Below are positions 1-64,000 of a stretch of 64,000 nucleotides of DNA, piece by piece. Position 1 is the first letter of the stretch. The number at the start of each line of letters is the position of its first letter. This stretch comes from Thermoleophilaceae bacterium (GTDB lineage: Bacteria > Actinomycetota > Thermoleophilia > Solirubrobacterales > Thermoleophilaceae), in NCBI GenBank assembly GCA_030448005.1, contig JAUJNT010000007.1, forward strand, positions 55,783 through 119,782. The letters are read 5' to 3'. The notes beneath the pieces were generated by a model. The model saw nothing but the letters and a program-made list of their open reading frames with translations. It was not told the DNA's origin and did not search any database. The translations under genes were made by a program, and so were the position numbers.

Positions 1-293
1 TCGTGACCAGGCGCTCGGGCAACTCGGTCGAGGTGTATGGCCAGGCGCGACCTTCCCGCCTGCTGCGCGGCGGTCCGGTCACCCGTGTCGCAGTACAGAT
101 GCAGATCCGCGGCGTGTTCACCACGGTCACCCAGCCGCTCACGAACTCTCGCGGGATCTTCCGCGTGAACGTCAATCGCTCCGGGGCCGCGCGCGCGCGG
201 TGGCGGCTGGTCTGGCAGAACGGCGACACGGGCGAGTTCTTCACCAGCCGGGTGGCCCGTGCGGGCAGCCGGCTGAAGTACCGGAGCGGGTAG
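1..293 (+). CDS. C-terminal end of a secreted glycoside-hydrolase-like protein (5' truncated by window edge)
   Basis: Only the last 97 codons or so are present; the frame is open to the left edge and stops at 291-293. The visible part resembles the C-terminal ~80 residues of the glycoside-hydrolase-like protein at 5858-7447: both share a pattern of VEVYGQAR / VEVWGQAR, then an N.G.FRV segment, an arginine-rich strand pair and a final R.GSRLKYR / R.GRRIRYL. This looks like a small all-beta accessory domain appended to secreted enzymes. No catalytic part is visible, so the function of the whole protein cannot be stated. A strong hairpin repeat begins 10 nt after the stop. Confidence 0.6.
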   Translation, partial: VTRRSGNSVEVYGQARPSRLLRGGPVTRVAVQMQIRGVFTTVTQPLTNSRGIFRVNVNRSGAARARWRLVWQNGDTGEFFTSRVARAGSRLKYRSG

Positions 294-303
294 GGGGAGA
301 ATC

Positions 304-350
304 CCGGGGGCTCCCGCCCCCGGAGCCCCCGGCGCCGCTTGCCCTACGGC
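304..350 (+). repeat. Hairpin repeat, copy 1 (possible terminator)
   Basis: Perfect 11-bp inverted repeat CCGGGGGCTCC (304-314) / GGAGCCCCCGG (322-332) with a 7-nt loop. A conserved tail GCCCTACGGC follows at 341-350. The same hairpin with the same tail at the same spacing recurs at 29973-30020. Both copies lie 5-10 nt after a stop codon, which fits a factor-independent or REP-like terminator. The conserved tail, and the lack of a T-tract, suggest a repeat family rather than a simple terminator. Confidence 0.65.
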
Positions 351-508
351 CTCCCCTGATGGTCCGGGGGGGCAGGGCTCTGACCGCCGCTTGCGACCCA
401 CACCCCTGGCGGGGCCGGCGTCGCCCCCATGTGGTGGTCGCTCGCCGGGAGCTCCCGCCCCGGAGGCCCCCGCTGCGGGGGGCTGCCTCGTGTCGTAGGG
501 TGCGCTCT

Positions 509-678
509 GCGACGCCGTGTGACCGAGGCGGGTGGTGCGCCTTCGGGCGTGTCTCCCTCTCCGGGGTTACCCCGGGGAAGTTCATTGACCAGAGCAGAGC
601 ATCGCGAGCCCATCGCTGCACCCACAGGGGGGCAGGCCCGGGCGCGCACGACGAAGAGCGGTCGGTGCGCGGCGTCGC
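509..678 (+). ncRNA. Candidate retron msr-msd RNA upstream of the reverse transcriptase
   Basis: A long-range stem pairs 509-521 with 666-678 (13 bp, three G-U pairs). It continues after a bulged A522 as 523-526 with 662-665, giving 17 bp in total: the a1/a2 position of retron RNAs. Inside lie stem-loop 1 at 530-557 (cUUCGg tetraloop at 541-546, 11 bp with one mismatch), stem-loop 2 at 558-578 (9 bp, loop UUA at 567-569), and a larger hairpin 604-647 (7 of 8 outer pairs) whose inner arm is CUGC 616-619 / GCAG 632-635 plus CCC/GGG. Known retron RNAs have the order a1, short msr hairpins, long msd hairpin, a2, then the RT gene; here a2 ends 15 nt before the RT start. G527, just after the closing stem, would be the candidate branch guanosine. 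The canonical UAGC context is not seen. The folding was done by eye. Confidence 0.6.
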
Positions 679-693
679 TAGTCTGCCTGCGCC

Positions 694-2031
694 GTGTATG
701 ACCGGCGCACACGCTGGTACCTGGCGCGCTGCCTGGCGGATGCGTTCCTCGCAGGCGCCTGGGAGCGGCGGCACCTGAGGGACCGGGCGGGGCAAGCGCT
801 CGAGCCGGCACCGGCGTGGGTGGCGCCGCTGATCGGGAAGGTCCTGACCGCCTACTTGCATCCGCCCAGGGATCGGCCGCGCGAGCTTGCCCGCTTCGTG
901 GCCTTCCAGCTCGAGACGGCCGGCTGGCGCTCGCCCCGCGACCGTCCCCAGGTGCGCCGCTGGTTTCTCCCGGCGCTCGAGATGGGCCGCCGCCCGTGGC
1001 CGGTGCCCGAGCTGTCCTCCCTCGACGCGCTGGCATCCTTTCTCAATGTGGACGCAGGACGGCTCGACTGGCTCGCGGATAGCCGCGGGCTCGAGCGAAC
1101 GGTGACCGATCTGCGGCTGCGCAACTACCGCTACGTTTGGCTCCCGCGGCCAGGTGGACCGCCACGGGTGATCGAGCGTCCCAAGGCCGGGCTGAAGGCG
1201 ATCCAGCGGCAGGTGCTGCACGAGATTCTCGACTGGATCCCCGTCCACGGGGCAGCTCATGGGTTCACGCGCGGACGCTCGGCGATCACCGGCGCCTCCG
1301 AACACACCGGTCGGCCGGTGATCGTGCGATTCGACCTCGAGGACTTCTTCGCGTCGGTCTCCGCCGGGCGGGTGTTCGGCATCTTCCGCACCGCCGGCTA
1401 TCCGGAACCGGTGGCCCACTCACTCACGGCGCTCACCACGAACGCGGTCCCCATCGACGAATGGTCCGCTGTGCCGCGGCCGGTCGACCGGACCCCGGCC
1501 GCCGCGCACTATCGGCTCGGCCGCCGGCTCGCCACGCCGCACCTGCCACAGGGAGCTCCCACATCGCCGGCGCTCGCCAACCTGGCCGGCTTCAGGCTCG
1601 ATCGCCGGCTTTCAGAGCTGGCCGCTGCGCTCGGAGGCACCTACACCCGCTACGCCGACGACCTGACGCTGTCGGGCTCCCGATGGCTGCTCGGTCAGAC
1701 CGAGCGGCTACGTGCGACGGTGGCCGCGATCGCGCGCGAAGAAGGCTTCCTGGTCAATCACCGCAAGTCGGGGTTGGCCACTCGGGCTGCGCGACAGCAG
1801 GTCTGCGGGATCGTCGTGAACGAGCGCCTCAACGTGCCACGTGGGGAGTACGAGAAGCTCAAGGCCATCCTTCACAACGCCGCTCGGCGCGGGCCGGCGG
1901 GTGAGAACCGGTCGGGGGTGGCCGACTTTCGCTCCCACCTGTTGGGTCGGATCGCGTGGGTGGAGTCGCTCAACCCCGGGCGCGGCGGGAAGCTGCGCGC
2001 CCAGTTCGCCCGGGTCGACTGGGACCCTTGA
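694..2031 (+). CDS. Retron-type reverse transcriptase with long N-terminal extension
   Basis: 445-residue RNA-directed DNA polymerase, GTG start. Palm motifs in order: FDLEDFF (213-219, first catalytic Asp), LPQGAPTSP (284-292), YADD (320-323, catalytic pair), GFLVN.RKSG (351-360), then VCGIVVN (370-376). Retron RTs carry NAxxH before the palm and VTG after it; here these read GASEH (200-204) and VCG (370-372), close variants in the right places. A VHG..GF..GRS stretch (184-196) also fits the retron branch. Residues 1-140 precede the usual RT start and contain two predicted helical blocks of unknown role; long N-terminal extensions are known in some retron RTs. The candidate msr-msd RNA lies directly upstream and a tRNA-Gly downstream. 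No separate effector gene is present, so the extension may be the effector or RNA-binding part. A group II intron RT is unlikely: there is no maturase or HNH domain. Confidence 0.88.
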   Translation: MYDRRTRWYLARCLADAFLAGAWERRHLRDRAGQALEPAPAWVAPLIGKVLTAYLHPPRDRPRELARFVAFQLETAGWRSPRDRPQVRRWFLPALEMGRRPWPVPELSSLDALASFLNVDAGRLDWLADSRGLERTVTDLRLRNYRYVWLPRPGGPPRVIERPKAGLKAIQRQVLHEILDWIPVHGAAHGFTRGRSAITGASEHTGRPVIVRFDLEDFFASVSAGRVFGIFRTAGYPEPVAHSLTALTTNAVPIDEWSAVPRPVDRTPAAAHYRLGRRLATPHLPQGAPTSPALANLAGFRLDRRLSELAAALGGTYTRYADDLTLSGSRWLLGQTERLRATVAAIAREEGFLVNHRKSGLATRAARQQVCGIVVNERLNVPRGEYEKLKAILHNAARRGPAGENRSGVADFRSHLLGRIAWVESLNPGRGGKLRAQFARVDWDP

Positions 2032-2193
2032 CGGCAGGTGGTGCTGCTCAGCGCCGCTTCGCCGGGAGGACCCAACCTCGACGAGCCCCCTCGAGAGCCG
2101 CGTGAGGGCCATAGCCTGCGCCATATGCCTCGAAACTCAAGAGAAGTGGGCAGCCGGGTGGCGGAGTTGGGGTCGTTGCGTGAGGTGCGCTCA

Positions 2194-2266
2194 AGCGGAC
2201 GACGGGCCTCGAACCCGCGACCTCGAGCTTGGGAAGCTCGCGCTCTACCAACTGAGCTACGTCCGC
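2194..2266 (-). tRNA. tRNA-Gly (anticodon CCC)
   Basis: Read on the minus strand, the acceptor stem GCGGACG pairs with CGTCCGC. The D-arm contains AGCTCAGTTGGTAGAGC, the anticodon stem CGAGC/GCTCG holds loop TTCCCAA (anticodon CCC, decoding GGG), and the T-arm is GCGGGTTCGAGGCCCGT. No 3' CCA is encoded; the discriminator base is T. Its 3' end points toward the reverse transcriptase gene, the side at which integrating elements usually insert. Confidence 0.95.
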
Positions 2267-2323
2267 GCCGAGCGCCGATTCTACCTTGACCGGGTTGGAC
2301 GGAGGAGCTCCTCAATACCCTGG

Positions 2324-2890
2324 ATGGTGCCGATGAGCCGTCTGCTCTCCCCCTTTTCCATCGTCGCCACCGTCTGCGCGGTCGCGCTCATCGCGCTCCT
2401 CGGGTACGGGCTCGGGTCCAAGCGGCCAGACCGCGGGATAGAACAGGCCCTGGCGCGGGGGGAGACGGTGAAGGCGCCGGCCTTCGAGCTGCCCGCGCTC
2501 GGCGGGGGGAGCAGGACCTCGCTCGTCGACCTGCGCGGCAAGGTCGTGGTCTTGAACCTCTGGGCGTCGTGGTGTGAACCCTGCAGGGCCGAATCACCCC
2601 TGCTCGAGCGCTGGCACCGGCGGATCTCGGCGGGCGGAGCGGCCACGGTGCTCGGAGTGGACGTCCTGGACGTGTCGAGCGACGCGCGGGCGTTCGTTCG
2701 GAAGTTCGGTCTCACCTACCCTCAGCTGCGCGACTCCGACGACTCGGTCCGGGCGGACTACGGCGCGACGGGTGTGCCCGAGACGGTGGTGATAGACCGC
2801 CGCGGGCAGATCGCCGCGGTCAGACGGGGCCCGGTCGACGATCGGTTCATGCGCGAGAAGGTGCTCCCCCTGGTCGAGGCCTCCGGTTGA
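2324..2890 (+). CDS. Membrane-anchored TlpA/ResA-type thioredoxin (cytochrome c maturation)
   Basis: About 188 residues. An N-terminal membrane anchor (roughly 10-30) precedes a thioredoxin-like fold with WCEPC (redox CxxC) after the strand VVVLNLWASW, and a GVPETVVID segment carrying the cis-proline. Such proteins reduce the haem-binding cysteines of apocytochrome c, or other periplasmic/extracytoplasmic disulfides, on the outer face of the membrane. The ATG at 2324 was chosen because GGAGGAG lies at 2301-2307 and the frame further upstream runs antisense through the tRNA gene; ATG 2333 is an alternative. It overlaps the CcmH-like gene by 4 nt (TTGA) and is followed by a CcdA gene, so the three form a System II cytochrome c maturation operon. 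Confidence 0.88.
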   Translation: MVPMSRLLSPFSIVATVCAVALIALLGYGLGSKRPDRGIEQALARGETVKAPAFELPALGGGSRTSLVDLRGKVVVLNLWASWCEPCRAESPLLERWHRRISAGGAATVLGVDVLDVSSDARAFVRKFGLTYPQLRDSDDSVRADYGATGVPETVVIDRRGQIAAVRRGPVDDRFMREKVLPLVEASG

Positions 2891-3333
2891 AGCGGGCGCT
2901 CGCCACGCTGCTGATCCTGCTCGCCGCGGCGGCGCCCGCCGCCCAGGCGTGCCCGAAGACCACGCTCGAGGACGTGGAGGACGAAGTGATGTGCCCGGTG
3001 TGCGGCACACCGCTCGAGCTGGCCACCGAGGCGCCGCAGGCAGCCCGCGAACGGGAGCTCATCCGGCGTCTGGTGGACGGTTGCCGCTCAAAAGAGCAGG
3101 TCAAGGCGGTGCTGGCCGCCGAGTTCGGAGACGAGGTGCTGGCCGTGCCCGGAGACGACGGCTTCGACCTGGCCGCGTATGTGGTGCCCGGCCTCGCAAT
3201 CGTCGTGGCCTTTTTGGCGCTCGGCATGGCGGCGCTGAGGTGGCGGGGCGGGCGCGGCGGCGCGGCGGCCGAGCAGCCGCCGAGCGCGGTCGCCAGGCGG
3301 CTCGAGTCCGATCTGGAGCGCTACGACCTATGA
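2887..3333 (+). CDS. CcmH/CycL-like cytochrome c maturation thiol protein
   Basis: 148 residues with a signal peptide (1-21), then VMCPVCGTPLE, which matches the (L)RCxxC redox motif of CcmH/NrfF, a helical region with an R.LVDGC segment, one membrane helix (~100-120) and a short cytoplasmic tail. CcmH proteins bind and reduce apocytochrome c for haem ligation. The TTG start overlaps the stop of the TlpA-like gene (TTGA). Having a CcmH-like protein next to CcdA and a ResA-like protein mixes System I and II parts, which occurs in actinobacteria. The haem-ligation proteins (CcsA/ResB) are not in the window. Confidence 0.82.
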   Translation: MKRALATLLILLAAAAPAAQACPKTTLEDVEDEVMCPVCGTPLELATEAPQAARERELIRRLVDGCRSKEQVKAVLAAEFGDEVLAVPGDDGFDLAAYVVPGLAIVVAFLALGMAALRWRGGRGGAAAEQPPSAVARRLESDLERYDL

Positions 3334-3343
3334 GCCCGCGAAG

Positions 3344-4090
3344 GTGATCGCGGCTGACGTGGACACCACGGTGGTGGCCGCCTTCGCGGTCGGCTTCATC
3401 TCGTTCATCTCTCCCTGCGTGCTGCCGCTCGTGCCCGGTTACCTGTCGACCATCTCGGGCGTCTCGTTCGCCGATCTGCAGGAGGGGCGGGGCCGCGGCA
3501 AGGTGCTCGGCCCGGCGCTGCTCTTCTGCCTGTCGTTCACCGTGATGTTCATCGCGCTCGGGATGAGCGCCACGGGCCTGGGCTCGTTGCTCCAGGACAA
3601 CCGCCTGCTGCTGCGACAGATCTCGGGGGTCGTGATCGCGCTGCTCGGCGTGCTCTTCATCTCAACGCTCTTCATCTCGCGCCTCAACCGCCAGTGGCGG
3701 CCCGAGGCGCTGCTGTCACGGGCCTCAGCCGGCGGTCCCATCGTGGCCGGCGTTGCCTTCGCCGTCGCCTGGCTGCCCTGCACGGGCCCCACCCTGGGGG
3801 CGATCCTCACCGCTGCCGGAACGGAGTCGAGCTTCGGGGAGGGCGGGCTGCTATTGGCCTTCTACGCGCTCGGCCTGACGGTGCCGTTCATGCTCAGCGC
3901 GCTCGCCTTCTCGTCGGTCTCGGGCCTCTTTCGCTTCTTTCGCGACCACTATTCGGCGATCACGGTGGTGTCGGGGGTGGTGCTGGTGGTGATGGGGATG
4001 CTGCTCTACACCAACGAGCTCACCCGGCTGAACACGGAGGCACTCGACCTCATGAACGACCTCGGGGTCAACTTCTTCAGCGAGATCTGA
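3344..4090 (+). CDS. ccdA: CcdA-type thiol-disulfide electron transporter
   Basis: 248 residues, six or so membrane helices. The family signature is visible as SFISPCVLPLVPGYL (residues ~20-34, first redox Cys after Pro) and AWLPCTGPTLGAIL (~143-156, second redox Cys). CcdA carries electrons from cytoplasmic thioredoxin across the membrane to TlpA/ResA-type proteins. GTG start at 3344, 10 nt after the CcmH-like stop, so it is co-transcribed with that operon. Length is typical of CcdA rather than the longer DsbD. Confidence 0.9.
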   Translation: MIAADVDTTVVAAFAVGFISFISPCVLPLVPGYLSTISGVSFADLQEGRGRGKVLGPALLFCLSFTVMFIALGMSATGLGSLLQDNRLLLRQISGVVIALLGVLFISTLFISRLNRQWRPEALLSRASAGGPIVAGVAFAVAWLPCTGPTLGAILTAAGTESSFGEGGLLLAFYALGLTVPFMLSALAFSSVSGLFRFFRDHYSAITVVSGVVLVVMGMLLYTNELTRLNTEALDLMNDLGVNFFSEI

Positions 4091-4137
4091 GCCGGCCGGG
4101 CCCGTCGCATGCAGGCCTGCGCGGCCAGTCGAACGCG

Positions 4138-5766
4138 CTACATCTCCGCCGGCGCGGCGAGCCCCAGCAGATCGAGCGAGCGCGCGATCACCCGGCGGGT
4201 GCTCTCGCAGGTCGCGATCCGGAGATCCTCGTCGCCGCCCTCCTCCGCGGCTCCCACCACCTTGCAGTCGCGGTAGAAGGCGGAGAAGTCCTGGGCCACC
4301 TCGGTCACGTATGTGGTCAGGCGGTGAGGGGCTCGGCGCTCGGCGGCCTCCGTTACCTCCTCCGGGAACTCGAGCAGGCGCTTCACGAGCGAGCGCGCAG
4401 AGCGGTGCAGCTCCTCGGCGCTCCCGGCCACGTCCGCCGCCAGGGCCCGGGTGACCCGCTCCTCGCCGGCCCTGCGCAGGATGCTCGCGATCCGGGCGTG
4501 GGCGTACTGGGCGTAGTAGACGGGGTTGTCCTGGCTCCGGCGGCGGGCCAGGTCGAGGTCCAGGTCGAGTGGGGTGTCGTGGCTGCGCTGGAGCAGGAAC
4601 CAGCGTGTGGCGTCGACGCCGATGTCCTCGACCAGGTCATCGAGCGTCACGAACTCCCCGCCTCGCTTCGACATCTGCGCTCGCTGGCCGCCCTCGATGA
4701 GGCTCACCAGCTGCATGATCAGCAGCTCCAGTTGCTCGGGGTCCCCTCCGAGGGCCTCCCACGCGGCGCGCATGCGCGCGACGTAGCCGTGGTGATCGGC
4801 GCCCCAGACCGCGATCACCCGGTCATAGCCGCGGGCCCGCTTGTCCTCGTGATAGGCGATATCCGAGCCGAAGTAGGTGAGCTCCCCGTTGGAGCGCATC
4901 AGCACGCGGTCCTTGTCGTCGCCGAAGCTCGTGGTGCGCAGCCAGACCGCGCCGTCGAGCGGGTACACGTGCTCGCGCTCCTCCAACCTGTCGAGCACCT
5001 CCGCGACCGCGCCCGAGTCGTGCAAAGCTTCTTCTGAGGAGAAGCGATCCATGTGCACGCGAAAGCGCGCGAGCGTCTCCCGGACCTCCTCGAGCATGAT
5101 CTCGACCGCCCGCCGGGCAAGCTTCTCGCCATCTATCTCGGCGGCGCCGGGAAGGCGCTGGGCCACCTCGACAACGTACGCGCCCTGATAGCCGTCCTCG
5201 GGCGGGTCCTCGCCCTGTCCGCGCGCCCGGATCGAGGCCACGAAGCGCTCGATCTGGCCGCCGCGATCGTTCACGTAGTACTCGCGATCGACGTCGTTGC
5301 CCGCGAACTCGAGGATGCGGCAGAGCGAGTCGCCATAGGCGGCGTGGCGCCCGGAGGCCACCGTGACGGGGCCGGTGGGGTTGGCGCTCACGAACTCCAC
5401 GTTGATCCGCTGCGCTCCCGATCGATCGCCCGCCCCGTAGGCGTCCCCCGCCTCGAGCGTGCCGGCCAGCGAGCGGCAGCACCAGGCGTCCGACATGAAG
5501 AGATTGAGAAAGCCCGGCCCGGCCACCTCCGCCCGCCCCAGGTCATTGCCCAGACGCTCGCCGAGCCCTTCGGCGATCCGCTCGGCGATCGCCCGCGGCG
5601 GCTGCCCCATGCCGGGGGCCAGCAGCATGGCGACGTTGGTGGAGTAGTCGCCGAAGTCGGGCTTTGACGGGCGCTCCAGGGTGGGCGGCTGGACCGGCCC
5701 GCCGCCGCGCACGGCCGAGGCCGTGGCCACCACCGCGGAGAGAAGATCGCCTACCGGATCGCTCAC
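4138..5766 (-). CDS. argS: Arginyl-tRNA synthetase
   Basis: Class I synthetase that charges tRNA-Arg. About 542 residues with the N-terminal Arg-tRNA synthetase domain (KPDFGDYSTNVA), the FVSANPTGPVTVASGRH signature in which ANPTGP and GRH stand for the HIGH region, the catalytic core (DYVNDRGGQIERF-like segment, GADHHGYVAR), MSKRGGEFV as KMSKS-type loop, and a C-terminal DALR anticodon-binding domain ending LGLAAPAEM. The GTG at 5766 (MSDPVGDLL) was chosen because the family begins close to this point; an open extension of 21 codons upstream looks non-coding. It converges on ccdA. Confidence 0.95.
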   Translation of the reverse strand: MSDPVGDLLSAVVATASAVRGGGPVQPPTLERPSKPDFGDYSTNVAMLLAPGMGQPPRAIAERIAEGLGERLGNDLGRAEVAGPGFLNLFMSDAWCCRSLAGTLEAGDAYGAGDRSGAQRINVEFVSANPTGPVTVASGRHAAYGDSLCRILEFAGNDVDREYYVNDRGGQIERFVASIRARGQGEDPPEDGYQGAYVVEVAQRLPGAAEIDGEKLARRAVEIMLEEVRETLARFRVHMDRFSSEEALHDSGAVAEVLDRLEEREHVYPLDGAVWLRTTSFGDDKDRVLMRSNGELTYFGSDIAYHEDKRARGYDRVIAVWGADHHGYVARMRAAWEALGGDPEQLELLIMQLVSLIEGGQRAQMSKRGGEFVTLDDLVEDIGVDATRWFLLQRSHDTPLDLDLDLARRRSQDNPVYYAQYAHARIASILRRAGEERVTRALAADVAGSAEELHRSARSLVKRLLEFPEEVTEAAERRAPHRLTTYVTEVAQDFSAFYRDCKVVGAAEEGGDEDLRIATCESTRRVIARSLDLLGLAAPAEM

Positions 5767-5857
5767 CCGTGCAGCATTGCGCACCGGCCGCGCTCGGCCC
5801 CTCCCGGCGGCCGTGGCCGGCCGGGGCACTCAACGGGTCCCGCGCCGGCCAGGCGCG

Positions 5858-7447
5858 CTAGCGCCGGGGGCTGCGCCGGCGTGGCTCGCGCAGGCGCGGC
5901 TGCAGCGGGCCCGGCCTCGGCTCGAGGTAGCGGATGCGCCGGCCCGCCCGCGCCTGGCGACTCAGCATGAGAGCCCCGTCCGGGGCGCGCCACTCGAGCC
6001 GGTAGCGAAGCCGCGCGGCCCCCTTCCTGCTCAGACGGACCCTGAAGTAGCCCGCGGGGTTCGTGCGCACCGTGCGGACCGCCCTGAATGGCCCTCCCCG
6101 CCCGGGCGAGAGCGTGATCGTCATGTCGGTGGGACCCTCCGCGGGCCGGGCTTGGCCCCACACCTCCACCTCGTCGCGTGCCAGCCGCGTGACCACCAGC
6201 GGGATGCGGAATGCAGTGAGCGCCGGCTTGGGTGTGCCGTCGAGGAACCTGAGCCCCGTCGTGTACTTGTCCTGGTCGGGGTCCTCGCGAGGCGCCGCCG
6301 GCACGTCGTAGAGCTCGAACTGCGAGATCGATTTCACCCGCGGGTCGCCGAAGTAGAGGCGCTCGGCCTCGTTGATCGCCGCGGCGTGTCGGCCCAGGGT
6401 GAGGCCGAAGTTCCCATCCGGCGGGTTGGTCTGAAACCCGAACTCGGTCAGGTAGATGCCGCGGCCCGTCGGTATCCGGCCGAGCTTTGCGGCGCGGTCC
6501 ATCAGACGATGAACCCGCGACACGTAGGCGGGGGCGATCGAGTCCTTCGAGTAGGAGCGTGTGAAGACCGACCCGCTCGCGTGGTTGTTGTACGGGTGCA
6601 CCGCGATGCCGCCGATCGGCAGCTTCTGCGGGCGAACGCAGCCCTGCAGCCGGCGGATCTGCCCCTTGTAGGGGCGGCCCTTCGGGTCCAGGCAGAGCGC
6701 CGCGTAGAGGGTCTCCATCGGCGAGCTGATGGCAGCGGTCTCGCCGAAGAGCACGTCGTTCTGCCGCGGCGGATCGCTGATCGAGATGGCCTTCCACCCC
6801 TCGAACCAGAGCTCCCGGTACCGCTTTGCGGCCACGTCGACGGTGCGGCCGCTCTGGCGGGCCTTCTGGGGGAAGAGGTAGTGCTCGAGGTTGGGCTCGT
6901 TCCACATCGAGTAGAGAACCACCGAGCCGCCGTGAGACCCCGCTGCCTGAGTCCCGTAGCGCCGCGCCACCGCGTGGGCGAACTGGCCGAACATCACCGG
7001 GTCTGGCTTCCACATGCAGGACAGCTCGAGGAAGCTGTAGCCCCCCGTGTGGTGGGGGCAGCCCGAGGGCTCCTCAGAGGCCCAGTAGGGCATCGGCAGG
7101 GTGAGCGTGAGGAAGACCTTCAGCCCGTGGCGGCGCGCGCGATCCACGAAGTCGTCGTAGATCTTCCAGTCATAGCCCGGCGAATCGGGGTTTCCGATGT
7201 CAAAGCCCGCGGGCCTTTCCCGCGACTGCGGCTGCGGGGAGACCTGGTTCCACACCACGAAGGTGCGCACAACGTCGGCGCCGAGGGCCTTTGCCTCCTC
7301 CATGGCCTTGTCGGGGTCGTGCTGGGAGATCCCGAGGAAGGCGGCGTCGTCCTGGAAGATCGAGATCTGGCGGCTGGAGGCATGTGACGCGGGAGCTGCC
7401 GCCGCCAGCAGCGCGAGCATGGCCAGCAGCAGCCGCACCGCGCGCAT
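5858..7447 (-). CDS. Secreted glycoside hydrolase, clan A (GH5/GH39-like) TIM barrel
   Basis: 529 residues from the ATG at 7447, which places a clear signal peptide (MRAVRLLLAMLALLAAAAPA) at the N-terminus. The barrel has a WNEPN motif (~182-186; Glu as acid/base) and YLTEFGFQT (~332-340; Glu as nucleophile), the paired glutamates of clan GH-A retaining glycosidases. A KVFLTLTLP strand and an AVHPYNNH segment fit as well. The last ~80 residues form a separate beta-rich domain that is also seen in the truncated protein at the window start. Substrate cannot be told from sequence. It could act on its own cell envelope glycans or on environmental polysaccharide. Single gene, between argS and rlmH on the same strand. 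Confidence 0.75.
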   Translation of the reverse strand: MRAVRLLLAMLALLAAAAPASHASSRQISIFQDDAAFLGISQHDPDKAMEEAKALGADVVRTFVVWNQVSPQPQSRERPAGFDIGNPDSPGYDWKIYDDFVDRARRHGLKVFLTLTLPMPYWASEEPSGCPHHTGGYSFLELSCMWKPDPVMFGQFAHAVARRYGTQAAGSHGGSVVLYSMWNEPNLEHYLFPQKARQSGRTVDVAAKRYRELWFEGWKAISISDPPRQNDVLFGETAAISSPMETLYAALCLDPKGRPYKGQIRRLQGCVRPQKLPIGGIAVHPYNNHASGSVFTRSYSKDSIAPAYVSRVHRLMDRAAKLGRIPTGRGIYLTEFGFQTNPPDGNFGLTLGRHAAAINEAERLYFGDPRVKSISQFELYDVPAAPREDPDQDKYTTGLRFLDGTPKPALTAFRIPLVVTRLARDEVEVWGQARPAEGPTDMTITLSPGRGGPFRAVRTVRTNPAGYFRVRLSRKGAARLRYRLEWRAPDGALMLSRQARAGRRIRYLEPRPGPLQPRLREPRRRSPRR

Positions 7448-7543
7448 CTTCGTGCCGCGACGCGCGTCCCAGCGTGCCGCCGCCTCCCTTGGATTCCCGC
7501 CCACGCCACTCAGTCTTGCGCATCGGAGCGCGGCCCGGCGCGG

Positions 7544-7951
7544 TCAGTAGTGGTAGGGCTCCCGCGCCAGGATCTTGTGGCCGCGGTAGAGCTGCTCGAG
7601 CAGGACCACGCGCGCGAGCTGGTGTGGCAGGGTCATCCGGCCTAGCGACAGCCGCATGTCGCAGTGCGAGAGGTCGATCCCGCGGGGGCCCCCGATCACG
7701 AAGCACAGGTCGCGCCCCTCCCGGCGCCGCTCTTCGAGGAAGTCGCTGAAGGCGGGCGAGGTCATCTCCTTGCCATCCGAGGCCAGCAGGCAGAGGAACG
7801 CCCGGTCGGGGATCCTTCGGGGCACCCGCTCGTCCTCGCGCACCTCCTCGAGCTCCACCCGGGCATGCCCGGCGAGGAGCTTCTTGTAGTGCTGGACGTC
7901 GTCGGTATAGGGCGGCCTCAACCGGCCGACCGCCAGCACGAGGATCCTCAA
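7544..7951 (-). CDS. rlmH: 23S rRNA pseudouridine-1915 N3-methyltransferase
   Basis: 135 residues, SPOUT-class methyltransferase acting on 23S rRNA helix 69 in the assembled ribosome. Visible family features: N-terminal strand MRILVLAVGRL, LLASDGKEMTS, the knot-forming FVIGGPRGID with the SAM-binding glycines, and the C-terminal RMTLPHQLARVVLLEQLYRG followed by PYHY. Length is slightly short of the usual ~155 but all motifs are present. Small and probably transcribed alone. Confidence 0.93.
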   Translation of the reverse strand: MRILVLAVGRLRPPYTDDVQHYKKLLAGHARVELEEVREDERVPRRIPDRAFLCLLASDGKEMTSPAFSDFLEERRREGRDLCFVIGGPRGIDLSHCDMRLSLGRMTLPHQLARVVLLEQLYRGHKILAREPYHY

Positions 7952-7986
7952 GGAGCACTCCTCACGGGGACTGCGATACTAGAGGC

Positions 7987-8286
7987 GTGCCTGAAGCCGA
8001 CGCAGAACGCCACTTCGACATCCATGCCGACCCCGAGGTCATGGCCGGCCACTACGCGAACTTCGCGAACGTGAGCCACTCCGACTACGAGTTCACGGTG
8101 ACCTTCGCGCGCGTGGACCACGAGGTAGAGGAGGAGGCCGTGCCGGGCGTCGTGGTCTCGCGGATCAACCTCTCGCCGCGGTTCATGCGGGAGCTGATCG
8201 ACGCCATGGAGGACAATTTCTCCAAGTGGCGGACGCGGGAGGGCATAAAGAACCTCCCCGAGTTCGACGACGACACGGAGCGGTAG
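7987..8286 (+). CDS. DUF3467 family small protein
   Basis: 99 residues, GTG start. Matches the DUF3467 pattern: HYANFANVSHSDYEFTVTF, then VVSRINLSPRFMRELIDA and a C-terminal KW..REGIKNLP segment. The family is widespread and uncharacterised; no catalytic residues or membrane segments are visible. It lies divergently between rlmH and the M48 protease, which gives no functional clue. Confidence 0.8.
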   Translation: MPEADAERHFDIHADPEVMAGHYANFANVSHSDYEFTVTFARVDHEVEEEAVPGVVVSRINLSPRFMRELIDAMEDNFSKWRTREGIKNLPEFDDDTER

Positions 8287-8293
8287 CCCCGCG

Positions 8294-9565
8294 TCATTCC
8301 TTCCTTGCGTAGGTCTCTCCCACGCCGATCCGCTCGATCGTCGTGGGGTGGGTGCCGAAGACCAGATGCCACAGCTTCGGCGGGTCGGGCTGAGAGATGT
8401 TCCTCAGCGCGAGGCTTCGCTCGAGGGCGATGAAGGCCGCCGGTTCCCGGGTGAGCTCGAGCGCGAAGGCGTCGGCACGGGCCTCGACCTGACGCGAGAG
8501 GACGTTGCCCGCGCAGGCGAGGCCGAAGCTCACGAGGGCCATGGCGAGGGCCACGGCCGGGACCACCTTCGGGCCGGCCCGCTCACCGCCGCCGGAGTTG
8601 CGGGTGGCGCCGAGCGGCGCTTGGGCGGCGAACCGCTCGGCCAGGCGCTGCATCAGCAGGGTGCCCGCCGGTGCCACGATCGCGATCCAGAGAAGGCCGC
8701 GCGGCAGGTCGCGTCCCTTGACGTGACCGAGCTCGTGCGCCACCACCGAGCGCACCTGATCCTCGGGGAACCCCTCGATCAGGTTGTCGTAGAGCACCAC
8801 TCGCTTCGTGTGCCCGAGCCCGCCGACGTAGGCGTTGATCCCCGTGGTCCGGCGGCTGGCGTCCACGCGGAGGACCTCGCCCACCTCCACATCCGACTGG
8901 TCGGCCAGCCTGAGCACGTCCGAGTGCAGCTTGCCCTCCGGCAGCGGCTCGAACTTGTTGAAGATAGGGTCGATCAGGACCGGTGAGAGATACAGGGTGA
9001 GCACGGCAAAGCCGACCACCCCACCGGCCGCGGGAACCCACCAGCGGCGCGGATAGCGCCGGATGAGAGCCAGCGCCACGACCGCCCCGAGCGCGGCCAG
9101 GGCCGCCTCGATCGCCGTGGACTTGGCCACGTCGCCGAGCCACGCTCCCAGCGACTGGGTGGAGAGGCCGACGTCCACCGCCCGCTCGTGGCTCCAGGCC
9201 GCAAGCGGCAGCCCGACTCCGGCCAGCGTCACCGAGATGCCGGCTCCCGCGAGCGCCGCTCCCCGCAACGGGCGCGTGGCCGCCCGCTCCAAGAGCCGGC
9301 GCACGCGCCGCGGCGGGCGCAGCGCGATCAACGCCAGGCCGGCCCCACTCAGCGCGATCCCGCCCAGGCCCAGGAGCCGCTGGGGTTCGCGGAAGTCCCT
9401 TGCCCGCTCCAGCTGGGCGGGGCTGAAGTAGGCTTCGGGCTGGACCGCGGTGGGTTCGAGGGAGCCGCCTCTGGGACGGAGGATGAGCGTTGCCGTCCCC
9501 GCCGCCACGACCGCCACGATGATCGCCACCGGTAAGCGAGAACGTTGAACGACCGCCCCGCGCAT
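8294..9565 (-). CDS. M48 family (Ste24/HtpX-like) membrane zinc metalloprotease
   Basis: About 423 residues, ATG at 9565. An N-terminal membrane helix, several further helices, then SVVAHELGHVKGRD with the zinc motif HELGH, and a downstream ..EARADAFALEL segment giving the third zinc ligand (Glu). YGGLGHTKRVVLYDNL-type text before the HExxH and the final GTHPTTIERI are typical of CAAX-protease-like M48 members. Function in bacteria is membrane protein quality control or processing. The ATG lies 21 nt inside the 5' end of the divergent metallophosphoesterase gene as annotated, so one of the two starts may be wrong. Confidence 0.88.
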   Translation of the reverse strand: MRGAVVQRSRLPVAIIVAVVAAGTATLILRPRGGSLEPTAVQPEAYFSPAQLERARDFREPQRLLGLGGIALSGAGLALIALRPPRRVRRLLERAATRPLRGAALAGAGISVTLAGVGLPLAAWSHERAVDVGLSTQSLGAWLGDVAKSTAIEAALAALGAVVALALIRRYPRRWWVPAAGGVVGFAVLTLYLSPVLIDPIFNKFEPLPEGKLHSDVLRLADQSDVEVGEVLRVDASRRTTGINAYVGGLGHTKRVVLYDNLIEGFPEDQVRSVVAHELGHVKGRDLPRGLLWIAIVAPAGTLLMQRLAERFAAQAPLGATRNSGGGERAGPKVVPAVALAMALVSFGLACAGNVLSRQVEARADAFALELTREPAAFIALERSLALRNISQPDPPKLWHLVFGTHPTTIERIGVGETYARKE

Positions 9566-10366
9566 ACGCAGCTGTCTTCCGTCGGGAGCACGGAGCTTTC
9601 GCCGGTCGTTCAAGCCCATGAGGGTAACGGCGCTCCCACGAGGGTCGCCCTGCTCACAGACGTCCACGGCAACCTGCCCGCCTTCATCGCCGTGCTCGCG
9701 GACGTGGACGCCCAGAATGTGGATGCGATCTGGTTCCTGGGCGACCTCGTGGGCTATGGCGCCCATCCCGACGAGTGCGTGAAGCTTGCAGCCGAGCGCT
9801 GTGACCTGTGCCTCGCGGGGAATCACGACCTGGGGGTGCTCAACCGGATAAGCATCGGTGACTTCTCGCCCACCGCGGCCAAGGCCGCGCTCTGGACCCG
9901 CCAGAGCTCCACGCAGGAGACCCTGGACTTCCTTGGCTCCCTCGAGCCCTCGAGGGTCGGCGGGCCCATCGGGCTCTATCACGCGAGCCCGCGCGACCCG
10001 GTCTGGGAGTACGTGCTCTCCGCGATGCAGGCCGAGGCGTGCATGGACCTGATGCCCGACCGCGTGGGAGCCATCGGCCACAGCCACGTGGCGCTGCGAT
10101 TCACGCGCGCCGACGGCGATGTCATGGGAGAGCAGGTGAGGGGCGGCAGCGTGCTCGACCTCTCAGAGGGCGATTGGCTCGTGAACCCCGGGAGCGTTGG
10201 CCAGCCGCGGGACGGCGATCCGCGCGCGGCGTGGATGCTGCTCGACGTGGACACTTGGACGGGCGAGTGGCGGCGCGTGGAGTACCCGATCGACGACGCC
10301 GCCGAGGCGATAGTGGACGCGGGACTGCCGCGCAGCCTGGGAGAGCGGCTCTACCTCGGGCAGTGA
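9545..10366 (+). CDS. Metallophosphoesterase (YfcE/calcineurin-like)
   Basis: Calcineurin-like phosphoesterase with the metal-site series LLTDVHGN (D and H ligands), FLGDLVGYG, LAGNHD, and GHSHVALRF near the end, followed by WLVNPGSVGQPRDGDPRAAW, which is typical of YfcE-type phosphodiesterases. The TTG at 9545 is the only start codon in frame upstream of the first motif and gives ~32 extra N-terminal residues; the natural start may be non-canonical or further in. Its stop overlaps the next gene's GTG (GTGA), so it is co-transcribed with the lipoprotein and kinase. Confidence 0.85.
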   Translation: MNDRPAHTQLSSVGSTELSPVVQAHEGNGAPTRVALLTDVHGNLPAFIAVLADVDAQNVDAIWFLGDLVGYGAHPDECVKLAAERCDLCLAGNHDLGVLNRISIGDFSPTAAKAALWTRQSSTQETLDFLGSLEPSRVGGPIGLYHASPRDPVWEYVLSAMQAEACMDLMPDRVGAIGHSHVALRFTRADGDVMGEQVRGGSVLDLSEGDWLVNPGSVGQPRDGDPRAAWMLLDVDTWTGEWRRVEYPIDDAAEAIVDAGLPRSLGERLYLGQ

Positions 10367-10953
10367 AGCCTCGCCGCCGACACCTCGTCGCGCTCGGCGG
10401 GAGCGCGGCCCTGCTCCTCTCCGCCGGCTGCGGCTCCTCGGATGAGCCGCAGGGCGAGCCGCTGCCCCCGGAGGCCGTGGCGGCACTCGAGAAGCGCCTC
10501 GACGAGGTCCAGCGCAGGTACGACGACGGCACGAACAACGGGAACGCCGGCGCCTGCCAGGACATCGAGAAGGACTCCTACAAGGCGATCGACGCCACGG
10601 TGGAGGGCCTGCCAGAGGACGTCGATCCCGACGTGCGAGAGGCCCTCGAGGCCAGTCTGACAAGGCTGCAGGAGCTGACCCGGGAGGGCTGCTCTGACGT
10701 CAAGGACTCCCCCACCGAGACGCAGCCCACACCACCGCAGCAGCCGGTTGCGCCACCGACCGTACCGCAGCAGACGGTGCCCGAGGAGACGGTGCCCGAG
10801 GAGACCGTGCCCGAGAAGGAGAAGCCGAAAAAGGACAAGGAGAAGGGCAACGGGAATGGCGACGGGGATGGGAATGGCACCGGGCCGGGAGGCACCGAGG
10901 TGCCGGACCCGAGCGGCGGCGGTCAGCCCGCGCCGCCGGCGCCAGAAGGCTGA
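10363..10953 (+). CDS. Proline/glutamate-rich lipoprotein
   Basis: 196 residues. The leader MKPRRRHLVALGGSAALLLS ends in LSAGC, a lipobox, so the mature protein begins at Cys ~25 and is tethered to the outer face of the membrane. A helical segment (~35-110) with one Cys pair (ACQDIEK and GCSDVKD) is followed by a low-complexity tail: repeats of VPEET and TVPQQ, then Lys-rich and Gly/Asn-rich stretches. GTG start overlapping the previous stop by 4 nt and one-base overlap with the kinase gene. Possibly the extracytoplasmic partner of that kinase; this is inference from the operon. Confidence 0.8.
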   Translation: MKPRRRHLVALGGSAALLLSAGCGSSDEPQGEPLPPEAVAALEKRLDEVQRRYDDGTNNGNAGACQDIEKDSYKAIDATVEGLPEDVDPDVREALEASLTRLQELTREGCSDVKDSPTETQPTPPQQPVAPPTVPQQTVPEETVPEETVPEKEKPKKDKEKGNGNGDGDGNGTGPGGTEVPDPSGGGQPAPPAPEG

Positions 10954-12188
10954 TGGCCGCCCCGAGGGAGATCATGGGCCGCTACCGACTCGAGGGCCGC
11001 CTCGGAGCGGGCGGCATGTCCACCGTCTTTCTGGCCACCGATCGGGTGCTCGAGCGCCCGGTGGCCGTGAAGCTGCTGGCCGAGCACCTGGCAGAGGACG
11101 AGGACTTCGTGGCGCGCTTTCGCCGAGAGGCCCTCGCCGCGGCACGCCTCCAGCATCCGAACATCGTGCAGGTCTTCGACTCCGGCGAGGACGCCGACTC
11201 GCGCCGGCACTTCATCGTCATGGAGTTCGTGGACGGCCCGTCCTGTGCAGACGTGCTACGCGACCAGAAGCGGCTCGAGATCGACGATGCCGTGAAGATC
11301 GTGCGCGACGCCTGCCACGGGCTCGACTACGCCCACCGGGCCGGGGTGGTGCACCGCGACGTGAAGCCGGGCAATCTCCTGGTGGCCCAGGAGACCGGCG
11401 CCACCAAGCTCGCCGACTTCGGGATCGCCAAGGCGGCCGAGCAGACGCGGCTGACACAGGTCGGCGCCGTGCTCGGGACCGCTGCCTACCTCTCCCCGGA
11501 GCAGGCAAGCGGCGAGGAGGCGGGACCACCTTCGGACATCTACTCCCTCGGCGTCTGCGCCTACCAGTTCCTCACCGGCCGGCTTCCCCACGAATACTCG
11601 TCGCTCACCGAGCTGGCGCTCAAGCAGATCGAGCAATCGGTGGATCCGGTCGCGGCACACCGCCCGGAGGTGCCAAGCGAGCTCGACCGGGCGATCCTGG
11701 TCTGCCTCGCGCGCGACCCCGCCGACCGCTATCCCACGACCGTCGAGCTGGCCCGTGCCCTCGACGCCGGGCTCGAAGGCCGCGACACCGAGGTCACGCA
11801 GCGTCTGGCTGCGGGCATGGGGGTGGAGGAAACGGAAGCCACGCACGCCCTGGCCGACATGACGGCCCCCACCCAGGCACTGCGCACCCGTCGAGGGGCG
11901 CCCGTGTCGGCGCCCACAACCGGCCGGGGCACCCCCGTCCCGCCTCGAGTTCCTGCCGGCGGGGGCGTCCCTGACCGGCGCGAGGGCAGCCAGTCCGAGC
12001 GCAAGCGGGGTCTCGGACGCTTCCTGGCGGTGCTCGCGGTGCTGATGGCAGCGGTGGCGATCACCCTCGCCCTACTCAACGCAAACGACGGCGGCGGTGG
12101 AGGGGCCGGCGTCGAGCCCGTCGACCGCGGCGAGGTGGATCAGCAGATCGATGGCCTGAAGCAGTTCCTGCGCGAACACCAGCGCTAG
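10953..12188 (+). CDS. PknB-type membrane Ser/Thr protein kinase
   Basis: 411 residues. Hanks-type kinase domain 8-270: glycine loop GRLGAGGMSTVF, AVKLL Lys, catalytic HRDVKPGNLL, metal-binding DFGIAK and activation-loop end SPEQ. A Pro/Thr-rich juxtamembrane linker (270-355) precedes one membrane helix (~358-378) and a short extracellular tail of ~30 residues. There are no PASTA repeats, so the sensor is minimal or supplied by the upstream lipoprotein. The ATG overlaps the lipoprotein stop (TGATG). All catalytic residues are intact. Confidence 0.95.
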   Translation: MAAPREIMGRYRLEGRLGAGGMSTVFLATDRVLERPVAVKLLAEHLAEDEDFVARFRREALAAARLQHPNIVQVFDSGEDADSRRHFIVMEFVDGPSCADVLRDQKRLEIDDAVKIVRDACHGLDYAHRAGVVHRDVKPGNLLVAQETGATKLADFGIAKAAEQTRLTQVGAVLGTAAYLSPEQASGEEAGPPSDIYSLGVCAYQFLTGRLPHEYSSLTELALKQIEQSVDPVAAHRPEVPSELDRAILVCLARDPADRYPTTVELARALDAGLEGRDTEVTQRLAAGMGVEETEATHALADMTAPTQALRTRRGAPVSAPTTGRGTPVPPRVPAGGGVPDRREGSQSERKRGLGRFLAVLAVLMAAVAITLALLNANDGGGGGAGVEPVDRGEVDQQIDGLKQFLREHQR

Positions 12189-12256
12189 GCAGCCGTTCTG
12201 CCCCAGCCCGCCTTCCGTGTGCCACGTGCCCGCGCTTCGCCTCGTTCTCCGATGCG

Positions 12257-12613
12257 CTAGGCGCTCGTGTTCCTCGTAGTGCGGTCGTTGCGCCCGCCGT
12301 CGTCGTCGGTGTCGGGGTCGACCCGGTCAGCGTGCTCATGGCGCTCCTCGGCCACTCGCCGCTCCTGGCGGGCAAGCGCTGCCTGCTCCTCGGCTCGTGC
12401 CTGCTCTCGCTTCGCGCGCGCGGCGCGCTCCTGCGCCTCGGCCTCCTGGGCATCCGCGCGGGAGCCCCGGATGGTGGCCTCCTCGCGATGCTCGTGTGCT
12501 TCCCTGCGCAGGCCCTCCTTGCGAGCAGCGCTCTTCTTCCGGCCCAGCAGCACGACGGCCGCCACCACCACGAGCGCAAGGACCACCAGGGCGATCAGGA
12601 TTCCGGTATCCAT
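12257..12613 (-). CDS. Single-pass membrane protein with coiled coil
   Basis: 118 residues. One N-terminal membrane helix (3-23) is followed by a basic GRKKSAARK stretch, a long Ala/Glu/Arg heptad region (~35-95) typical of coiled coil, and an acidic DPDTDDD tail. The start is well supported: GGAGGG lies 5-10 nt upstream of the ATG. No enzymatic motif. Possibly a structural or scaffolding membrane protein; the function is unknown. It converges on the kinase gene. Confidence 0.7.
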   Translation of the reverse strand: MDTGILIALVVLALVVVAAVVLLGRKKSAARKEGLRREAHEHREEATIRGSRADAQEAEAQERAARAKREQARAEEQAALARQERRVAEERHEHADRVDPDTDDDGGRNDRTTRNTSA

Positions 12614-12728
12614 AATTCCCTCCTCTTCCGTAAATCGGGTGTTCCTCCTGTACCCGCCGACAGATGGGGGGAAACCCGTCTGAGGGCGGGGTAGGTGGTA
12701 TCGCCGACGAGCGGGGATAGGGCGCGTG

Positions 12729-13907
12729 TCAAGGGGCCTTGCCTTCCATCACGCGCGTCCGGTAGGCATCGAGGGTGCCCCGCGCGATCGCCTCGCGAAG
12801 CCCGCGCATCAGGGCGGCCATGAAGGTCAGGTTGTGCAACGTGATGAGCCGCGCGGCCGAGAGCTCGCTCCGGCGGGCCAGATAGTGCAGGTAGCCGCGC
12901 GTATGCTCGCGACAGGCCGGGCACGGGCACCTTTCCGCGATCGGCTCCCGGCTGCCGCGGGCCCGAGGGGCCTTCTTGAGGTCGAGGCGCCAGCGACGCT
13001 CTGGGTCTGGGACCAGCGCCGTCCCGTGGCGGGCAAGCCGGGTGGGAGTCGCGCAGTCGAACAGGTCGACCCCGGCGGCCACCGCGTGCAGGATGTCGTC
13101 CACGTCGCCGATGCCCAGAAGGTGGCGTGGCCGCTCGTGGGGCAGCCCGCGCAAGGACCACTCGACCACCTCCCGCATCTGCTCCTTCTCCTGGCCGAGC
13201 GACCCGCCGATGGCCACGCCGTCGACGGGCGCCTGCGCGGCGTATGCCGAGGACTTCGCCCGCAGATCCTCGTACACGCCCCCCTGGACGATCGCGAACA
13301 CCACCTGACCGTGCGGGCCGTGCTCGGCATGCCAGGCGGTACAGCGGTCGAGCCACCGGTTCGTGCGCTCCATCGAGCGCCTGGTGTAGTCCCGGTCGGC
13401 GTGAAAAGGGGTGCACTCGTCGAACGCGAGCGCTATGTCGGACCCGAGCGAGGACTGCACCTGCATCGATGTCTCAGGGCCCATGAAGCGCTCTGACCCG
13501 TCGGCGTAGGAGCGGAACGCCACCCCCTCCTCCTCGATCGAGAGGATCCGGCTTTTCCCCGCGCCCCGGCGACGCTTGATCTCCTCGGCGACGGATCCGT
13601 GACCCATCGAGAAGACCTGGAAGCCGCCGGAGTCTGTGATGATCGGCCGCCGCCACCCCATGAAGTCGTGCAGCCCTCCCATCTCGGCCACGTAGGCGTG
13701 GCCCGGCTCGATGAAAAGGTGAAAGGTGTTGCCGAGCACCATCTCGAAGCCGAGCACCGCCACCTCCGCGGCCGCCAGGCCGCGCACCGAGGCGTTCGAG
13801 GCCAGCGGCACGAACGCCGGAGTGCGCACTTCCCCGTGCGCCAACCGCAGGACGCCCGCGCGGGCCTTTCCGTCACGGGCGTCTATCTCGAAGATTGCCG
13901 AAGCCAC
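12729..13907 (-). CDS. tgt: tRNA-guanine transglycosylase
   Basis: 392 residues, GTG start. Exchanges guanine-34 for a 7-deazaguanine (preQ1) in tRNAs with GUN anticodons. Signature elements: GNTFHLFIEPGH, ITDSGGFQVFSMG (first catalytic Asp in DSGGF), FDECTPFHADRDY, AIVQGG, IGGSLGQEKEQM, FDCATPTRLARHG (nucleophile region), and the zinc site CPCPACREHTRGYLHYL (three Cys and one His). Length is typical (370-400). queA and preQ1 synthesis genes are not in the window. Confidence 0.96.
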   Translation of the reverse strand: MASAIFEIDARDGKARAGVLRLAHGEVRTPAFVPLASNASVRGLAAAEVAVLGFEMVLGNTFHLFIEPGHAYVAEMGGLHDFMGWRRPIITDSGGFQVFSMGHGSVAEEIKRRRGAGKSRILSIEEEGVAFRSYADGSERFMGPETSMQVQSSLGSDIALAFDECTPFHADRDYTRRSMERTNRWLDRCTAWHAEHGPHGQVVFAIVQGGVYEDLRAKSSAYAAQAPVDGVAIGGSLGQEKEQMREVVEWSLRGLPHERPRHLLGIGDVDDILHAVAAGVDLFDCATPTRLARHGTALVPDPERRWRLDLKKAPRARGSREPIAERCPCPACREHTRGYLHYLARRSELSAARLITLHNLTFMAALMRGLREAIARGTLDAYRTRVMEGKAP

Positions 13908-14147
13908 TCAGGGAACCTACCGGGGGCGGAATGATCAACCCGGGGGCTCGCGCCCTTCAGGAATCCGCGGCCCAAGCAAGGCCGGCAAGGCCCACCGGGG
14001 GTGCGTTGCGGGCGACGCCGGCCACCGGCAGGGGCCGTGCGTCGCGACGGCGGCCGGAGCCCTCGCCCACCGGGACCCGCCACCGGAGCCGTCGGAGACC
14101 GCAGACGCGGGGGGGTTCCGGGGGGCGCGAGCCGCCCGGCTACATCC

Positions 14148-14609
14148 TCACCTTTCCTCGGCAGCGCCCTCGACGGCGGGCTGGGAGTTGCCGGCCGCGC
14201 CGATCGAGATCTTGCGGGGCTGGCGCTCCTCGGGCTTCGGGATCCGCACCGACAGGACGCCCTTGTCGAACTCGGCGCTCACCCCGTCGGGGTTGACGCC
14301 GTCGGGCAGGCTCAGCGCCCGGCTGAAGCGGCCGAATGAGCGCTCGATCCTGTGCCAGCCCTTCTCGCGCTGGACGTGCTCGGCTCTGCGCTCGCCGGAG
14401 ATCGTGAGCGTATTGTCCTGGACCTCGATCGAGACATCGTCCTCACTCAGCCCCGGAAGGTCCGCCTTGAGGACGAAATGGTCCTCGGCCTCCGTGAGGT
14501 CCATGGCGGGCACCCACCGCTGGGGCGATGCGTTCTGGGCGTCGAACAGTCGGGTGAAGAGACGGTCGAACTCCTGGGAAAAAGGCTCTGGCTTCATCAA
14601 GAGACTCAT
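14148..14609 (-). CDS. Hsp20 family small heat-shock chaperone
   Basis: 153 residues from the ATG at 14609, which has GGAGGTG 5 nt upstream; a longer open frame would run through the promoter and is rejected. Alpha-crystallin domain ~37-130 with MDLTEAEDHFVLKADLPG, DDVSIEVQDNTLTISGER and the conserved A.FDKGVLSVRIPK, and a C-terminal ISIG tail that may serve as the I-x-I anchor. ATP-independent holdase. It has its own near-consensus promoter immediately upstream (14650-14678) overlapping the gpmI stop codon, so it can be expressed apart from the glycolytic genes. Confidence 0.93.
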   Translation of the reverse strand: MSLLMKPEPFSQEFDRLFTRLFDAQNASPQRWVPAMDLTEAEDHFVLKADLPGLSEDDVSIEVQDNTLTISGERRAEHVQREKGWHRIERSFGRFSRALSLPDGVNPDGVSAEFDKGVLSVRIPKPEERQPRKISIGAAGNSQPAVEGAAEER

Positions 14610-14649
14610 GTTGCACCTCCGAGTCTGGTGTGGAACTGTTGCGCTCGGG

Positions 14650-14678
14650 AGTATAAAACCTAAGTCGCGGTATATCAA
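14650..14678 (-). promoter_or_regulatory. Sigma-70-type promoter of hsp20
   Basis: Minus strand: -35 TTGATA (14678-14673), 17-nt spacer, -10 TATACT (14655-14650). The expected start of transcription is near 14643, leaving a leader of about 33 nt with the GGAGGTG ribosome site. The region is distinctly AT-rich for this genome. The -35 hexamer overlaps the stop codon of gpmI (14675-14677). No CIRCE or HAIR inverted repeat was seen. Confidence 0.75.
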
Positions 14679-16222
14679 GGTTTTTCGGGGACGAGAGACC
14701 GGCCCGACATCGTCTGCGGGCGTCCGACCTCGAGGAGCGCGAGCACCGTGGGAGCGACGTCTGCCAGCACCCCGCCGGGCAGCGGGCCCACGTCAGCGGT
14801 CACGATGATCGGCACGGGATTTAGAGAGTGCGCCGTCTGAGGGCTTCCGTCCGGGAGCAGCATGTCGTCGGCGTTGCCGTGGTCTGCCGTCACGATGCAC
14901 GCGCCTCCGCCTGCGTGAACGGCCTCGACCACGCGCCCGAGGCACTCGTCCACCGTCTCGACCGCCTTGACAGCAGCGGGAATGACCCCCGTGTGGCCCA
15001 CCATGTCCGGGTTGGCGTAGTTGATGATGCAGAAGCGGTAGTCCCCGGTGCTCCAGCGTTCGAGGAAGGCGTCCGTGACCTCCCGAGCGCTCATCTCGGG
15101 CTTGGCGTCGTAGGTTGCGACGTCGCGCGGCGAGTCGACGAGGCAGCGCTCCTCCTTGTCGTGCGGCTTCTCCTCCCCCCCGTTGAAGAAGTAGGTCACG
15201 TGCGGATACTTCTCTGTCTCCGCGGCGTGCAGCTGGGCCACACCCTGCCGTGCCAGGATCTGGGCCAGCGTGGTGCTCGGACGCTCGGGGGCAAACGCCA
15301 CCGGATAGTCCCAGCCCTTCTGGTACTCGGTGAGGGTCGTGATATCCACCCGGGGCGCCTCGCCGCGATCGAACTCGATGAAGCCCGGCTCTCCGAACGC
15401 GCGGATGAGCTGCCGCACGCGGTCGGGGCGGAAGTTGAAGAAGACCACGCTGTCGCCCTCGCGGACACGTGCGTCCTGCCCGCCTACGAGCGGCGTCAGG
15501 AACTCATCCGTCTGCCCAGACTCGTAGGCGGCGGTGACCGCAGCGGAGGCCCTGGCCACCGGTGGGGTCTCCCCCACGCCGTGCACGATCGCGTCGTATG
15601 CCACCTTCGTGCGGTCCCAACGGTTGTCGCGGTCCATCGCGTAGTACCGGCCGGTGATGCTCGCGATCCGGCCACCCACGTTCGCAAGCCAGATCTCGGC
15701 CTGCGCGATGGCGGCCGCACCGGAGGTCGGCGAGGTGTCCCGCCCGTCGGTGAAGGCATGAAGCAGTATGTCGGGGACCCGTTGGCGCGCCGCCATCCTG
15801 ATCAGGGCGCGAAGGTGCCCCACGCTCGAGTGCACACCTCCGCCCGAAACGAGGCCCAGCAGATGCAGCCGCCCCGCATCGCGCCCGGCCGCGCAGGCGG
15901 CGCGGAGCACCTTGTTCTTCTCAAAGGACCCGTCGTGGGTGGCGTCGTCGATGCGCGTGAGGTCCTGGCGTACGACCTGCCCCGCGCCGAGGTTGAGGTG
16001 ACCGACCTCCGAGTTGCCCATCTGGCCCTCGGGGAGCCCCACCGCGCGGCCGCACGCCGTCAGCTGGCCGTGAGCGTGGCGCTCCCACAAGGCGTCGAAG
16101 TGAGGGGTGTCGGCCTGCGCGACGGCGTTGCCGGGGCCAGCGGGAGCAACCCCCCAGCCGTCGAGGATCACAAGGCACACGGCCGGCACGGGCGGCGCGC
16201 CGGGGCCTGGCGGGGGGGTCAT
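14675..16222 (-). CDS. gpmI: 2,3-bisphosphoglycerate-independent phosphoglycerate mutase
   Basis: 515 residues; interconverts 3- and 2-phosphoglycerate through a phosphoserine intermediate with two metal ions. Visible motifs: LVILDGWG (first metal Asp), MGNSEVGHLNLGAG (nucleophilic Ser in GNSEVGH), HAFTDGRDTSP, ITGRYYAMDRD, FFNFRPDRVRQL, and the second metal cluster NYANPDMVGHTG and TADHGNADDM. Full length. The ATG overlaps the tpiA stop by 4 nt (ATGA), so it is the last gene of the gapA-pgk-tpiA-gpmI operon. Confidence 0.97.
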   Translation of the reverse strand: MTPPPGPGAPPVPAVCLVILDGWGVAPAGPGNAVAQADTPHFDALWERHAHGQLTACGRAVGLPEGQMGNSEVGHLNLGAGQVVRQDLTRIDDATHDGSFEKNKVLRAACAAGRDAGRLHLLGLVSGGGVHSSVGHLRALIRMAARQRVPDILLHAFTDGRDTSPTSGAAAIAQAEIWLANVGGRIASITGRYYAMDRDNRWDRTKVAYDAIVHGVGETPPVARASAAVTAAYESGQTDEFLTPLVGGQDARVREGDSVVFFNFRPDRVRQLIRAFGEPGFIEFDRGEAPRVDITTLTEYQKGWDYPVAFAPERPSTTLAQILARQGVAQLHAAETEKYPHVTYFFNGGEEKPHDKEERCLVDSPRDVATYDAKPEMSAREVTDAFLERWSTGDYRFCIINYANPDMVGHTGVIPAAVKAVETVDECLGRVVEAVHAGGGACIVTADHGNADDMLLPDGSPQTAHSLNPVPIIVTADVGPLPGGVLADVAPTVLALLEVGRPQTMSGRSLVPEKP

Positions 16223-16983
16223 CCCGCCGCGGCGACGATGCGGGCGAAGCCCTCCGGATCCAGGCTGCCGCCGCCCACCAGCGCGCCGTCCACGTCCGTC
16301 TGGGCGAGAATCTCAGCCGCGTTCTCCGGTTTCACACTGCCACCGTAGAGCAGCCGGATGGCCTGTGCCGCCTCCTCGGTGCGCCCACCCACCAGCGCGC
16401 GCACGAAGGCGATCGCCTCCTGCGCCTGGTCCGCGGTGGCGACCTGCCCGGTGCCGATCGCCCAGATCGGCTCGTATGCCACGACCACGTCGGCGATGCG
16501 CTCGTCCGGGACCTCGTGAAGGCCCTCCCCCACCTGGTGGCGGAGCTTTCGCTCCATGTCGCCCGCTTCGCGCTCCTCCTCGCTCTCCCCGACGCACAGG
16601 ATCGGGCGCAAGCCGGCCTCGAGCGCGGCAGGCACCTTCTCCTGCAGTGCGCGGTCGGTCTCCCCGTTGTGCTCGCGACGCTCGGAGTGGCCCAGCACCA
16701 CACCGTCGGCCCCCAGCTCGAGCAGCATCTGTGCGGAGATCTCGCCGGTGTAGGCGCCCGTCTCCTCCGCGTTCATGTTCTGGGCGAGCACGAGCACCTG
16801 TGACCCCGCGAGCGCCTTCACGGCTACCTCCAGTGAGGTGAACGGCACGCATACCCCGACCTCTGCGGGCCGGCGCGAGGGCTCGGGCAGCAGGGCCAGC
16901 AGCTTCTGGCAATACTCGCCCGCCTGTGCCCGGGTGCCCCAGAGCTTCCAGTTGCCCGCGATGTAGGGCATGCGCTCAGGCAT
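16219..16983 (-). CDS. tpiA: Triose-phosphate isomerase
   Basis: 254 residues, TIM barrel. Active-site elements: AGNWKL (Asn, Lys), VLGHSERR (catalytic His), VAYEPIWAIGTG (catalytic Glu), LYGGSVKPENA (phosphate-binding loop). The annotated ATG (MPERMPYIAGNWK) overlaps the pgk stop by 8 nt; the second Met, at 16971, would leave a 4-nt gap and is equally possible. Middle gene of the glycolytic operon. Confidence 0.96.
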   Translation of the reverse strand: MPERMPYIAGNWKLWGTRAQAGEYCQKLLALLPEPSRRPAEVGVCVPFTSLEVAVKALAGSQVLVLAQNMNAEETGAYTGEISAQMLLELGADGVVLGHSERREHNGETDRALQEKVPAALEAGLRPILCVGESEEEREAGDMERKLRHQVGEGLHEVPDERIADVVVAYEPIWAIGTGQVATADQAQEAIAFVRALVGGRTEEAAQAIRLLYGGSVKPENAAEILAQTDVDGALVGGGSLDPEGFARIVAAAG

Positions 16984-18163
16984 CGTCGAGCACCTCTACA
17001 CCGGGAAGCTCCTTGCCCTCCAGCAACTCGAGAGCGGCGCCTCCACCGGTGGAGAGGTGCGTGACCTCCTCTGCAAGCCCGAAATCAGCCAGAGCGGCCG
17101 CCGAGTCGCCGCCACCCACGACGGTCGTTCCCGGCGCCTCGGCCACCGCCTTCGCGACGCCGCGGGTGCCCGCGGCGAAGGGCTCCATCTCGAACGCCCC
17201 CATCGGGCCGTTCCAGAAGACGGTGCCCGCCTTGGCGATCTCCGCCGTGTAGCTCTCGACCGTGCGTGGTCCCACGTCCAGGCCCATCCAGCCGTCCGGC
17301 ACCTCGGTGCCGTCAAGCTCGCGGCGCTCGGTGTCGGCGTCGAACTCCTTGCCGAGCAGGAGGTCCACGGGCAGGATAAGCCGGCAGTCCGAGCTCTCCG
17401 CCTTCTCGAGGGCACGGCGGGCGAGGTCGATGCCCTCCTCCTCTACCAGCGAATCGCCGGTGGACTTGTCCTGCGCGCGGTAGAAGCTAAAGCACATGGC
17501 TCCGCCGATCAGGATCGCGTCGGCGACATCGAGGAAGCGGTCGATGAGCGCCACCTTGTCCGAGACCTTCGCGCCGCCCAGCACCACCACGAACGGATGC
17601 TCAGGCTCCTCGACGATCTTGCGCAGCGTGACCACCTCGCGCTCGAGCAGCTCACCGGCCGCGGAGGGCAGCTGCTCCGCCACGCCGGCCGTGCTGGCGT
17701 GCGCGCGGTGGGCGGCGCCAAAGGCGTCGTTCACGTACATGTCGGCGAGGGACGCCAGCTCGCGCGCGAGGTCGGGATCGTTCTCCTTCTCTCCCGGTTC
17801 CCAGCGGGTGTTCTCGAGCATGAGCACCTCCCCCGGCTCGAGGCGCTCGGCTGCCGCGCGGACCTCGTCGCCCACCACCGCCTCCGCCTGCACCACCCGC
17901 GCGTCGATCAGCTCGCCGAGCCGCTCCGAGGCAGGCCTCAGCGAGGTCTCGGGCTCGCGATCCTCGGGGCGACCCAGATGCGAGCACAGGACGAGCGAAG
18001 CCCCGCGCTCGCGCAGAAGCTCGATCGTGGGCAGGGCGCCTCGGATGCGGGAGTCGTCGGTCACCTTCCCGTCCGCGAGGGGAACGTTGAAGTCCACGCG
18101 TACGAGTACGCGCTGGCCGGCCTGGATCTCCAGGTCGCGGACGCTGCGCTTGCCGAACTTCAC
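16976..18163 (-). CDS. pgk: Phosphoglycerate kinase
   Basis: 395 residues from the GTG at 18163 (VKFGKRSVRDLE); the frame is open further upstream but that part is unlike the family and overlaps gapA. Motifs: VLVRVDFNVPL, RI.GALPTIELL, LCSHLGRP, LMLENTRW (3-phosphoglycerate site), VVLGGAKVSDK (ATP site), FWNGPMGAFE, and VVGGGDSAAAL near the C-terminus. ATP-generating step of glycolysis. Starts 19 nt after gapA and overlaps tpiA. Confidence 0.96.
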   Translation of the reverse strand: MKFGKRSVRDLEIQAGQRVLVRVDFNVPLADGKVTDDSRIRGALPTIELLRERGASLVLCSHLGRPEDREPETSLRPASERLGELIDARVVQAEAVVGDEVRAAAERLEPGEVLMLENTRWEPGEKENDPDLARELASLADMYVNDAFGAAHRAHASTAGVAEQLPSAAGELLEREVVTLRKIVEEPEHPFVVVLGGAKVSDKVALIDRFLDVADAILIGGAMCFSFYRAQDKSTGDSLVEEEGIDLARRALEKAESSDCRLILPVDLLLGKEFDADTERRELDGTEVPDGWMGLDVGPRTVESYTAEIAKAGTVFWNGPMGAFEMEPFAAGTRGVAKAVAEAPGTTVVGGGDSAAALADFGLAEEVTHLSTGGGAALELLEGKELPGVEVLDDA

Positions 18164-18182
18164 CGGCAGGTGGGGGCCGGCA

Positions 18183-19259
<1,077 letters not shown>

Positions 19260-19389
19260 TCAGGCAAGGGCTTGAGTTCCCCGGGCTCGGCATCCTGCCT
19301 CGCCTTCGACGGAGAACCCCTTTCGCCGCCTCCGGAGGCGAGTCCGGTCGCATAGCTGAGCGATCCTCCCGGGACGGGGGATCGCGGCG

Positions 19390-20292
19390 TCAGGCCTGCC
19401 GCGGCGGCTTGGCGATGTCGCGGTGCACCACGTCAACCAGCAGATCGGCGCGCCCTTCGTACTGGCGTGCGAGCCGCTCTGAGATCACCACCGAGCGGTG
19501 CCGCCCGCCGGTGCAGCCGATGCCCACCGTCAGGTGCGCCTTTCCCTCCGCCTCGTACTGGGGGAGAAGGTAGTCGAGCAGCGGTATGAGGTGACCGTAG
19601 AACTCATCGATGCCCTCAGAGCCCTCCACGTACTCACGTACCGGGTCATCGAGGCCGGTGAGGTCGCGCAGCTCGGACTCGTAGTGTGGATTCGGCAGGA
19701 AGCGAACGTCGAACAGGAGGTCGGCGTCGCGCGGGGCTCCGTGCTTGAACCCGTAGGTCAGGAAGGTCACGGCCAGCTTCCCCACGCTGCCGCGGGGAAG
19801 CATCTTGTCGGCGACCACCTTGCGCAGGCGGCTCGCGCTCAGGTCGCTCGTGTCGATGCGAACGTCGGCGCGCTCGCGCAGCGGCTCGAGCAGGGCCTGC
19901 TCCGCACGGATGGCCCGCATCACCGAGCCCCCGACGGGGTCCCCGGCGCCCACGGCACCCTCGGCCAGTGGGTGGCGCCGGCGGGTCTCCTTGTAGCGGT
20001 CGACCAGCGTCTCCTCCCCCGCCTCGAGGTAGAGCAGCCGGTGCGCTGTGCCCCGCTCGGCCAGCTCGTCGAGGATCCTGACGAGCCCGTCGAAGAACAA
20101 CCCGCCGCGCACGTCGGACACCACGGCCGCGTTCTGCACCTTCGACCCCTCGTGCTCGAACAGATCCGCGAGCTGCCCGATCATCTCCGGGGGCAGGTTG
20201 TCCACGCAGAAGTACCCGGCGTCCTCGAAGCAGGCCATCGCCTGCGACTTGCCGGCGCCCGAGAAGCCGGTGATGACTACGAAGTCCCGCAT
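19390..20292 (-). CDS. rapZ: RapZ/YvcJ family nucleotide-binding RNase adapter
   Basis: 300 residues from the ATG at 20292. Walker A GFSGAGKS (~8-15), FEDAGYFCVDNLP, a Walker B region, RFLPNPHY, and the C-terminal domain ending IGCTGGRHRSVVISERLA, the conserved RapZ_C motif. In enterobacteria RapZ guides RNase E to the sRNA GlmZ; in Gram-positive bacteria the role is less clear. It lies 38 nt downstream of uvrC on the same strand. The usual actinobacterial neighbours yvcK and whiA are absent between rapZ and gapA. Confidence 0.93.
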   Translation of the reverse strand: MRDFVVITGFSGAGKSQAMACFEDAGYFCVDNLPPEMIGQLADLFEHEGSKVQNAAVVSDVRGGLFFDGLVRILDELAERGTAHRLLYLEAGEETLVDRYKETRRRHPLAEGAVGAGDPVGGSVMRAIRAEQALLEPLRERADVRIDTSDLSASRLRKVVADKMLPRGSVGKLAVTFLTYGFKHGAPRDADLLFDVRFLPNPHYESELRDLTGLDDPVREYVEGSEGIDEFYGHLIPLLDYLLPQYEAEGKAHLTVGIGCTGGRHRSVVISERLARQYEGRADLLVDVVHRDIAKPPRQA

Positions 20293-20330
20293 CGATGCCT
20301 TTCTACCGGCCGCGTCGTGAGGGCTCCCTC

Positions 20331-22205
20331 TCACCCGGTCTTGTGGACGTGCGCGTGGATGTCGCGGGCCACCTTGCCGGGTAGCCCCGGCACCGCCTCG
20401 AGCTCCTCCCGGCTCGCCGCCAGGAAGCGCTCCGGTGTTCCAAAGTGCTTGAGGATGAGCCGCTTGCGAGTGGTGCCCACACCCGGCAGGTCGTCGAGAA
20501 CCGAGCCGGTCATGGCACGGTCGCGCCTGGTGCGGTGGTGCTCGATCGCGAAGCGGTGGGCCTCGTCCCGGACGCGTTGCAGCAGCTGCAGCGGCGCACT
20601 CTCGTGTGGCAGCAGCAGCGGTGCCGGCCGGCCCGGGACGAAGACCTCCTCCAGCTGCTTTGCGAGGCTGATCACCACCGTGCCGAGGGCGCGGAAGTCC
20701 TGCAGCTCCGCGAGCCCGGACGAGAGCTGCCCCTTGCCGCCGTCGATCACGATCAGCGCGGGGAGGGCCGCAAAGCTCGCGTCGAACTCCTTCTCGTGGG
20801 GTGAGAGCTCCTTCTGGGCGCGGAACTGGGACATCCGCCGCGAGAGCACCTCGCCCATCGCGGCGAAGTCGTCCTGTGCCGCCTCCCTTATCCGGAAGCG
20901 CCGGTAGTCCGCCTTCTTCGGCGCGCCTCCCTCGAAGACAACCATCGACGCCACCGTGTGCGTCTCGCCCAGGTTCGAGATGTCGAAGCACTCGATCCGC
21001 ATCGGGATCTGCGGCATGCCAAGCGACCGCTGGAGCCCGTCGAGGGCCTCTATCCGCCGCGTCCGGCGCCGCTCGGAGCGCAGCCTGTCCTGGTCCAGCG
21101 CCAGGCGCGCGTTGCGCTCGGCCAGCTCGAAGATGCGGCGCTTATCGCCCCGCTCGGCCGGCCGCACCTCGACAGGGGACCCGCGGCGCTCGCTCAGCGC
21201 CTCCTCGAGCACCCCGGTCCGCACGGTGTCGCGGGCGACGATGACCTGCGGTGGTATCGAGAGGGCGCTCGCGTAGTACTGGAGCACGAACTCCTCCAGC
21301 ACCTCCGACTCGTCCCGGGCCGCGGCGTTCTCCAGGTAGAAGCTCTGCCGATCGGCCAGCACTCCGTCGCGCACCTGGAAGACCTGCGCGTTGGCGTCGG
21401 TCTCCTCGGCGGCCACCGCGATGGCGTCGAGCGTTCCCACGGCCTCGTTGGTGATCCGCTGTCGCTCGAGGAGCGAGCGCACCGCCTTCAGGCGGTTGCG
21501 AAGCTGCGCGGCCACCTCGAACTCCTGATCGGCGGCGGCAAGCTTCATCCCCTCGTCGAGCTCCCGCTCGATCTGGCGGTAGCGGCCCGAGAGGAAGGCG
21601 ATGATCGTGTCCACGTTGGCCCGGTACTCCTCCTTGGACACATAGCCCACGCACGGCGCCTGGCAGCGCTTGATGAAGTAGTCGAGACACGGGCTGCCCG
21701 ACTGGCGACCCGGCTCCCTGCCCTCGCAGGTGCGGTACTGGAAGACCTTGCCGAGCAGGTCCAGGGTCTCGCGCACCCGCTTGGCGCTCGAGAACGGCCC
21801 GAAGTAGGCCCGATTGCGCCGATGTCGCTCGCGTGTGAAGTAGATGCGCGGGTAGTCCTCGTCCAGGGAGATGCCGATGTAGGGGTAGCTCTTGTCGTCG
21901 CGCAGCCGGATGTTGAAGCGGGGCCGGAGGCGCTTGATGAAGTTCTGCTCCGCGAGGAGCGCCTCCGCCTCGGTCTGGGTCACCACGAACTCGATCTCCA
22001 CGATCAGGGCCACCATGTCCGCCGCGCCGCGCGTGCCGGGCTTGGAGAAGTGGCCCGCTACCCGCTTCCTGATCGACTTGGCCTTGCCGACGTAGAGGAC
22101 CTTCCCCTTCTCGTCCTTGAACACGTACACGCCGGGGGAGTCCGGCAGCGAGTGCCGCTGCTCTCGCAGGCGCCCGGCGCGATCCGTCTCGTCCTTCACG
22201 GCCAT
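20331..22205 (-). CDS. uvrC: UvrABC system protein C (excinuclease)
   Basis: 624 residues. N-terminal GIY-YIG nuclease (PGVYVFKDEKGKVLYVGKAK) makes the 3' incision; a Cys-rich segment (CLDYFIKRCQAPCVGY), UVR/UvrB-binding region (~200-240), RNase H-like C-terminal nuclease (RIECFDISN, IVIDGGKGQL with catalytic Asp residues) and a terminal helix-hairpin-helix pair (LDDLPGVGTTRKRLI, VPGLPGKVA). Works with UvrAB in nucleotide excision repair. Complete and typical in length. Confidence 0.97.
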   Translation of the reverse strand: MAVKDETDRAGRLREQRHSLPDSPGVYVFKDEKGKVLYVGKAKSIRKRVAGHFSKPGTRGAADMVALIVEIEFVVTQTEAEALLAEQNFIKRLRPRFNIRLRDDKSYPYIGISLDEDYPRIYFTRERHRRNRAYFGPFSSAKRVRETLDLLGKVFQYRTCEGREPGRQSGSPCLDYFIKRCQAPCVGYVSKEEYRANVDTIIAFLSGRYRQIERELDEGMKLAAADQEFEVAAQLRNRLKAVRSLLERQRITNEAVGTLDAIAVAAEETDANAQVFQVRDGVLADRQSFYLENAAARDESEVLEEFVLQYYASALSIPPQVIVARDTVRTGVLEEALSERRGSPVEVRPAERGDKRRIFELAERNARLALDQDRLRSERRRTRRIEALDGLQRSLGMPQIPMRIECFDISNLGETHTVASMVVFEGGAPKKADYRRFRIREAAQDDFAAMGEVLSRRMSQFRAQKELSPHEKEFDASFAALPALIVIDGGKGQLSSGLAELQDFRALGTVVISLAKQLEEVFVPGRPAPLLLPHESAPLQLLQRVRDEAHRFAIEHHRTRRDRAMTGSVLDDLPGVGTTRKRLILKHFGTPERFLAASREELEAVPGLPGKVARDIHAHVHKTG

Positions 22206-22256
22206 TCCCCCGAGGATAGGACTGGCCGTCGCCGGGGCCGTGGGCGGGCGGGGCGC

Positions 22257-23648
22257 TCATTCCACCAGCCTCACCTCGAGGCCCGGCGCGCCCATGTCGC
22301 CCGCGCCGCCCAGCAGTCCCAGGATCTTGGCCACGTAGGCGCGCGTCTCGGGAAACGGCGGGATGCACATGCAGCGCCCCACCGCTGCCGGCCCCGCGTT
22401 GTAGGCGGCCAGCGCGAGCGGCACCGAGGCGAAGCGCCGCATGAGGTCGCGCATCATCCGCCCCTGGGCGTCGATGGCCTGGGCGGGGTCGAAGGCGTCT
22501 CGCAGGCCGTAGGCACGCGCGGTCGCCGGCATGAACTGGGCGATTCCCCGCGCGCCCGCGGGCGAGATGGCAAAGGGATTGAAGTTGGACTCCGCGTAGA
22601 GCTGAGCGGCCAGCAATGCCGCGGAGACGTTCCAGCGTTGCGCCGCGCGATTCAGGAGCGGCGCGAGCGCTGCCGGAACGAAGGAGGGAAGGGCGCTGCG
22701 GCGCCCGTCGGGTGAGCGCCCGCCCCCGAATCCGACGGAGCCGCTGCCGGCGTTGTGGATGTACCCGTAGTGCCACGCCTCCCAGGCGTAGCGCTGGATG
22801 AAGCCGAACCGCCGGGCGTTGGCCTTCAGCCAACCATAGGCTCCCGGTGGCCCCAGGTCGAGCTCGGTGCCGTAGCGATGGAGGCTACTCCCCGGCGGCG
22901 CGACCCACTTTGGGTTGGGATTGGCCGCGAAGAGGCGCGCCTGCTCGGCGTCGGAGCGGAAGGCGCTCGTGATCGAGAGGGCCACGCCCGCTTCGCGCGC
23001 CGCGGCGGCCAGACGGTCGAAGGCTCGCGCCACGTCCGGCCGCATCGGCTTGCCCATCCGATACGACAGCGGGCCGTCGTAGCCTCCGCCGGAGGCAAAG
23101 CCGGGCTCTCCGGGCCCGTCGGCCGCGGGGATCAGCTGCGCGACCGCGGTGGCCTTCACGGCCACGCGCCGCCGCCGCTTGCGATCGGTCCCGTCGATAG
23201 GGACCGCGACGGCCCCTCGGGCGCGCACCCGCACCCGGGTAGGCGCGAAGCCCCCGCCAGGGAAGTCGACATCCCGGGACGAGATCCCAACCCCGTTTCG
23301 CCGCCCGCCCTCCAGGGCGGCGGCGCGAGCGCGCGCCAGGTACGCGGCGGTCGAGAGGTGGCGTGGATTGGGCCGCCCGTCCTCGAGGCGCGCCGACTCG
23401 AACAGGCGTGGGTAGTCCTCCTTCATCGTGCGCGCGGCCGACACCGCCGCCAGGTCCGCGCCGCGTTGATGGCGCGAGCGCCCGCCGAGCGCCTGGCCGA
23501 GCGCCGCCAGAACGAGCACGCCAACGAGTACCGCGCCGACGACGCCGAGCAGCAGCGGGAGTGCCTGTCCGCGCTCTCCAGCCCTGCGCCGGCGCCCGTC
23601 GGGGCCGGCATGCGCCCGGGGCGTGTGGTTCCGCAAGCGGGAGCACAT
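22257..23648 (-). CDS. TadG-like / DD-carboxypeptidase (VanY) / lytic transglycosylase fusion
   Basis: About 463 residues from the ATG at 23648 (GTG 23678 possible). Order: an N-terminal Tad-like segment (GERGQALPLLLGVV membrane helix followed by Q/H-RGADLAAVSAAR, the pattern of TadG/Flp-pilus minor proteins); a VanY-type D-Ala-D-Ala carboxypeptidase domain (SAFRSDAEQARLF, HRYGTELDLG with zinc His and Asp, EAWHYGY); and a soluble lytic transglycosylase domain (YAESNFNPFAISPAGARGIA with catalytic Glu, AYNAGPAAVG). The first domain would anchor two peptidoglycan-cutting activities outside the membrane. It follows a CpaE-like gene and two TadE-like genes on the same strand. Having these three parts in one chain is unusual; function is inferred. 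Confidence 0.8.
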   Translation of the reverse strand: MCSRLRNHTPRAHAGPDGRRRRAGERGQALPLLLGVVGAVLVGVLVLAALGQALGGRSRHQRGADLAAVSAARTMKEDYPRLFESARLEDGRPNPRHLSTAAYLARARAAALEGGRRNGVGISSRDVDFPGGGFAPTRVRVRARGAVAVPIDGTDRKRRRRVAVKATAVAQLIPAADGPGEPGFASGGGYDGPLSYRMGKPMRPDVARAFDRLAAAAREAGVALSITSAFRSDAEQARLFAANPNPKWVAPPGSSLHRYGTELDLGPPGAYGWLKANARRFGFIQRYAWEAWHYGYIHNAGSGSVGFGGGRSPDGRRSALPSFVPAALAPLLNRAAQRWNVSAALLAAQLYAESNFNPFAISPAGARGIAQFMPATARAYGLRDAFDPAQAIDAQGRMMRDLMRRFASVPLALAAYNAGPAAVGRCMCIPPFPETRAYVAKILGLLGGAGDMGAPGLEVRLVE

Positions 23649-23764
23649 GCCGGGAGGCTCGCGCGCGTCACGTGACACGAAAAGGACCTCGAGCCACAGA
23701 AGAGAAGCCGGTGGGTTACATGCAAGGCCGGCGCCGCCTGCCGCCCGCAGGCAGACGACCCTGC

Positions 23765-24487
23765 TCACCACCGGCAGCCGCAGTGCCCGGCAAGCTCTGC
23801 GATCGCCTTTCCAAGCTCGCCACGGGGCTCGCGACCGGCGAGCGCGACCCGCGCGCCCATGCGCGACTCCGGGAGCTCGATTGTGGCCCGGCCGGCCCAC
23901 CCTTCCCGGTCGTCACCGGCACGGTTGAGGACCGTGACGGGCTCTGGTCCGACTCGCCTCAGCGACTGCCCGAGGACCGCCGCCAGCGCGGGCTCGGTGA
24001 GGGGCGAGCCGACCAGCACCAGGTGGTCCGCGATCCCCGCCGCCGCCGCGGCCTCCCCACGGGCTTCCAAGTCGATGACAAGCGGGGCCAGGTACCGCAC
24101 CGCGGCGGCAACCGCGGACCGGTCGGAGCTCTCGATCAGGCACAGGCGCCCACAGGCCCGCGCGCGCCCGGCCGCAAGCGGCGAGAGATCGCGCGCCAGC
24201 CGCGCGGCCGCGGGGAGTGCCAGCGGCACCGCCCCGTAGGGCAACGCCGATGTGACCGCACAGGCACCGCCCGGAGCTCGCGAGGCGAGGTGCGCGCCGA
24301 GGGCGCGCGCCACCGTCGTGGCGCCGCACCGGGCCGAGAGTCCCACCACGGCCACGACCGGCCGGGCTTCGAGCGGCGCCGAATAGCCGTCGCTCCCGTC
24401 GGGCTCGGCCGGCTCGACCAGCCAGTCGGCCGCCGCGGCAAGCGCGCTCGCAACGAGCCGCCGGCCACCTAAGGGATGCGTGCTCAT
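23765..24487 (-). CDS. CpaE-like / MinD-type ATPase homologue without the Walker lysine
   Basis: 240 residues. The core strand VVAVVGLSARCGATTVARAL sits at the Walker A position of MinD/ParA proteins, but the usual GKT lysine is replaced (CGATT). CpaE proteins of Tad systems also carry a deviant Walker A motif with Ala or Ser at this place. An IESSDRSAV segment and an L.VGSPLTEPALAAV stretch follow. Probably positions or regulates Tad assembly. The stop is followed by the TadG-like fusion gene 116 nt away; its ATG overlaps the TadE-like gene stop (ATGA). Confidence 0.65.
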   Translation of the reverse strand: MSTHPLGGRRLVASALAAAADWLVEPAEPDGSDGYSAPLEARPVVAVVGLSARCGATTVARALGAHLASRAPGGACAVTSALPYGAVPLALPAAARLARDLSPLAAGRARACGRLCLIESSDRSAVAAAVRYLAPLVIDLEARGEAAAAAGIADHLVLVGSPLTEPALAAVLGQSLRRVGPEPVTVLNRAGDDREGWAGRATIELPESRMGARVALAGREPRGELGKAIAELAGHCGCRW

Positions 24488-24828
24488 GGCGCGCCCAGCG
24501 ACGCCCTGCCGGTGACCTCGAGCCTGCGTCCGATCGCCGTCAACGGCGAGGGTGGACGCAGGCGCACCTGCACCGTGGCCCGCGAGACAAGCACGCGCGC
24601 ACGCGCACGTGACCAGCCAGGCAGCGCTTCCCGGACGCCGGCCTTGGCGTCGCCCCCGCCTGCCAGCGCCAGCGCCCCGGCCTCCGCCGCCGCGCCCGCG
24701 AGCACCGCGGCATAGCCGACCGCGAGCAACTGGAGCACGACGAGCCCGAGGACGAGCAGAGCAGGCACGGCGCCCAGCACCTCGACGCTCGCCTGCCCCC
24801 GCTCCTCCCTTCGATGGCCGCAGCTCAC
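24484..24828 (-). CDS. TadE-like minor pseudopilin
   Basis: 114 residues. Typical TadE opening: EERGQASVEVLGAVPALLVL with the conserved Glu in the membrane helix and a cleavable positively charged leader, then an Ala/Gly-rich extracytoplasmic part. Such proteins are minor pseudopilins of Flp/Tad pili. Overlaps its neighbours by 4 nt on both sides, so the three genes are translationally coupled. Confidence 0.8.
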   Translation of the reverse strand: MSCGHRREERGQASVEVLGAVPALLVLGLVVLQLLAVGYAAVLAGAAAEAGALALAGGGDAKAGVREALPGWSRARARVLVSRATVQVRLRPPSPLTAIGRRLEVTGRASLGAP

Positions 24829-25205
24829 GGCGAGGGCCCCAGCGCTGCGGTGGCCGAAACGCTGGCCGGGGTATGCCAGCGGTGCAGCAGCAACGGGATG
24901 CCGATCTTGACGCTCACCCGCCCGCTCGCCCGGTGCTCGACGCGCATGCCCCGCTCGAGCCCCTGCGGGAGCACACGCCGAGCGGCTACACGCCCATCAC
25001 TTCCCACGGCCTCCGCGCGCGCGGCCGCGCGCGCCGCGTGCGCGGACATCCAGGCCGCGTGCCCCGTGAGCGCGAGCTGCCACACGACCGCGCCGATGAG
25101 CATTACCGCGGGGAGGACGGCCACGAGCTCGACGCTCGCCTGGCCCGACTCGCCCCGCAGGCACCACCGCGCACGGGAGCAGGACGCGATCGCGGAGGAG
25201 GACAC
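24825..25205 (-). CDS. TadE-like minor pseudopilin (second copy)
   Basis: 126 residues, GTG start. Leader ending RGESGQASVELVAVLPAVML with the TadE Glu, single membrane helix, then AAWMSAHAARAAARAEAVG, a pattern shared by actinobacterial TadE-like proteins. First gene of the reduced Tad operon. The motor ATPases (TadA/CpaF, TadB, TadC) and a Flp pilin are not found nearby, so a working pilus cannot be claimed. Confidence 0.8.
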   Translation of the reverse strand: MSSSAIASCSRARWCLRGESGQASVELVAVLPAVMLIGAVVWQLALTGHAAWMSAHAARAAARAEAVGSDGRVAARRVLPQGLERGMRVEHRASGRVSVKIGIPLLLHRWHTPASVSATAALGPSP

Positions 25206-25356
25206 GCGCCAACCCTCGCTTGCGGCGAGTGACCGGACAACGTGCGAGCGTTACGATCCTGGGTCCGCTGCGTGACGATCCGGCCCCGCCCCGTGCGCCT
25301 TTGACCATCCGGACCGCCCGGTGCGCCCCGCGTGGTCGGCGGCGGCGCCCGGACAC

Positions 25357-25713
25357 TCAGCCGTAGCTGCGGTACTGCGTCCAGACCCAGTACAGCCCGA
25401 AGGAGCAGATGCCGAGCAGCGCGAGCCACGCAACGGCGCCGGCCCCGCCCGCATCGAACATGCGGCCCGTGGCGCAGAAGGCGAGGAACGCCATCCCGAT
25501 CGAGCTGTACAGGACCAGCCGCTGGCGCTCGGTGAGCGAGTCGAGCTGGAACCGGTACTGGTGGTACAGGCGGTAGCCGAACAGGGCGATCGCCGTGAAG
25601 AAGGCGATCGTGAGCAGTGCGAGCAGGACGTCGAGGGCTCGGCCCCCGCCGGGCAGTGCGGTGAAGAGAAGCGCGACCAGCGCGACGATCGCAAACTTGC
25701 CGGCGAGTGGCAC
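25357..25713 (-). CDS. Small integral membrane protein, unknown
   Basis: 118 residues with about four hydrophobic segments (5-22, 27-46, 65-85, 92-112) and a conserved-looking RLYHQYRFQLDSLTERQR loop between the second and third. No known motif recognised. Lies alone between the TadE-like gene and uppP on the same strand. Confidence 0.6.
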   Translation of the reverse strand: MPLAGKFAIVALVALLFTALPGGGRALDVLLALLTIAFFTAIALFGYRLYHQYRFQLDSLTERQRLVLYSSIGMAFLAFCATGRMFDAGGAGAVAWLALLGICSFGLYWVWTQYRSYG

Positions 25714-25805
25714 GAGACGGAGGCTACCTGGAGCCCGCCGCGGGCCCGGCGGCCAGGGCAGCGGGCAGCCGGCGCACTCGCAAGGTCACGCCTCCGCGCT
25801 CGGCC

Positions 25806-26627
25806 CTAGGAGATCACGCCCCCCGCCACCAGCGCCAGCACGAGCGTGCCGAGCACCACCCGGTAGGCAACGAAGACGTAGGTGGAGTGCGAGGCCAGGA
25901 AGCGCAGCAAGAAGGCGATGGAGGCATAGCCCACCACGAAGGCGAGCAGGGTGGCCACCACGAGTCCGGGCACATCGGTGCCCCCGCTGCCCTCGCCGAA
26001 GAAGTCCCGCATCTCGAAGGCCCCCGACAGGATCACGGCCGGCACCGAGAGAAGGAACGAGAAGCGGGCGGCGGCCGTGCGGTCGAGGCCGAGAAAGAGG
26101 CCCGCGGTGATGGTGGCGCCGGAGCGCGAGACTCCCGGCACGAGCGCGAGCGCCTGGGCGAGACCCATCGCCACGCCGTCGCGCAAGCCGAGGTGGTCCA
26201 TCTTTCGCTCGCGGGTGCTCACCCGCTCGGCCACCAGCAGCAGGAGACCCATCGCGATCAGCGCGCTGGCGATCAGGTAGAGGTCCCTGGCGCCGGTCTC
26301 GATCTGGTGCCGGAAGATCAGCCCGAAGACCCCGATGGGGATCGTGCCGAGCAGGATGTACCAACCGAGCTTGGCGTCTGTGTCGCTGCGCGCCGCCGGA
26401 TCGTGCACGCTCCGCGTCCACGCGCGTGCGATCCGGCCGAGATCCTCCCGGAAATACAGCAGGACCGCGGCCATGGTGCCGAGCTGCGTCACGGCGGTGA
26501 ACGCCGCCCCCGGGTCCTCCCAGCCGAGGAACGCCGGCACGATCCGCAGGTGTCCCGTGCTCGAGATCGGCAGGAACTCCGTGAGGCCCTGGACGATGCC
26601 GAGGACTATCGACTGGAAGATCGACAC
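25806..26627 (-). CDS. uppP: Undecaprenyl-diphosphatase (BacA/UppP)
   Basis: 273 residues, GTG start. Recycles undecaprenyl pyrophosphate to the monophosphate carrier for cell-wall synthesis. Signatures: GIVQGLTEFLPISSTGHL (active-site Glu and Ser in the first re-entrant loop) and VPGVSRSGATITAGL (Arg and Ser of the second). About eight membrane helices. Length typical. Also confers bacitracin tolerance in other bacteria. Confidence 0.96.
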   Translation of the reverse strand: MSIFQSIVLGIVQGLTEFLPISSTGHLRIVPAFLGWEDPGAAFTAVTQLGTMAAVLLYFREDLGRIARAWTRSVHDPAARSDTDAKLGWYILLGTIPIGVFGLIFRHQIETGARDLYLIASALIAMGLLLLVAERVSTRERKMDHLGLRDGVAMGLAQALALVPGVSRSGATITAGLFLGLDRTAAARFSFLLSVPAVILSGAFEMRDFFGEGSGGTDVPGLVVATLLAFVVGYASIAFLLRFLASHSTYVFVAYRVVLGTLVLALVAGGVIS

Positions 26628-26718
26628 GGCGGCGCAGCCTAGTGGTCGCCTCCCGTCTCGTCCCCGCTCTCAACGTCCCGCCGCCACGCCGATGGCGAGG
26701 GCCACGTAGGCGTGGGCC

Positions 26719-27219
26719 TTACCGCCCCTGTTCCCGGAAGCGCCCACGCGAGGCCTCGATCTCCTCGACCGCCTCTTCGCGTGAGTACCACCCGTCGACC
26801 TTGACGCTCTTCTGCTCGAGATCCTTGTAGATCGAGAAGAAGTGCGCGATCTCGTCGCGCAGGCGCTTTGGGATGTCCTCGAGCCGCTCCATGGTGTTCC
26901 AGCCGGGATCGGAGAGCGGCACGCAGAGCACCTTGTCGTCGATTCCCTGGTCGTCCTCCATCCGGAAGAGGGCGATCGGCTTCACATCGATCATGCAGCC
27001 GGGAAAGGTGGCCTCCGACACGCAGCACATGACGTCGAGAGGATCCCCGTCCCGGCTCAGGGTCTCCGGGATGAAGCCGTAGTCGGTCGGATAGACCACC
27101 GAGGAGAAGAGGAACCGGTCGAGCACGAGCACGTCGCGATCGTGGTCGTACTCATACTTGTTGCGGCTCCCCTTGGGGATCTCGATGATGCAGCTGAAGT
27201 GCCCCTCGCCCACCGTCAC
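26719..27219 (-). CDS. ppa: Inorganic pyrophosphatase (family I)
   Basis: 166 residues. Hydrolyses pyrophosphate with Mg2+. Conserved EIPKGSRNKYEYD, YPTDYGFIPET, and the metal signature DGDPLDVMCC (DxDPxD), then DDKVLCVP and the IAHFFSIYKDLE.K segment. Soluble cytoplasmic enzyme; complete. Divergent from the small membrane protein gene at 27249. Confidence 0.96.
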   Translation of the reverse strand: MTVGEGHFSCIIEIPKGSRNKYEYDHDRDVLVLDRFLFSSVVYPTDYGFIPETLSRDGDPLDVMCCVSEATFPGCMIDVKPIALFRMEDDQGIDDKVLCVPLSDPGWNTMERLEDIPKRLRDEIAHFFSIYKDLEQKSVKVDGWYSREEAVEEIEASRGRFREQGR

Positions 27220-27248
27220 CGGGAGCCTAGCCGGTAAAGTTCCAGCGG

Positions 27249-27497
27249 ATGAGGCGCTTCACCGTCCTGCCGCTGACCGTGCTGCTCAGCCTGCTGCTCG
27301 CCGCCCCCGCGATGGCCCACGACAACGGCGAGGGACTGATCGGCGAGACCGACGACAAGATCATCACCATGTTCTCGCTCGGTGTGGTGTTGTTCTTCAC
27401 CTTCGTGGTCTGCCTCGGATCCTGGCTGCAGGGCCGGCTCGAGAAGCGCAAGGAGGCGCGCAAGGCGGCCGAGCTACAGCAGCGCATCGGCTGGTAG
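27249..27497 (+). CDS. Small secreted/membrane protein, unknown
   Basis: 82 residues: signal peptide (1-23, ending PAMAHD), a short acidic extracytoplasmic segment, one membrane helix (~42-62) and a basic, heptad-like cytoplasmic tail (LEKRKEARKAAELQQRIGW). Topology suggests a processed N-terminus outside and a helical tail inside. No family recognised. Divergent from ppa with a 29-nt gap. Confidence 0.65.
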   Translation: MRRFTVLPLTVLLSLLLAAPAMAHDNGEGLIGETDDKIITMFSLGVVLFFTFVVCLGSWLQGRLEKRKEARKAAELQQRIGW

Positions 27498-27657
27498 CGC
27501 CGCCCTTCTTCAGCCTTTTTACGCAGCGCTTAAGCAAGGGCTGCACTATCAGATCAGCAGACCCCCTCAAGCGCGCGGCCCCGGGGCTCCCCGCTCGGGG
27601 CCGCGTTGCGTTTGAGAGGCCCTTTGTAGGGTGCCGCGGCAGGGGCCGTGCCCGCCT

Positions 27658-27783
27658 TCACCGCTTCGGCTTTCTGGCCCGCACGATCGCCGCAGCCGCG
27701 CTGTCGTGCACCCGGTGGGTCTCGCTGATCTCGATCTCCTCGAATCCTGCCGCCACGAGGCCGGCCCTGGACTGACGCGGCAT
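27658..27783 (-). pseudogene. 3' remnant of an arsenite methyltransferase (arsM-like)
   Basis: A 41-residue frame on the minus strand reads RAGLVAAGFEEIEISETHRV then HDSAAAAIVRARKPKR. This matches the C-terminal end of ArsM-type SAM methyltransferases (pattern AGF..IEI..THRVHE.A..AIIRARKP). No SAM-binding or cysteine-containing part exists upstream, so only the last tenth of a ~270-residue enzyme survives. It lies beside an arsenate-reductase-like gene in the opposite orientation, pointing to a former arsenic detoxification locus. The rest of the gap 27498-27871 shows nothing recognisable. Confidence 0.6.
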
Positions 27784-27871
27784 ATCTATAGAACTCACGG
27801 CCGTCAATCCAATAGCCTCGCAGCCGACATGGCAGGCGATGGTCCGATCTGGCGCTAGGCGAGGTGACCGG

Positions 27872-28261
27872 ATGGCACGCGTCCTGTTCGTCTGCCGCCA
27901 GAACGCTGGGCGTTCGCAGATGAGCGCGGCGCTCTTCGAAGGAATCGCGGCGGGCCGTCACGAGGCCGAGTCCGCCGGCACGACTCCTGCCGACCGTGTG
28001 CACCCGGAGGTGGTCGAGGCGATGCTGGAGCTGGGCTTCGACCTCTCCCACCGGGAGCCCCAACGGCTGACCGAGGAGATGGCGAGGGCCGCGGACGTGG
28101 TCGTCACGATGGGTTGCGGCGATGCCTGTCCCTACGTCCCCGGGAAGCGCTACGTGGACTGGGAGCTCGAGGACCCCGCCGGACGCCCGCTGGCCGACGT
28201 ACGGCGCGTGCGCGACGACATCGCGGAGCGGGTGCGGGCCCTGTCGACCGAGCTCGGATAG
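27872..28261 (+). CDS. Low-molecular-weight phosphatase / arsenate reductase (ArsC-like)
   Basis: 129 residues from the ATG at 27872, which has GAGGTGA 5-11 nt upstream. Phosphate/arsenate loop CRQNAGRSQ (CX5R) at the N-terminus, SAGTTPADRVHPEVVEAM, a VVTMGCGDACPYVPGKRY segment with Cys residues suited to the thioredoxin-type ArsC relay, and WELEDPAGRPL. Probably reduces arsenate to arsenite; a protein phosphatase role is the alternative. The arsM remnant next door supports arsenic metabolism. No arsenite efflux gene is present. Confidence 0.85.
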   Translation: MARVLFVCRQNAGRSQMSAALFEGIAAGRHEAESAGTTPADRVHPEVVEAMLELGFDLSHREPQRLTEEMARAADVVVTMGCGDACPYVPGKRYVDWELEDPAGRPLADVRRVRDDIAERVRALSTELG

Positions 28262-28348
28262 TCCCCTCCCGGCGCCTCGCCGGGGTGGCGCTGCTGCGCG
28301 GCATGGGGCAAACCTCATCCAGGCCCGCGGGCGATCTTGCCATAGTCC

Positions 28349-29236
28349 TTGGACGTGGGCGAGATCGCAATCGAGGTGGACGGCCTCCGTAAGAGCTACG
28401 ACGGAGTCGAGGCCGTCCGCGGCCTCTCGTTCGGGGTGGAGCGTGGAGAGGTGTTCGGTCTTCTCGGCCCCAACGGTGCCGGAAAGACGACCACCGTCGA
28501 GATCCTCGAGGGCTACCGCGAACGCTCCGCCGGCGAGGTTCGCGTGCTCGGGCACGACCCCCAGGTGCGCGATCGTGAGCTCCAGCAGCGCGTGGGAATC
28601 GTGCTGCAAAGCTGCGGCTTCTACCCGCGGTTGACGGTGCGCGAGGCGGTGGAGCACATGGCCAAGGCCTACCCGCGCCCTCGCGACCCCCGCGAGACGA
28701 TCGACCTGGTGGGACTCGGGGAGAAGGCGGACGCGCGCTCGAACAAGCTGTCCGGCGGCCAGCGCCGCCGGCTGGACCTGGCGCTGGCCCTCGTGGGCGA
28801 TCCGGAGCTCGTGTTCCTCGACGAGCCCACCACCGGCTTCGATCCGGCCGCCCGTCGCGCGGCGTGGGGAGTGATCGACACCCTGAAGGATCTCGGCAAG
28901 ACCGTGCTGCTCACCACCCACTATCTGGACGAGGCCCAGGCGCTCGCCGACCGCGTGGCAATCGTGAAGGACGGCGCCATGGTGGCCGAGGGCCCGCCCT
29001 CCGACCTCGGGCCGAGCAGCGCGGGCTACCGGGTCTCCTACCTCGCGGGCGGTCGCCGCGTCGAGCACCAGACCGACGACCCCACCGATCTCCTCCACCG
29101 CCTGACGGGGGACGCGATCGCCCGCGGTGAGCCGCTCGAGGGCCTGGAGGTGGCGCGGCCGACGCTCGAGGACGTGTATCTCGAGCTGACCGAGAGCGCG
29201 AGATGTGACGTCGAGCAGGAACCTCGACAGCGATGA
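28349..29236 (+). CDS. ABC exporter ATP-binding protein (DrrA-like)
   Basis: 295 residues, TTG start (GTG 28355 possible). Walker A GPNGAGKTTT, Q-loop VLQSCGF, signature LSGGQRRRLDLAL, Walker B LVFLDEPTTGFDP, switch His in TTHYLDEA, and a C-terminal extension of ~70 residues typical of the ABC-2 drug/antibiotic exporter class. Partners with the permease at 29233, which it overlaps by 4 nt (ATGA). Confidence 0.93.
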   Translation: MDVGEIAIEVDGLRKSYDGVEAVRGLSFGVERGEVFGLLGPNGAGKTTTVEILEGYRERSAGEVRVLGHDPQVRDRELQQRVGIVLQSCGFYPRLTVREAVEHMAKAYPRPRDPRETIDLVGLGEKADARSNKLSGGQRRRLDLALALVGDPELVFLDEPTTGFDPAARRAAWGVIDTLKDLGKTVLLTTHYLDEAQALADRVAIVKDGAMVAEGPPSDLGPSSAGYRVSYLAGGRRVEHQTDDPTDLLHRLTGDAIARGEPLEGLEVARPTLEDVYLELTESARCDVEQEPRQR

Positions 29237-29967
29237 CGCCGCTGACCCTCGCCTGGCAGCAGTTTCGCCTGGAGCGCAAGCTCTTCTGGCGCAATCCAAG
29301 CGCTGCCTTCTTCTCGTTCGTCCTGCCGCTGGCTCTGCTGCTCCTGGTGGCATCTGTCTTCGGCAGCGACCAGCAGGAGCTCGAGACGCTCATCCCCGGA
29401 ATCGCCGGCATGAGCGTGATGGCCACCACCTTCAACGCGATGGCCTACAACCTCACGTTCCTGCGAGAGCAGGGCATCCTCAAGCGGGTGCGGGGAACCC
29501 CCGTGCCGCTTCCCTCCTACTTCGCCGGGTTTCTCGGCAATGCGGTGGCCAATGCGTTCGTGCAGGTGCTGCTCGTGGTGGTGCTCGGCAACCTGCTCTA
29601 CGACGTGACCTGGCCGCGGGACTGGGCCGCGCTGCTTCTCTTCACCGCCGTGGGCGTGGTGGCCTTCGGCGCGCTCGGCATCGCGTTCTCACACGTCATC
29701 CCCAACTTCGACTCCACGGCGGCATACGTGAACGCCGTCTTCCTCCCCGCGATCTTCATCTCCGGTGTCTTCTACTCGAGCGACTCGCTTCCCCGGGTGC
29801 TCGACACCGTCGCGGAGGTGCTTCCGCTGAAGCACGTGATCGACGGGTTCAGCGGGGCGATCGTGACCGGTCAGGGAGTCGTGGACAACGCGGCGGCGCT
29901 GGCCGTGGTGGCGGGATGGGGGGCGCTCGGCCTGCTGCTCGCCGTGCGCTTCTTCCGCTGGGAGTGA
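29233..29967 (+). CDS. ABC-2 type exporter permease
   Basis: 244 residues with six membrane helices; FRLERKLFWRNPSAAFFSFV is the usual amphipathic entry of ABC-2 permeases, and GVFYSSDSLP..L.TVAEVLPLKHVIDG is the conserved late segment. Forms the membrane part of the exporter with the preceding ATPase. Substrate unknown (drug, lipid or polyketide type). A hairpin repeat follows the stop by 5 nt. Confidence 0.92.
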   Translation: MTPLTLAWQQFRLERKLFWRNPSAAFFSFVLPLALLLLVASVFGSDQQELETLIPGIAGMSVMATTFNAMAYNLTFLREQGILKRVRGTPVPLPSYFAGFLGNAVANAFVQVLLVVVLGNLLYDVTWPRDWAALLLFTAVGVVAFGALGIAFSHVIPNFDSTAAYVNAVFLPAIFISGVFYSSDSLPRVLDTVAEVLPLKHVIDGFSGAIVTGQGVVDNAAALAVVAGWGALGLLLAVRFFRWE

Positions 29968-29972
29968 GGTCC

Positions 29973-30020
29973 CCGGGGGCTCCCGCCCCCGGAGCCCCCG
30001 GCCCGCTCTTGCCCTACGGC
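29973..30020 (+). repeat. Hairpin repeat, copy 2 (possible terminator)
   Basis: The same 11-bp inverted repeat as at 304-332 (here 29973-29983 / 29991-30001, same 7-nt loop) with the same GCCCTACGGC tail at 30011-30020. It separates converging genes (permease stop 29967, membrane protein stop 30090), a natural place for a bidirectional terminator. Confidence 0.65.
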
Positions 30021-30089
30021 TCCGGTGGCAGTGTCGGCCGAGAGGAGAGGAGAGGGCGTTGCTTTCGGATCAACCCGGCGTGGCCGACG

Positions 30090-30533
30090 TCAGGGACGGT
30101 CGTCGCCGGACACCGTGGTGGCACCCGCTTCCCCATGTGCCTCGCCCTGAGCAGCGCCCCCGCTCGTGAGAAGCACCAAGCCCAGGGGTATCACGGCCAA
30201 GGCAAACAGCAACGTGGCCTCCGACTCGTTGCGCAGCAGGAAGACGATCGCCGCCAACAGCAGGGCCCCGGTGAGCACTCGGTGTGCCAGCAGAAAGAAC
30301 CCGGCGGGCGCCGCGGAGCCTTCTCTGGGGGACGAAAAGCCGACCAGGGTCAGCGGCAGGCCAAGAGCGCCGGCCACGAAGATGGCGCCGACTGAGAAGT
30401 CGAGGATCCCTCCGTCGTAGAAAGAGGCGATCGCGGGGACGAGCACCAGGAAGAGGCCGACGGCCATTGCCGTGAGGCGGTGGAGCGTGAGGGAGGGAGT
30501 GGCGCGGCCGGCGCCGACGGCATCGCGCCTCAT
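30090..30533 (-). CDS. Small integral membrane protein, unknown
   Basis: 147 residues with four predicted membrane helices (~20-36, 45-64, 83-100, 104-122) and a polar C-terminal tail rich in Gly, Ala and Glu. No motif recognised. Downstream of the YgjP-like gene on the same strand with a 93-nt gap. Confidence 0.6.
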   Translation of the reverse strand: MRRDAVGAGRATPSLTLHRLTAMAVGLFLVLVPAIASFYDGGILDFSVGAIFVAGALGLPLTLVGFSSPREGSAAPAGFFLLAHRVLTGALLLAAIVFLLRNESEATLLFALAVIPLGLVLLTSGGAAQGEAHGEAGATTVSGDDRP

Positions 30534-30626
30534 CGACGCCTCGGTATCCGGTCCAGCGCCGCTGAAACCGCGTCGAGCGGGAACCGGTCGGCGCCGCGAG
30601 CTCGCCTTCGCGGTCGCAAGTGGCGC

Positions 30627-31316
30627 CTACAGCCGGAGAGCCTGGCCGTGCTTTCGCAGCCAGGCTTCGTGGTGTCTGTACTCCGGCCAGCGGCTGGCGA
30701 GCAGCGACCAGAAGCGATCCGAGTGATCGTGGACCTCGAGGTGGGCCACCTCGTGCTCCACGACATAGTCGAGGATCTCCGCAGGGGCGAGCAGCAATCG
30801 CCAGTTGAAGCTCATCGCCCCGGTCGAGGAGCAGCTGGCCCAGCGGGTTCGCTGGCCGCGGATCTGAAGGCCTGAGTACGAGGTGTTCGCGCGCGCCACC
30901 GCGGGGTCCAGGCGGCTCGTCACCTCCTCGCGTGCGCGGCGTCGATACCAGCGCTCGAGGGCTTGGCGGAGCGCCTCGGCCCCGGGTGCTCCGACTGCCA
31001 CGCCGAGTCGGGCGCCTTCGCAGGCCACGTGGGCACGGGTGCGCCCCGGCTCGACGTGGACCTCGAGCGTCAGCTGGTCGCCGAGGTAGGGCACCTGGCC
31101 TCCGTCCACGAGCTGGGGCGGGGGCTGCTCGGCCTCCGCCTCGCGGATCCGGCGCAGCGTCCGCTCGATCCAGCGGCGCTTCTCCTCCACGAAGGGCTCG
31201 ACCGCCCGTAACGGAAGCCCGTCGGGGACCACGACCTCGACCCCCTCGGCCGATACCTCTATCCGCGCGCGGCGGGCGCGGCGCGAGCGGCGGATGGTGT
31301 AGGGGGCGCTGGCCAC
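30627..31316 (-). CDS. YgjP-like (M48-clan, DUF45) metallopeptidase
   Basis: 229 residues from the GTG at 31316; the frame stays open upstream but that stretch is not family-like. An N-terminal beta/helix part (RIEVSAEGVEVVVPDG, VEEKRRWIERTL) is followed by RTRWASCSSTGAMSFNWRL and the zinc motif VVEHEVAHLEVHDHSDRFW (HEVAH plus a third His). The DUF45/YgjP family is widespread and lies near type I restriction genes in some genomes, but not here. Cytoplasmic; substrate unknown. Confidence 0.88.
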   Translation of the reverse strand: MASAPYTIRRSRRARRARIEVSAEGVEVVVPDGLPLRAVEPFVEEKRRWIERTLRRIREAEAEQPPPQLVDGGQVPYLGDQLTLEVHVEPGRTRAHVACEGARLGVAVGAPGAEALRQALERWYRRRAREEVTSRLDPAVARANTSYSGLQIRGQRTRWASCSSTGAMSFNWRLLLAPAEILDYVVEHEVAHLEVHDHSDRFWSLLASRWPEYRHHEAWLRKHGQALRL

Positions 31317-31599
31317 GGCCGACCTGCACCTTAGGCGCGCCGGCGGCGGGTAGCACGTCCGCGCATCGATCAAGCGGGGAGGGGCCGCATCGGGGATCTC
31401 CCGAATTCGCCCATTGGGGGGTCGAGACCCTCGCGAGGGATGCCGATAGAAGACATGGCCACTCAGTACCGCGTGTGGACGGATGTTCGTGGACCGGAGG
31501 CCGCAAATGGGTAGTAGTGAACTGCAGGCGGTGTCGGCGCGCATTCAGTGACCGAGGCTCCAACGGACGGAGCCAAGCAACGGGAAAGGACTCCCAAGA

Positions 31600-33492
<1,893 letters not shown>

Positions 33493-33578
33493 GAGGGCGT
33501 GAGGCAAGCCCCGGCTCTTCGCCGCATCGCCGCTCGACCCGCCACGCGCTCACTTTCCCTGGGCAGCGCCCCAAACCC

Positions 33579-34319
33579 TCAGATGAACAGCGGCACCGCG
33601 CCCCCGTCCACCGACCACGCCGCGCCCGTCACGTTCGAGGCCCGTTGCGAGCACAGGAAGACGATGACTGCCGCTATCTCCTCCTCGGTTCCGAGACGCC
33701 CGAGCGGGATCTTGGCCGCGGCCGCCTCGAGCGCCTCCTCGCGCGAGATGCCCTTCGCACGAGCCGCCTGGTCGGCCAGCCCGCCCTCCTCCATCCACAG
33801 CGGCGTCGCGACCGCTCCCGGTGCCACGGCGTTCACGAGCAGGCCCCGGCCGGCGTAGGCGTCGGCGAACGTACGCGACAGCGAGAGCTGCGCTGCCTTG
33901 GTGACCGAGTAGGCCGCGTTGGTGAGCGAGGGTCGCTTGCCCGAAGACGAGCACACGTTCACGATCCGTCCACCCTCCCCCATCCGCTCTCCCGCGGCGC
34001 GCATCAGTCGCATCGGCCCCATCACGTGGAGCTCCCATTGCACCTGCCAGTCCGCGTCTGTCAGCTCTTCGAGCGGCTTGGCCTCGCTGGTGCCGGCGTT
34101 GTTCACGAGCACATCCACCGAGCCGAAGCGCCGCTCGCACTCGCCCATGATGAGCTCCGGCGCATCCGGATCGGTCACGTCGGCGGTGAACCCACCGCCG
34201 CCGCGAGAGACCTCGAGCACCGAGGCCCCCTCCGAGGCCAGGAAGCGCGCCGTGGCAAGGCCGATCCCCCTGCTCGCGCCGGTCACGATGCACGCCTTGC
34301 CGCTCAGGCCGAGGTCCAT
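33579..34319 (-). CDS. SDR family oxidoreductase
   Basis: 246 residues from the ATG at 34319. Rossmann motif TGASRGIG, VLVNNAGTSE, catalytic Ser in VNVCSSSG and YSVTK (Tyr, Lys), NAVAPGAVATPLW, and the C-terminal GAAWSVDGG typical of classical 3-ketoacyl reductase-like SDRs. The aspartate-poor cofactor loop (EVSRGG) hints at NADP, without certainty. Substrate unknown. Confidence 0.9.
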   Translation of the reverse strand: MDLGLSGKACIVTGASRGIGLATARFLASEGASVLEVSRGGGGFTADVTDPDAPELIMGECERRFGSVDVLVNNAGTSEAKPLEELTDADWQVQWELHVMGPMRLMRAAGERMGEGGRIVNVCSSSGKRPSLTNAAYSVTKAAQLSLSRTFADAYAGRGLLVNAVAPGAVATPLWMEEGGLADQAARAKGISREEALEAAAAKIPLGRLGTEEEIAAVIVFLCSQRASNVTGAAWSVDGGAVPLFI

Positions 34320-34388
34320 ACCCGGATTATCTCCGATCGGTGTCCGGGGCGGAACTGGCGCATGCGCCCTCGCTAGGCTGTCGGGTCG

Positions 34389-35180
34389 ATGTCCTCCCAT
34401 GCGCGCAGTCGCGAGGAGGAGCGTCGTTTGTCGGTCCGCACGCTGGCCATCGCCAGCATCGCGTCGGCCATGGCGGCGGTCGTGACCTCCCAGTTCTGGA
34501 TCGCCGGCACACCGATCGCGGCGGCGCTGACCCCTGTGATCGTGACCCTCGTGAGCGAGCTACTGCAACGTCCCACGCAGAAGATCGTGGAGCGCCTGAC
34601 CACAGAGACCGACGCGCCGGGGCCCGAGACCGACGCGCTTCCCGAGGCGGCCGGTGCGGGACCTCCGCCGCGAGAGGAGGAGTACCACCCCAGCCCGGCT
34701 CGTGAGCCGCGCCCTGGCGCCCCGCTCGGGCGCGAGCCGTCCGTCTCGCGAGCGCCCGGCCGCGAGACGCCGCGGGGACCGGGCCGCGGCGCGCCCGACT
34801 ACCGCGTCTACCGGTCGGGGCCGGTGCCCTCGCGCGGCCTGCCGTGGAAGCCGATCCTCCTGACGGCGGCGCTGGCCTTCACGCTGGCGGCCGCGGCGCT
34901 TACCCTTCCCGAGCTGATCGCCGGTCAGTCGGTGGGCAGGGGCGACCGCAACTTCACCCTCTTCGGCGGGGAGAGCCGCGACAACGACGAGGGCTCGCCC
35001 AAGCCCGCGCAGACGCAGCCAGAGCAGACCCAGCCCGGCTCTCAGGCCACGCCGCCCGACGAGACCGTCCCAAGCCCCGAGCCCGAGCTAACCGCGCCCG
35101 CAGAGCCCGAGGCAACCCCGCCCTCGGGGCAGACAACGCCTGCTCCGGGGTCGGGCACGCCCGCACCGAGCGTGCCCTGA
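34389..35180 (+). CDS. Membrane protein with proline-rich extracytoplasmic tail, unknown
   Basis: 263 residues. An N-terminal hydrophobic segment pair (~17-60), a polar Pro/Glu/Arg-rich cytoplasmic stretch (70-150), one membrane helix (~155-175), then a low-complexity Pro/Thr/Glu/Gln tail to the end. The opening LAIASIASAMAAVVTSQFW is followed by PVIVTLVSELLQRP, a pattern that suggests a small conserved membrane domain. No known family assigned. Confidence 0.7.
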   Translation: MSSHARSREEERRLSVRTLAIASIASAMAAVVTSQFWIAGTPIAAALTPVIVTLVSELLQRPTQKIVERLTTETDAPGPETDALPEAAGAGPPPREEEYHPSPAREPRPGAPLGREPSVSRAPGRETPRGPGRGAPDYRVYRSGPVPSRGLPWKPILLTAALAFTLAAAALTLPELIAGQSVGRGDRNFTLFGGESRDNDEGSPKPAQTQPEQTQPGSQATPPDETVPSPEPELTAPAEPEATPPSGQTTPAPGSGTPAPSVP

Positions 35181-35414
35181 GGCCGGCCTAGGCTTGGCCG
35201 GCTTCGACACCCTGAGCGCGCAAGAGGCCAAGCCCCCCGCTGAACCGGGCAACCCGCTCCCGAGAGCTTCGTCTCCTTCACCGACAGGCGGTAGGAGTCG
35301 GTCTCAGCCGGCGCAGAGCGCCGCGGCTGGTGAATGGCTTTGCGGCTGCTTACCCTCGCCCCGAGACCGGCTAACGCACGCGGGCCGGTCACGCTCGCGG
35401 AGAGAGAGCGCGCG

Positions 35415-35768
35415 TCAGGTTGGAGGCGCGAACGCCATCAGCTCCACCAGGTTGCCCGCCGGATCGTGCACGTAGGCCCGTGGCGATCCCCAGTGCTCCC
35501 GCCGGGGCTCGGTCCGGTGCCCGGCATCGTGGAGCGCGGCCAGCGTACCCTCGTACTCCTCGAGCACCACCGCCACGTGCCCGTGTGGCAGCACCACCGG
35601 CTCCTCCACCCACATCAGGTGGATCTGGGTCGAGCCGTGCTGGAGCCAGGCCGCGCGGTCGGCAAGCGACGGAGGCGGCTCGACCCGCTCGAAGCCCAGA
35701 AGGCCCCAGAAGTCCGCGCACTCCTCCCCCTGCTCGCGGCGCACCTCGAGTGTCACGTGCTGAACCAT
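35415..35768 (-). CDS. VOC (glyoxalase/dioxygenase superfamily) protein
   Basis: 117 residues from the ATG at 35768: MVQHVTLEVRREQGEECADF, HGHVAVVLEEYEGTLAALHD, VHDPAGNLVELMAF. One paired beta-alpha-beta-beta-beta module set with His and Glu residues at the usual metal positions (His4, Glu near the end). Function within the superfamily cannot be assigned. Confidence 0.85.
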   Translation of the reverse strand: MVQHVTLEVRREQGEECADFWGLLGFERVEPPPSLADRAAWLQHGSTQIHLMWVEEPVVLPHGHVAVVLEEYEGTLAALHDAGHRTEPRREHWGSPRAYVHDPAGNLVELMAFAPPT

Positions 35769-35849
35769 CGGCGTAGTGGGCGAGAGCTTAGGGCCTATCC
35801 GGAGGGGCGGACGCGGTTTCCCGGCGTCTGCCGCGGGTACTGGCCCTCG

Positions 35850-36608
35850 ATGAAGCTCGACGGCAGCACAGCTCTGGTGACCGGCAGCAACCGCGGCATC
35901 GGCCGCGCGATCGTGGAGGAGCTGGCCGGCCGCGGCGCCAACGTGCTGGCCGGCGTCCGCGAGCTCGACGCCGATCACGCCGTCGGCGGCGTCGAGTCGA
36001 TCACGCCCGTTCGCATCGACCTCTCGAGCGCCGAGTCGATCCAGTCGTCTGTGGAGGAGCTGCGCAGCCGCCGAGTGGACATCCTCGTGAACAACGCCGG
36101 CATCTTCACCGGTGGGTTGCTCGAGCAGCAGGAGGTGGACAAGGGGGTGTACGAGCTGCTGCAGGTGAACCTGGCGGGACCGATTCACCTCACCAAGCTC
36201 CTCCTCCCCCAGATGCTCGAGCGCGGCACGGGTAAAATCGTGATCAACTCGTCGATCACCGGACACGCCCCGTTTCCCGGGGCCACCACCTACGCCGCGT
36301 CGAAGGCGGGCCTCGTTGCCTTCGCGCAGTCGCTGCGGCGCGAGCTGGAGGACACCGGCCTGAGCGTGCTGGAGCTCGTGACCCCCGGCGTGGACACCGA
36401 CATGATGGATGAGGTGAAGCGGATCTACGAGGGCCACGCGGACACCTCGAACTGGGACGAGGTCGACCCGCACGATTGGGCCGAGAAGGTGGCGAAGGCG
36501 ATCGAGAGCGACGACGACCAGCTCAACCCGGGCGGCGGCGAGCGGCTCGCAAAGCTCGTCCCCAAGCGGCTCCTGGACGCTGCCGCCAAGCGCGGCTTCG
36601 AGCGCTGA
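35850..36608 (+). CDS. SDR family oxidoreductase
   Basis: 252 residues. TGSNRGIGRA cofactor loop, DILVNNAGIF, catalytic Ser in INSSITG and YAASK (Tyr, Lys), ELVTPGVDTDMMDE. The C-terminal part, with WDEVDPHDWAEKVAKAIESD and PKRLLDAAAKR, resembles short-chain reductases acting on lipid-like ketones. Complete active site. Divergent from the VOC gene with an 81-nt gap. Confidence 0.9.
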   Translation: MKLDGSTALVTGSNRGIGRAIVEELAGRGANVLAGVRELDADHAVGGVESITPVRIDLSSAESIQSSVEELRSRRVDILVNNAGIFTGGLLEQQEVDKGVYELLQVNLAGPIHLTKLLLPQMLERGTGKIVINSSITGHAPFPGATTYAASKAGLVAFAQSLRRELEDTGLSVLELVTPGVDTDMMDEVKRIYEGHADTSNWDEVDPHDWAEKVAKAIESDDDQLNPGGGERLAKLVPKRLLDAAAKRGFER

Positions 36609-36627
36609 AGGCAGACCAACGGCGAGC

Positions 36628-37056
36628 TCAGCGCGCGCCGGGTTGGCCGCTCTGCCGCACGCGCTCCTCGCCCTCGCGGATGTTGCCGTCGCGTCCCACG
36701 TATCCGCCCTTGGCGCCCACGACCACGTAGACGGCATCCACCTCTCCCACGCTCTTCACCTTGCGGTGGGTGGGTGCGGCCACCCGGGCAAGTCCGCCGG
36801 CGCCGAGCCTGTGGGTCGTGCCGTCGCCGAACTCGATCTCGACGGTGCCTGAGTGCACGAAGTAGAGCTCCTCCTGCTCGTCGTGAAAGTGAAAGCCGGA
36901 CTCGATCCCCGGCGGCATGACGATGGCGTTCACGCCGAACTCCTCCACCCCCAGCTCACGACGGATCTTGCGAAAGCCCGGCCCGTCGCCCAGATCGTCG
37001 AGGCTGGCCACAGCGTAGCCCTCCCCCTTCACCGGGCCTCGCGGCTGGTGGCCCAT
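36628..37056 (-). CDS. Cupin-domain protein
   Basis: 142 residues. Central cupin with GFHFHDEQEELYFVHSG (His-x-His plus Glu metal motif) and a second motif with a THR/HRL loop. Metal-dependent cupins include dioxygenases, isomerases and small-molecule binders; nothing more specific can be said. It converges on the SDR gene. Confidence 0.88.
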   Translation of the reverse strand: MGHQPRGPVKGEGYAVASLDDLGDGPGFRKIRRELGVEEFGVNAIVMPPGIESGFHFHDEQEELYFVHSGTVEIEFGDGTTHRLGAGGLARVAAPTHRKVKSVGEVDAVYVVVGAKGGYVGRDGNIREGEERVRQSGQPGAR

Positions 37057-37062
37057 GAGCGC

Positions 37063-37290
37063 CTACTGGCCGGCGCGGTCGGCCGACTCGCCCCGCTCGC
37101 TCTGGGCCTCCTGCGGCCGTTCCTCGTCGTCGCCGGGGTCGGGCACGGCGCCCGGCACGCTCGTGTCGGCCTGCTTTGCCTCCCAGTCGCTCTTGGCCTC
37201 CTTGATGTTCTCCTCCACGCGCTCGCCTTCCTTGGCAAGCCGCTCGGCGTCCGAGTCGGCCTCGTCGCTCTTCTTCTCGTAGCTCTCCAT
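37063..37290 (-). CDS. Small highly charged protein, unknown
   Basis: 75 residues, almost entirely Glu/Asp/Lys/Arg/Ser/Gln with no hydrophobic core, so probably disordered or a short coiled coil (ERLAKEGERVEENIKEAKSD). Starts at an ATG 6 nt upstream of the cupin gene and is likely co-transcribed. No family recognised. Confidence 0.6.
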   Translation of the reverse strand: MESYEKKSDEADSDAERLAKEGERVEENIKEAKSDWEAKQADTSVPGAVPDPGDDEERPQEAQSERGESADRAGQ

Positions 37291-37342
37291 CTGATTCCGC
37301 TACCCCGCAGGCACCGCGACGAAACGGCGCGGGTGGCGCGCC

Positions 37343-38113
37343 CTAGCCTCCGGCGGCCTCCGCGCGCCGCAGGCCGAGGAGCGCCCAGCCGGCGAGCAGG
37401 ACCGCAAGCGCAGCTGCCGCGCCGAAGGCCGGCAGCGCGTCGGCGCCGCCGCCGGCGATAAGTTCCCGCCCCTCCTCGATGATGGCGGTGACCGGATTGA
37501 CCCGCGCCACGGCCTCGACCCAGCCGCTCAGCAGGTCCACCGGGACATAGACGGGTGCCGTGAACAGGATGAGGAACGTGGGGGTCTGCATCAGCGGCCC
37601 CGCCTGCAGGGAGCGGAAGCGCAGCGCGATCCCCGCGGCCCACATCATCGCCGCGAAGTTGACGATCGCCGCCAGGGCGTACAGACCCACGAGGTCTACG
37701 GCGTCCCCACCCACCTGCATGCCGGTGGCGAGCGCTATCGCCGTCAGCAGGACCCAGATGAAGACCGCGCGCACCAGAGCCGACAGCGCGTAGCCGGCGA
37801 TGATGGCCGTGCGGCCAGGCGCAGCCAGCATCATGCGCCGACCGAAGCCCGACTCGAAGTCCCGCGCCATCCCGAATCCCGTGAAGACCCCGCCGAAAGC
37901 CGAGGCCTGCAGCAGCACGAAGACGAACTGGAAGGCCGTGTAGCCCGCCGCGTAATCGAACCCTGGAGCCTCCGAGACCCTCGACAGCCCGCCGGCGAAG
38001 GCCGTGAAGAAGAAGAGCGGGAAGAGCAACGCCGGCACGATGAGCGTCGGGTTGCGGAAGAAGTTGTGCAGGGTTCGCCAGGCGATCCCCAGCGTGACGC
38101 TTCGGAACCTCAT
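37343..38113 (-). CDS. ABC-2 exporter permease (second subunit)
   Basis: 256 residues from the ATG at 38113. WRTLHNFFRNPTLIVPALLF entry, six membrane helices, VYVPVDLLSGWVEAVARVNP late segment characteristic of ABC-2 permeases. Its start overlaps the stop of the upstream permease by 4 nt, so the two permeases form a heterodimeric channel with the ATPase at 38886. Confidence 0.93.
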   Translation of the reverse strand: MRFRSVTLGIAWRTLHNFFRNPTLIVPALLFPLFFFTAFAGGLSRVSEAPGFDYAAGYTAFQFVFVLLQASAFGGVFTGFGMARDFESGFGRRMMLAAPGRTAIIAGYALSALVRAVFIWVLLTAIALATGMQVGGDAVDLVGLYALAAIVNFAAMMWAAGIALRFRSLQAGPLMQTPTFLILFTAPVYVPVDLLSGWVEAVARVNPVTAIIEEGRELIAGGGADALPAFGAAAALAVLLAGWALLGLRRAEAAGG

Positions 38114-38889
38114 GTCCGTACCAGCCTCCCGCGCAGGCCCGTGACCGCCAACAGGAGGAAGATCACCGCGATGACCGCCGCATTGCCGAAGGCCAGCGCC
38201 AGCGCCTCGCCGTCGAAGCCGTCGATGTAGAGGCTGCGGATGCCCTCGATCAGGTAGCTCACCGGGTTGAGCGTGGCGATCGTGCGAAACCAGTCCTGCT
38301 CTATCAGCGGTCGCGGCAGGGCCATCGAGGAGAGAAACAGGAAGACGAACAGCACCGGGAAGAGGCCCTGCACCGCCTCCCCGTCGCCGAACTTGAAGGC
38401 GGCGAAGACGCCGATGCACCCGAAGGCAAAGGTGATAAGCACCGCGAGGGCCAGCAGCACGAGCGCGCCGGAGAGCCCCGCCGCGAAGCCGGCGCCCGCG
38501 GCGAGCCCCACCAACAGGTACACGAGCGCGTTGATCAGACCCAGCGCGATCACCCCGGCGAGCTGGCCCGCCACGAGGGCGAGGCCGCTCATCGGTGTGA
38601 GCGCCAGGCGGTCGAGAAAGCCGGTCTCGATGTCGCGTGCCAGATCCGCCCCGCCGTTCAACACGGCGAAGATGCCCGACTGGATGAAGGTGACCGCCAG
38701 GGCAAAGGTGAGGTAGGAGTCGGTCGGGAAACCGGGCAGGTTGGTGGCGGCGTCGAGCCCGCCGGCGTTTATCGCCAGCAGGAACAGCGGGAAGGTGATC
38801 GTGGGCACCACCTGCGCCGGCTGGCGCAGCGTGCGCTTGATCGAACGGCGGGCGAGCTCCGCCACCTGGGTCCCCACGGGCGAGCTCAC
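38110..38889 (-). CDS. ABC-2 exporter permease (first subunit)
   Basis: 259 residues, GTG start, six membrane helices: RRSIKRTLRQPAQVVPTITF entry, ARDIETGFLDRLALTPMSG loop, and DWFRTIATLNPVSYLIEGIR near the end, all typical of daunorubicin-resistance-type permeases. Overlaps the ATPase stop by 4 nt. Confidence 0.93.
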   Translation of the reverse strand: MSSPVGTQVAELARRSIKRTLRQPAQVVPTITFPLFLLAINAGGLDAATNLPGFPTDSYLTFALAVTFIQSGIFAVLNGGADLARDIETGFLDRLALTPMSGLALVAGQLAGVIALGLINALVYLLVGLAAGAGFAAGLSGALVLLALAVLITFAFGCIGVFAAFKFGDGEAVQGLFPVLFVFLFLSSMALPRPLIEQDWFRTIATLNPVSYLIEGIRSLYIDGFDGEALALAFGNAAVIAVIFLLLAVTGLRGRLVRT

Positions 38890-39926
38890 GCGGTGGCTGC
38901 CCCTGAAGCGGCCGGCTCACGTGGATCGGCTGGCGCGGGAGCCTGCGCGTCGCTCTGGCCCGATCCCTCGAGTGTCCGGCCCGTCTTCGCGAGAAAGACG
39001 TCGTCGAGCGTCGGGGCGTGTAGCTGCAGGTGGGCCACCTCGATCCCCTCACGATCGAGCGCGCGCACCACGTCGACCAGCGAGGCGTCCCCGCCCTTCA
39101 GCCGCACGGCGATGCTCTGGTCGATCGCGTGCGGGCACTCACCGTCGCCGCTGCCGAAGCGCTCGAGCACCCGCGCAACGTCGCCCCGCCGCTCGGGGTC
39201 GCTGGGGACCGCCTCCACGCTGGGCTCGCCGATCTCGGCCTTGAGCGACTCCGGAGTGCCCTCGGCCACGATCCGGCCGTGGTCGATGATCCCCACGCGG
39301 TTGGCGAGCGCGTCGGCCTCCTCGAGGTACTGGGTGGTGAGGAACACGGTGACGCCCTCGTCCCTGGCCAGATGCGCAACCTCCTCCCACAGCGCGGTGC
39401 GGCTCTGGATGTCGAGGCCGGTGGTGGGTTCGTCGAGGAAGAGGATGCGCGGCCCGTGAACGAGCGCCAGCGCCAGGTCCAGCCTGCGCTTCATGCCGCC
39501 CGAGTAGCCCCCCACCTTGCGGTCTGCGGCATCCCCGAGCCCCACGCGCTCGATCAGCGAGTCGCCGCGCTTCCTGCGCTCCGCCTTCGGCAGGCCGTGG
39601 AGCGCCGTCTGCAGGCGCATGTGCTCGCGTGCGGTGAGGAACGGGTCGAGCGCCGCCTCCTGCAGGGCCGCGCCGATGTTCTCCCGCACCCGTGCACCGT
39701 CGCGGCGGACCTCGTAGCCCGCCACCCGCGCCGTGCCCTCGTCCGGCGGCAGCAGCGTGGTGAGCATCAGCACCGTGGTGGACTTGCCGGCGCCATTTGG
39801 CCCGAGGAAGCCGTAGATCTCGCCCGGATCCACGCGCAGGTCAATGCCATCCACCGCTCGGGGGCCCTTCTTGAACTCCTTGACGAGGCCCTCGATCTCG
39901 ATGCTTGCGGGATGCTCGTGGCTCAT
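38886..39926 (-). CDS. ABC exporter ATP-binding protein (daunorubicin-resistance type)
   Basis: 346 residues from the ATG at 39926. GPNGAGKSTT (Walker A), YSGGMKRRLDLAL signature, ILFLDEPTTGLD (Walker B), TTQYLEEADALANRVGIID, and a long C-terminal DrrA-type domain (VEAVPSDPERR..., APTLDDVFLAKTGRTL). Energises the two permeases downstream. Divergent from a MarR regulator across a short AT-rich operator region, so probably repressed by it and induced by a drug-like ligand. Confidence 0.95.
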   Translation of the reverse strand: MSHEHPASIEIEGLVKEFKKGPRAVDGIDLRVDPGEIYGFLGPNGAGKSTTVLMLTTLLPPDEGTARVAGYEVRRDGARVRENIGAALQEAALDPFLTAREHMRLQTALHGLPKAERRKRGDSLIERVGLGDAADRKVGGYSGGMKRRLDLALALVHGPRILFLDEPTTGLDIQSRTALWEEVAHLARDEGVTVFLTTQYLEEADALANRVGIIDHGRIVAEGTPESLKAEIGEPSVEAVPSDPERRGDVARVLERFGSGDGECPHAIDQSIAVRLKGGDASLVDVVRALDREGIEVAHLQLHAPTLDDVFLAKTGRTLEGSGQSDAQAPAPADPREPAASGAATA

Positions 39927-39952
39927 GCCGGCACCGTAGCACAATGCTTGAG

Positions 39953-39990
39953 TTTGCCAACTATCGGGTGACTCTACTATGGTTGGCATA
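39953..39990. promoter_or_regulatory. Inverted repeat in the divergent marR-ABC promoter (putative MarR operator)
   Basis: TTTGCCAACTAT (39953-39964) is matched by ATGGTTGGCATA (39979-39990), 10 of 12 positions complementary, with perfect core TGCCAAC / GTTGGCA. It lies in the only AT-rich stretch between the two divergent genes, directly before the MarR start at 39996. A TACTAT at 39975-39980 may be a -10 element, which would make the marR mRNA nearly leaderless. Confidence 0.5.
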
Positions 39991-39995
39991 CCACC

Positions 39996-40427
39996 ATGAG
40001 CACGCGACCTAAGCTCGATGCGGCCACCGAGGCCTGGAGCCTGTTCCTCGGGATCCTGTTCGACGAGCGCCCCCCGCGCGTGCCGGCCGTCGCGGCGGAG
40101 TTCGACGTGTCGCCGATGGCCCTCAAGATGCTCCAGGGCCTCGAGCCCGGGGCGACGCTTCCGATGAGCGCCCTGGCCGACAGGCTCTTCTGCGACGCCT
40201 CCAACGTCACCGGCATGGTGGACCGCCTGGAGGCACGCGGCCTGCTCGAGCGGCGCGACGACCCCGGCGACCGCCGCGTCAAGCTGATCACCCTCACCGA
40301 CGAGGGAGCTGCCGTCCGCGAGAGGGTGCTCGCGCGCCTCTACGAGCCGCCAGAGGCGATCGCCCGCCTCTCGCGGGCCGACCAGCGGGCGCTGCGGGAC
40401 CTGCTGCGGCGTGCGATCGGCGCCTGA
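39996..40427 (+). CDS. MarR family transcriptional regulator
   Basis: 143 residues. Winged helix-turn-helix: MSALADRLFCDASNVTGMVD (recognition helix) followed by the wing ERRDDPGDRRVKLITLTDEG, where DxRxxxxxLT is the MarR signature. Terminal helices supply the dimer interface. Likely autoregulated and controlling the divergent ABC exporter through the inverted repeat between them. Confidence 0.94.
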   Translation: MSTRPKLDAATEAWSLFLGILFDERPPRVPAVAAEFDVSPMALKMLQGLEPGATLPMSALADRLFCDASNVTGMVDRLEARGLLERRDDPGDRRVKLITLTDEGAAVRERVLARLYEPPEAIARLSRADQRALRDLLRRAIGA

Positions 40428-40484
40428 GCCGCGACCTCTATCTTTTCCTTGGCCGTGCGCGCGCCGGCCGCCGTCCGCGGGCCC

Positions 40485-41363
40485 TTATCCGCCGACCACC
40501 GCTCCGCCGTTGGGATGGAGCACCTGACCGGACATGTACGACGAGTCCTCGCTTGCGAGGAAGACGTAGCAGGGCGCGATCTCCGACGGCTGGCCCGCGC
40601 GCCCGAGCGGCACGTGATCGCCGAAGTCCGCGACCTTCTCCGCCGTGAAGGTGGCGGGGATCAGGGGCGTCCACACGGGGCCAGGAGCCACGGCGTTCAC
40701 GCGGATGTTCCGCTCCGCGAGCTGGCCGGAGAGGGCGCGGGTGAAGGAGACGATGGCCCCGTTGGTGGCGGAGTAGTCGATCATCGACGGGTTGCCCTGG
40801 TAGGCGGTCACGCTCGTGGTGTTCACGATCGAGGAGCCCTCGCCGAGGTGGGGCATGGCCGCCTGGGTGAGGAAGAACATCGAGTAGACGTTGGTGCGGA
40901 ACGTCCGCTCGAGCTGGTGGGCGGTGATGTCCTCGAACCTGTCGCGGGGATGCTGCTCACCGGCGTGGTTCACGAGCACGTCGAGGCCCCCGATGCCGTC
41001 GATGGCCCGCCGCACCGCCGTGTGGCAGTGCTCCTCCTCCTTGAGGTCGCAGCCGATCGGCACGCAGCGCCTCCCGTGCTCCTCCACCATGCCCACCGTC
41101 TCATCGGCGTCCTCATGCTCGTCCAGGTAGACGATCGCCACGTCGGCTCCCTCCATGGCGAACAACACGGCCACCGCACGGCCGATGCCCGAATCCCCGC
41201 CGGTGATAAGCGCCCGGCGACCGTCCAGCTTGCCGCTGCCCTGGTAGTGGGCCGGAACCGAGATGGGCGGCGGATCCATCTCGGACTGAAGCCCCGGCTG
41301 ACGCGGCTGGTGCTGGGGCGTGCGCTGCTCCTGCTGCTCATCGGCGTCGGTGGCCTTGCTCAC
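40485..41363 (-). CDS. SDR family protein (general stress protein 39-like) with altered active site
   Basis: 292 residues from the GTG at 41363, which has GGAGG 6 nt upstream. An N-terminal Gln-rich extension (~1-35) precedes LITGGDSGIGRA (NADP loop). Family consensus would be LVNNAAEQH and YSATKGA; here they read LVNHAGEQH and YSATNGA. The catalytic Lys of YxxxK is therefore replaced by Asn and the structural Asn of NNAG by His. VNAVAPGPVWTPLI and a GQVLHPNGG end are intact. The fold should form, but normal SDR catalysis is doubtful. Confidence 0.9.
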   Translation of the reverse strand: MSKATDADEQQEQRTPQHQPRQPGLQSEMDPPPISVPAHYQGSGKLDGRRALITGGDSGIGRAVAVLFAMEGADVAIVYLDEHEDADETVGMVEEHGRRCVPIGCDLKEEEHCHTAVRRAIDGIGGLDVLVNHAGEQHPRDRFEDITAHQLERTFRTNVYSMFFLTQAAMPHLGEGSSIVNTTSVTAYQGNPSMIDYSATNGAIVSFTRALSGQLAERNIRVNAVAPGPVWTPLIPATFTAEKVADFGDHVPLGRAGQPSEIAPCYVFLASEDSSYMSGQVLHPNGGAVVGG

Positions 41364-41437
41364 CGGCTGCCTCCTTGGTCTCTCGGAATATGCATCCCCT
41401 GGCTGTACCCAGGCCCCCGCTCGATAGCCCTTCGAGC

Positions 41438-41869
41438 TCAACCGAGCTCCGCTGCCGCCTCCCGGATCAGCCGCTCGGCCAGCTCGCCCTGCGCGTCGGT
41501 CAGCCGGATATGCGACTGCTGGCTGAGTGACCGCGCCCGCACGTCGATGTCCTCAATTGCGGGCGCATAGGAGAGGAGCGGCACCGACACCACATGCTCC
41601 ACCTCCACGACCCAGGGCCAGCGCGGATGCCCGCCCGGCTCGGGCTCCTCTGAGATCACCTCCTCGACCATGTAGATCCGACCGGAGCCGAACCACCTCG
41701 CCGAGCCGGCGGCGTAGTTCACGAGCCGATGGCCGCGAGCGATCCGAGGGCGGCGGGGAAAGGCGCTGATCGGCCCCTGCTCGCGCCGCCACGCCCGGTG
41801 GCGCGGTCCCCAGTCATCCGCGTGCATCGGATGGTCCCGCGTCCCCGAGACCTTGATCCAGTGCGACAC
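41438..41869 (-). CDS. Conserved hypothetical protein, unknown
   Basis: 143 residues, GTG start. Mostly beta with conserved-looking aromatic stretches: MSHWIKVSGT, RLVNYAAGSARWFGSGRIY, GHPRWPWVVEVEHVVSVPLL, and a final SHIRLTDAQGELAERLIREA. The pattern resembles small PUA/EVE-like nucleic-acid-binding folds, but that is only a suggestion. No catalytic motif seen. Confidence 0.65.
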   Translation of the reverse strand: MSHWIKVSGTRDHPMHADDWGPRHRAWRREQGPISAFPRRPRIARGHRLVNYAAGSARWFGSGRIYMVEEVISEEPEPGGHPRWPWVVEVEHVVSVPLLSYAPAIEDIDVRARSLSQQSHIRLTDAQGELAERLIREAAAELG

Positions 41870-41903
41870 CGCCCTTGCGCTCCGCCTGCCCCAGGGTGAA
41901 GGC

Positions 41904-42314
41904 TCAGTCGGTGGCGTTCTCTTGGCGCAGGGAGATCAGCCCCAGCGCCACGCCCGCCACCGCGGGCAGGGCCACGAGCGTCGCGACGGGGCCGGAGAGA
42001 TAGCCGGCACGGTTGCCGAGCAGGGCTGCCGCGGCGTCGGCGGCGTCACAGACGAGGGCCCCCAAGAGCCACTTGCGACGCGCCTCACCCTCGGAGGCAA
42101 GGGTGCCGGCCCCGAGCACCAAGTCCCGCACGCCGAACAGGCGGGCGAGCAAGGGCGCCTGCGGGTTGCCCGCCGTGTCGAGCCCGAACAGGCGGCCCGC
42201 CAGGTTGGGTGTGAGCCAAGCGGCGGAGCCGATGGCGATTCGCGTGACAGCCATCGTGGTGGTGGCGGTGTCGCCGGTGATCGGCAGGCCGGGGGAAGCT
42301 GGTTGGCTTGTCAT
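41904..42314 (-). CDS. Small membrane protein, DUF4267-like
   Basis: 136 residues, three or four hydrophobic segments. A RLFGVRDLVLGAGTLAS segment and a preceding A.LTPNLAGRLFGLDTAG resemble the DUF4267 family. Function unknown. The 217-nt gap upstream of it (42315-42531) holds no gene I can support. Confidence 0.6.
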   Translation of the reverse strand: MTSQPASPGLPITGDTATTTMAVTRIAIGSAAWLTPNLAGRLFGLDTAGNPQAPLLARLFGVRDLVLGAGTLASEGEARRKWLLGALVCDAADAAAALLGNRAGYLSGPVATLVALPAVAGVALGLISLRQENATD

Positions 42315-42531
42315 CGGTGGATCCTACGGGGCTCGATCCAGCCGCGGCCCGGGCGAGGCGGACATACGCGCTTGCCCTGCCGCGATGGCAGCGGCCGTGG
42401 CGCTACTCGGCACCCTCGGTGCTCGGCACCCAGGCGGTGGTGCAGCTCGTGAAGCTGAGAGCGCTTGTAAGGCGACGCCCACCATCACCCCGACGCAGAG
42501 CACAGGCCAAGGACACCTCGAAGCAGTACGG

Positions 42532-42996
42532 CTACCCGCCCATCGCCTCTGCCGCCCGCTTCTCCAACTCCTCCGGAGGTACGTCCTCCACGTGGGTTGC
42601 CACGCTCCAGCGGTGCCCGAAGGGATCCTCGAACTGGCCGATGCGGTCGCCGTAGAACTGATCCTCAAGGGGGCGAAGGGAGGTGGCACCGGCCGCCAGG
42701 GCGGCGTCAAAGACGGCGTCCACGTCCTCGACATAGAGGCTGATGGTCACCGGACTGCCACCGAAGGTCTTCGGGCCGCGGATATCCATGTCGGGGAACT
42801 CGTCGGCGAGCATGATGAGCGAATCGCCGAGCTCGAGCTCGGCATGGCCGATCCTCCCGCCGGGTGCGTCCATGCGCATCCGCTCCCTCGCCCCCAGGAC
42901 CTTCTCGTAGAACTCGATCGCCGCCGCCGCGCCGTCCATGACCAGGTACGGCGTAACCCGCGGGTAACCATCGGGAATCGGCTTGACATCGGCCAT
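42532..42996 (-). CDS. VOC / PhnB-like protein
   Basis: 154 residues. YPRVTPYLVMDGAAAAIEFY opening, ERMRMDAPGGRIGHAELELG, GDRIGQFEDPFGHRWSVATH: all typical of the PhnB (3-demethylubiquinone-like) branch of the VOC superfamily. Activity not predictable; many members bind small molecules without known catalysis. Confidence 0.9.
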   Translation of the reverse strand: MADVKPIPDGYPRVTPYLVMDGAAAAIEFYEKVLGARERMRMDAPGGRIGHAELELGDSLIMLADEFPDMDIRGPKTFGGSPVTISLYVEDVDAVFDAALAAGATSLRPLEDQFYGDRIGQFEDPFGHRWSVATHVEDVPPEELEKRAAEAMGG

Positions 42997-43107
42997 GTCT
43001 TCCTCCTGTAGCTGCTCGGGCTCTCCAGACGGACTGCCCTTCGCACCCTACCGCCGTGAGCCGGCCGATCCGGTCGCTCGACGACCGCGGCGTATGCTCG
43101 CGCTCTG

Positions 43108-46575
<3,468 letters not shown>

Positions 46576-46579
46576 TCTC

Positions 46580-46594
46580 GCGCCGGCCCGGCGC
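46580..46594. terminator. Hairpin between converging pyc and prk
   Basis: GCGCCG (46580-46585) / CGGCGC (46589-46594) with loop GCC, 5 nt after the pyc stop and before the convergent phosphoribulokinase stop. Plausible bidirectional terminator; there is no T-tract. Confidence 0.45.
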
Positions 46595-46649
46595 CACTCG
46601 AACCCCCCCTTGCGCTGCTGTCACGCGCCGCGGCGGCCGCGACGGCTGC

Positions 46650-47615
46650 TCAGGCGTCTTTCTCCGAGCCGTCCTCGTCAGACTGCCCGGCGGCCTTGTC
46701 CTCCGAGCGAGCGCCTTCGCCGCCCAGCGCCACCGCGGCCTTGGCCGTCACCATGTGGTACAGCACGAGCAGCTGAACGAGGGCGAGCGAGTCGGAGCGC
46801 TTGACCTCGTCCCCGACGGTGAACTCGCCGAGCCGCTCGGAGCGTAGGTGGCTCGCGAAGTGCAGCGCTTCCCAGATCGACTCCTGGATCTCCTCTGCGT
46901 GCTCGTGCTTGACGTCACCCGGGATCCGGACGTAGGGGTCCGGGCCCTCCTCGATCAGCGTGATCCCCCTGTCGCCCTTGCCGAGGAACGGTGAGAGGTC
47001 GGGATGGGGCAGCGTGTCGCGCAGGACCACCTGGGCGTCGAGGTTGTCGGGATCTCCACTCTCGCTCTCCATGAACTTGATCACGAGGTCGCCGTAGCGC
47101 TCCTGGGGGCGGATGAACTGCGCGGAGTCGGGCTCTCGCTTCTCGAGGTCCTCCAGCACCCCTTCCTCGGTGTAACCGCGCTTGGAGGTGTCGCGCTTGA
47201 CCTTCCACTTGCGGCGCAGGTCCTCGGGCGGCGCCAGGTAGACGCGCACGTCATAGGAGTCGCGCAGTCCCTCGGTGTGGTAGCCGAGCAGGCCCTCCAC
47301 CACGGCGAACGCCTTCGGGGAGATGTACTCCGGCGGTCCGAACGTGCCGTCGGCGTGCTTGTACACGGGCTTGAGGACCGGCTTGCCATCGCGCAACAGC
47401 GACAGGTGCTGCCCGATGATGTCCATGTAGTTGCACTCCGGATTCAGCGGCGTGATGTTGTGCTCCTTGCGCTGCTCACGGTCGTACTTGTGGTAGTCGT
47501 CGGTCCCGATGTGGGTCACCTGCTCCTCGCCGAGGATGTCGACGAGCCCACCCGAGATCGTCGTCTTCCCCGCCGCCGAGTCGCCAACGATTCCAAGAAT
47601 GACCGGTCGCGGCAC
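46650..47615 (-). CDS. prk: Phosphoribulokinase
   Basis: 321 residues from the GTG at 47615 (MPRPVILGIVGDS), with GAGAGGGG upstream. Walker A GDSAAGKTT, HIGTDDYHKYDREQRKEHN, LNPECNYMDIIGQHL, PVYKHADGTFG, and a VVEGLLGYHTEGLRDSYDVR segment match class II phosphoribulokinases, which make ribulose-1,5-bisphosphate from ribulose-5-phosphate. A uridine-kinase-like role is less likely given the long match. No RuBisCO or other Calvin-cycle gene is in the window. Confidence 0.88.
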   Translation of the reverse strand: MPRPVILGIVGDSAAGKTTISGGLVDILGEEQVTHIGTDDYHKYDREQRKEHNITPLNPECNYMDIIGQHLSLLRDGKPVLKPVYKHADGTFGPPEYISPKAFAVVEGLLGYHTEGLRDSYDVRVYLAPPEDLRRKWKVKRDTSKRGYTEEGVLEDLEKREPDSAQFIRPQERYGDLVIKFMESESGDPDNLDAQVVLRDTLPHPDLSPFLGKGDRGITLIEEGPDPYVRIPGDVKHEHAEEIQESIWEALHFASHLRSERLGEFTVGDEVKRSDSLALVQLLVLYHMVTAKAAVALGGEGARSEDKAAGQSDEDGSEKDA

Positions 47616-47828
47616 TGTTTTACCCCTCTCCTCTTGGCCTTCCGGATGCCCGCCCAATGCGGCCTTCACGGTTTGGACCTGGTCAGCGCAACGTTATACC
47701 GCTGCGCCCCTTCGAGTCACGCGACCCCGCAACCGCGTCATGATGACCAGCGAGCTCAGTGCCGAGGACGTGCTCGACCCCGCCGTGACCCGGCTCCTGC
47801 GACGATCGGCGGGTGAGCGTTACGGAAC

Positions 47829-48764
47829 TTATTTCGCCGTGGGCTCCGCGTGATGATCGAGTGCCGCCGCGAGGAATCGGTAGGTGTAGTCCTCGGCCAG
47901 CTTGCGCGAGTCGGCGAAGACGATCGGCACCGCCGGATAGCGGACCTGCAGCCTCGTCACCGCCTCGCACAGCCATCCTGGCTGTACGTGGGGCACTTTG
48001 AGCAGGGCCGCGTAGCGCTCCTCGACCACGACGGCGGCCGACGGCACGCCCGCCAGCTCGGTCAGCTGGAACCCCAGCGAGCCGTCCACCACCGAGGTGG
48101 TGAAGTTCTCGAAGCTCTTGCGCTCCACAACCGCGACCACCGCGCCGTCCGGGCCCAGCACCGCATAGTCGCCCGCATTCAGCGCCCGCCGGCGACACTC
48201 GACGGGTCTGTTGGCGAACCGGTACCCGTAGCGCTCGTTGCTGTCGACCTCGATCGTCAGCTCGGCCGGCCCGGGCGCGCGGCGGGTCGGGACGCGAGTC
48301 CCCGGGCGCGACCGGCGGGCGGTCCGCGCCGTCTGCCAGAAGATCATCGACCGTCCCCCGTCCCGACCGGGGCGGGACTTCGTGAAGACGAACTGGGACC
48401 GGTTGTTTCGCCCGCGGTCGAGCACCAGGTCGATCGCCTGGCCGCGCCTGGCGCAGCGGCGCACCCCCACCTCCTCCACGACCGCCGCCTCCGTCGGCCA
48501 GCCCTCCTCGAGGGGATGGCAGTAGACGCGCGCGGTCACCGGCCAGAGCTCTCGCGCCTTCAGCTCGACGCCTCCTTCGAGCGGCAGCCGAAGCAGGTAG
48601 GGAAGCGAGCTCTCCTCGTCCGGATTGCGCGCGATCAGGAAGGTGGCGGGCGCGTCGGCCACGATGCCGCCAGAGGCTACAGCGCGTATCGGAGCAGCTC
48701 TCGCCCCGCATCGCCCGCCGCCCGTGGCCTCCGCCGCCCGGCTCTTCAGCTCGGCGGGTAGCAC
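47829..48764 (-). CDS. ERCC4-domain nuclease
   Basis: 311 residues, GTG start. The N-terminal 150 residues are unrecognised. From ~170 an ERCC4/XPF-type nuclease fold is seen: IEVDSNERYGYRF, LNAGDYAVLG, VVAVVERKSFENF (the GD...ERK catalytic pattern), then SLGFQLTELAGVPSAAVVVE and ERYAALLKVPHVQPGWL. Stand-alone bacterial ERCC4 nucleases act on branched or single-stranded DNA in repair or defence, but the N-terminal half is not typical. It is divergent from the sigma-factor operon. Confidence 0.8.
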   Translation of the reverse strand: MLPAELKSRAAEATGGGRCGARAAPIRAVASGGIVADAPATFLIARNPDEESSLPYLLRLPLEGGVELKARELWPVTARVYCHPLEEGWPTEAAVVEEVGVRRCARRGQAIDLVLDRGRNNRSQFVFTKSRPGRDGGRSMIFWQTARTARRSRPGTRVPTRRAPGPAELTIEVDSNERYGYRFANRPVECRRRALNAGDYAVLGPDGAVVAVVERKSFENFTTSVVDGSLGFQLTELAGVPSAAVVVEERYAALLKVPHVQPGWLCEAVTRLQVRYPAVPIVFADSRKLAEDYTYRFLAAALDHHAEPTAK

Positions 48765-48918
48765 GGCGCAACGGCGGCATGGGGCGCGACATCTGCACGG
48801 CGGGAACTGGGTCGTTGCCCATGCTCGACCTTGTTCTGTCTGCCACGAGCGCTACCTTGCTCGGCCCGCTCGGTCGGGGCATGTCAGATGAGCGAGAAGA
48901 AGGACGACTGAGTAGAAC

Positions 48919-49554
48919 GTGGGAGGCGGAGTCTTCAAGGAGAGGGGCGAGCACGAGCTTGCGGCGATGCCCGAGGACCGCCTGATCGCCTACCTGCTCG
49001 ACGCCCGCGCTCATGGGGCACCCACGGGCCTGGCGGTCTCGATCCTCGTCTACAAGCTGATGAGCGACGTGCGCCGGCGCGTGGCGATGAAGGTGCCGGC
49101 CGAGGCGATCGAGGAGGTCTCGGAGGCCGTGCTGCTGAGCGCTCTGACCTCGAACTTCGACGGCGGCAGCGTCGGAGAGTTCCGCTCGTGGCTCACCACG
49201 ATCGTGCGGCGCCGCATCGCCGACTACCACCGCAGCCCGAAGACCGACGTGCGCCTGGTCCCGCTGCCCGACGAGCACGAGGGCGACGACGAGCTCTGGG
49301 GCGCCCGCGCCTCGGTGCCCTTCGAGGGCGAGGCGATCGACGTGGAGCGGGCGCTCGAGCAGGCCAAGCGCGAGCTGAACCCCGACCATCTGGAGGTCGT
49401 CCTGCTCTACGTCTTCGAGGACCGCCCCGCCGCCGAGGTGGCAGACCGCGTGGACCGCACCACGGAGGCCAACGTGCACAAGATCGCCCAGCGCTTCCGC
49501 GACCGTGTCGGCGAGCTGCTCCCGGCGGCCGAAGACGATACTTCCACCACCTGA
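48919..49554 (+). CDS. Sigma-70 family (ECF-like) RNA polymerase sigma factor
   Basis: 211 residues, GTG start with GAAGAAGGA upstream. Region 2-like segment (LAVSILVYKLMSDVRRRVA, then FRSWLTTIVRRRIADYHR) and region 4-like helix-turn-helix (LNPDHLEVVLLYVFEDRPAA, EVADRVDRTTEANVHKIAQR). First gene of a four-gene operon (spacing 3, 37 and 5 nt) with two unknown proteins and an ImmA/IrrE peptidase. A usual anti-sigma gene is absent, so one of the unknowns may serve as its partner. Confidence 0.82.
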   Translation: MGGGVFKERGEHELAAMPEDRLIAYLLDARAHGAPTGLAVSILVYKLMSDVRRRVAMKVPAEAIEEVSEAVLLSALTSNFDGGSVGEFRSWLTTIVRRRIADYHRSPKTDVRLVPLPDEHEGDDELWGARASVPFEGEAIDVERALEQAKRELNPDHLEVVLLYVFEDRPAAEVADRVDRTTEANVHKIAQRFRDRVGELLPAAEDDTSTT

Positions 49555-49557
49555 GCC

Positions 49558-50199
49558 ATGGCCGACGTGGACACACTGCTGAAGCTGTACATAGCGGCGC
49601 ACAGGGCCGGCGAGGAAGCCGACCCGCGCGACTGGCTCGCCCGCGTTGAGGGCCGTGAGCGCGCCCTGCTAGCGGCGATGATCGACACCTACCTCGAGCG
49701 CGCGCCCGCACCCGAGTGGGACCCGGAGGCGTTCAGGCAGTCGGGGCTCGCCCCCTTGGCCGAGCGGATCGAGTCCTCGTTGCACGGCCAGGCGGGCACC
49801 TGGCCCGCCGTGCTGCCTAGCCTCAGCCACAAGGCAAGGCTCAAGCGCTCCGACTTGGTCGCGCGGCTTGCGGCCGCCCTCGGAGTCCCGGACAGGCAGG
49901 ACAAGGTGGGCTCCTATTACCACGAGATGGAGCGGGGGCTGCTCCCCGCCGAGGGCGTACAGGATCGGGTGCTGGAAGCGCTGGGGTCGATACTCGGCCA
50001 GAGCGCCGAGGCGCTGCGCACCGCCGGGCGCGCGCTCGCGCCCGGGCCCGGCGGGGATGTGGCAGGCGCGCCCGCCTTTGCGCGCGCGGCCAGGCCCGAC
50101 CCCGAGCTCATGGTGGACGCCATCTCTGCCCCACCCGCCGATGCCGCTGCCGCCGAGGACGAGTGGGACGAGGTCGACCGCCTCTTCCGCGGCGGCTGA
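49558..50199 (+). CDS. Unknown protein of the sigma-IrrE operon (possible helix-turn-helix)
   Basis: 213 residues, 3 nt after the sigma gene. A helical middle region reads LKRSDLVARLAAALGVPDRQ and continues with a YYHEMERGLLP stretch, which looks like a helix-turn-helix of XRE type; the C-terminus is acidic (AEDEWDEVDRLFRGG). No membrane segment. Could be an anti-sigma factor or a repressor that is the substrate of the peptidase two genes on. Both ideas are inference from position. Confidence 0.7.
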   Translation: MADVDTLLKLYIAAHRAGEEADPRDWLARVEGRERALLAAMIDTYLERAPAPEWDPEAFRQSGLAPLAERIESSLHGQAGTWPAVLPSLSHKARLKRSDLVARLAAALGVPDRQDKVGSYYHEMERGLLPAEGVQDRVLEALGSILGQSAEALRTAGRALAPGPGGDVAGAPAFARAARPDPELMVDAISAPPADAAAAEDEWDEVDRLFRGG

Positions 50200-50236
50200 G
50201 CGTCAGCCGGCGGCTCCAGCGAGCGACCATTCCCCC

Positions 50237-50467
50237 ATGCGAACAGAGCACGACCCAATCGCCTTCCTCCGGTTCGTGCTGCGCTCCGGCGACGTCGAGC
50301 TCGCCGAGCGCCTCACGCGCGCCCTCAGGTCAGACCCCCGCTACCGCGAGCGCGCGGAGGCGGTGCTCTCGGGGCTCGGTTCCGCCGGGCAGTCGCGGCA
50401 TTCGACGCCCGGCGGGAAGCTGCTCGACGCGCTGCTGGACCGCCTGGCCCCGCCGAGCCAGAATTAG
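50237..50467 (+). CDS. Small unknown protein of the sigma-IrrE operon
   Basis: 76 residues from the ATG at 50237, helical and charged: DPIAFLRFVLRSGDVELAER, then RALRSDPRYRERAEAVLSGL and a C-terminal LLDALLDRL. No family recognised. It sits 37 nt after the previous gene and 5 nt before the ImmA/IrrE gene, so it is part of the operon. Repeats and membrane segments are absent. Confidence 0.6.
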   Translation: MRTEHDPIAFLRFVLRSGDVELAERLTRALRSDPRYRERAEAVLSGLGSAGQSRHSTPGGKLLDALLDRLAPPSQN

Positions 50468-50472
50468 CCGCG

Positions 50473-51009
50473 ATGATGGAGATCGAGGAGCGCGCCGAGC
50501 GGGTGCTGGGCCGCGTGCCCGAGTGGGTCTGGGACGGCGAGTCGCTGCCCGTGCCGGTGGAGGACATCGCCGACAGCGTCTTCCGGCTGCGCGTCTGCGA
50601 GGTCGACGACCTGAGCGACGCGCCGGGCGCGCCCGCGCTCGAGCCGGGCAGCTCGCTGAGCGGACTGCTGCTGCCCGGCCGCGGCGAGATCTGGGTGAAC
50701 GGCCCGGAGGCCAGGCAGTGGCCGCCGCGCCGCCGGTTCACGATCGGACACGAGCTCGGCCACTGGTGCATGCACCGCACCGACCACGTCGCGTCGATCT
50801 ACTGCCGCTCTGCGAGCGTCGATCCCAAGGAGGAGCGCCCGGAGCGGCCGATGGCGGAGAAGGAGGCCGACGCGTTCGCCGCGGCGCTCCTGATGCCGGC
50901 GCGGCTGCTGCGGGAGCAGTACGGGCGGGATCGGGACTTCGGGCGGCTGTGCGTGCTGTTCGGGGCCTCGGGGGCCGCGATGGGGCGGCGGCTGCACGCT
51001 GTGATCTGA
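50473..51009 (+). CDS. ImmA/IrrE family metallopeptidase
   Basis: 178 residues. Zinc motif RRFTIGHELGHWCMH (HELGH) followed by MAEKEADAFAAALLMPARLL, which supplies the third ligand and the conserved helix. ImmA in ICEBs1 and IrrE/PprI in Deinococcus cleave a specific XRE-type repressor in response to stress. Here it closes an operon that begins with a sigma factor, which suggests protease-controlled release of that sigma or of the gene-2 protein. No fused GAF or HTH domain is present; length is typical of the minimal form. Confidence 0.9.
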   Translation: MMEIEERAERVLGRVPEWVWDGESLPVPVEDIADSVFRLRVCEVDDLSDAPGAPALEPGSSLSGLLLPGRGEIWVNGPEARQWPPRRRFTIGHELGHWCMHRTDHVASIYCRSASVDPKEERPERPMAEKEADAFAAALLMPARLLREQYGRDRDFGRLCVLFGASGAAMGRRLHAVI

Positions 51010-51077
51010 GCACGCACCGCTGCCGTCGCCGCCGCTACTTCTCGTACGTGGCGGACCGCGTCAGAGCAGCGCGCGGC

Positions 51078-51683
51078 TCAGGTGCCGGTCGAGGAGTCGC
51101 CCACCGCGGCGTGCTCCAGCTCCTCGACCACGCGCACGAGCTCGTCCGCCAGCGGGCCGGGGGCGCGTTCGGTGAACGCGCCGGCCAGGGCGCGGTAGTA
51201 CCAGAGCGTCTCCTCGCGGTCCGCGCGGAAGCGGTCGAAGACGCTCTCGCCCGCGACCCGGTAGTCGAACAGGATCGAGCGAGCGTTGTGGACCTTGTCC
51301 GCGAGGGAGACCCGCAGCTCGTCCTCGAGCTTCGAGGCGACCGCCGCGATGTAGTCCTCCTTGCGCTTCCGCCAGGGGGGCTTCGGCATCTCGAAGGTGT
51401 CCGAGCACGCGGCGACGATGCGTCGTACCTCCGCACCGAAGCGCTCGCCGATCTCGTCGAGCGTCGCTTCGCCACCTTGGTCCTCGGCGGCGTCGTGGAG
51501 CAGCGCGGCGATCGCCTCGTCCTCGGAGCCGCCGTCCTCGATCACGAGCCCGCACACGCCGAGGAGGTGGGCGATGTAGGGCGTCTCCGACCCCTTGCGC
51601 CGCTGGTGGGCGTGCTTCTCGATCGCGTAGCTCACCGCCTCGGAGAAGCGCTCCCCAGGCTTCCATTCGCCTTGCGAAGTCAC
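51078..51683 (-). CDS. HD-domain hydrolase (SpoT/MESH1-like), intact copy
   Basis: 201 residues from the GTG at 51683. HD superfamily pattern: KHAHQRRKGSETPYIAHLLG (first His residues), IAALLHDAAEDQGG (HD pair), and SLADKVHNARSILFDYRVAG (later Asp). It resembles the small ppGpp hydrolases (MESH1/SpoT-HD). There is no synthetase domain. A second, frameshifted copy lies at 62459-63043 in the same orientation. The RelA/SpoT-domain protein at 56071 could be the counterpart that makes the nucleotide. Confidence 0.88.
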   Translation of the reverse strand: MTSQGEWKPGERFSEAVSYAIEKHAHQRRKGSETPYIAHLLGVCGLVIEDGGSEDEAIAALLHDAAEDQGGEATLDEIGERFGAEVRRIVAACSDTFEMPKPPWRKRKEDYIAAVASKLEDELRVSLADKVHNARSILFDYRVAGESVFDRFRADREETLWYYRALAGAFTERAPGPLADELVRVVEELEHAAVGDSSTGT

Positions 51684-51800
51684 GTGGGGCAACCTACTCC
51701 TTGCCGCGTCGTAGTCGGGGGCGCCTGTGCTCCGGATCGCAGTAGCCACACGAACGCCACAGGGGTTGCCGATCCGCTGGTGACCGGGTAGGAAACGCCC

Positions 51801-53447
51801 ATGGCGCGCGCCTACCCCCGCACCCTCCTCGACGCGGACGTCAAGACCGATTCCGAGCGCAAGGTGTTCGAGTTGCTCGAGGCGTCGCTGCCCGAGGAAT
51901 GGGAGGTCTTTCACTCCTCGTCGTGGGTGGCGCGTGATCCCGCGGAGGGGGCCGACTCGCACGAGATCGACTTCGTGCTCTGCAGGCCGGACGAAGCCGT
52001 GCTGTGCCTGGAGGTGAAGGGTGGAGGAATCGAGTGCCGGCACGGGGAGTGGTTCCGGGTGGCGCCCGGCGGGAAGCGGGAGCGGATCAAGGACCCGTTC
52101 CAGCAGGCGCTCGACAACCGGTTCGCACTGGAGCGACAGCTCCAGCAGACGGCCGGCTGGGGCAAGACGAGGCGGATGATCGTCCACGCCGTCGCGTTCC
52201 CCTACCTGACGATCCATCAGCTCGCCTTGGCGCCGGATGCCCCCAGGGAGATACTCATCGACCGCCACGACCTCGAGGACCCGACGGAAGCGATCGAGAA
52301 AGTGCTCGCCTACCACCGTGGCGCGCGCGACAAGCGAAGGGCGCCCGGGGATGACGGCGCCGCCGCGCTGCGCGAGCTACTCGCGCCGACGATCTCGATC
52401 CGCGTGCCGATGGCGGCGCAGTTCCTCGCGGAGGAGGAGGCGCTGATCCATCTGACCCACGACCAGTCCCGCCTCCTCACCCACGTGCGGCACGCCGATC
52501 GCCTCGTCGTACGGGGCTGCGCCGGCTCTGGCAAGACGATGCTCGGAGTCGAGCATGGGCGGCGCCTGGCATCGGAGGGAAAGAGGGTCCTGTTCGTCTG
52601 CTTCAACCGCGCCCTGCGCGATCACCTGCGGGCGACGTCGCGGGTCGACGGACTCGACATCCACAACTTCCACGGCCTCTGCTTTCACCTCGCGAGCCGG
52701 TGTGGAATCAAGCTGTCGAAGCACGATGGCGATCCGCCACCCGAGTTCTGGAACGAGGAGCTGCCCGATGCGCTGGTCGAGGCGATCGACATCCTCGGCG
52801 ACCAGTACGACGCGCTGATCGTCGACGAGGCCCAGGACCTGGCAACGCACTGGTTGACGGCGCTGATGGCGACGCTCGCAGACGAGCGTGAGAACCCGGT
52901 CTGGCTCTTCATGGACGACAACCAGCGCGTCTACGAGACCCAGCTCGAGGTCCCGCGCGAGTTTCAGCCCTTCGACCTCACGGTGAACTGTCGCAACACA
53001 CAGGCCGTCCACCGCGAGGTGATGAAGCTCTACGAGGGCGACATCGCGCCCGAGGTGAAGGGCCCGGAGGGCCGGGCCGTCGAGCTCCACCACACCCAGG
53101 ACGCGACAACGACGGTGGCGGGCGCGATATCCCGGCTATGCGGCGAGGAAGAGGTCGCTCCCCAGGACATCGTGGTGCTGTCCTCGCACGGGTTTGCCAA
53201 CTCGACCGTCGCCCAGACGCTCCCGGGCGAATGGCGACCGACCGACGAGCGCGGCAAGCTCGGCAAGCTCGGCAACTACATCTACTGCTCCTCGATCCGC
53301 GCCTTCAAGGGCCTCGAGTCGCCCGTCGTCGTGCTCTGCGAGCTCGAGGACATCGACGACATGACGATCAACCAGCAGCTGTACGTGGCGATCTCGAGGG
53401 CGCGGAATCACTGCGTGATCGTGGCGCCGCCGGCTGCGGAGGAGTGA
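51801..53447 (+). CDS. NERD-domain nuclease / SF1 (UvrD-like) helicase fusion
   Basis: 548 residues. N-terminal NERD nuclease-related domain: DSHEIDFVLCRPDEAVLCLE followed by VKGGGIECRHGEW (Asp ... E-V-K nuclease pattern, ~53-80). From ~230 an SF1 helicase: VVRGCAGSGKTML (Walker A), ALIVDEAQDLATHW (DEAQD), FMDDNQRVYE (motif III), LTVNCRNTQAVH (motif IV region), SSIRAFKGLESPVVVLCELE (motif V), YVAISRARNHC (motif VI). All helicase motifs are intact. Nuclease-helicase fusions of this shape are found in bacterial defence islands as well as in repair; its placement between an HD hydrolase and TA modules favours an accessory role, without proof. Confidence 0.88.
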   Translation: MARAYPRTLLDADVKTDSERKVFELLEASLPEEWEVFHSSSWVARDPAEGADSHEIDFVLCRPDEAVLCLEVKGGGIECRHGEWFRVAPGGKRERIKDPFQQALDNRFALERQLQQTAGWGKTRRMIVHAVAFPYLTIHQLALAPDAPREILIDRHDLEDPTEAIEKVLAYHRGARDKRRAPGDDGAAALRELLAPTISIRVPMAAQFLAEEEALIHLTHDQSRLLTHVRHADRLVVRGCAGSGKTMLGVEHGRRLASEGKRVLFVCFNRALRDHLRATSRVDGLDIHNFHGLCFHLASRCGIKLSKHDGDPPPEFWNEELPDALVEAIDILGDQYDALIVDEAQDLATHWLTALMATLADERENPVWLFMDDNQRVYETQLEVPREFQPFDLTVNCRNTQAVHREVMKLYEGDIAPEVKGPEGRAVELHHTQDATTTVAGAISRLCGEEEVAPQDIVVLSSHGFANSTVAQTLPGEWRPTDERGKLGKLGNYIYCSSIRAFKGLESPVVVLCELEDIDDMTINQQLYVAISRARNHCVIVAPPAAEE

Positions 53448-53534
53448 CTCCCTTCCTGAGGGCCTCCGAACCGCCGGCGGCGCGGCGCATGCCTCGGAGT
53501 GAGAGGCCACCAGCCCCACGAGCGCTGTAGAACC

Positions 53535-54494
53535 TCACCCGCCGAAGCGACCGCGCAGCGCCATCACGTTTGAGACGTAGCGCTCGGTATCGGGCAGCAT
53601 CCCTTGGCGACTCACAGATGCCGGTCCCTGGTAGTAGCCGGCCACCGCGCGCCGCTCGTCGCCGCCGGCATCCCGGATCAGTCGGTCGAGGTACATCACT
53701 CCCGCATGCACGTTCTCCGCTGGAGAGGTCGGATCGAGCCGGCGCCTTGCGATGGTCCCCTCGACCCAGCTCCAGGTCCCGGGGAGGATCTGCATCACGC
53801 CGCGAGCGTTCGCCGAGGAGACGAGCTGGTTGTTGAAACCGCTCTCCTGCCACGCGACGGCCGACGCCAGCGACGGTGAGAGTCCGTGCGAGCTCGCGAT
53901 CTGCCCTATCTCCGCGGCCGTCACCCGGCCGGCCGTCGGGGTGGGGGGCGCCGCGGGCACGACCCGCGCAGCCTGCCGGGTCGGTGCGACACTGCCCGCG
54001 GTGGGCGCGGCGCCGGCCGGCAGCTTCAGCACGGTGCCGATGATCACGCGGGCGTCCGGAGCCAGGCCGTTCATGAACGCGACCTGGCGCGCGGTGACAC
54101 CGCTCCGCGCGGCGATCCCCGTCAGGGTGTCGCCAGGGCGGACGGTGTAGGCGCCAACCGGGGGTGGACCGCCGGCGGGTGTCGATGTGCCGGTAGCCAC
54201 CGCACCGCCGCCGCCGCCGCCGGCTCCTGGGCCGCCCCCCGCGCCGCCGACTCCGAGGGCGGCCGCGGCCTCGCTCTCAGACGGGATCGTGACCGTCCGC
54301 CCCACCACCACTTGCGCGGTCTCCGGCAGGCCGTTGGCCGCTGCCAGGGCGCGGGTCGTGAAGTTGTTCGCGGCCGCGATCGACCACAGCGTCTCCCCCG
54401 GTTTCACGGTATGCGGGACGCCCGCCGTTGCCGGTGTCGCCCAGATCAGGACGAGAGCAAACGCGCCCGCCACTCCCCGCCGAGGGAAGACCAT
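53535..54494 (-). CDS. Secreted LysM-LysM lytic transglycosylase
   Basis: 319 residues: signal peptide (1-~25), LysM 1 (HTVKPGETLWSIAAANNFTT), Gly-rich linker, LysM 2 (YTVRPGDTLTGIAARSGVTA), Pro/Ala linker, and C-terminal SLT domain (AVAWQESGFNNQLVSSANAR with catalytic Glu in QESGF, GVMQILPGTW, AVAGYYQGPASV). Cleaves peptidoglycan; the LysM repeats hold it to the wall. AAGGAG precedes the ATG. The leader upstream contains several hairpins (54513-54582). Confidence 0.93.
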   Translation of the reverse strand: MVFPRRGVAGAFALVLIWATPATAGVPHTVKPGETLWSIAAANNFTTRALAAANGLPETAQVVVGRTVTIPSESEAAAALGVGGAGGGPGAGGGGGGAVATGTSTPAGGPPPVGAYTVRPGDTLTGIAARSGVTARQVAFMNGLAPDARVIIGTVLKLPAGAAPTAGSVAPTRQAARVVPAAPPTPTAGRVTAAEIGQIASSHGLSPSLASAVAWQESGFNNQLVSSANARGVMQILPGTWSWVEGTIARRRLDPTSPAENVHAGVMYLDRLIRDAGGDERRAVAGYYQGPASVSRQGMLPDTERYVSNVMALRGRFGG

Positions 54495-54512
54495 CCGTAT
54501 CTCCTTGCGCCT

Positions 54513-54582
54513 GGTGTAGTTACACCCCCCCTGTCAGGGGGAACTCCGCTTTTCTGGCGGGACGCACATGGTCCTTTCGGAC
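54513..54582 (-). promoter_or_regulatory. Structured leader of the LysM transglycosylase gene
   Basis: Read on the minus strand toward the ATG at 54494, four short hairpins follow one another: GTCC-GAAA-GGAC (54582-54571), CCGC/GCGG (54560-54546), CCCCC/GGGGG (54541-54527) and GGTGT/ACACC (54526-54513). They end about 10 nt before the AAGGAG ribosome site, so the last two could hide it or act as attenuator. Wall-hydrolase genes in actinobacteria are often preceded by c-di-AMP riboswitches, but I cannot match this leader to that consensus. Confidence 0.4.
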
Positions 54583-54665
54583 TCACTTAGTTACGGAGAC
54601 CTGCAACGAGCCCTGCAGGCGGGCCTAGCGTCAACCGGCAGCACGGGCCAGCGCCCCGAGCATGC

Positions 54666-55391
54666 TCACTGGCGCCGCAGCGCTCTCGCCACCGCCTCGG
54701 CCTGCGACTTCTGCTCTGCCTCCTCCTGCGCCGCAAGCTCGCGCCGTAGCTCCTCCTCCCGCGCGGCGACGTCCGCGGCGGCGCGCTCGTCGATCTCCTG
54801 CATCGTCATGTCATGGGCGGCCTGCTCTGCGTCCACCTGATCCTGCTCGTGTCGCCGGCGAGCCTCGAGCTCGCGCCGCCGCGCCTCGGCTCGCAGCTCC
54901 TCCATCGCCTCGGCGGCCGCCTCCTGGTCCTCGGCGCTCAGCCGCCGCACCACCTGGAGGCTGTACGGGCTGGGAGACGGCGGGGGACCGCCGGCGCGCG
55001 GGCCGCAGGTGATCAGCGAAAGCTTCACCTGGCTGCCGGCCGGTTCCGCCCAGGCTGTATACCGCTCCCACGGCACGAATGCGTCGGCATCGCCTCGCAG
55101 TTCCCGCCAGATCGCCTCGAGCTCACGGTGCCTACCCTCCGCAGCGCTCCAGTCGTACGGCCAGACGGCCACGGCGAGCCCCGTCAGCAGTAGCGCAGCG
55201 ACGATCGCGCCGACGACGGCGCCGGCACCCCCGGTGACCGGCCCGGCGACAAAGGGGCCGATCGCCGCGAGCGCCCCGAGCGCCACAGCCACGGCAATCC
55301 GCAGCGAGCGCTCCCGCGCCCGGGCGGTCCGCGCGCGCATCGCGGCGCGGGCGGCCGGGTCCGCTCGGTCGAGGTCAGCTCCGCAAGCCAC
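54666..55391 (-). CDS. Membrane protein with coiled-coil tail, unknown
   Basis: 241 residues, GTG start. Two adjacent hydrophobic segments (~32-75) form a membrane hairpin. A soluble part follows (PYDWSAAEGRHRELEAIWRE; FVPWERYTAWAEPAGSQVKL), and then a long Glu/Ala/Arg coiled coil (~160-240). A LSLITCGPRAG stretch may be a small beta domain. No known family. Lies upstream of the LysM gene on the same strand with a 171-nt gap. Confidence 0.6.
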   Translation of the reverse strand: MACGADLDRADPAARAAMRARTARARERSLRIAVAVALGALAAIGPFVAGPVTGGAGAVVGAIVAALLLTGLAVAVWPYDWSAAEGRHRELEAIWRELRGDADAFVPWERYTAWAEPAGSQVKLSLITCGPRAGGPPPSPSPYSLQVVRRLSAEDQEAAAEAMEELRAEARRRELEARRRHEQDQVDAEQAAHDMTMQEIDERAAADVAAREEELRRELAAQEEAEQKSQAEAVARALRRQ

Positions 55392-55450
55392 AAGCGACTT
55401 GTCGGATCAGGGGTGCAGTTCCCGACACCACGCGAAGCCACTCCTCACCG

Positions 55451-55897
55451 ATGAGCAACGGACATTCACAAGAGGGTTCAGGAGCCGCCGGCGGCTGTGC
55501 TGCGCTGTTCGCCGTCCTGCTCGTCATCGCGGCGATCGTCGCGGGGCTCGTCTCGCTCGCCGCCCTTATCGATCCCTTCGGATGGATGCCCACGGCCGGC
55601 GAGCTGTGGGAGGACTGCCGGGACAACTGGGACACCGAGCGCGACGAGTGCGCCTGGAACAACCGCTTCCCCGGCATCTGGGTCCACGCGCTCGTGAATC
55701 TGGTCTATGTGGGCGCGGCGGCCGGCCTGTTGCTGTGGACGGCGGCCGCAGTAGAGCAGTTCCGCGAAGCGCGCACCGGCCGCTTCTCAGACACTGCTGC
55801 GCTCGAGCGCTACGCCGACGCTCGGCAGGCGCTCATCGCGGCTTCGGTGTGGACCGGTCTGGTTGCAGTCTTGCCGATCGCCGCGGCGCTGGCTTGA
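55451..55897 (+). CDS. Membrane protein, unknown
   Basis: 148 residues with three membrane helices (~17-40, 78-97, 128-147). The extracytoplasmic loop between the first two is rich in Trp and acidic residues and has two Cys (WEDCRDNWDTERDECAWNNR) that may form a disulfide. No family recognised. Divergent from the coiled-coil membrane protein gene with a 59-nt gap. Confidence 0.6.
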   Translation: MSNGHSQEGSGAAGGCAALFAVLLVIAAIVAGLVSLAALIDPFGWMPTAGELWEDCRDNWDTERDECAWNNRFPGIWVHALVNLVYVGAAAGLLLWTAAAVEQFREARTGRFSDTAALERYADARQALIAASVWTGLVAVLPIAAALA

Positions 55898-56070
55898 AGC
55901 CATCCCGAGCGCACTTGTTCGCCGGTCGTCGCGGTTCGCCGCCATCCCCGGTCGGCCGGTCGACGCCCTTCTCGCCGGGCTCGCGCGGATCAGCCCGGGA
56001 GCCGGTGGCGCGCTCCAAGTCGCCGTGGTAAGCGGCGCGTCGAGGTCGGCGACCACAAGCCGGAACGACA

Positions 56071-57189
56071 GTGACTGAACGGCGCCTACCGGCTGCGTCG
56101 TGCGCCCGCATGGCGAGGCGCTCGCGTTCAGATAGGCCGATTACCCTCCCCGCCGTGCATGGTCGATCGGAACCAGCGCCCGACCTCCAGCTGCGCGCCG
56201 CCGAAGCCCGCGCGGCGCTCGAGCTAGACCTCGACCGCTACCGGGCGCTGGCAGAGTGGGCCCGGCCGCACATCAAGGCCACCATTCCCCGCCGGATCCC
56301 GCTGCTCGACGTGACCTGCCGCCTCAAGAGCCTCGACTCGTTCGAGCAGAAGGCGGCCAAGCCCCATCCTGACGACCCGGTCGAGCCCAAGTACGAGCGT
56401 CCGCTCGAGCAGATCGAGGACATCGTCGGCGTGCGCGCCATCACCTTCTTCCCAGAGGCGGTGGAGGCCGTCAAGGACGCGATCGCCGCCAACCATGCTC
56501 GGATCGACTGGAGCGACAAGCGCGAGCAGCTGCGCCAGTCGGAGCGCTTTGGCTACCAGAGCCTCCACGGGGTGATCACCCTGACGGAGGGCGATTGCCC
56601 CAACGACGACCTCGTCGGCCTCAAGCTGGAGCTCCAGATCCGCACGATCCTCCAGCACGCCTGGGCAGAGATCGAGCACGACCTCCAGTACAAGGAGACG
56701 CAGGTGCGCGACGCCGACATCCGGCGTCGGTTCCTGCTGCTCGCCGCACAACTCGAGTCAACCGACCGCGAGCTGCAGTCGATCCATGACCACCACCGCG
56801 CGCTCCGCGAGCGCGCCCGTGAGGACTCCGGCGCCGGCGATGCGCCGATCGAACGCGCGGCCGTGCGCGCCGCGCTCGAGCAAGCCTGCCCGGGCGCGCC
56901 AAGCGCATCCGATGACGAGCTCGACTGGATCCTCACGCAGTTCGAGCGCCTGGGCATGACCTCAATGGAGGATGTGTGGCGCGTCCTCGGCGCGGCCGAC
57001 CAGCAGCGCATCCACACGGCGCTGGGACTCGACTACCCGCGCGGTCAGCGACGCCAGGTCGACGATGCGCTGCTCGCGGCGTTCGGTGAGCGCTACGTCG
57101 GGGAGTTCACCGGCAAGGCCAGAGTCGGGCGCCTGGCGTGGCGCCTGAAGGAGCTGCGCGCCAACGGGCTCGCGCCGCCAGGAAGCTGA
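56071..57189 (+). CDS. RelA/SpoT-domain protein (possible alarmone synthetase or toxSAS-type)
   Basis: 372 residues, GTG start (ATG 56110 possible). Residues ~75-215 match the (p)ppGpp synthetase fold: RLKSLDSFEQK (84-94, ATP loop region), DIVGVRAITFF (117-127), GYQSLH (161-166), LELQIRTILQHAWAEIEHDL (186-205; the acceptor-site Glu and H-x-x-x-E motif). No HD hydrolase, TGS or ACT domain, so it is not a long RSH. The last ~130 residues are helical and unassigned. Single-domain synthetases can be housekeeping alarmone makers or tRNA-pyrophosphorylating toxins; a small gene follows 44 nt downstream, as in toxin-antitoxin pairs. Which applies cannot be told from sequence. Confidence 0.78.
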   Translation: MTERRLPAASCARMARRSRSDRPITLPAVHGRSEPAPDLQLRAAEARAALELDLDRYRALAEWARPHIKATIPRRIPLLDVTCRLKSLDSFEQKAAKPHPDDPVEPKYERPLEQIEDIVGVRAITFFPEAVEAVKDAIAANHARIDWSDKREQLRQSERFGYQSLHGVITLTEGDCPNDDLVGLKLELQIRTILQHAWAEIEHDLQYKETQVRDADIRRRFLLLAAQLESTDRELQSIHDHHRALRERAREDSGAGDAPIERAAVRAALEQACPGAPSASDDELDWILTQFERLGMTSMEDVWRVLGAADQQRIHTALGLDYPRGQRRQVDDALLAAFGERYVGEFTGKARVGRLAWRLKELRANGLAPPGS

Positions 57190-57233
57190 CGAGACCGCTG
57201 TCAGATCGTCGACCCAGCGGCGACCTGACGGGC

Positions 57234-57419
57234 ATGACCACAAGGAAACCTCATCCCGACCCTCCCCCACAACGCGGGACCTACGCCTGGTTCGAGTCGC
57301 TGCCGGCCGAGGCCAAGCGCGAGTACATCGAGCAGTACGGCTGCCCGCCGGCGAAGCCGGGCTCCCGCTCGTTCACTCCCGGCAGCCTGTCGCCGTACCG
57401 GCGCGAGATCGGGCGGTAG
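57234..57419 (+). CDS. Small protein downstream of the RelA/SpoT-domain gene
   Basis: 61 residues from the ATG at 57234. A Pro-rich start is followed by GTYAWFESLPAEAKREYIEQ, a short amphipathic helix, and a Pro/Arg/Ser-rich end. No known family. If the upstream gene is a toxSAS, this could be the antitoxin; it might also be a chance frame. The gap from the upstream stop is 44 nt. Confidence 0.4.
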   Translation: MTTRKPHPDPPPQRGTYAWFESLPAEAKREYIEQYGCPPAKPGSRSFTPGSLSPYRREIGR

Positions 57420-57461
57420 GGGCTGGCCGTTCGAAAGCTCTGAGGGTGCAGCAACTGCGTT

Positions 57462-57848
57462 CTACAGCCAGGTTTCGCCGTCGACCAAGGAATCGTCTGC
57501 CGGGAACTCGGCCAGCTTGGCTTCGAGCGCCTCGACGATGCCTCCGGCGTCGGCCTTGGTGCGGCGATAGTCGCCAGGCATGAAGACCATTCCCCAGTGG
57601 CCGGGTCCACCGGGTGTGATCGCCTCGTGGTGGAGCGGCCTGAAGTACACCAAGTGGTTGGTCACGACTGCCCGATGCTCCGCTCGTGCAAGGTCCATCA
57701 CTTCCCGGTCAGACAGCTGCTCGTGCTCAGAGCCCTTGATGGCCGCGACGTCGTGGCCATGGTCGCGCAGTTGCTCAGCGATGACCGGTGAGAGCAGCTC
57801 GTCCAGCAGGAGCCTCAACGGCCGAGCGCGGCTTGGCCGGCCAGCCAC
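57462..57848 (-). CDS. DUF5615 PIN-like toxin (VapC45-type)
   Basis: 128 residues, GTG start. PIN-like fold with LLLDELLSPVIAEQLRDHGH (first acidic residues), EQLSDREVMDLARAEHRAVV, TNHLVYFRPLHHEA. This is the DUF5615 pattern of small PIN-like nucleases that pair with DUF433 antitoxins. Its start overlaps the end of the antitoxin gene by 34 nt, so the two are translationally coupled, antitoxin first. Confidence 0.8.
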   Translation of the reverse strand: MAGRPSRARPLRLLLDELLSPVIAEQLRDHGHDVAAIKGSEHEQLSDREVMDLARAEHRAVVTNHLVYFRPLHHEAITPGGPGHWGMVFMPGDYRRTKADAGGIVEALEAKLAEFPADDSLVDGETWL

Positions 57849-58228
57849 GCGGCGCGCGCCTCGTCCCTTGCGCGCTCGTTGAGCTCAATCCACTCATCGA
57901 TCTCCTGCGGGTAGGCGCCGTAGTAGGTCACCGCGGCCTGCACCAACCCGAGCGACATCTGAAGGTAATCGGCGGCCTCACGAACGTCGCCGTCGTTGTC
58001 CCGGACGGTGGCGATGACCTCCCAGACGTCGGCGCCGGTCCCCACCAGCTTCGCGCGTCGCCCGGCGGGACCATCGACGAACCGCACCAGCGGGTGCTCG
58101 TCCATCCGCAGCCCCTCCTCTACGTAGCGCTGCGCAAGCGTGCGCGGAGGAATGCCGACGCGCCGGGCGCGCCTCGCCAGGAGGTCGACGGTGGCTTCGT
58201 TCATTCGCAGGCTCACCGGCTTGGTCAT
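57815..58228 (-). CDS. DUF433 antitoxin (VapB45-type)
   Basis: 137 residues from the ATG at 58228 (MTKPVSLRMNEATVDLLARR, a ribbon-helix-helix-like N-terminus) followed by a DUF433 helix-turn-helix part (KLVGTGADVWEVIATVRDND; VREAADYLQMSLGLVQAAVT). DUF433 proteins bind the DUF5615 toxin and their own promoter. First gene of the pair, overlapping the toxin gene. The AT-rich CATAACGC-type stretch upstream at 58229-58260 may hold the operator. Confidence 0.82.
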   Translation of the reverse strand: MTKPVSLRMNEATVDLLARRARRVGIPPRTLAQRYVEEGLRMDEHPLVRFVDGPAGRRAKLVGTGADVWEVIATVRDNDGDVREAADYLQMSLGLVQAAVTYYGAYPQEIDEWIELNERARDEARAAWLAGQAALGR

Positions 58229-58460
58229 GTAGTGCACCGTATCGCACCGCATTACGCATGAGTCTTGGTGTGCCTGCGAGACGGTCCGCGCGTCACCTGA
58301 CCGCAGTCGTGAGGCGACACAGGCGGGTCGGCGATCGACTCCTCCTACACATACGACTTCGGCGATGTCTGACGAACTCGCCCTCAGCGGGCGCTCTTCC
58401 CTAGCGGGGGAGCGGTTTTCCTGCTGCGTGCTGGTTCGCGACGATGGCCCCACCCACTGC

Positions 58461-58483
58461 ATAGCGCAAACGCTATATAGCGT
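58461..58483 (+). promoter_or_regulatory. Three-half-site palindromic operator of the XRE gene
   Basis: ATAGCG (58461-58466), CAAA, CGCTAT (58471-58476), ATAGCG (58477-58482): the last two form the perfect 14-bp palindrome ACGCTATATAGCGT (58470-58483), the first two an inverted repeat spaced by 4 nt. The TATATA core is a likely -10 region, 17-22 nt before the GTG at 58499. Binding by the XRE domain encoded just downstream would block its own promoter. Confidence 0.65.
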
Positions 58484-58498
58484 CGGTAGACTACGATC

Positions 58499-59325
58499 GT
58501 GGCAAGTACGGGATCGCTCCTCAAGGCCGCTCGCACGCAGGCCGGCCTGACCCAGGCCGAGCTGGCACGCCGCCTGGGCACGACTCAGACAGCCGTCTCC
58601 CGCCTCGAGCGCCGCGACGCGAACCCCAGGATCGCGACGCTGCAGAGCGCTTTGCTTGCGACCGGCCACCGGTTGCAGCTCGAGGCGGTCGCCGCGCTGA
58701 ATGATGTCGACGAGGCTCAGATCGCGGCGCATCTCCGGATGATGCCCGCCGAGCGGCGCGCAGGCGCACGATGCCGCCTACCGGAACGTGGCGAGGACGG
58801 CACGCGCGACGAGGCGCGTCGATTGAGTGCCTGGCTCGGCTTCGAGCCTCGCGAGATTCTCCGTCGCCTGACGGAGCGGGGCGTGGACTTCGTCGTGATA
58901 GGCGGCTATGCGGCGGTGCTGCACGGCTCCCCGCGCATCACACAGGACCTCGACATCACCTTCGCCACGGATCCCCCAATCTCGAGGTGCTCGGAACGGT
59001 CCTCGGCGAGCTGCGGGCGAGGCTCTACGGGGTCTACGACGACGTGCCGTTCGTCGCCGACGGACGAACGCTCGCACGCGCAGAGCTTCTCACGCTGCAG
59101 ACCGATCTCGGCAAGCTGGATCTGCTAGCCCGTCCGGCCGGGGCGCCGCCGTACGCTACCCTCCGTAGGCGCGCGGCCTCCTTCGACGTCGGCGGCTTCC
59201 TGGTTCGCGTGGCCGACATAGAGGAGCTGATCGAGATGAAGGAGGTCGTCGGCCGTCCGAAGGACCTCGCCGACATCGCCGAGCTCGATGCGATCGCGCG
59301 CCTGAGGAGCGACTCGGGACCGTAG
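58499..59325 (+). pseudogene. XRE-nucleotidyltransferase fusion, frameshifted
   Basis: First part (58499 to ~58975): XRE helix-turn-helix KAARTQAGLTQAELARRLGT then TQTAVSRLERRDANPRI, followed by a nucleotidyltransferase start (DFVVIGGYAAVLHGSPRITQ; DLDITFATDPP with the metal-binding Asp pair). Reading then has to shift one base at the CCCCC run near 58974-58978 to continue as NLEVLGTVLGELRARLYGVY ... KLDLLARPAGAPPYATLRRR ... ELIEMKEVVGRPKDLADIAE and stop at 59323-59325. Together they make one ~275-residue protein with antitoxin-like XRE and AbiEii/MNT-like nucleotidyltransferase domains. The single-base loss lies in a homopolymer, so it may be a sequencing error, a true inactivation, or a phase-variable switch. 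Confidence 0.72.
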
Positions 59326-59475
59326 CCGCGGGTGGAGCGGCATCAGGCGCTCCCGCTCCCACATCCGCCCCCAGCCGCAGTGCCGCTCGCGCACGTCGAG
59401 CAGGTCCCACTGCGCGTAGAAGAAGAGCGCCATGCCGGCGAGTGGCGCGCGCCGGCGCCTGGGTACCTCCGAGGC

Positions 59476-59690
59476 TCAGGATCGACTCTCGAGATAGGGG
59501 CGGGCACTCCCGATGGCGTTCGAGAAGAGCCTCTGCGCCAGCTCGACGGAGCTCGACGCCGCGCGTCCCAGCTCGTCGAGGCGGTGCGCCCACTTGAGGA
59601 GGGCGTCGAGGACCCGGAGCTGATCCTCGGGGGTCAACTTGGGGAGCGCCTCGCCGTCCACGATGGTCTTGGCCCAGAACTTGCTCCTCT
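59476..59690 (-). pseudogene. 5'-truncated fragment of an unknown gene
   Basis: A minus-strand frame ending at 59476-59478 reads WAKTIVDGEALPKLTPEDQL then RVLDALLKWAHRLDELGRAA, which looks like real protein but has no start or upstream part; it abuts the truncated transporter fragment at about 59.7 kb. The neighbouring stretch 59326-59475 shows another short minus frame (MALFFYAQWDLLDVRERH...) that I cannot assign. No other gene is visible in this 370-nt gap. Confidence 0.35.
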
Positions 59691-60139
59691 CCCACCTGAT
59701 CGAGCGCATCCCGGCCCAGCGCGGCGTGCTGCTCGGCATCGCGGCCGGGCTCGGGTTCGGGGTCTCAGACGTGGCGATAAAGGCGCTCTCGGGGGACCTC
59801 GACGGCGGGCCCGCCGGCCTCCTTAGCCCGTGGAGCGTGGTCATCCTCACGGCAGCCGTCTTTTCCTTCTATGCCTCCGCTCGCAGCCTCCAGATCGGCG
59901 ACGGCGTCGCGGTGATCGCCGTCACCTCGGTCGCGGCGAACCTGTCGACGATCGTCGCCGGGCTGGCGGTCTTCGGAGACCGGCTCGGCGACGACGCGCT
60001 CGTGGTGGGCGTGCGCCTCGCGGCATTCGCGCTGATCCTCGTTGGGGCCGCGCTGATCCCGGCGCCCGTTCGCGCCGGCGAGGCGCTCGAGGAGTCAGCC
60101 GTGGAGCCCGGGGCCGTGACCGTGGGCGTCAAGTCCTGA
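59639..60139 (+). pseudogene. C-terminal half of an EamA/DMT transporter
   Basis: From ~59720 the frame gives RGVLLGIAAGLGFGVSDVAI, SVVILTAAVFSFYASARSLQ, VIAVTSVAANLSTIVAGLAV, VRLAAFALILVGAALIPAPV: the four or five helices of the second EamA repeat. Typical DMT transporters of this kind have ~280-300 residues and ten helices; only about half is present. The first half is missing, replaced by an oppositely oriented gene fragment. Either a half-size transporter or a deletion remnant. Confidence 0.6.
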
Positions 60140-60153
60140 CCCGCATCCCTTTG

Positions 60154-61236
60154 ATGCTCGCATCTCGCGAACGCGGCCGGCCGGCTCCCACAGCCGCGGC
60201 CGTCGAAAGCGGGTCACCCCCACGGCGCATGCTGGTCGCCGGCCCGGCGGTGGCGGTGGTCTCCGTCATAGCGGCGCTCCTTGCGACCGATGCGGCGGGG
60301 GTCCCGATGCGGGATCCCGACCAAGTAGCCGGACGGCGTCTGGTGTTGGTCCTCGGCCTTGTCGCGGTGCTCGTGATTCTCGACGTCGTGGTCCGTGCGG
60401 GTCGTCAATCAGGCACGCGGTGGCCGTCGCGCGCATCGATCCGGCGCATCCGGCGCGAGCGCTGGACCCTGGGGCGCGGATTCGCAGTCGGCGTCGCGCT
60501 GGTCAGTTTCTACGTGACCTACCTGGCGTACCGCAACCTCAAGAGCGTGATTCCCCTGGTCCGGCCCGGCGACCTCTTCGACCGCCAGTTGACCGATACG
60601 GATCGCGTCCTCTTCGGCGGCCACGACCCAGCGGAGCTGCTCCATGCCCTGCTCGGGACTGGAGTATCCGCTCACGTTTTGTCGGCCGGGTACATGCTCT
60701 TCTTCCTCTTCATACCGGCGACGCTTGCCATCGGCCTCGTCTTCTCGCGCGACCTGCAGGCCGGGCTCTTCTACACGACGGCTCAGTCGCTCAACTGGCT
60801 GCTGGGCGCGGGGAGCTATTTCCTCCTGCCCTCGCTCGGACCGATTTACGCCGAGCCCGCCGCATTTGCGAATTTGCCGGTCTCCGGAGTCACGCAACTG
60901 CAGGACCTCCTGCTCGACCAGCGGGTCGAGTTCCTGCGCGACCCGGCAGCCGGCACGGCGCAGAGCATCGCCGCCTTCGCCTCCCTGCACGTCTCGATCT
61001 TCTTCACGGGCGTGCTGGCGGCGCATCTGCTGCGCCTCGGACGGCGCGTCAAGGTCGGCGCGTGGGCCCTGCTCGGCGTGACGATCGCGTCGACCATCTA
61101 CCTGGGCTGGCACTACGTCCTCGACGACGTCGGCGGGCTGATCCTCGGCGCGCTCGCGATCGGCCTGGCCTGGCTGCTCACCGGCTTCGACGCGCGCAAT
61201 CACCGACAACCCGCCACGGCGGACCCAACGGCGTGA
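60154..61236 (+). CDS. PAP2 superfamily membrane phosphatase, copy 1
   Basis: 360 residues from the ATG at 60154. About seven hydrophobic segments. PAP2 active site: KSVIPLVRPGD (first basic motif), SIAAFASLHVSIFFTG (catalytic His in the SLH motif) and YLGWHYVLDDVGG (second His, Asp). Closer to the inositolphosphotransferase-like (AUR1/PAP2_3) branch than to small lipid phosphatases. Likely acts on lipid phosphates at the membrane surface. Followed at once by a paralogue (GTGA overlap). Confidence 0.88.
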   Translation: MLASRERGRPAPTAAAVESGSPPRRMLVAGPAVAVVSVIAALLATDAAGVPMRDPDQVAGRRLVLVLGLVAVLVILDVVVRAGRQSGTRWPSRASIRRIRRERWTLGRGFAVGVALVSFYVTYLAYRNLKSVIPLVRPGDLFDRQLTDTDRVLFGGHDPAELLHALLGTGVSAHVLSAGYMLFFLFIPATLAIGLVFSRDLQAGLFYTTAQSLNWLLGAGSYFLLPSLGPIYAEPAAFANLPVSGVTQLQDLLLDQRVEFLRDPAAGTAQSIAAFASLHVSIFFTGVLAAHLLRLGRRVKVGAWALLGVTIASTIYLGWHYVLDDVGGLILGALAIGLAWLLTGFDARNHRQPATADPTA

Positions 61237-62341
61237 CCACGCGATCGCGGCCCTGGCCTCGCTCCGCCCCGTGGCGCGACGTGCTGGCCGGTCCGGCGGT
61301 GGCCCTCGTCACCCTCGTCGCGGCGCTGGTGGCTACCGACTCGGTGGGACTGCCGCTGCGAGACCCCGATCACGTCGCCGCGCTGTACCTGGTCCTGGTG
61401 GGGTTTGGGACGGTGGTGCTGGTGGGGCTCGACGTCGTGGTGCGCGCCGGTCGTCGCTCGGGCGCCTTTCCTCCTTCGCGAGCCGCGATGCGGGGCGTCC
61501 GCTGCGAGCGCTGGACCCTGCGCGCGGGCCTGTCCGCAGGCAGCGCGCTGGTCGCCTTCTACGCCACGTACATGGCCTATCGCAACCTCAAGAGCGTTGT
61601 TCCCTTGCTCAGGCCCGGCGATAACTTCGATCGTCAGCTGGCGAGCCTCGATCGCGATCTGTTCGCCGGCAACGATCCCGCCGCGCTACTGCACAGCCTG
61701 CTGGGCACAGGTCTCCCGACGCATGTTCTGTCGACTGCGTACGTGGCCTTCATCGTCTTCCTCCGCTGACGATCGGCCTGGCTCTCGTCTACAGCCGCGA
61801 GCTGCAGGAGGGCCTCTTCTATACGACCGCCCAGTCGATCAACTGGCTGCTCGGCATCGGGAGCTACTTCCTGCTGCCCTCTCTGGGACCCATCTACGTC
61901 GAGCCCGCCGCCTTCGCCGCTCTCCCGGCCTCCGAGGTGACCCATCTGCAGGGCGTTCTGCTCGACCAGCGGGTCGAGTTCCTCCGCGACCCGGCCAGCG
62001 CGACGCCGCAGAGCATCGCCGCCTTTGCCTCGCTCCACATCTCGATGAGCTTCACCGCGGTGGTGGCGGCGCACCTCCTGGGACTCGGCAGGCGAGCGAG
62101 GGTTGCGCTCTGGGTCTGGTTCGCCCTGACCGTGCTCTCAACCATCTACCTGGGGTGGCACTACGTCCTCGATGACGTGGCCGGGGTGATCCTCGGCGCG
62201 CTGGCGCTTGTGCTGGCCCGCGCGCTGACCGGCTTCGACCTGCGCACGGCGCGCGAACGGCGGCGGATGACCGACTCGATCGGGACCGCCGGACGCAACG
62301 GCGACGAGCGACCCGCGACGACCCAGGTGCCGACCTCCTGA
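61233..62341 (+). pseudogene. PAP2 superfamily membrane protein, copy 2, frameshifted
   Basis: Starts at GTG 61233 overlapping the stop of copy 1 and matches it closely: RNLKSVVPLLRPGDNFDRQL, LLGTGLPTHVLS. After AFIVFL the frame is lost at ~61766 (TTCCTCCGCTGACG; one C seems missing) and resumes as LTIGLALVYSRELQEGLFYT, SIAAFASLHISMSFTAVVAA, YLGWHYVLDDVAGV to 62341. With the missing base restored it would be ~369 residues with an intact active site. Either a sequencing error in a C-run or a decayed tandem duplicate. Confidence 0.8.
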
Positions 62342-62458
62342 CCGATGCGACGGTCAGCGGCGACGCGCTCCGTGCGCACGGGTTCGATCCCGATCAAGGC
62401 ACGCCGGACCCGGTCGACTACTGGTGATCGAGATTCAGCCGTCGGAAAGCCGCGGTCT

Positions 62459-63043
62459 TCACGGCACCGCCTGTTCGAGCTCATCCACCACGCGGACGAG
62501 CTCGTCGGCCAGCGGGCCCGGACGCCCGCTTCGCGAACGCGCCGGCCAACGCCCGGTAGTACCCGAGCGTCTTGTCACGGTCGGCGTTGAAGCGGTCGAA
62601 GACGCTCTCCCCCACCGCGCGGTAGTCGAACAGGATCGAGCGCGCGTTGTGCACCTTGTCGGCGAGCGAGACGCGCAGCTCGTCGGCTTCCTGGAGGCGA
62701 TTCCCGCGATGTAGTCCGCCTTGCGTTGCTCCCATGGAGGCTTCGGCGTCTCAAAGGTGTCGGAGCATGCGGCGACGATCCTTCGCACGTCCAGCCCGAA
62801 CCGGTCTTCGATCTCATCGAGCGTCGCCTCCCCGCCCTGGTCCTCGGCGGCGTCGTGGAGCAGGGCGGCGATCGCCTCGTCCTCCGAGCCGCCGTCCTCG
62901 ATCACAAGCCCGCAGACGCCGAGCAGGTGGGCGATGTAGGGCGTGCCGGAACCCTTGCGCCCCTGTGACGCGTGTGTCTCCACGGCGTACGCAAGCGCCT
63001 CGGAGAGTCGCGCGCCTGGTTCCCAGTTCGCCTTAGCCGGCAT
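62459..63043 (-). pseudogene. HD-domain hydrolase, second copy, with two compensating frameshifts
   Basis: Matches the protein at 51078-51683 over its whole length: THASQGRKGSGTPYIAHLLG, IAALLHDAAEDQGG, ACSDTFETPKPPWEQRKADY, then near 62695 the frame shifts and the homologous part (ADELRVSLADKVHNARSILF; DYRAVGESVFDRFNADRDKT) lies in another frame, to return to the first frame near 62525 for PLADELVRVVDELEQ. Two single-base changes thus leave a scrambled middle. Starts at ATG 63043 overlapping the TPR gene stop by 11 nt. Probably inactive unless the changes are errors. Confidence 0.8.
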
Positions 63044-64000
63044 CGCTCCGCCCCTTTCCTGCCTCGGTCGACGTCGCGTAATTCACCACGAGGAGCATCT
63101 TGTCGCAGCTCGGGCAGCACACGTCGAACAGTTCATCGAAAAGGTTCACGTCGCCGTCCCGGGCAGGCCCGGTCCATTGGCAAGCCGGACACTCGAGGGT
63201 GGCGTCCTCGTCGTATTGATGAGAGAGGATGACCTTCGCGGCGGGGCCGCCTGAGTAGTGCTCGGCGGACGAGTACAGGCCAACCTTTCCCCCGGTCTTC
63301 TCGTTGAGCCGTCTGCGAATGCTGATCATGCCCTCGAGCCCCACCAGCTCCCTGAGCCGCTCGGTGGCGTCGGTCTCCTCGTCTCCGTCCGCCTCGAGCT
63401 CGATCGCGCGCTCGTAGGCTGCGATCGCCTCGTCTCTCTCTCCCACCGCCTCCGCGCCCTTGCCGAACCAGCACCAGGTCCAGGACCCGTGCGGCGCGAT
63501 CTCCGTGTAGTGGCGCAGGTGGCGGTAGGCCTCGGAGAAGCGCCCAAGCGCGTACAGGGTGTAGCCGAGGGCGTAGTGCGCCATGGAGTCGCCGCTCTCG
63601 AGGCAGGCGAGCCAGAGCGGCAGTGCCTCCTGCGGGTCCTCCGTGCGGATCGCCTCGCTGAAGTACGCCCGATTGATCGTGGCCTCGTCGCCGACGAGGG
63701 CCCGCGTCGCGAGCACGACCTCGCCGGCGGGCACGCCGCTCAGGCCGAGCAGCGGAACGTCGAACAGCGGCTCGCCCCAGATCTCCTCGACCTCGGGTGA
63801 CTCGGCCTCGAACTCGGAGAAGCCGACCACCTTGAACCCCAGCGGCCGGCCCTCAGGCGCGTCGTACAGGTACCCGAATTCGTTGGAGACACCGCGCCAG
63901 TTCTCAGGCGGCTGGGAGTCGTCCACGCAGCCGAACTCGAGGGCGATCAGCCAGTCGTACTCGGCGATGTGGTTGATGTAGAGCTTGGGGAGGGCCTTCT
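63033..64000 (-). CDS. TPR-repeat / zinc-ribbon protein (5' end beyond window)
   Basis: At least 322 codons, open to the right edge. The first visible part includes HIAEYDWLIALEFGCVDDSQ and NEFGYLYDAPEGRPLGFKVV; a TPR-like middle follows (SGDSMAHYALGYTLYALGRF, EAIAAYERAIELEADGDEET), then a C-terminal zinc ribbon: ECPACQWTG and CCPSCDKMLL (two CxxC). Possibly a protein-binding scaffold. An internal GTG at 63926 could start it, but the coding pattern continues upstream. Function unknown. Confidence 0.7.
   Translation of the reverse strand, partial: KALPKLYINHIAEYDWLIALEFGCVDDSQPPENWRGVSNEFGYLYDAPEGRPLGFKVVGFSEFEAESPEVEEIWGEPLFDVPLLGLSGVPAGEVVLATRALVGDEATINRAYFSEAIRTEDPQEALPLWLACLESGDSMAHYALGYTLYALGRFSEAYRHLRHYTEIAPHGSWTWCWFGKGAEAVGERDEAIAAYERAIELEADGDEETDATERLRELVGLEGMISIRRRLNEKTGGKVGLYSSAEHYSGGPAAKVILSHQYDEDATLECPACQWTGPARDGDVNLFDELFDVCCPSCDKMLLVVNYATSTEAGKGRSDAG

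What the first reader, a model, noticed from the sequence alone, without database searches (positions are those of the whole stretch)
48919..51009. Four-gene sigma factor - unknown - unknown - ImmA/IrrE peptidase operon
Tight spacing (3, 37, 5 nt) joins a sigma factor lacking an obvious anti-sigma partner, a possible HTH protein, a 76-residue helical protein and a HELGH peptidase. Established: ImmA and IrrE relieve repression by cleaving XRE-type repressors. Inference: here the peptidase could release the sigma factor by cutting gene 2 or 3, a switch not described to my knowledge in this form.
Basis: partly seen in the sequence, partly recalled or inferred. Interest (0 to 1): 0.7.

Follow-up and report, generated by a model that had tools for sequence, protein, structure and literature searches.

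The report
Peptidase-switched sigma factor for DNA repair
A conserved gene cluster of soil actinobacteria pairs a sigma factor with a predicted inhibitor and a DNA-damage-type peptidase, and the sigma factor's likely promoters sit in front of DNA repair genes, so it looks like an undescribed DNA-damage response running beside the classical SOS system.

Summary
Sigma and gene 2 are adjacent in 59 of 61 loci across Thermoleophilia, mostly followed by the M78 (ImmA/IrrE) peptidase; gene 3 is a lineage-specific extra. Upstream of sigma lies a conserved ECF-type promoter, [CT]GTCAG-N16/17-CGAC (22 of 60 loci; 0.1 expected), usually about 9 nt before the start codon. In the window's genome it also precedes gene 3-peptidase, addB, ssb, a yhaM-like gene, DUF2130 and ARPP-1 genes; elsewhere addB, sbcD, rmuC, ssb and a DnaQ-like exonuclease. 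In four genomes, one outside the class, the peptidase gene runs straight into an sbcD-sbcC-type pair. Gene 2 has a helical N-terminal part that orders only when modelled with sigma, an XRE-like HTH, and a disordered linker with a near-invariant Arg and a conserved C-terminal helix. Best reading: DNA damage activates the peptidase, which cuts anti-sigma gene 2 and frees sigma to switch on repair genes. The promoter and regulon are well supported by sequence, sigma-gene 2 binding by one model; cleavage and ssDNA sensing are inferred. LexA is also present, so this would run in parallel with SOS.

The parts
48882..48908 (+). ECF-type promoter of the operon: -35 TGTCAG (48882-48887), 17-nt spacer, -10 CGAC (48905-48908); 10 nt before the GTG start, so the mRNA is probably leaderless
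48919..49554 (+). gene 1: ECF-like sigma-70 factor (211 aa)
49558..50199 (+). gene 2: predicted soluble anti-sigma factor with XRE-like HTH (213 aa)
49558..49785 (+). gene 2 N-terminal helical part (residues 1-76); residues 51-80 go from pLDDT 62-71 alone to 86-93 when modelled with the sigma factor
49801..50031 (+). gene 2 XRE-like five-helix HTH (residues 82-158)
50077..50085 (+). gene 2 FAR motif (residues 174-176), Arg176 in 43 of 45 homologues inside a disordered linker; candidate cleavage site (inference)
50167..50190 (+). gene 2 C-terminal DEVDRLF helix (residues 204-211), D207/L209/F210 in 42-44 of 45 homologues
50201..50227 (+). second sigma-type promoter CGTCAG-N17-CGAC, 9 nt before the ATG of gene 3; similar elements in L149, L150, L152, L156
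50237..50467 (+). gene 3: small protein (76 aa) of unknown family, only in some lineages
50473..51009 (+). gene 4: M78 (ImmA/IrrE, CapP-like) metallopeptidase, HELGH at 50749-50763
57199..57224 (+). third copy of the promoter in the window, 9 nt before an ORF of 61 aa (57234-57419); predicted regulon member

Best explanation
The cluster is a cytoplasmic sigma/anti-sigma switch for DNA damage. Gene 1 is an autoregulated ECF-type sigma factor that recognises [CT]GTCAG-N16/17-CGAC promoters (well supported by sequence). Its regulon holds its own operon, the gene 3-peptidase pair and DNA-end-processing and repair genes such as addB, ssb, sbcD, rmuC, yhaM-like and DUF2130 genes (well supported by sequence). 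Gene 2 binds the sigma factor through its helical N-terminal part and keeps it off RNA polymerase (supported by modelling only). When DNA is damaged the M78 peptidase, probably stimulated by single-stranded DNA like PprI and CapP, cuts gene 2 in its disordered linker, most likely at the FAR motif, and the freed sigma factor switches on repair and more of its own operon (inferred). The pathway would run in parallel with LexA, which is present.
For: Conserved order: sigma-gene 2 in 59/61 loci, peptidase directly behind in most. Promoter: 22/60 sigma genes have [CT]GTCAG-N16/17-CGAC upstream against 0.06-0.13 in shuffles; 35/60 with the relaxed YGT[AC]AG form against 0.4. CGAC sits at spacing 16/17 in 22 of 28 sites; the distance to the start codon peaks at 9 nt. 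Unselected genome sites: 17/41 in promoter position and 14/41 inside genes, against 1/28 and 25/28 for the backward pattern (Fisher 5e-4 and 5e-6). Own-genome targets addB, ssb, yhaM-like, DUF2130, ARPP-1, TPR, a small family and sigma recur as targets in other genomes: 8 of 30 sites against 2 of 28 control sites, one of which overlaps a true site. addB carries the element or a near form in 16 of 17 genomes of genus g18 and in none of 13 from other genera. sbcD, rmuC, ssb and a DnaQ-like exonuclease are targets elsewhere. Operons sigma-x-gene 2-peptidase-sbcD-sbcC in four genomes, one outside the class. Gene 2 residues 51-80 gain order with sigma, pTM 0.70. Arg176 and the DExDxLF tail are the strongly conserved islands of a disordered linker. 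Peptidase closest to CapP in PADLOC (6e-23); PprI and CapP are ssDNA-activated (PMC10904395).
Against: No experiment shows binding, cleavage or induction. The sigma-gene 2 model is one fused chain (stop codon read as Trp as a modelling device) with 12 alignment rows and no interface score or coordinates to inspect. The backward-pattern control is imperfect: genomes without a detected gene 2 also show some excess of the pattern (ratio 1.57 against 2.28). 25 of 60 loci lack even the relaxed promoter. The addB series is mostly one genus and therefore phylogenetically correlated. Many predicted targets have unknown function. The peptidase is convergent with gene 2, not co-directional, in 12 loci.
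Confidence: 0.6

Rival explanations
1. Gene 2 is an ordinary XRE-type DNA-binding repressor like CapH, DdrO or ImmR. The peptidase cuts it, and the sigma factor is just the first gene de-repressed, giving a repressor-then-sigma cascade.
For: HTH_31 matches in 22 of 45 homologues; fold neighbours are SinR, lambda repressor and ClgR; known M78 substrates are XRE-type proteins (PMC10904395).
Against: The conserved footprint upstream of the operon shows only the -35 and -10 elements and no operator palindrome. Gene 2 has an extra N-terminal part and a conserved C-terminal tail, and residues 51-80 order only with the sigma factor.
Confidence: 0.2
2. A CapH-CapP-like regulator of anti-phage or conflict genes rather than of housekeeping DNA repair.
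For: The peptidase's best PADLOC model is capP; targets include ARPP-1, cREC and vWA proteins; the SMC partner of the sbcD-like gene also resembles LmuB and mad3; a NERD-UvrD helicase lies 0.8 kb downstream.
Against: addB, ssb, rmuC and sbcD are core repair genes; gene 2 is absent from phages, plasmids and viral contigs; the immediate neighbours in the window include no CBASS gene.
Confidence: 0.12
3. The TGTCAG element is the PafBC (P1) promoter of actinobacterial DNA-damage genes, and the sigma factor is merely one more PafBC target.
For: The P1 consensus tTGTCRgtg-8 nt-TAnnnT shares the TGTCRG core and also controls repair genes (PMC5656591).
Against: TAnnnT occurs at no spacing from 4 to 25 nt in 28 sigma-gene sites, none is followed by TG, and CGAC lies at 16/17 nt in 22 of 28. 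The arrangement matches an ECF promoter such as ECF41 TGTCACA-n16-CGTC (PMC3426412).
Confidence: 0.06
4. The genes are neighbours without a joint function.
For: Several loci have the peptidase on the other strand or kilobases away.
Against: Order kept in 59/61 loci for sigma-gene 2 and mostly for the peptidase, shared promoter logic, and overlapping genes in the extended sbcCD operons.
Confidence: 0.02

Closest known systems
PprI(IrrE)-DdrO of Deinococcus
   Same: M78 metallopeptidase with a partner that has an XRE-like HTH; DNA repair output; residues at the positions of the ssDNA-contacting Arg85 and Phe88 of PprI are present (Arg86 and Phe89 before HELGH)
   Different: Output here is an ECF sigma factor, not de-repression alone; gene 2 has an additional sigma-associated N-terminal part; [quoted passage not shown]
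CapH-CapP of CBASS and Bub operons
   Same: CapP is the closest PADLOC family of the peptidase (6e-23); HTH partner; peptidase-plus-HTH logic
   Different: No immune operon beside it in the window; a sigma factor is interposed; targets are scattered chromosomal repair genes
[quoted passage not shown]
   Same: Cytoplasmic anti-sigma encoded right after an autoregulated ECF sigma gene
   Different: Reported mechanisms are conformational change, partner switch and mechanosensing (PMC8999054); cleavage by an M78 peptidase is not among them
ECF41 sigma factors
   Same: Similar promoter, TGTCACA-n16-CGTC (PMC3426412)
   Different: No fused C-terminal regulatory domain here, other neighbours, and a -35 of TGTCAG with a -10 of CGAC
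PafBC DNA-damage response
   Same: LexA-independent control of repair genes in actinobacteria through a TGTCRG-bearing promoter
   Different: PafBC is a WYL activator that adapts sigma-A; spacing and -10 element differ

Membership tests
M78 (ImmA/IrrE) metallopeptidase | Pfam PF06114 above its cut-off and an HEXXH motif | tested here: met
   47.1 bits against 22; HELGH at residues 93-97
M78 (ImmA/IrrE) metallopeptidase | Site-specific cleavage of an XRE-type partner | not testable with these tools
   needs biochemistry
CapH-CapP regulators | CapP-like peptidase sequence | tested here: met
   PADLOC capP 6.3e-23
CapH-CapP regulators | Sits beside and controls a CBASS, Bub or similar immune operon | tested here: not met
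   neighbours are a PRK/uridine kinase, an ERCC4-domain protein, an HD protein and a NERD-UvrD helicase; no CBASS gene
PprI-DdrO | Partner is a stand-alone XRE repressor bound to a palindromic operator | tested here: not met
   gene 2 has extra parts; no conserved operator palindrome upstream, only -35/-10 elements
ECF sigma factor | Regions 2 and 4 only, matching TIGR02937 | tested here: met
   43.7 bits against a cut-off of 42.9; the model resembles SigE and AlgU
ECF sigma factor | Autoregulated bipartite promoter | tested here: met
   by sequence only:
Soluble anti-sigma factor | Encoded next to the sigma gene | tested here: met
   59 of 61 loci
Soluble anti-sigma factor | Recognisable anti-sigma domain | tested here: inconclusive
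   no Pfam match; the model shows helices that order only with the sigma factor
PafBC (P1) promoter | TGTCRGTG-N8-TAnnnT | tested here: not met
   TAnnnT in 0 of 28 sites

The most novel reading that the evidence does not exclude
A new type of bacterial DNA-damage response: an ssDNA-activated M78 peptidase cuts a soluble anti-sigma factor, releasing an ECF sigma factor that drives a chromosomal double-strand-break repair regulon in parallel with SOS across Thermoleophilia and a few relatives.
Probability: 0.5. Interest if true: 0.88.

Novelty: new variant of a known kind. Interest (0 to 1): 0.8.

Why it matters
Known SOS alternatives act by repressor cleavage (DdrO, CapH) or by ssDNA-binding activators (PafBC, DriD). 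A sigma factor dedicated to DNA repair and released by a damage-sensing peptidase would join two signalling types, ECF sigma/anti-sigma and IrrE-type proteolysis, that I did not find joined in the literature searched. It gives a ready list of target genes, including unknown ones (TPR, vWA, ARPP-1, DUF2130), in a large and poorly studied soil class, and a named species with a strain number (Conexibacter arvalis DSM 23288) in which to test it.

Tried and rejected
Mobile element or phage origin: no match to gene 2 in phages, plasmids or viral contigs. Gene 3 as the key substrate: present in only a few lineages. PafBC promoter: rejected on spacing. Replacement of SOS: rejected, since LexA is present in the own genome and over the cut-off in 96 of 101 order members. 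Gene 2 in PDB by sequence: only TAL-effector and designed helical proteins, judged compositional. Weak gene-2 hits in other actinobacteria cover only part of the protein and mostly lack the neighbours, so they were not counted. Alignments with a fused chain failed at first because fragments aligned to the wrong gene; a smaller balanced set was used for sigma-gene 2. Two reviews of ECF regulation gave no M78-controlled group; the 2021 ECF reclassification paper was not held.

Full report
Observation. The window holds four tightly packed + strand genes at the stated places: an ECF-like sigma factor (48919-49554), a 213-aa protein (49558-50199), a 76-aa protein (50237-50467) and an M78 metallopeptidase with HELGH (50473-51009). 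It is the only M78 gene found in the 3.23-Mb genome. Close relatives are Thermoleophilaceae and Solirubrobacterales MAGs and Conexibacter arvalis.

Conservation. A class-wide sample found gene-4 homologues in 93 of 299 genomes and gene-2 homologues in 78 of 299. Of 61 loci (60 fetched, plus the window), 59 have the sigma gene next to gene 2; the peptidase follows on the same strand in most and is convergent with gene 2 in 12. Gene 3 is confined to the own genus and a few relatives with diverged copies. The core is therefore sigma, gene 2, peptidase. Outside the class one clear case turned up in a phylum sample of 396 genomes. Phages, plasmids and viral contigs gave none.

Gene 2. By itself it matches nothing, but 22 of 45 homologues match HTH_31. 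The model (14 sequences) has an N-terminal helical bundle, a less certain middle (residues 51-80, pLDDT 62-71), a five-helix XRE-like domain, a disordered linker (about 162-203) and a C-terminal helix (205-211). Foldseek neighbours are SinR, lambda repressor and ClgR, none below E 0.001. In the linker and tail the strongly conserved islands are Arg176 of a hydrophobic-x-Arg motif (43 of 45) and the tail DE[IV]DxLF (D207 42, L209 44, F210 44 of 45). Sigma and gene 2 happen to lie in one frame separated by a TGA; reading it as Trp, purely as a modelling device, gave a fused model with pTM 0.70 in which gene-2 residues 51-80 rise to pLDDT 86-93, although fewer gene-2 rows were supplied. This suggests, but does not prove, that the N-terminal part folds onto the sigma factor. 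The fused model's sensible PDB matches are SigE from the RseA complex, SigL and AlgU from the MucA complex, matched through the sigma part and without significant E-values.

Promoter. Upstream of the sigma genes TGTCA and GTCAG are strongly enriched at a fixed place. Aligned on it, a second element CGAC appears 16 or 17 nt further on. [CT]GTCAG-N16/17-CGAC occurs within 130 nt of 22 of 60 sigma genes against 0.064 expected, maximum 1 in 500 shuffles. In other families the -35 reads YGTAAG, giving 35 of 60 with the relaxed form against 0.4 expected. The distance from CGAC to the start codon peaks at 9 nt, as expected for leaderless transcripts. The layout resembles ECF41 promoters, TGTCACA-n16-CGTC (PMC3426412). 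It is not the PafBC P1 promoter tTGTCRgtg-8-TAnnnT (PMC5656591): TAnnnT occurs in 0 of 28 sites at any spacing from 4 to 25. A second copy lies between gene 2 and gene 3 (50201-50227), 9 nt before the gene-3 start; L149 and L150 have it at the same distance, and L152 and L156 have one in the same gap.

Regulon. In the own genome the TGTCAG form occurs 11 times (backward control 6) and the CGTCAGR form 19 times (control 8). Four TGTCAG sites lie within about 17 kb, the operon's own included. Promoter-position targets are sigma-gene 2, gene 3-peptidase, addB (12 nt), ssb (66 nt), a yhaM-like OB-HD gene (9 nt), a DUF2130 gene (9 nt), a TPR gene (9 nt), ARPP-1 (24 nt), a small recurrent gene that looks frameshifted here, and an ORF of 61 aa. 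In other genomes targets include addB (5 fetched), sbcD, rmuC, a DnaQ-like exonuclease, ssb, yhaM-like, clpC, htpX, DUF2130, vWA, TPR and ARPP-1 genes. Eight of 30 own sites have a downstream ORF homologous to a target elsewhere; of 28 backward-pattern control sites two did, one of them because it overlaps a true site. Unselected true sites are inside predicted genes in 14 of 41 cases and in promoter position in 17; control sites in 25 of 28 and 1 of 28. For addB, 10 of 17 genomes of genus g18 match the script's pattern and six more show a near form by eye (such as AGTCAG or TGTCAC for the -35); none of 13 genomes of other genera does, one of which (G148) does have the system; genus g35 keeps only a housekeeping-like TAnnnT element. 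Caveat: genomes without detected gene 2 also show some excess of the pattern (ratio 1.57, against 2.28 with the system; Mann-Whitney p 0.0017), so the background control is not perfect.

Independent operon evidence. In four genomes (L343 outside the class, L344, L345, L346, from different families) the operon reads sigma, an intervening small gene or gap, gene 2, peptidase, then an sbcD-like phosphoesterase and an sbcC/Rad50-like ATPase, with neighbouring genes overlapping by a few nucleotides. Pfam was run on three of the four pairs. In three more loci an ARPP-1-like gene follows the peptidase; the Pfam match was checked for one of them. This does not depend on the motif.

Mechanism. Shown by sequence: conserved gene pair and order; a conserved ECF-type promoter before the operon and before repair genes; co-operonic sbcCD-type genes. 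Supported by a model: gene 2 contacts the sigma factor. Inferred: the peptidase cuts gene 2, probably in the linker at the Arg176 motif. In DdrO the cleaved loop carries an Arg that contacts ssDNA, and PprI and CapP are both ssDNA-activated (PMC10904395); the peptidase keeps Arg86 and Phe89 at the positions of the PprI ssDNA contacts Arg85 and Phe88 relative to HEXXH. How cleavage frees the sigma factor is open: the tail may be needed for stable binding or may recruit the peptidase. The sigma factor would raise its own operon, including peptidase and inhibitor, which gives positive and negative feedback. LexA is present in the own genome and in nearly all order members, so this would be a second DNA-damage branch.

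Verdict. Confirmed observation, partly supported interpretation, and a larger finding than stated: a candidate DNA-repair sigma regulon. I found no description of an M78-controlled sigma factor in the papers searched, but most subscription journals and the 2021 ECF reclassification were not held, so novelty is provisional.

Noticed in passing
window 47832-48764 (-) and 51801-53447 (+): An ERCC4-domain protein upstream on the opposite strand and a NERD-UvrD helicase (PADLOC RTasNERD-Hel 1.5e-60) downstream flank the operon.
   Followed up: partly
window 57199-57419: Promoter copy 9 nt before an ORF of 61 aa.
   Followed up: partly
L204 about 8330-10023 (own genome, just past the window end): The recurrent small target gene (MWLVTDRGFYS family) looks frameshifted in the own genome.
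   Followed up: no
L214 (G124:C1:723925 and 724080): Two identical promoter copies 155 nt apart upstream of a vWA-domain gene.
   Followed up: no
L120/L147 (G025:C26): A second sigma and gene-2 fragment on the opposite strand next to the first operon; G009 also has several gene-2 matches.
   Followed up: no
genomes G139, G198, G230, G218: Strong excess of the promoter pattern although no gene 2 was detected with a single-sequence search; a diverged system may be present.
   Followed up: no
L062, L204, L205, L233: A TPR protein family of unknown function is among the most recurrent predicted targets.
   Followed up: partly
L063, L070, L072, L074, L077-L079 upstream regions: A GTATCTTGG-like element lies upstream of the TGTCAG element in several genomes of family f2; unexplained.
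   Followed up: no
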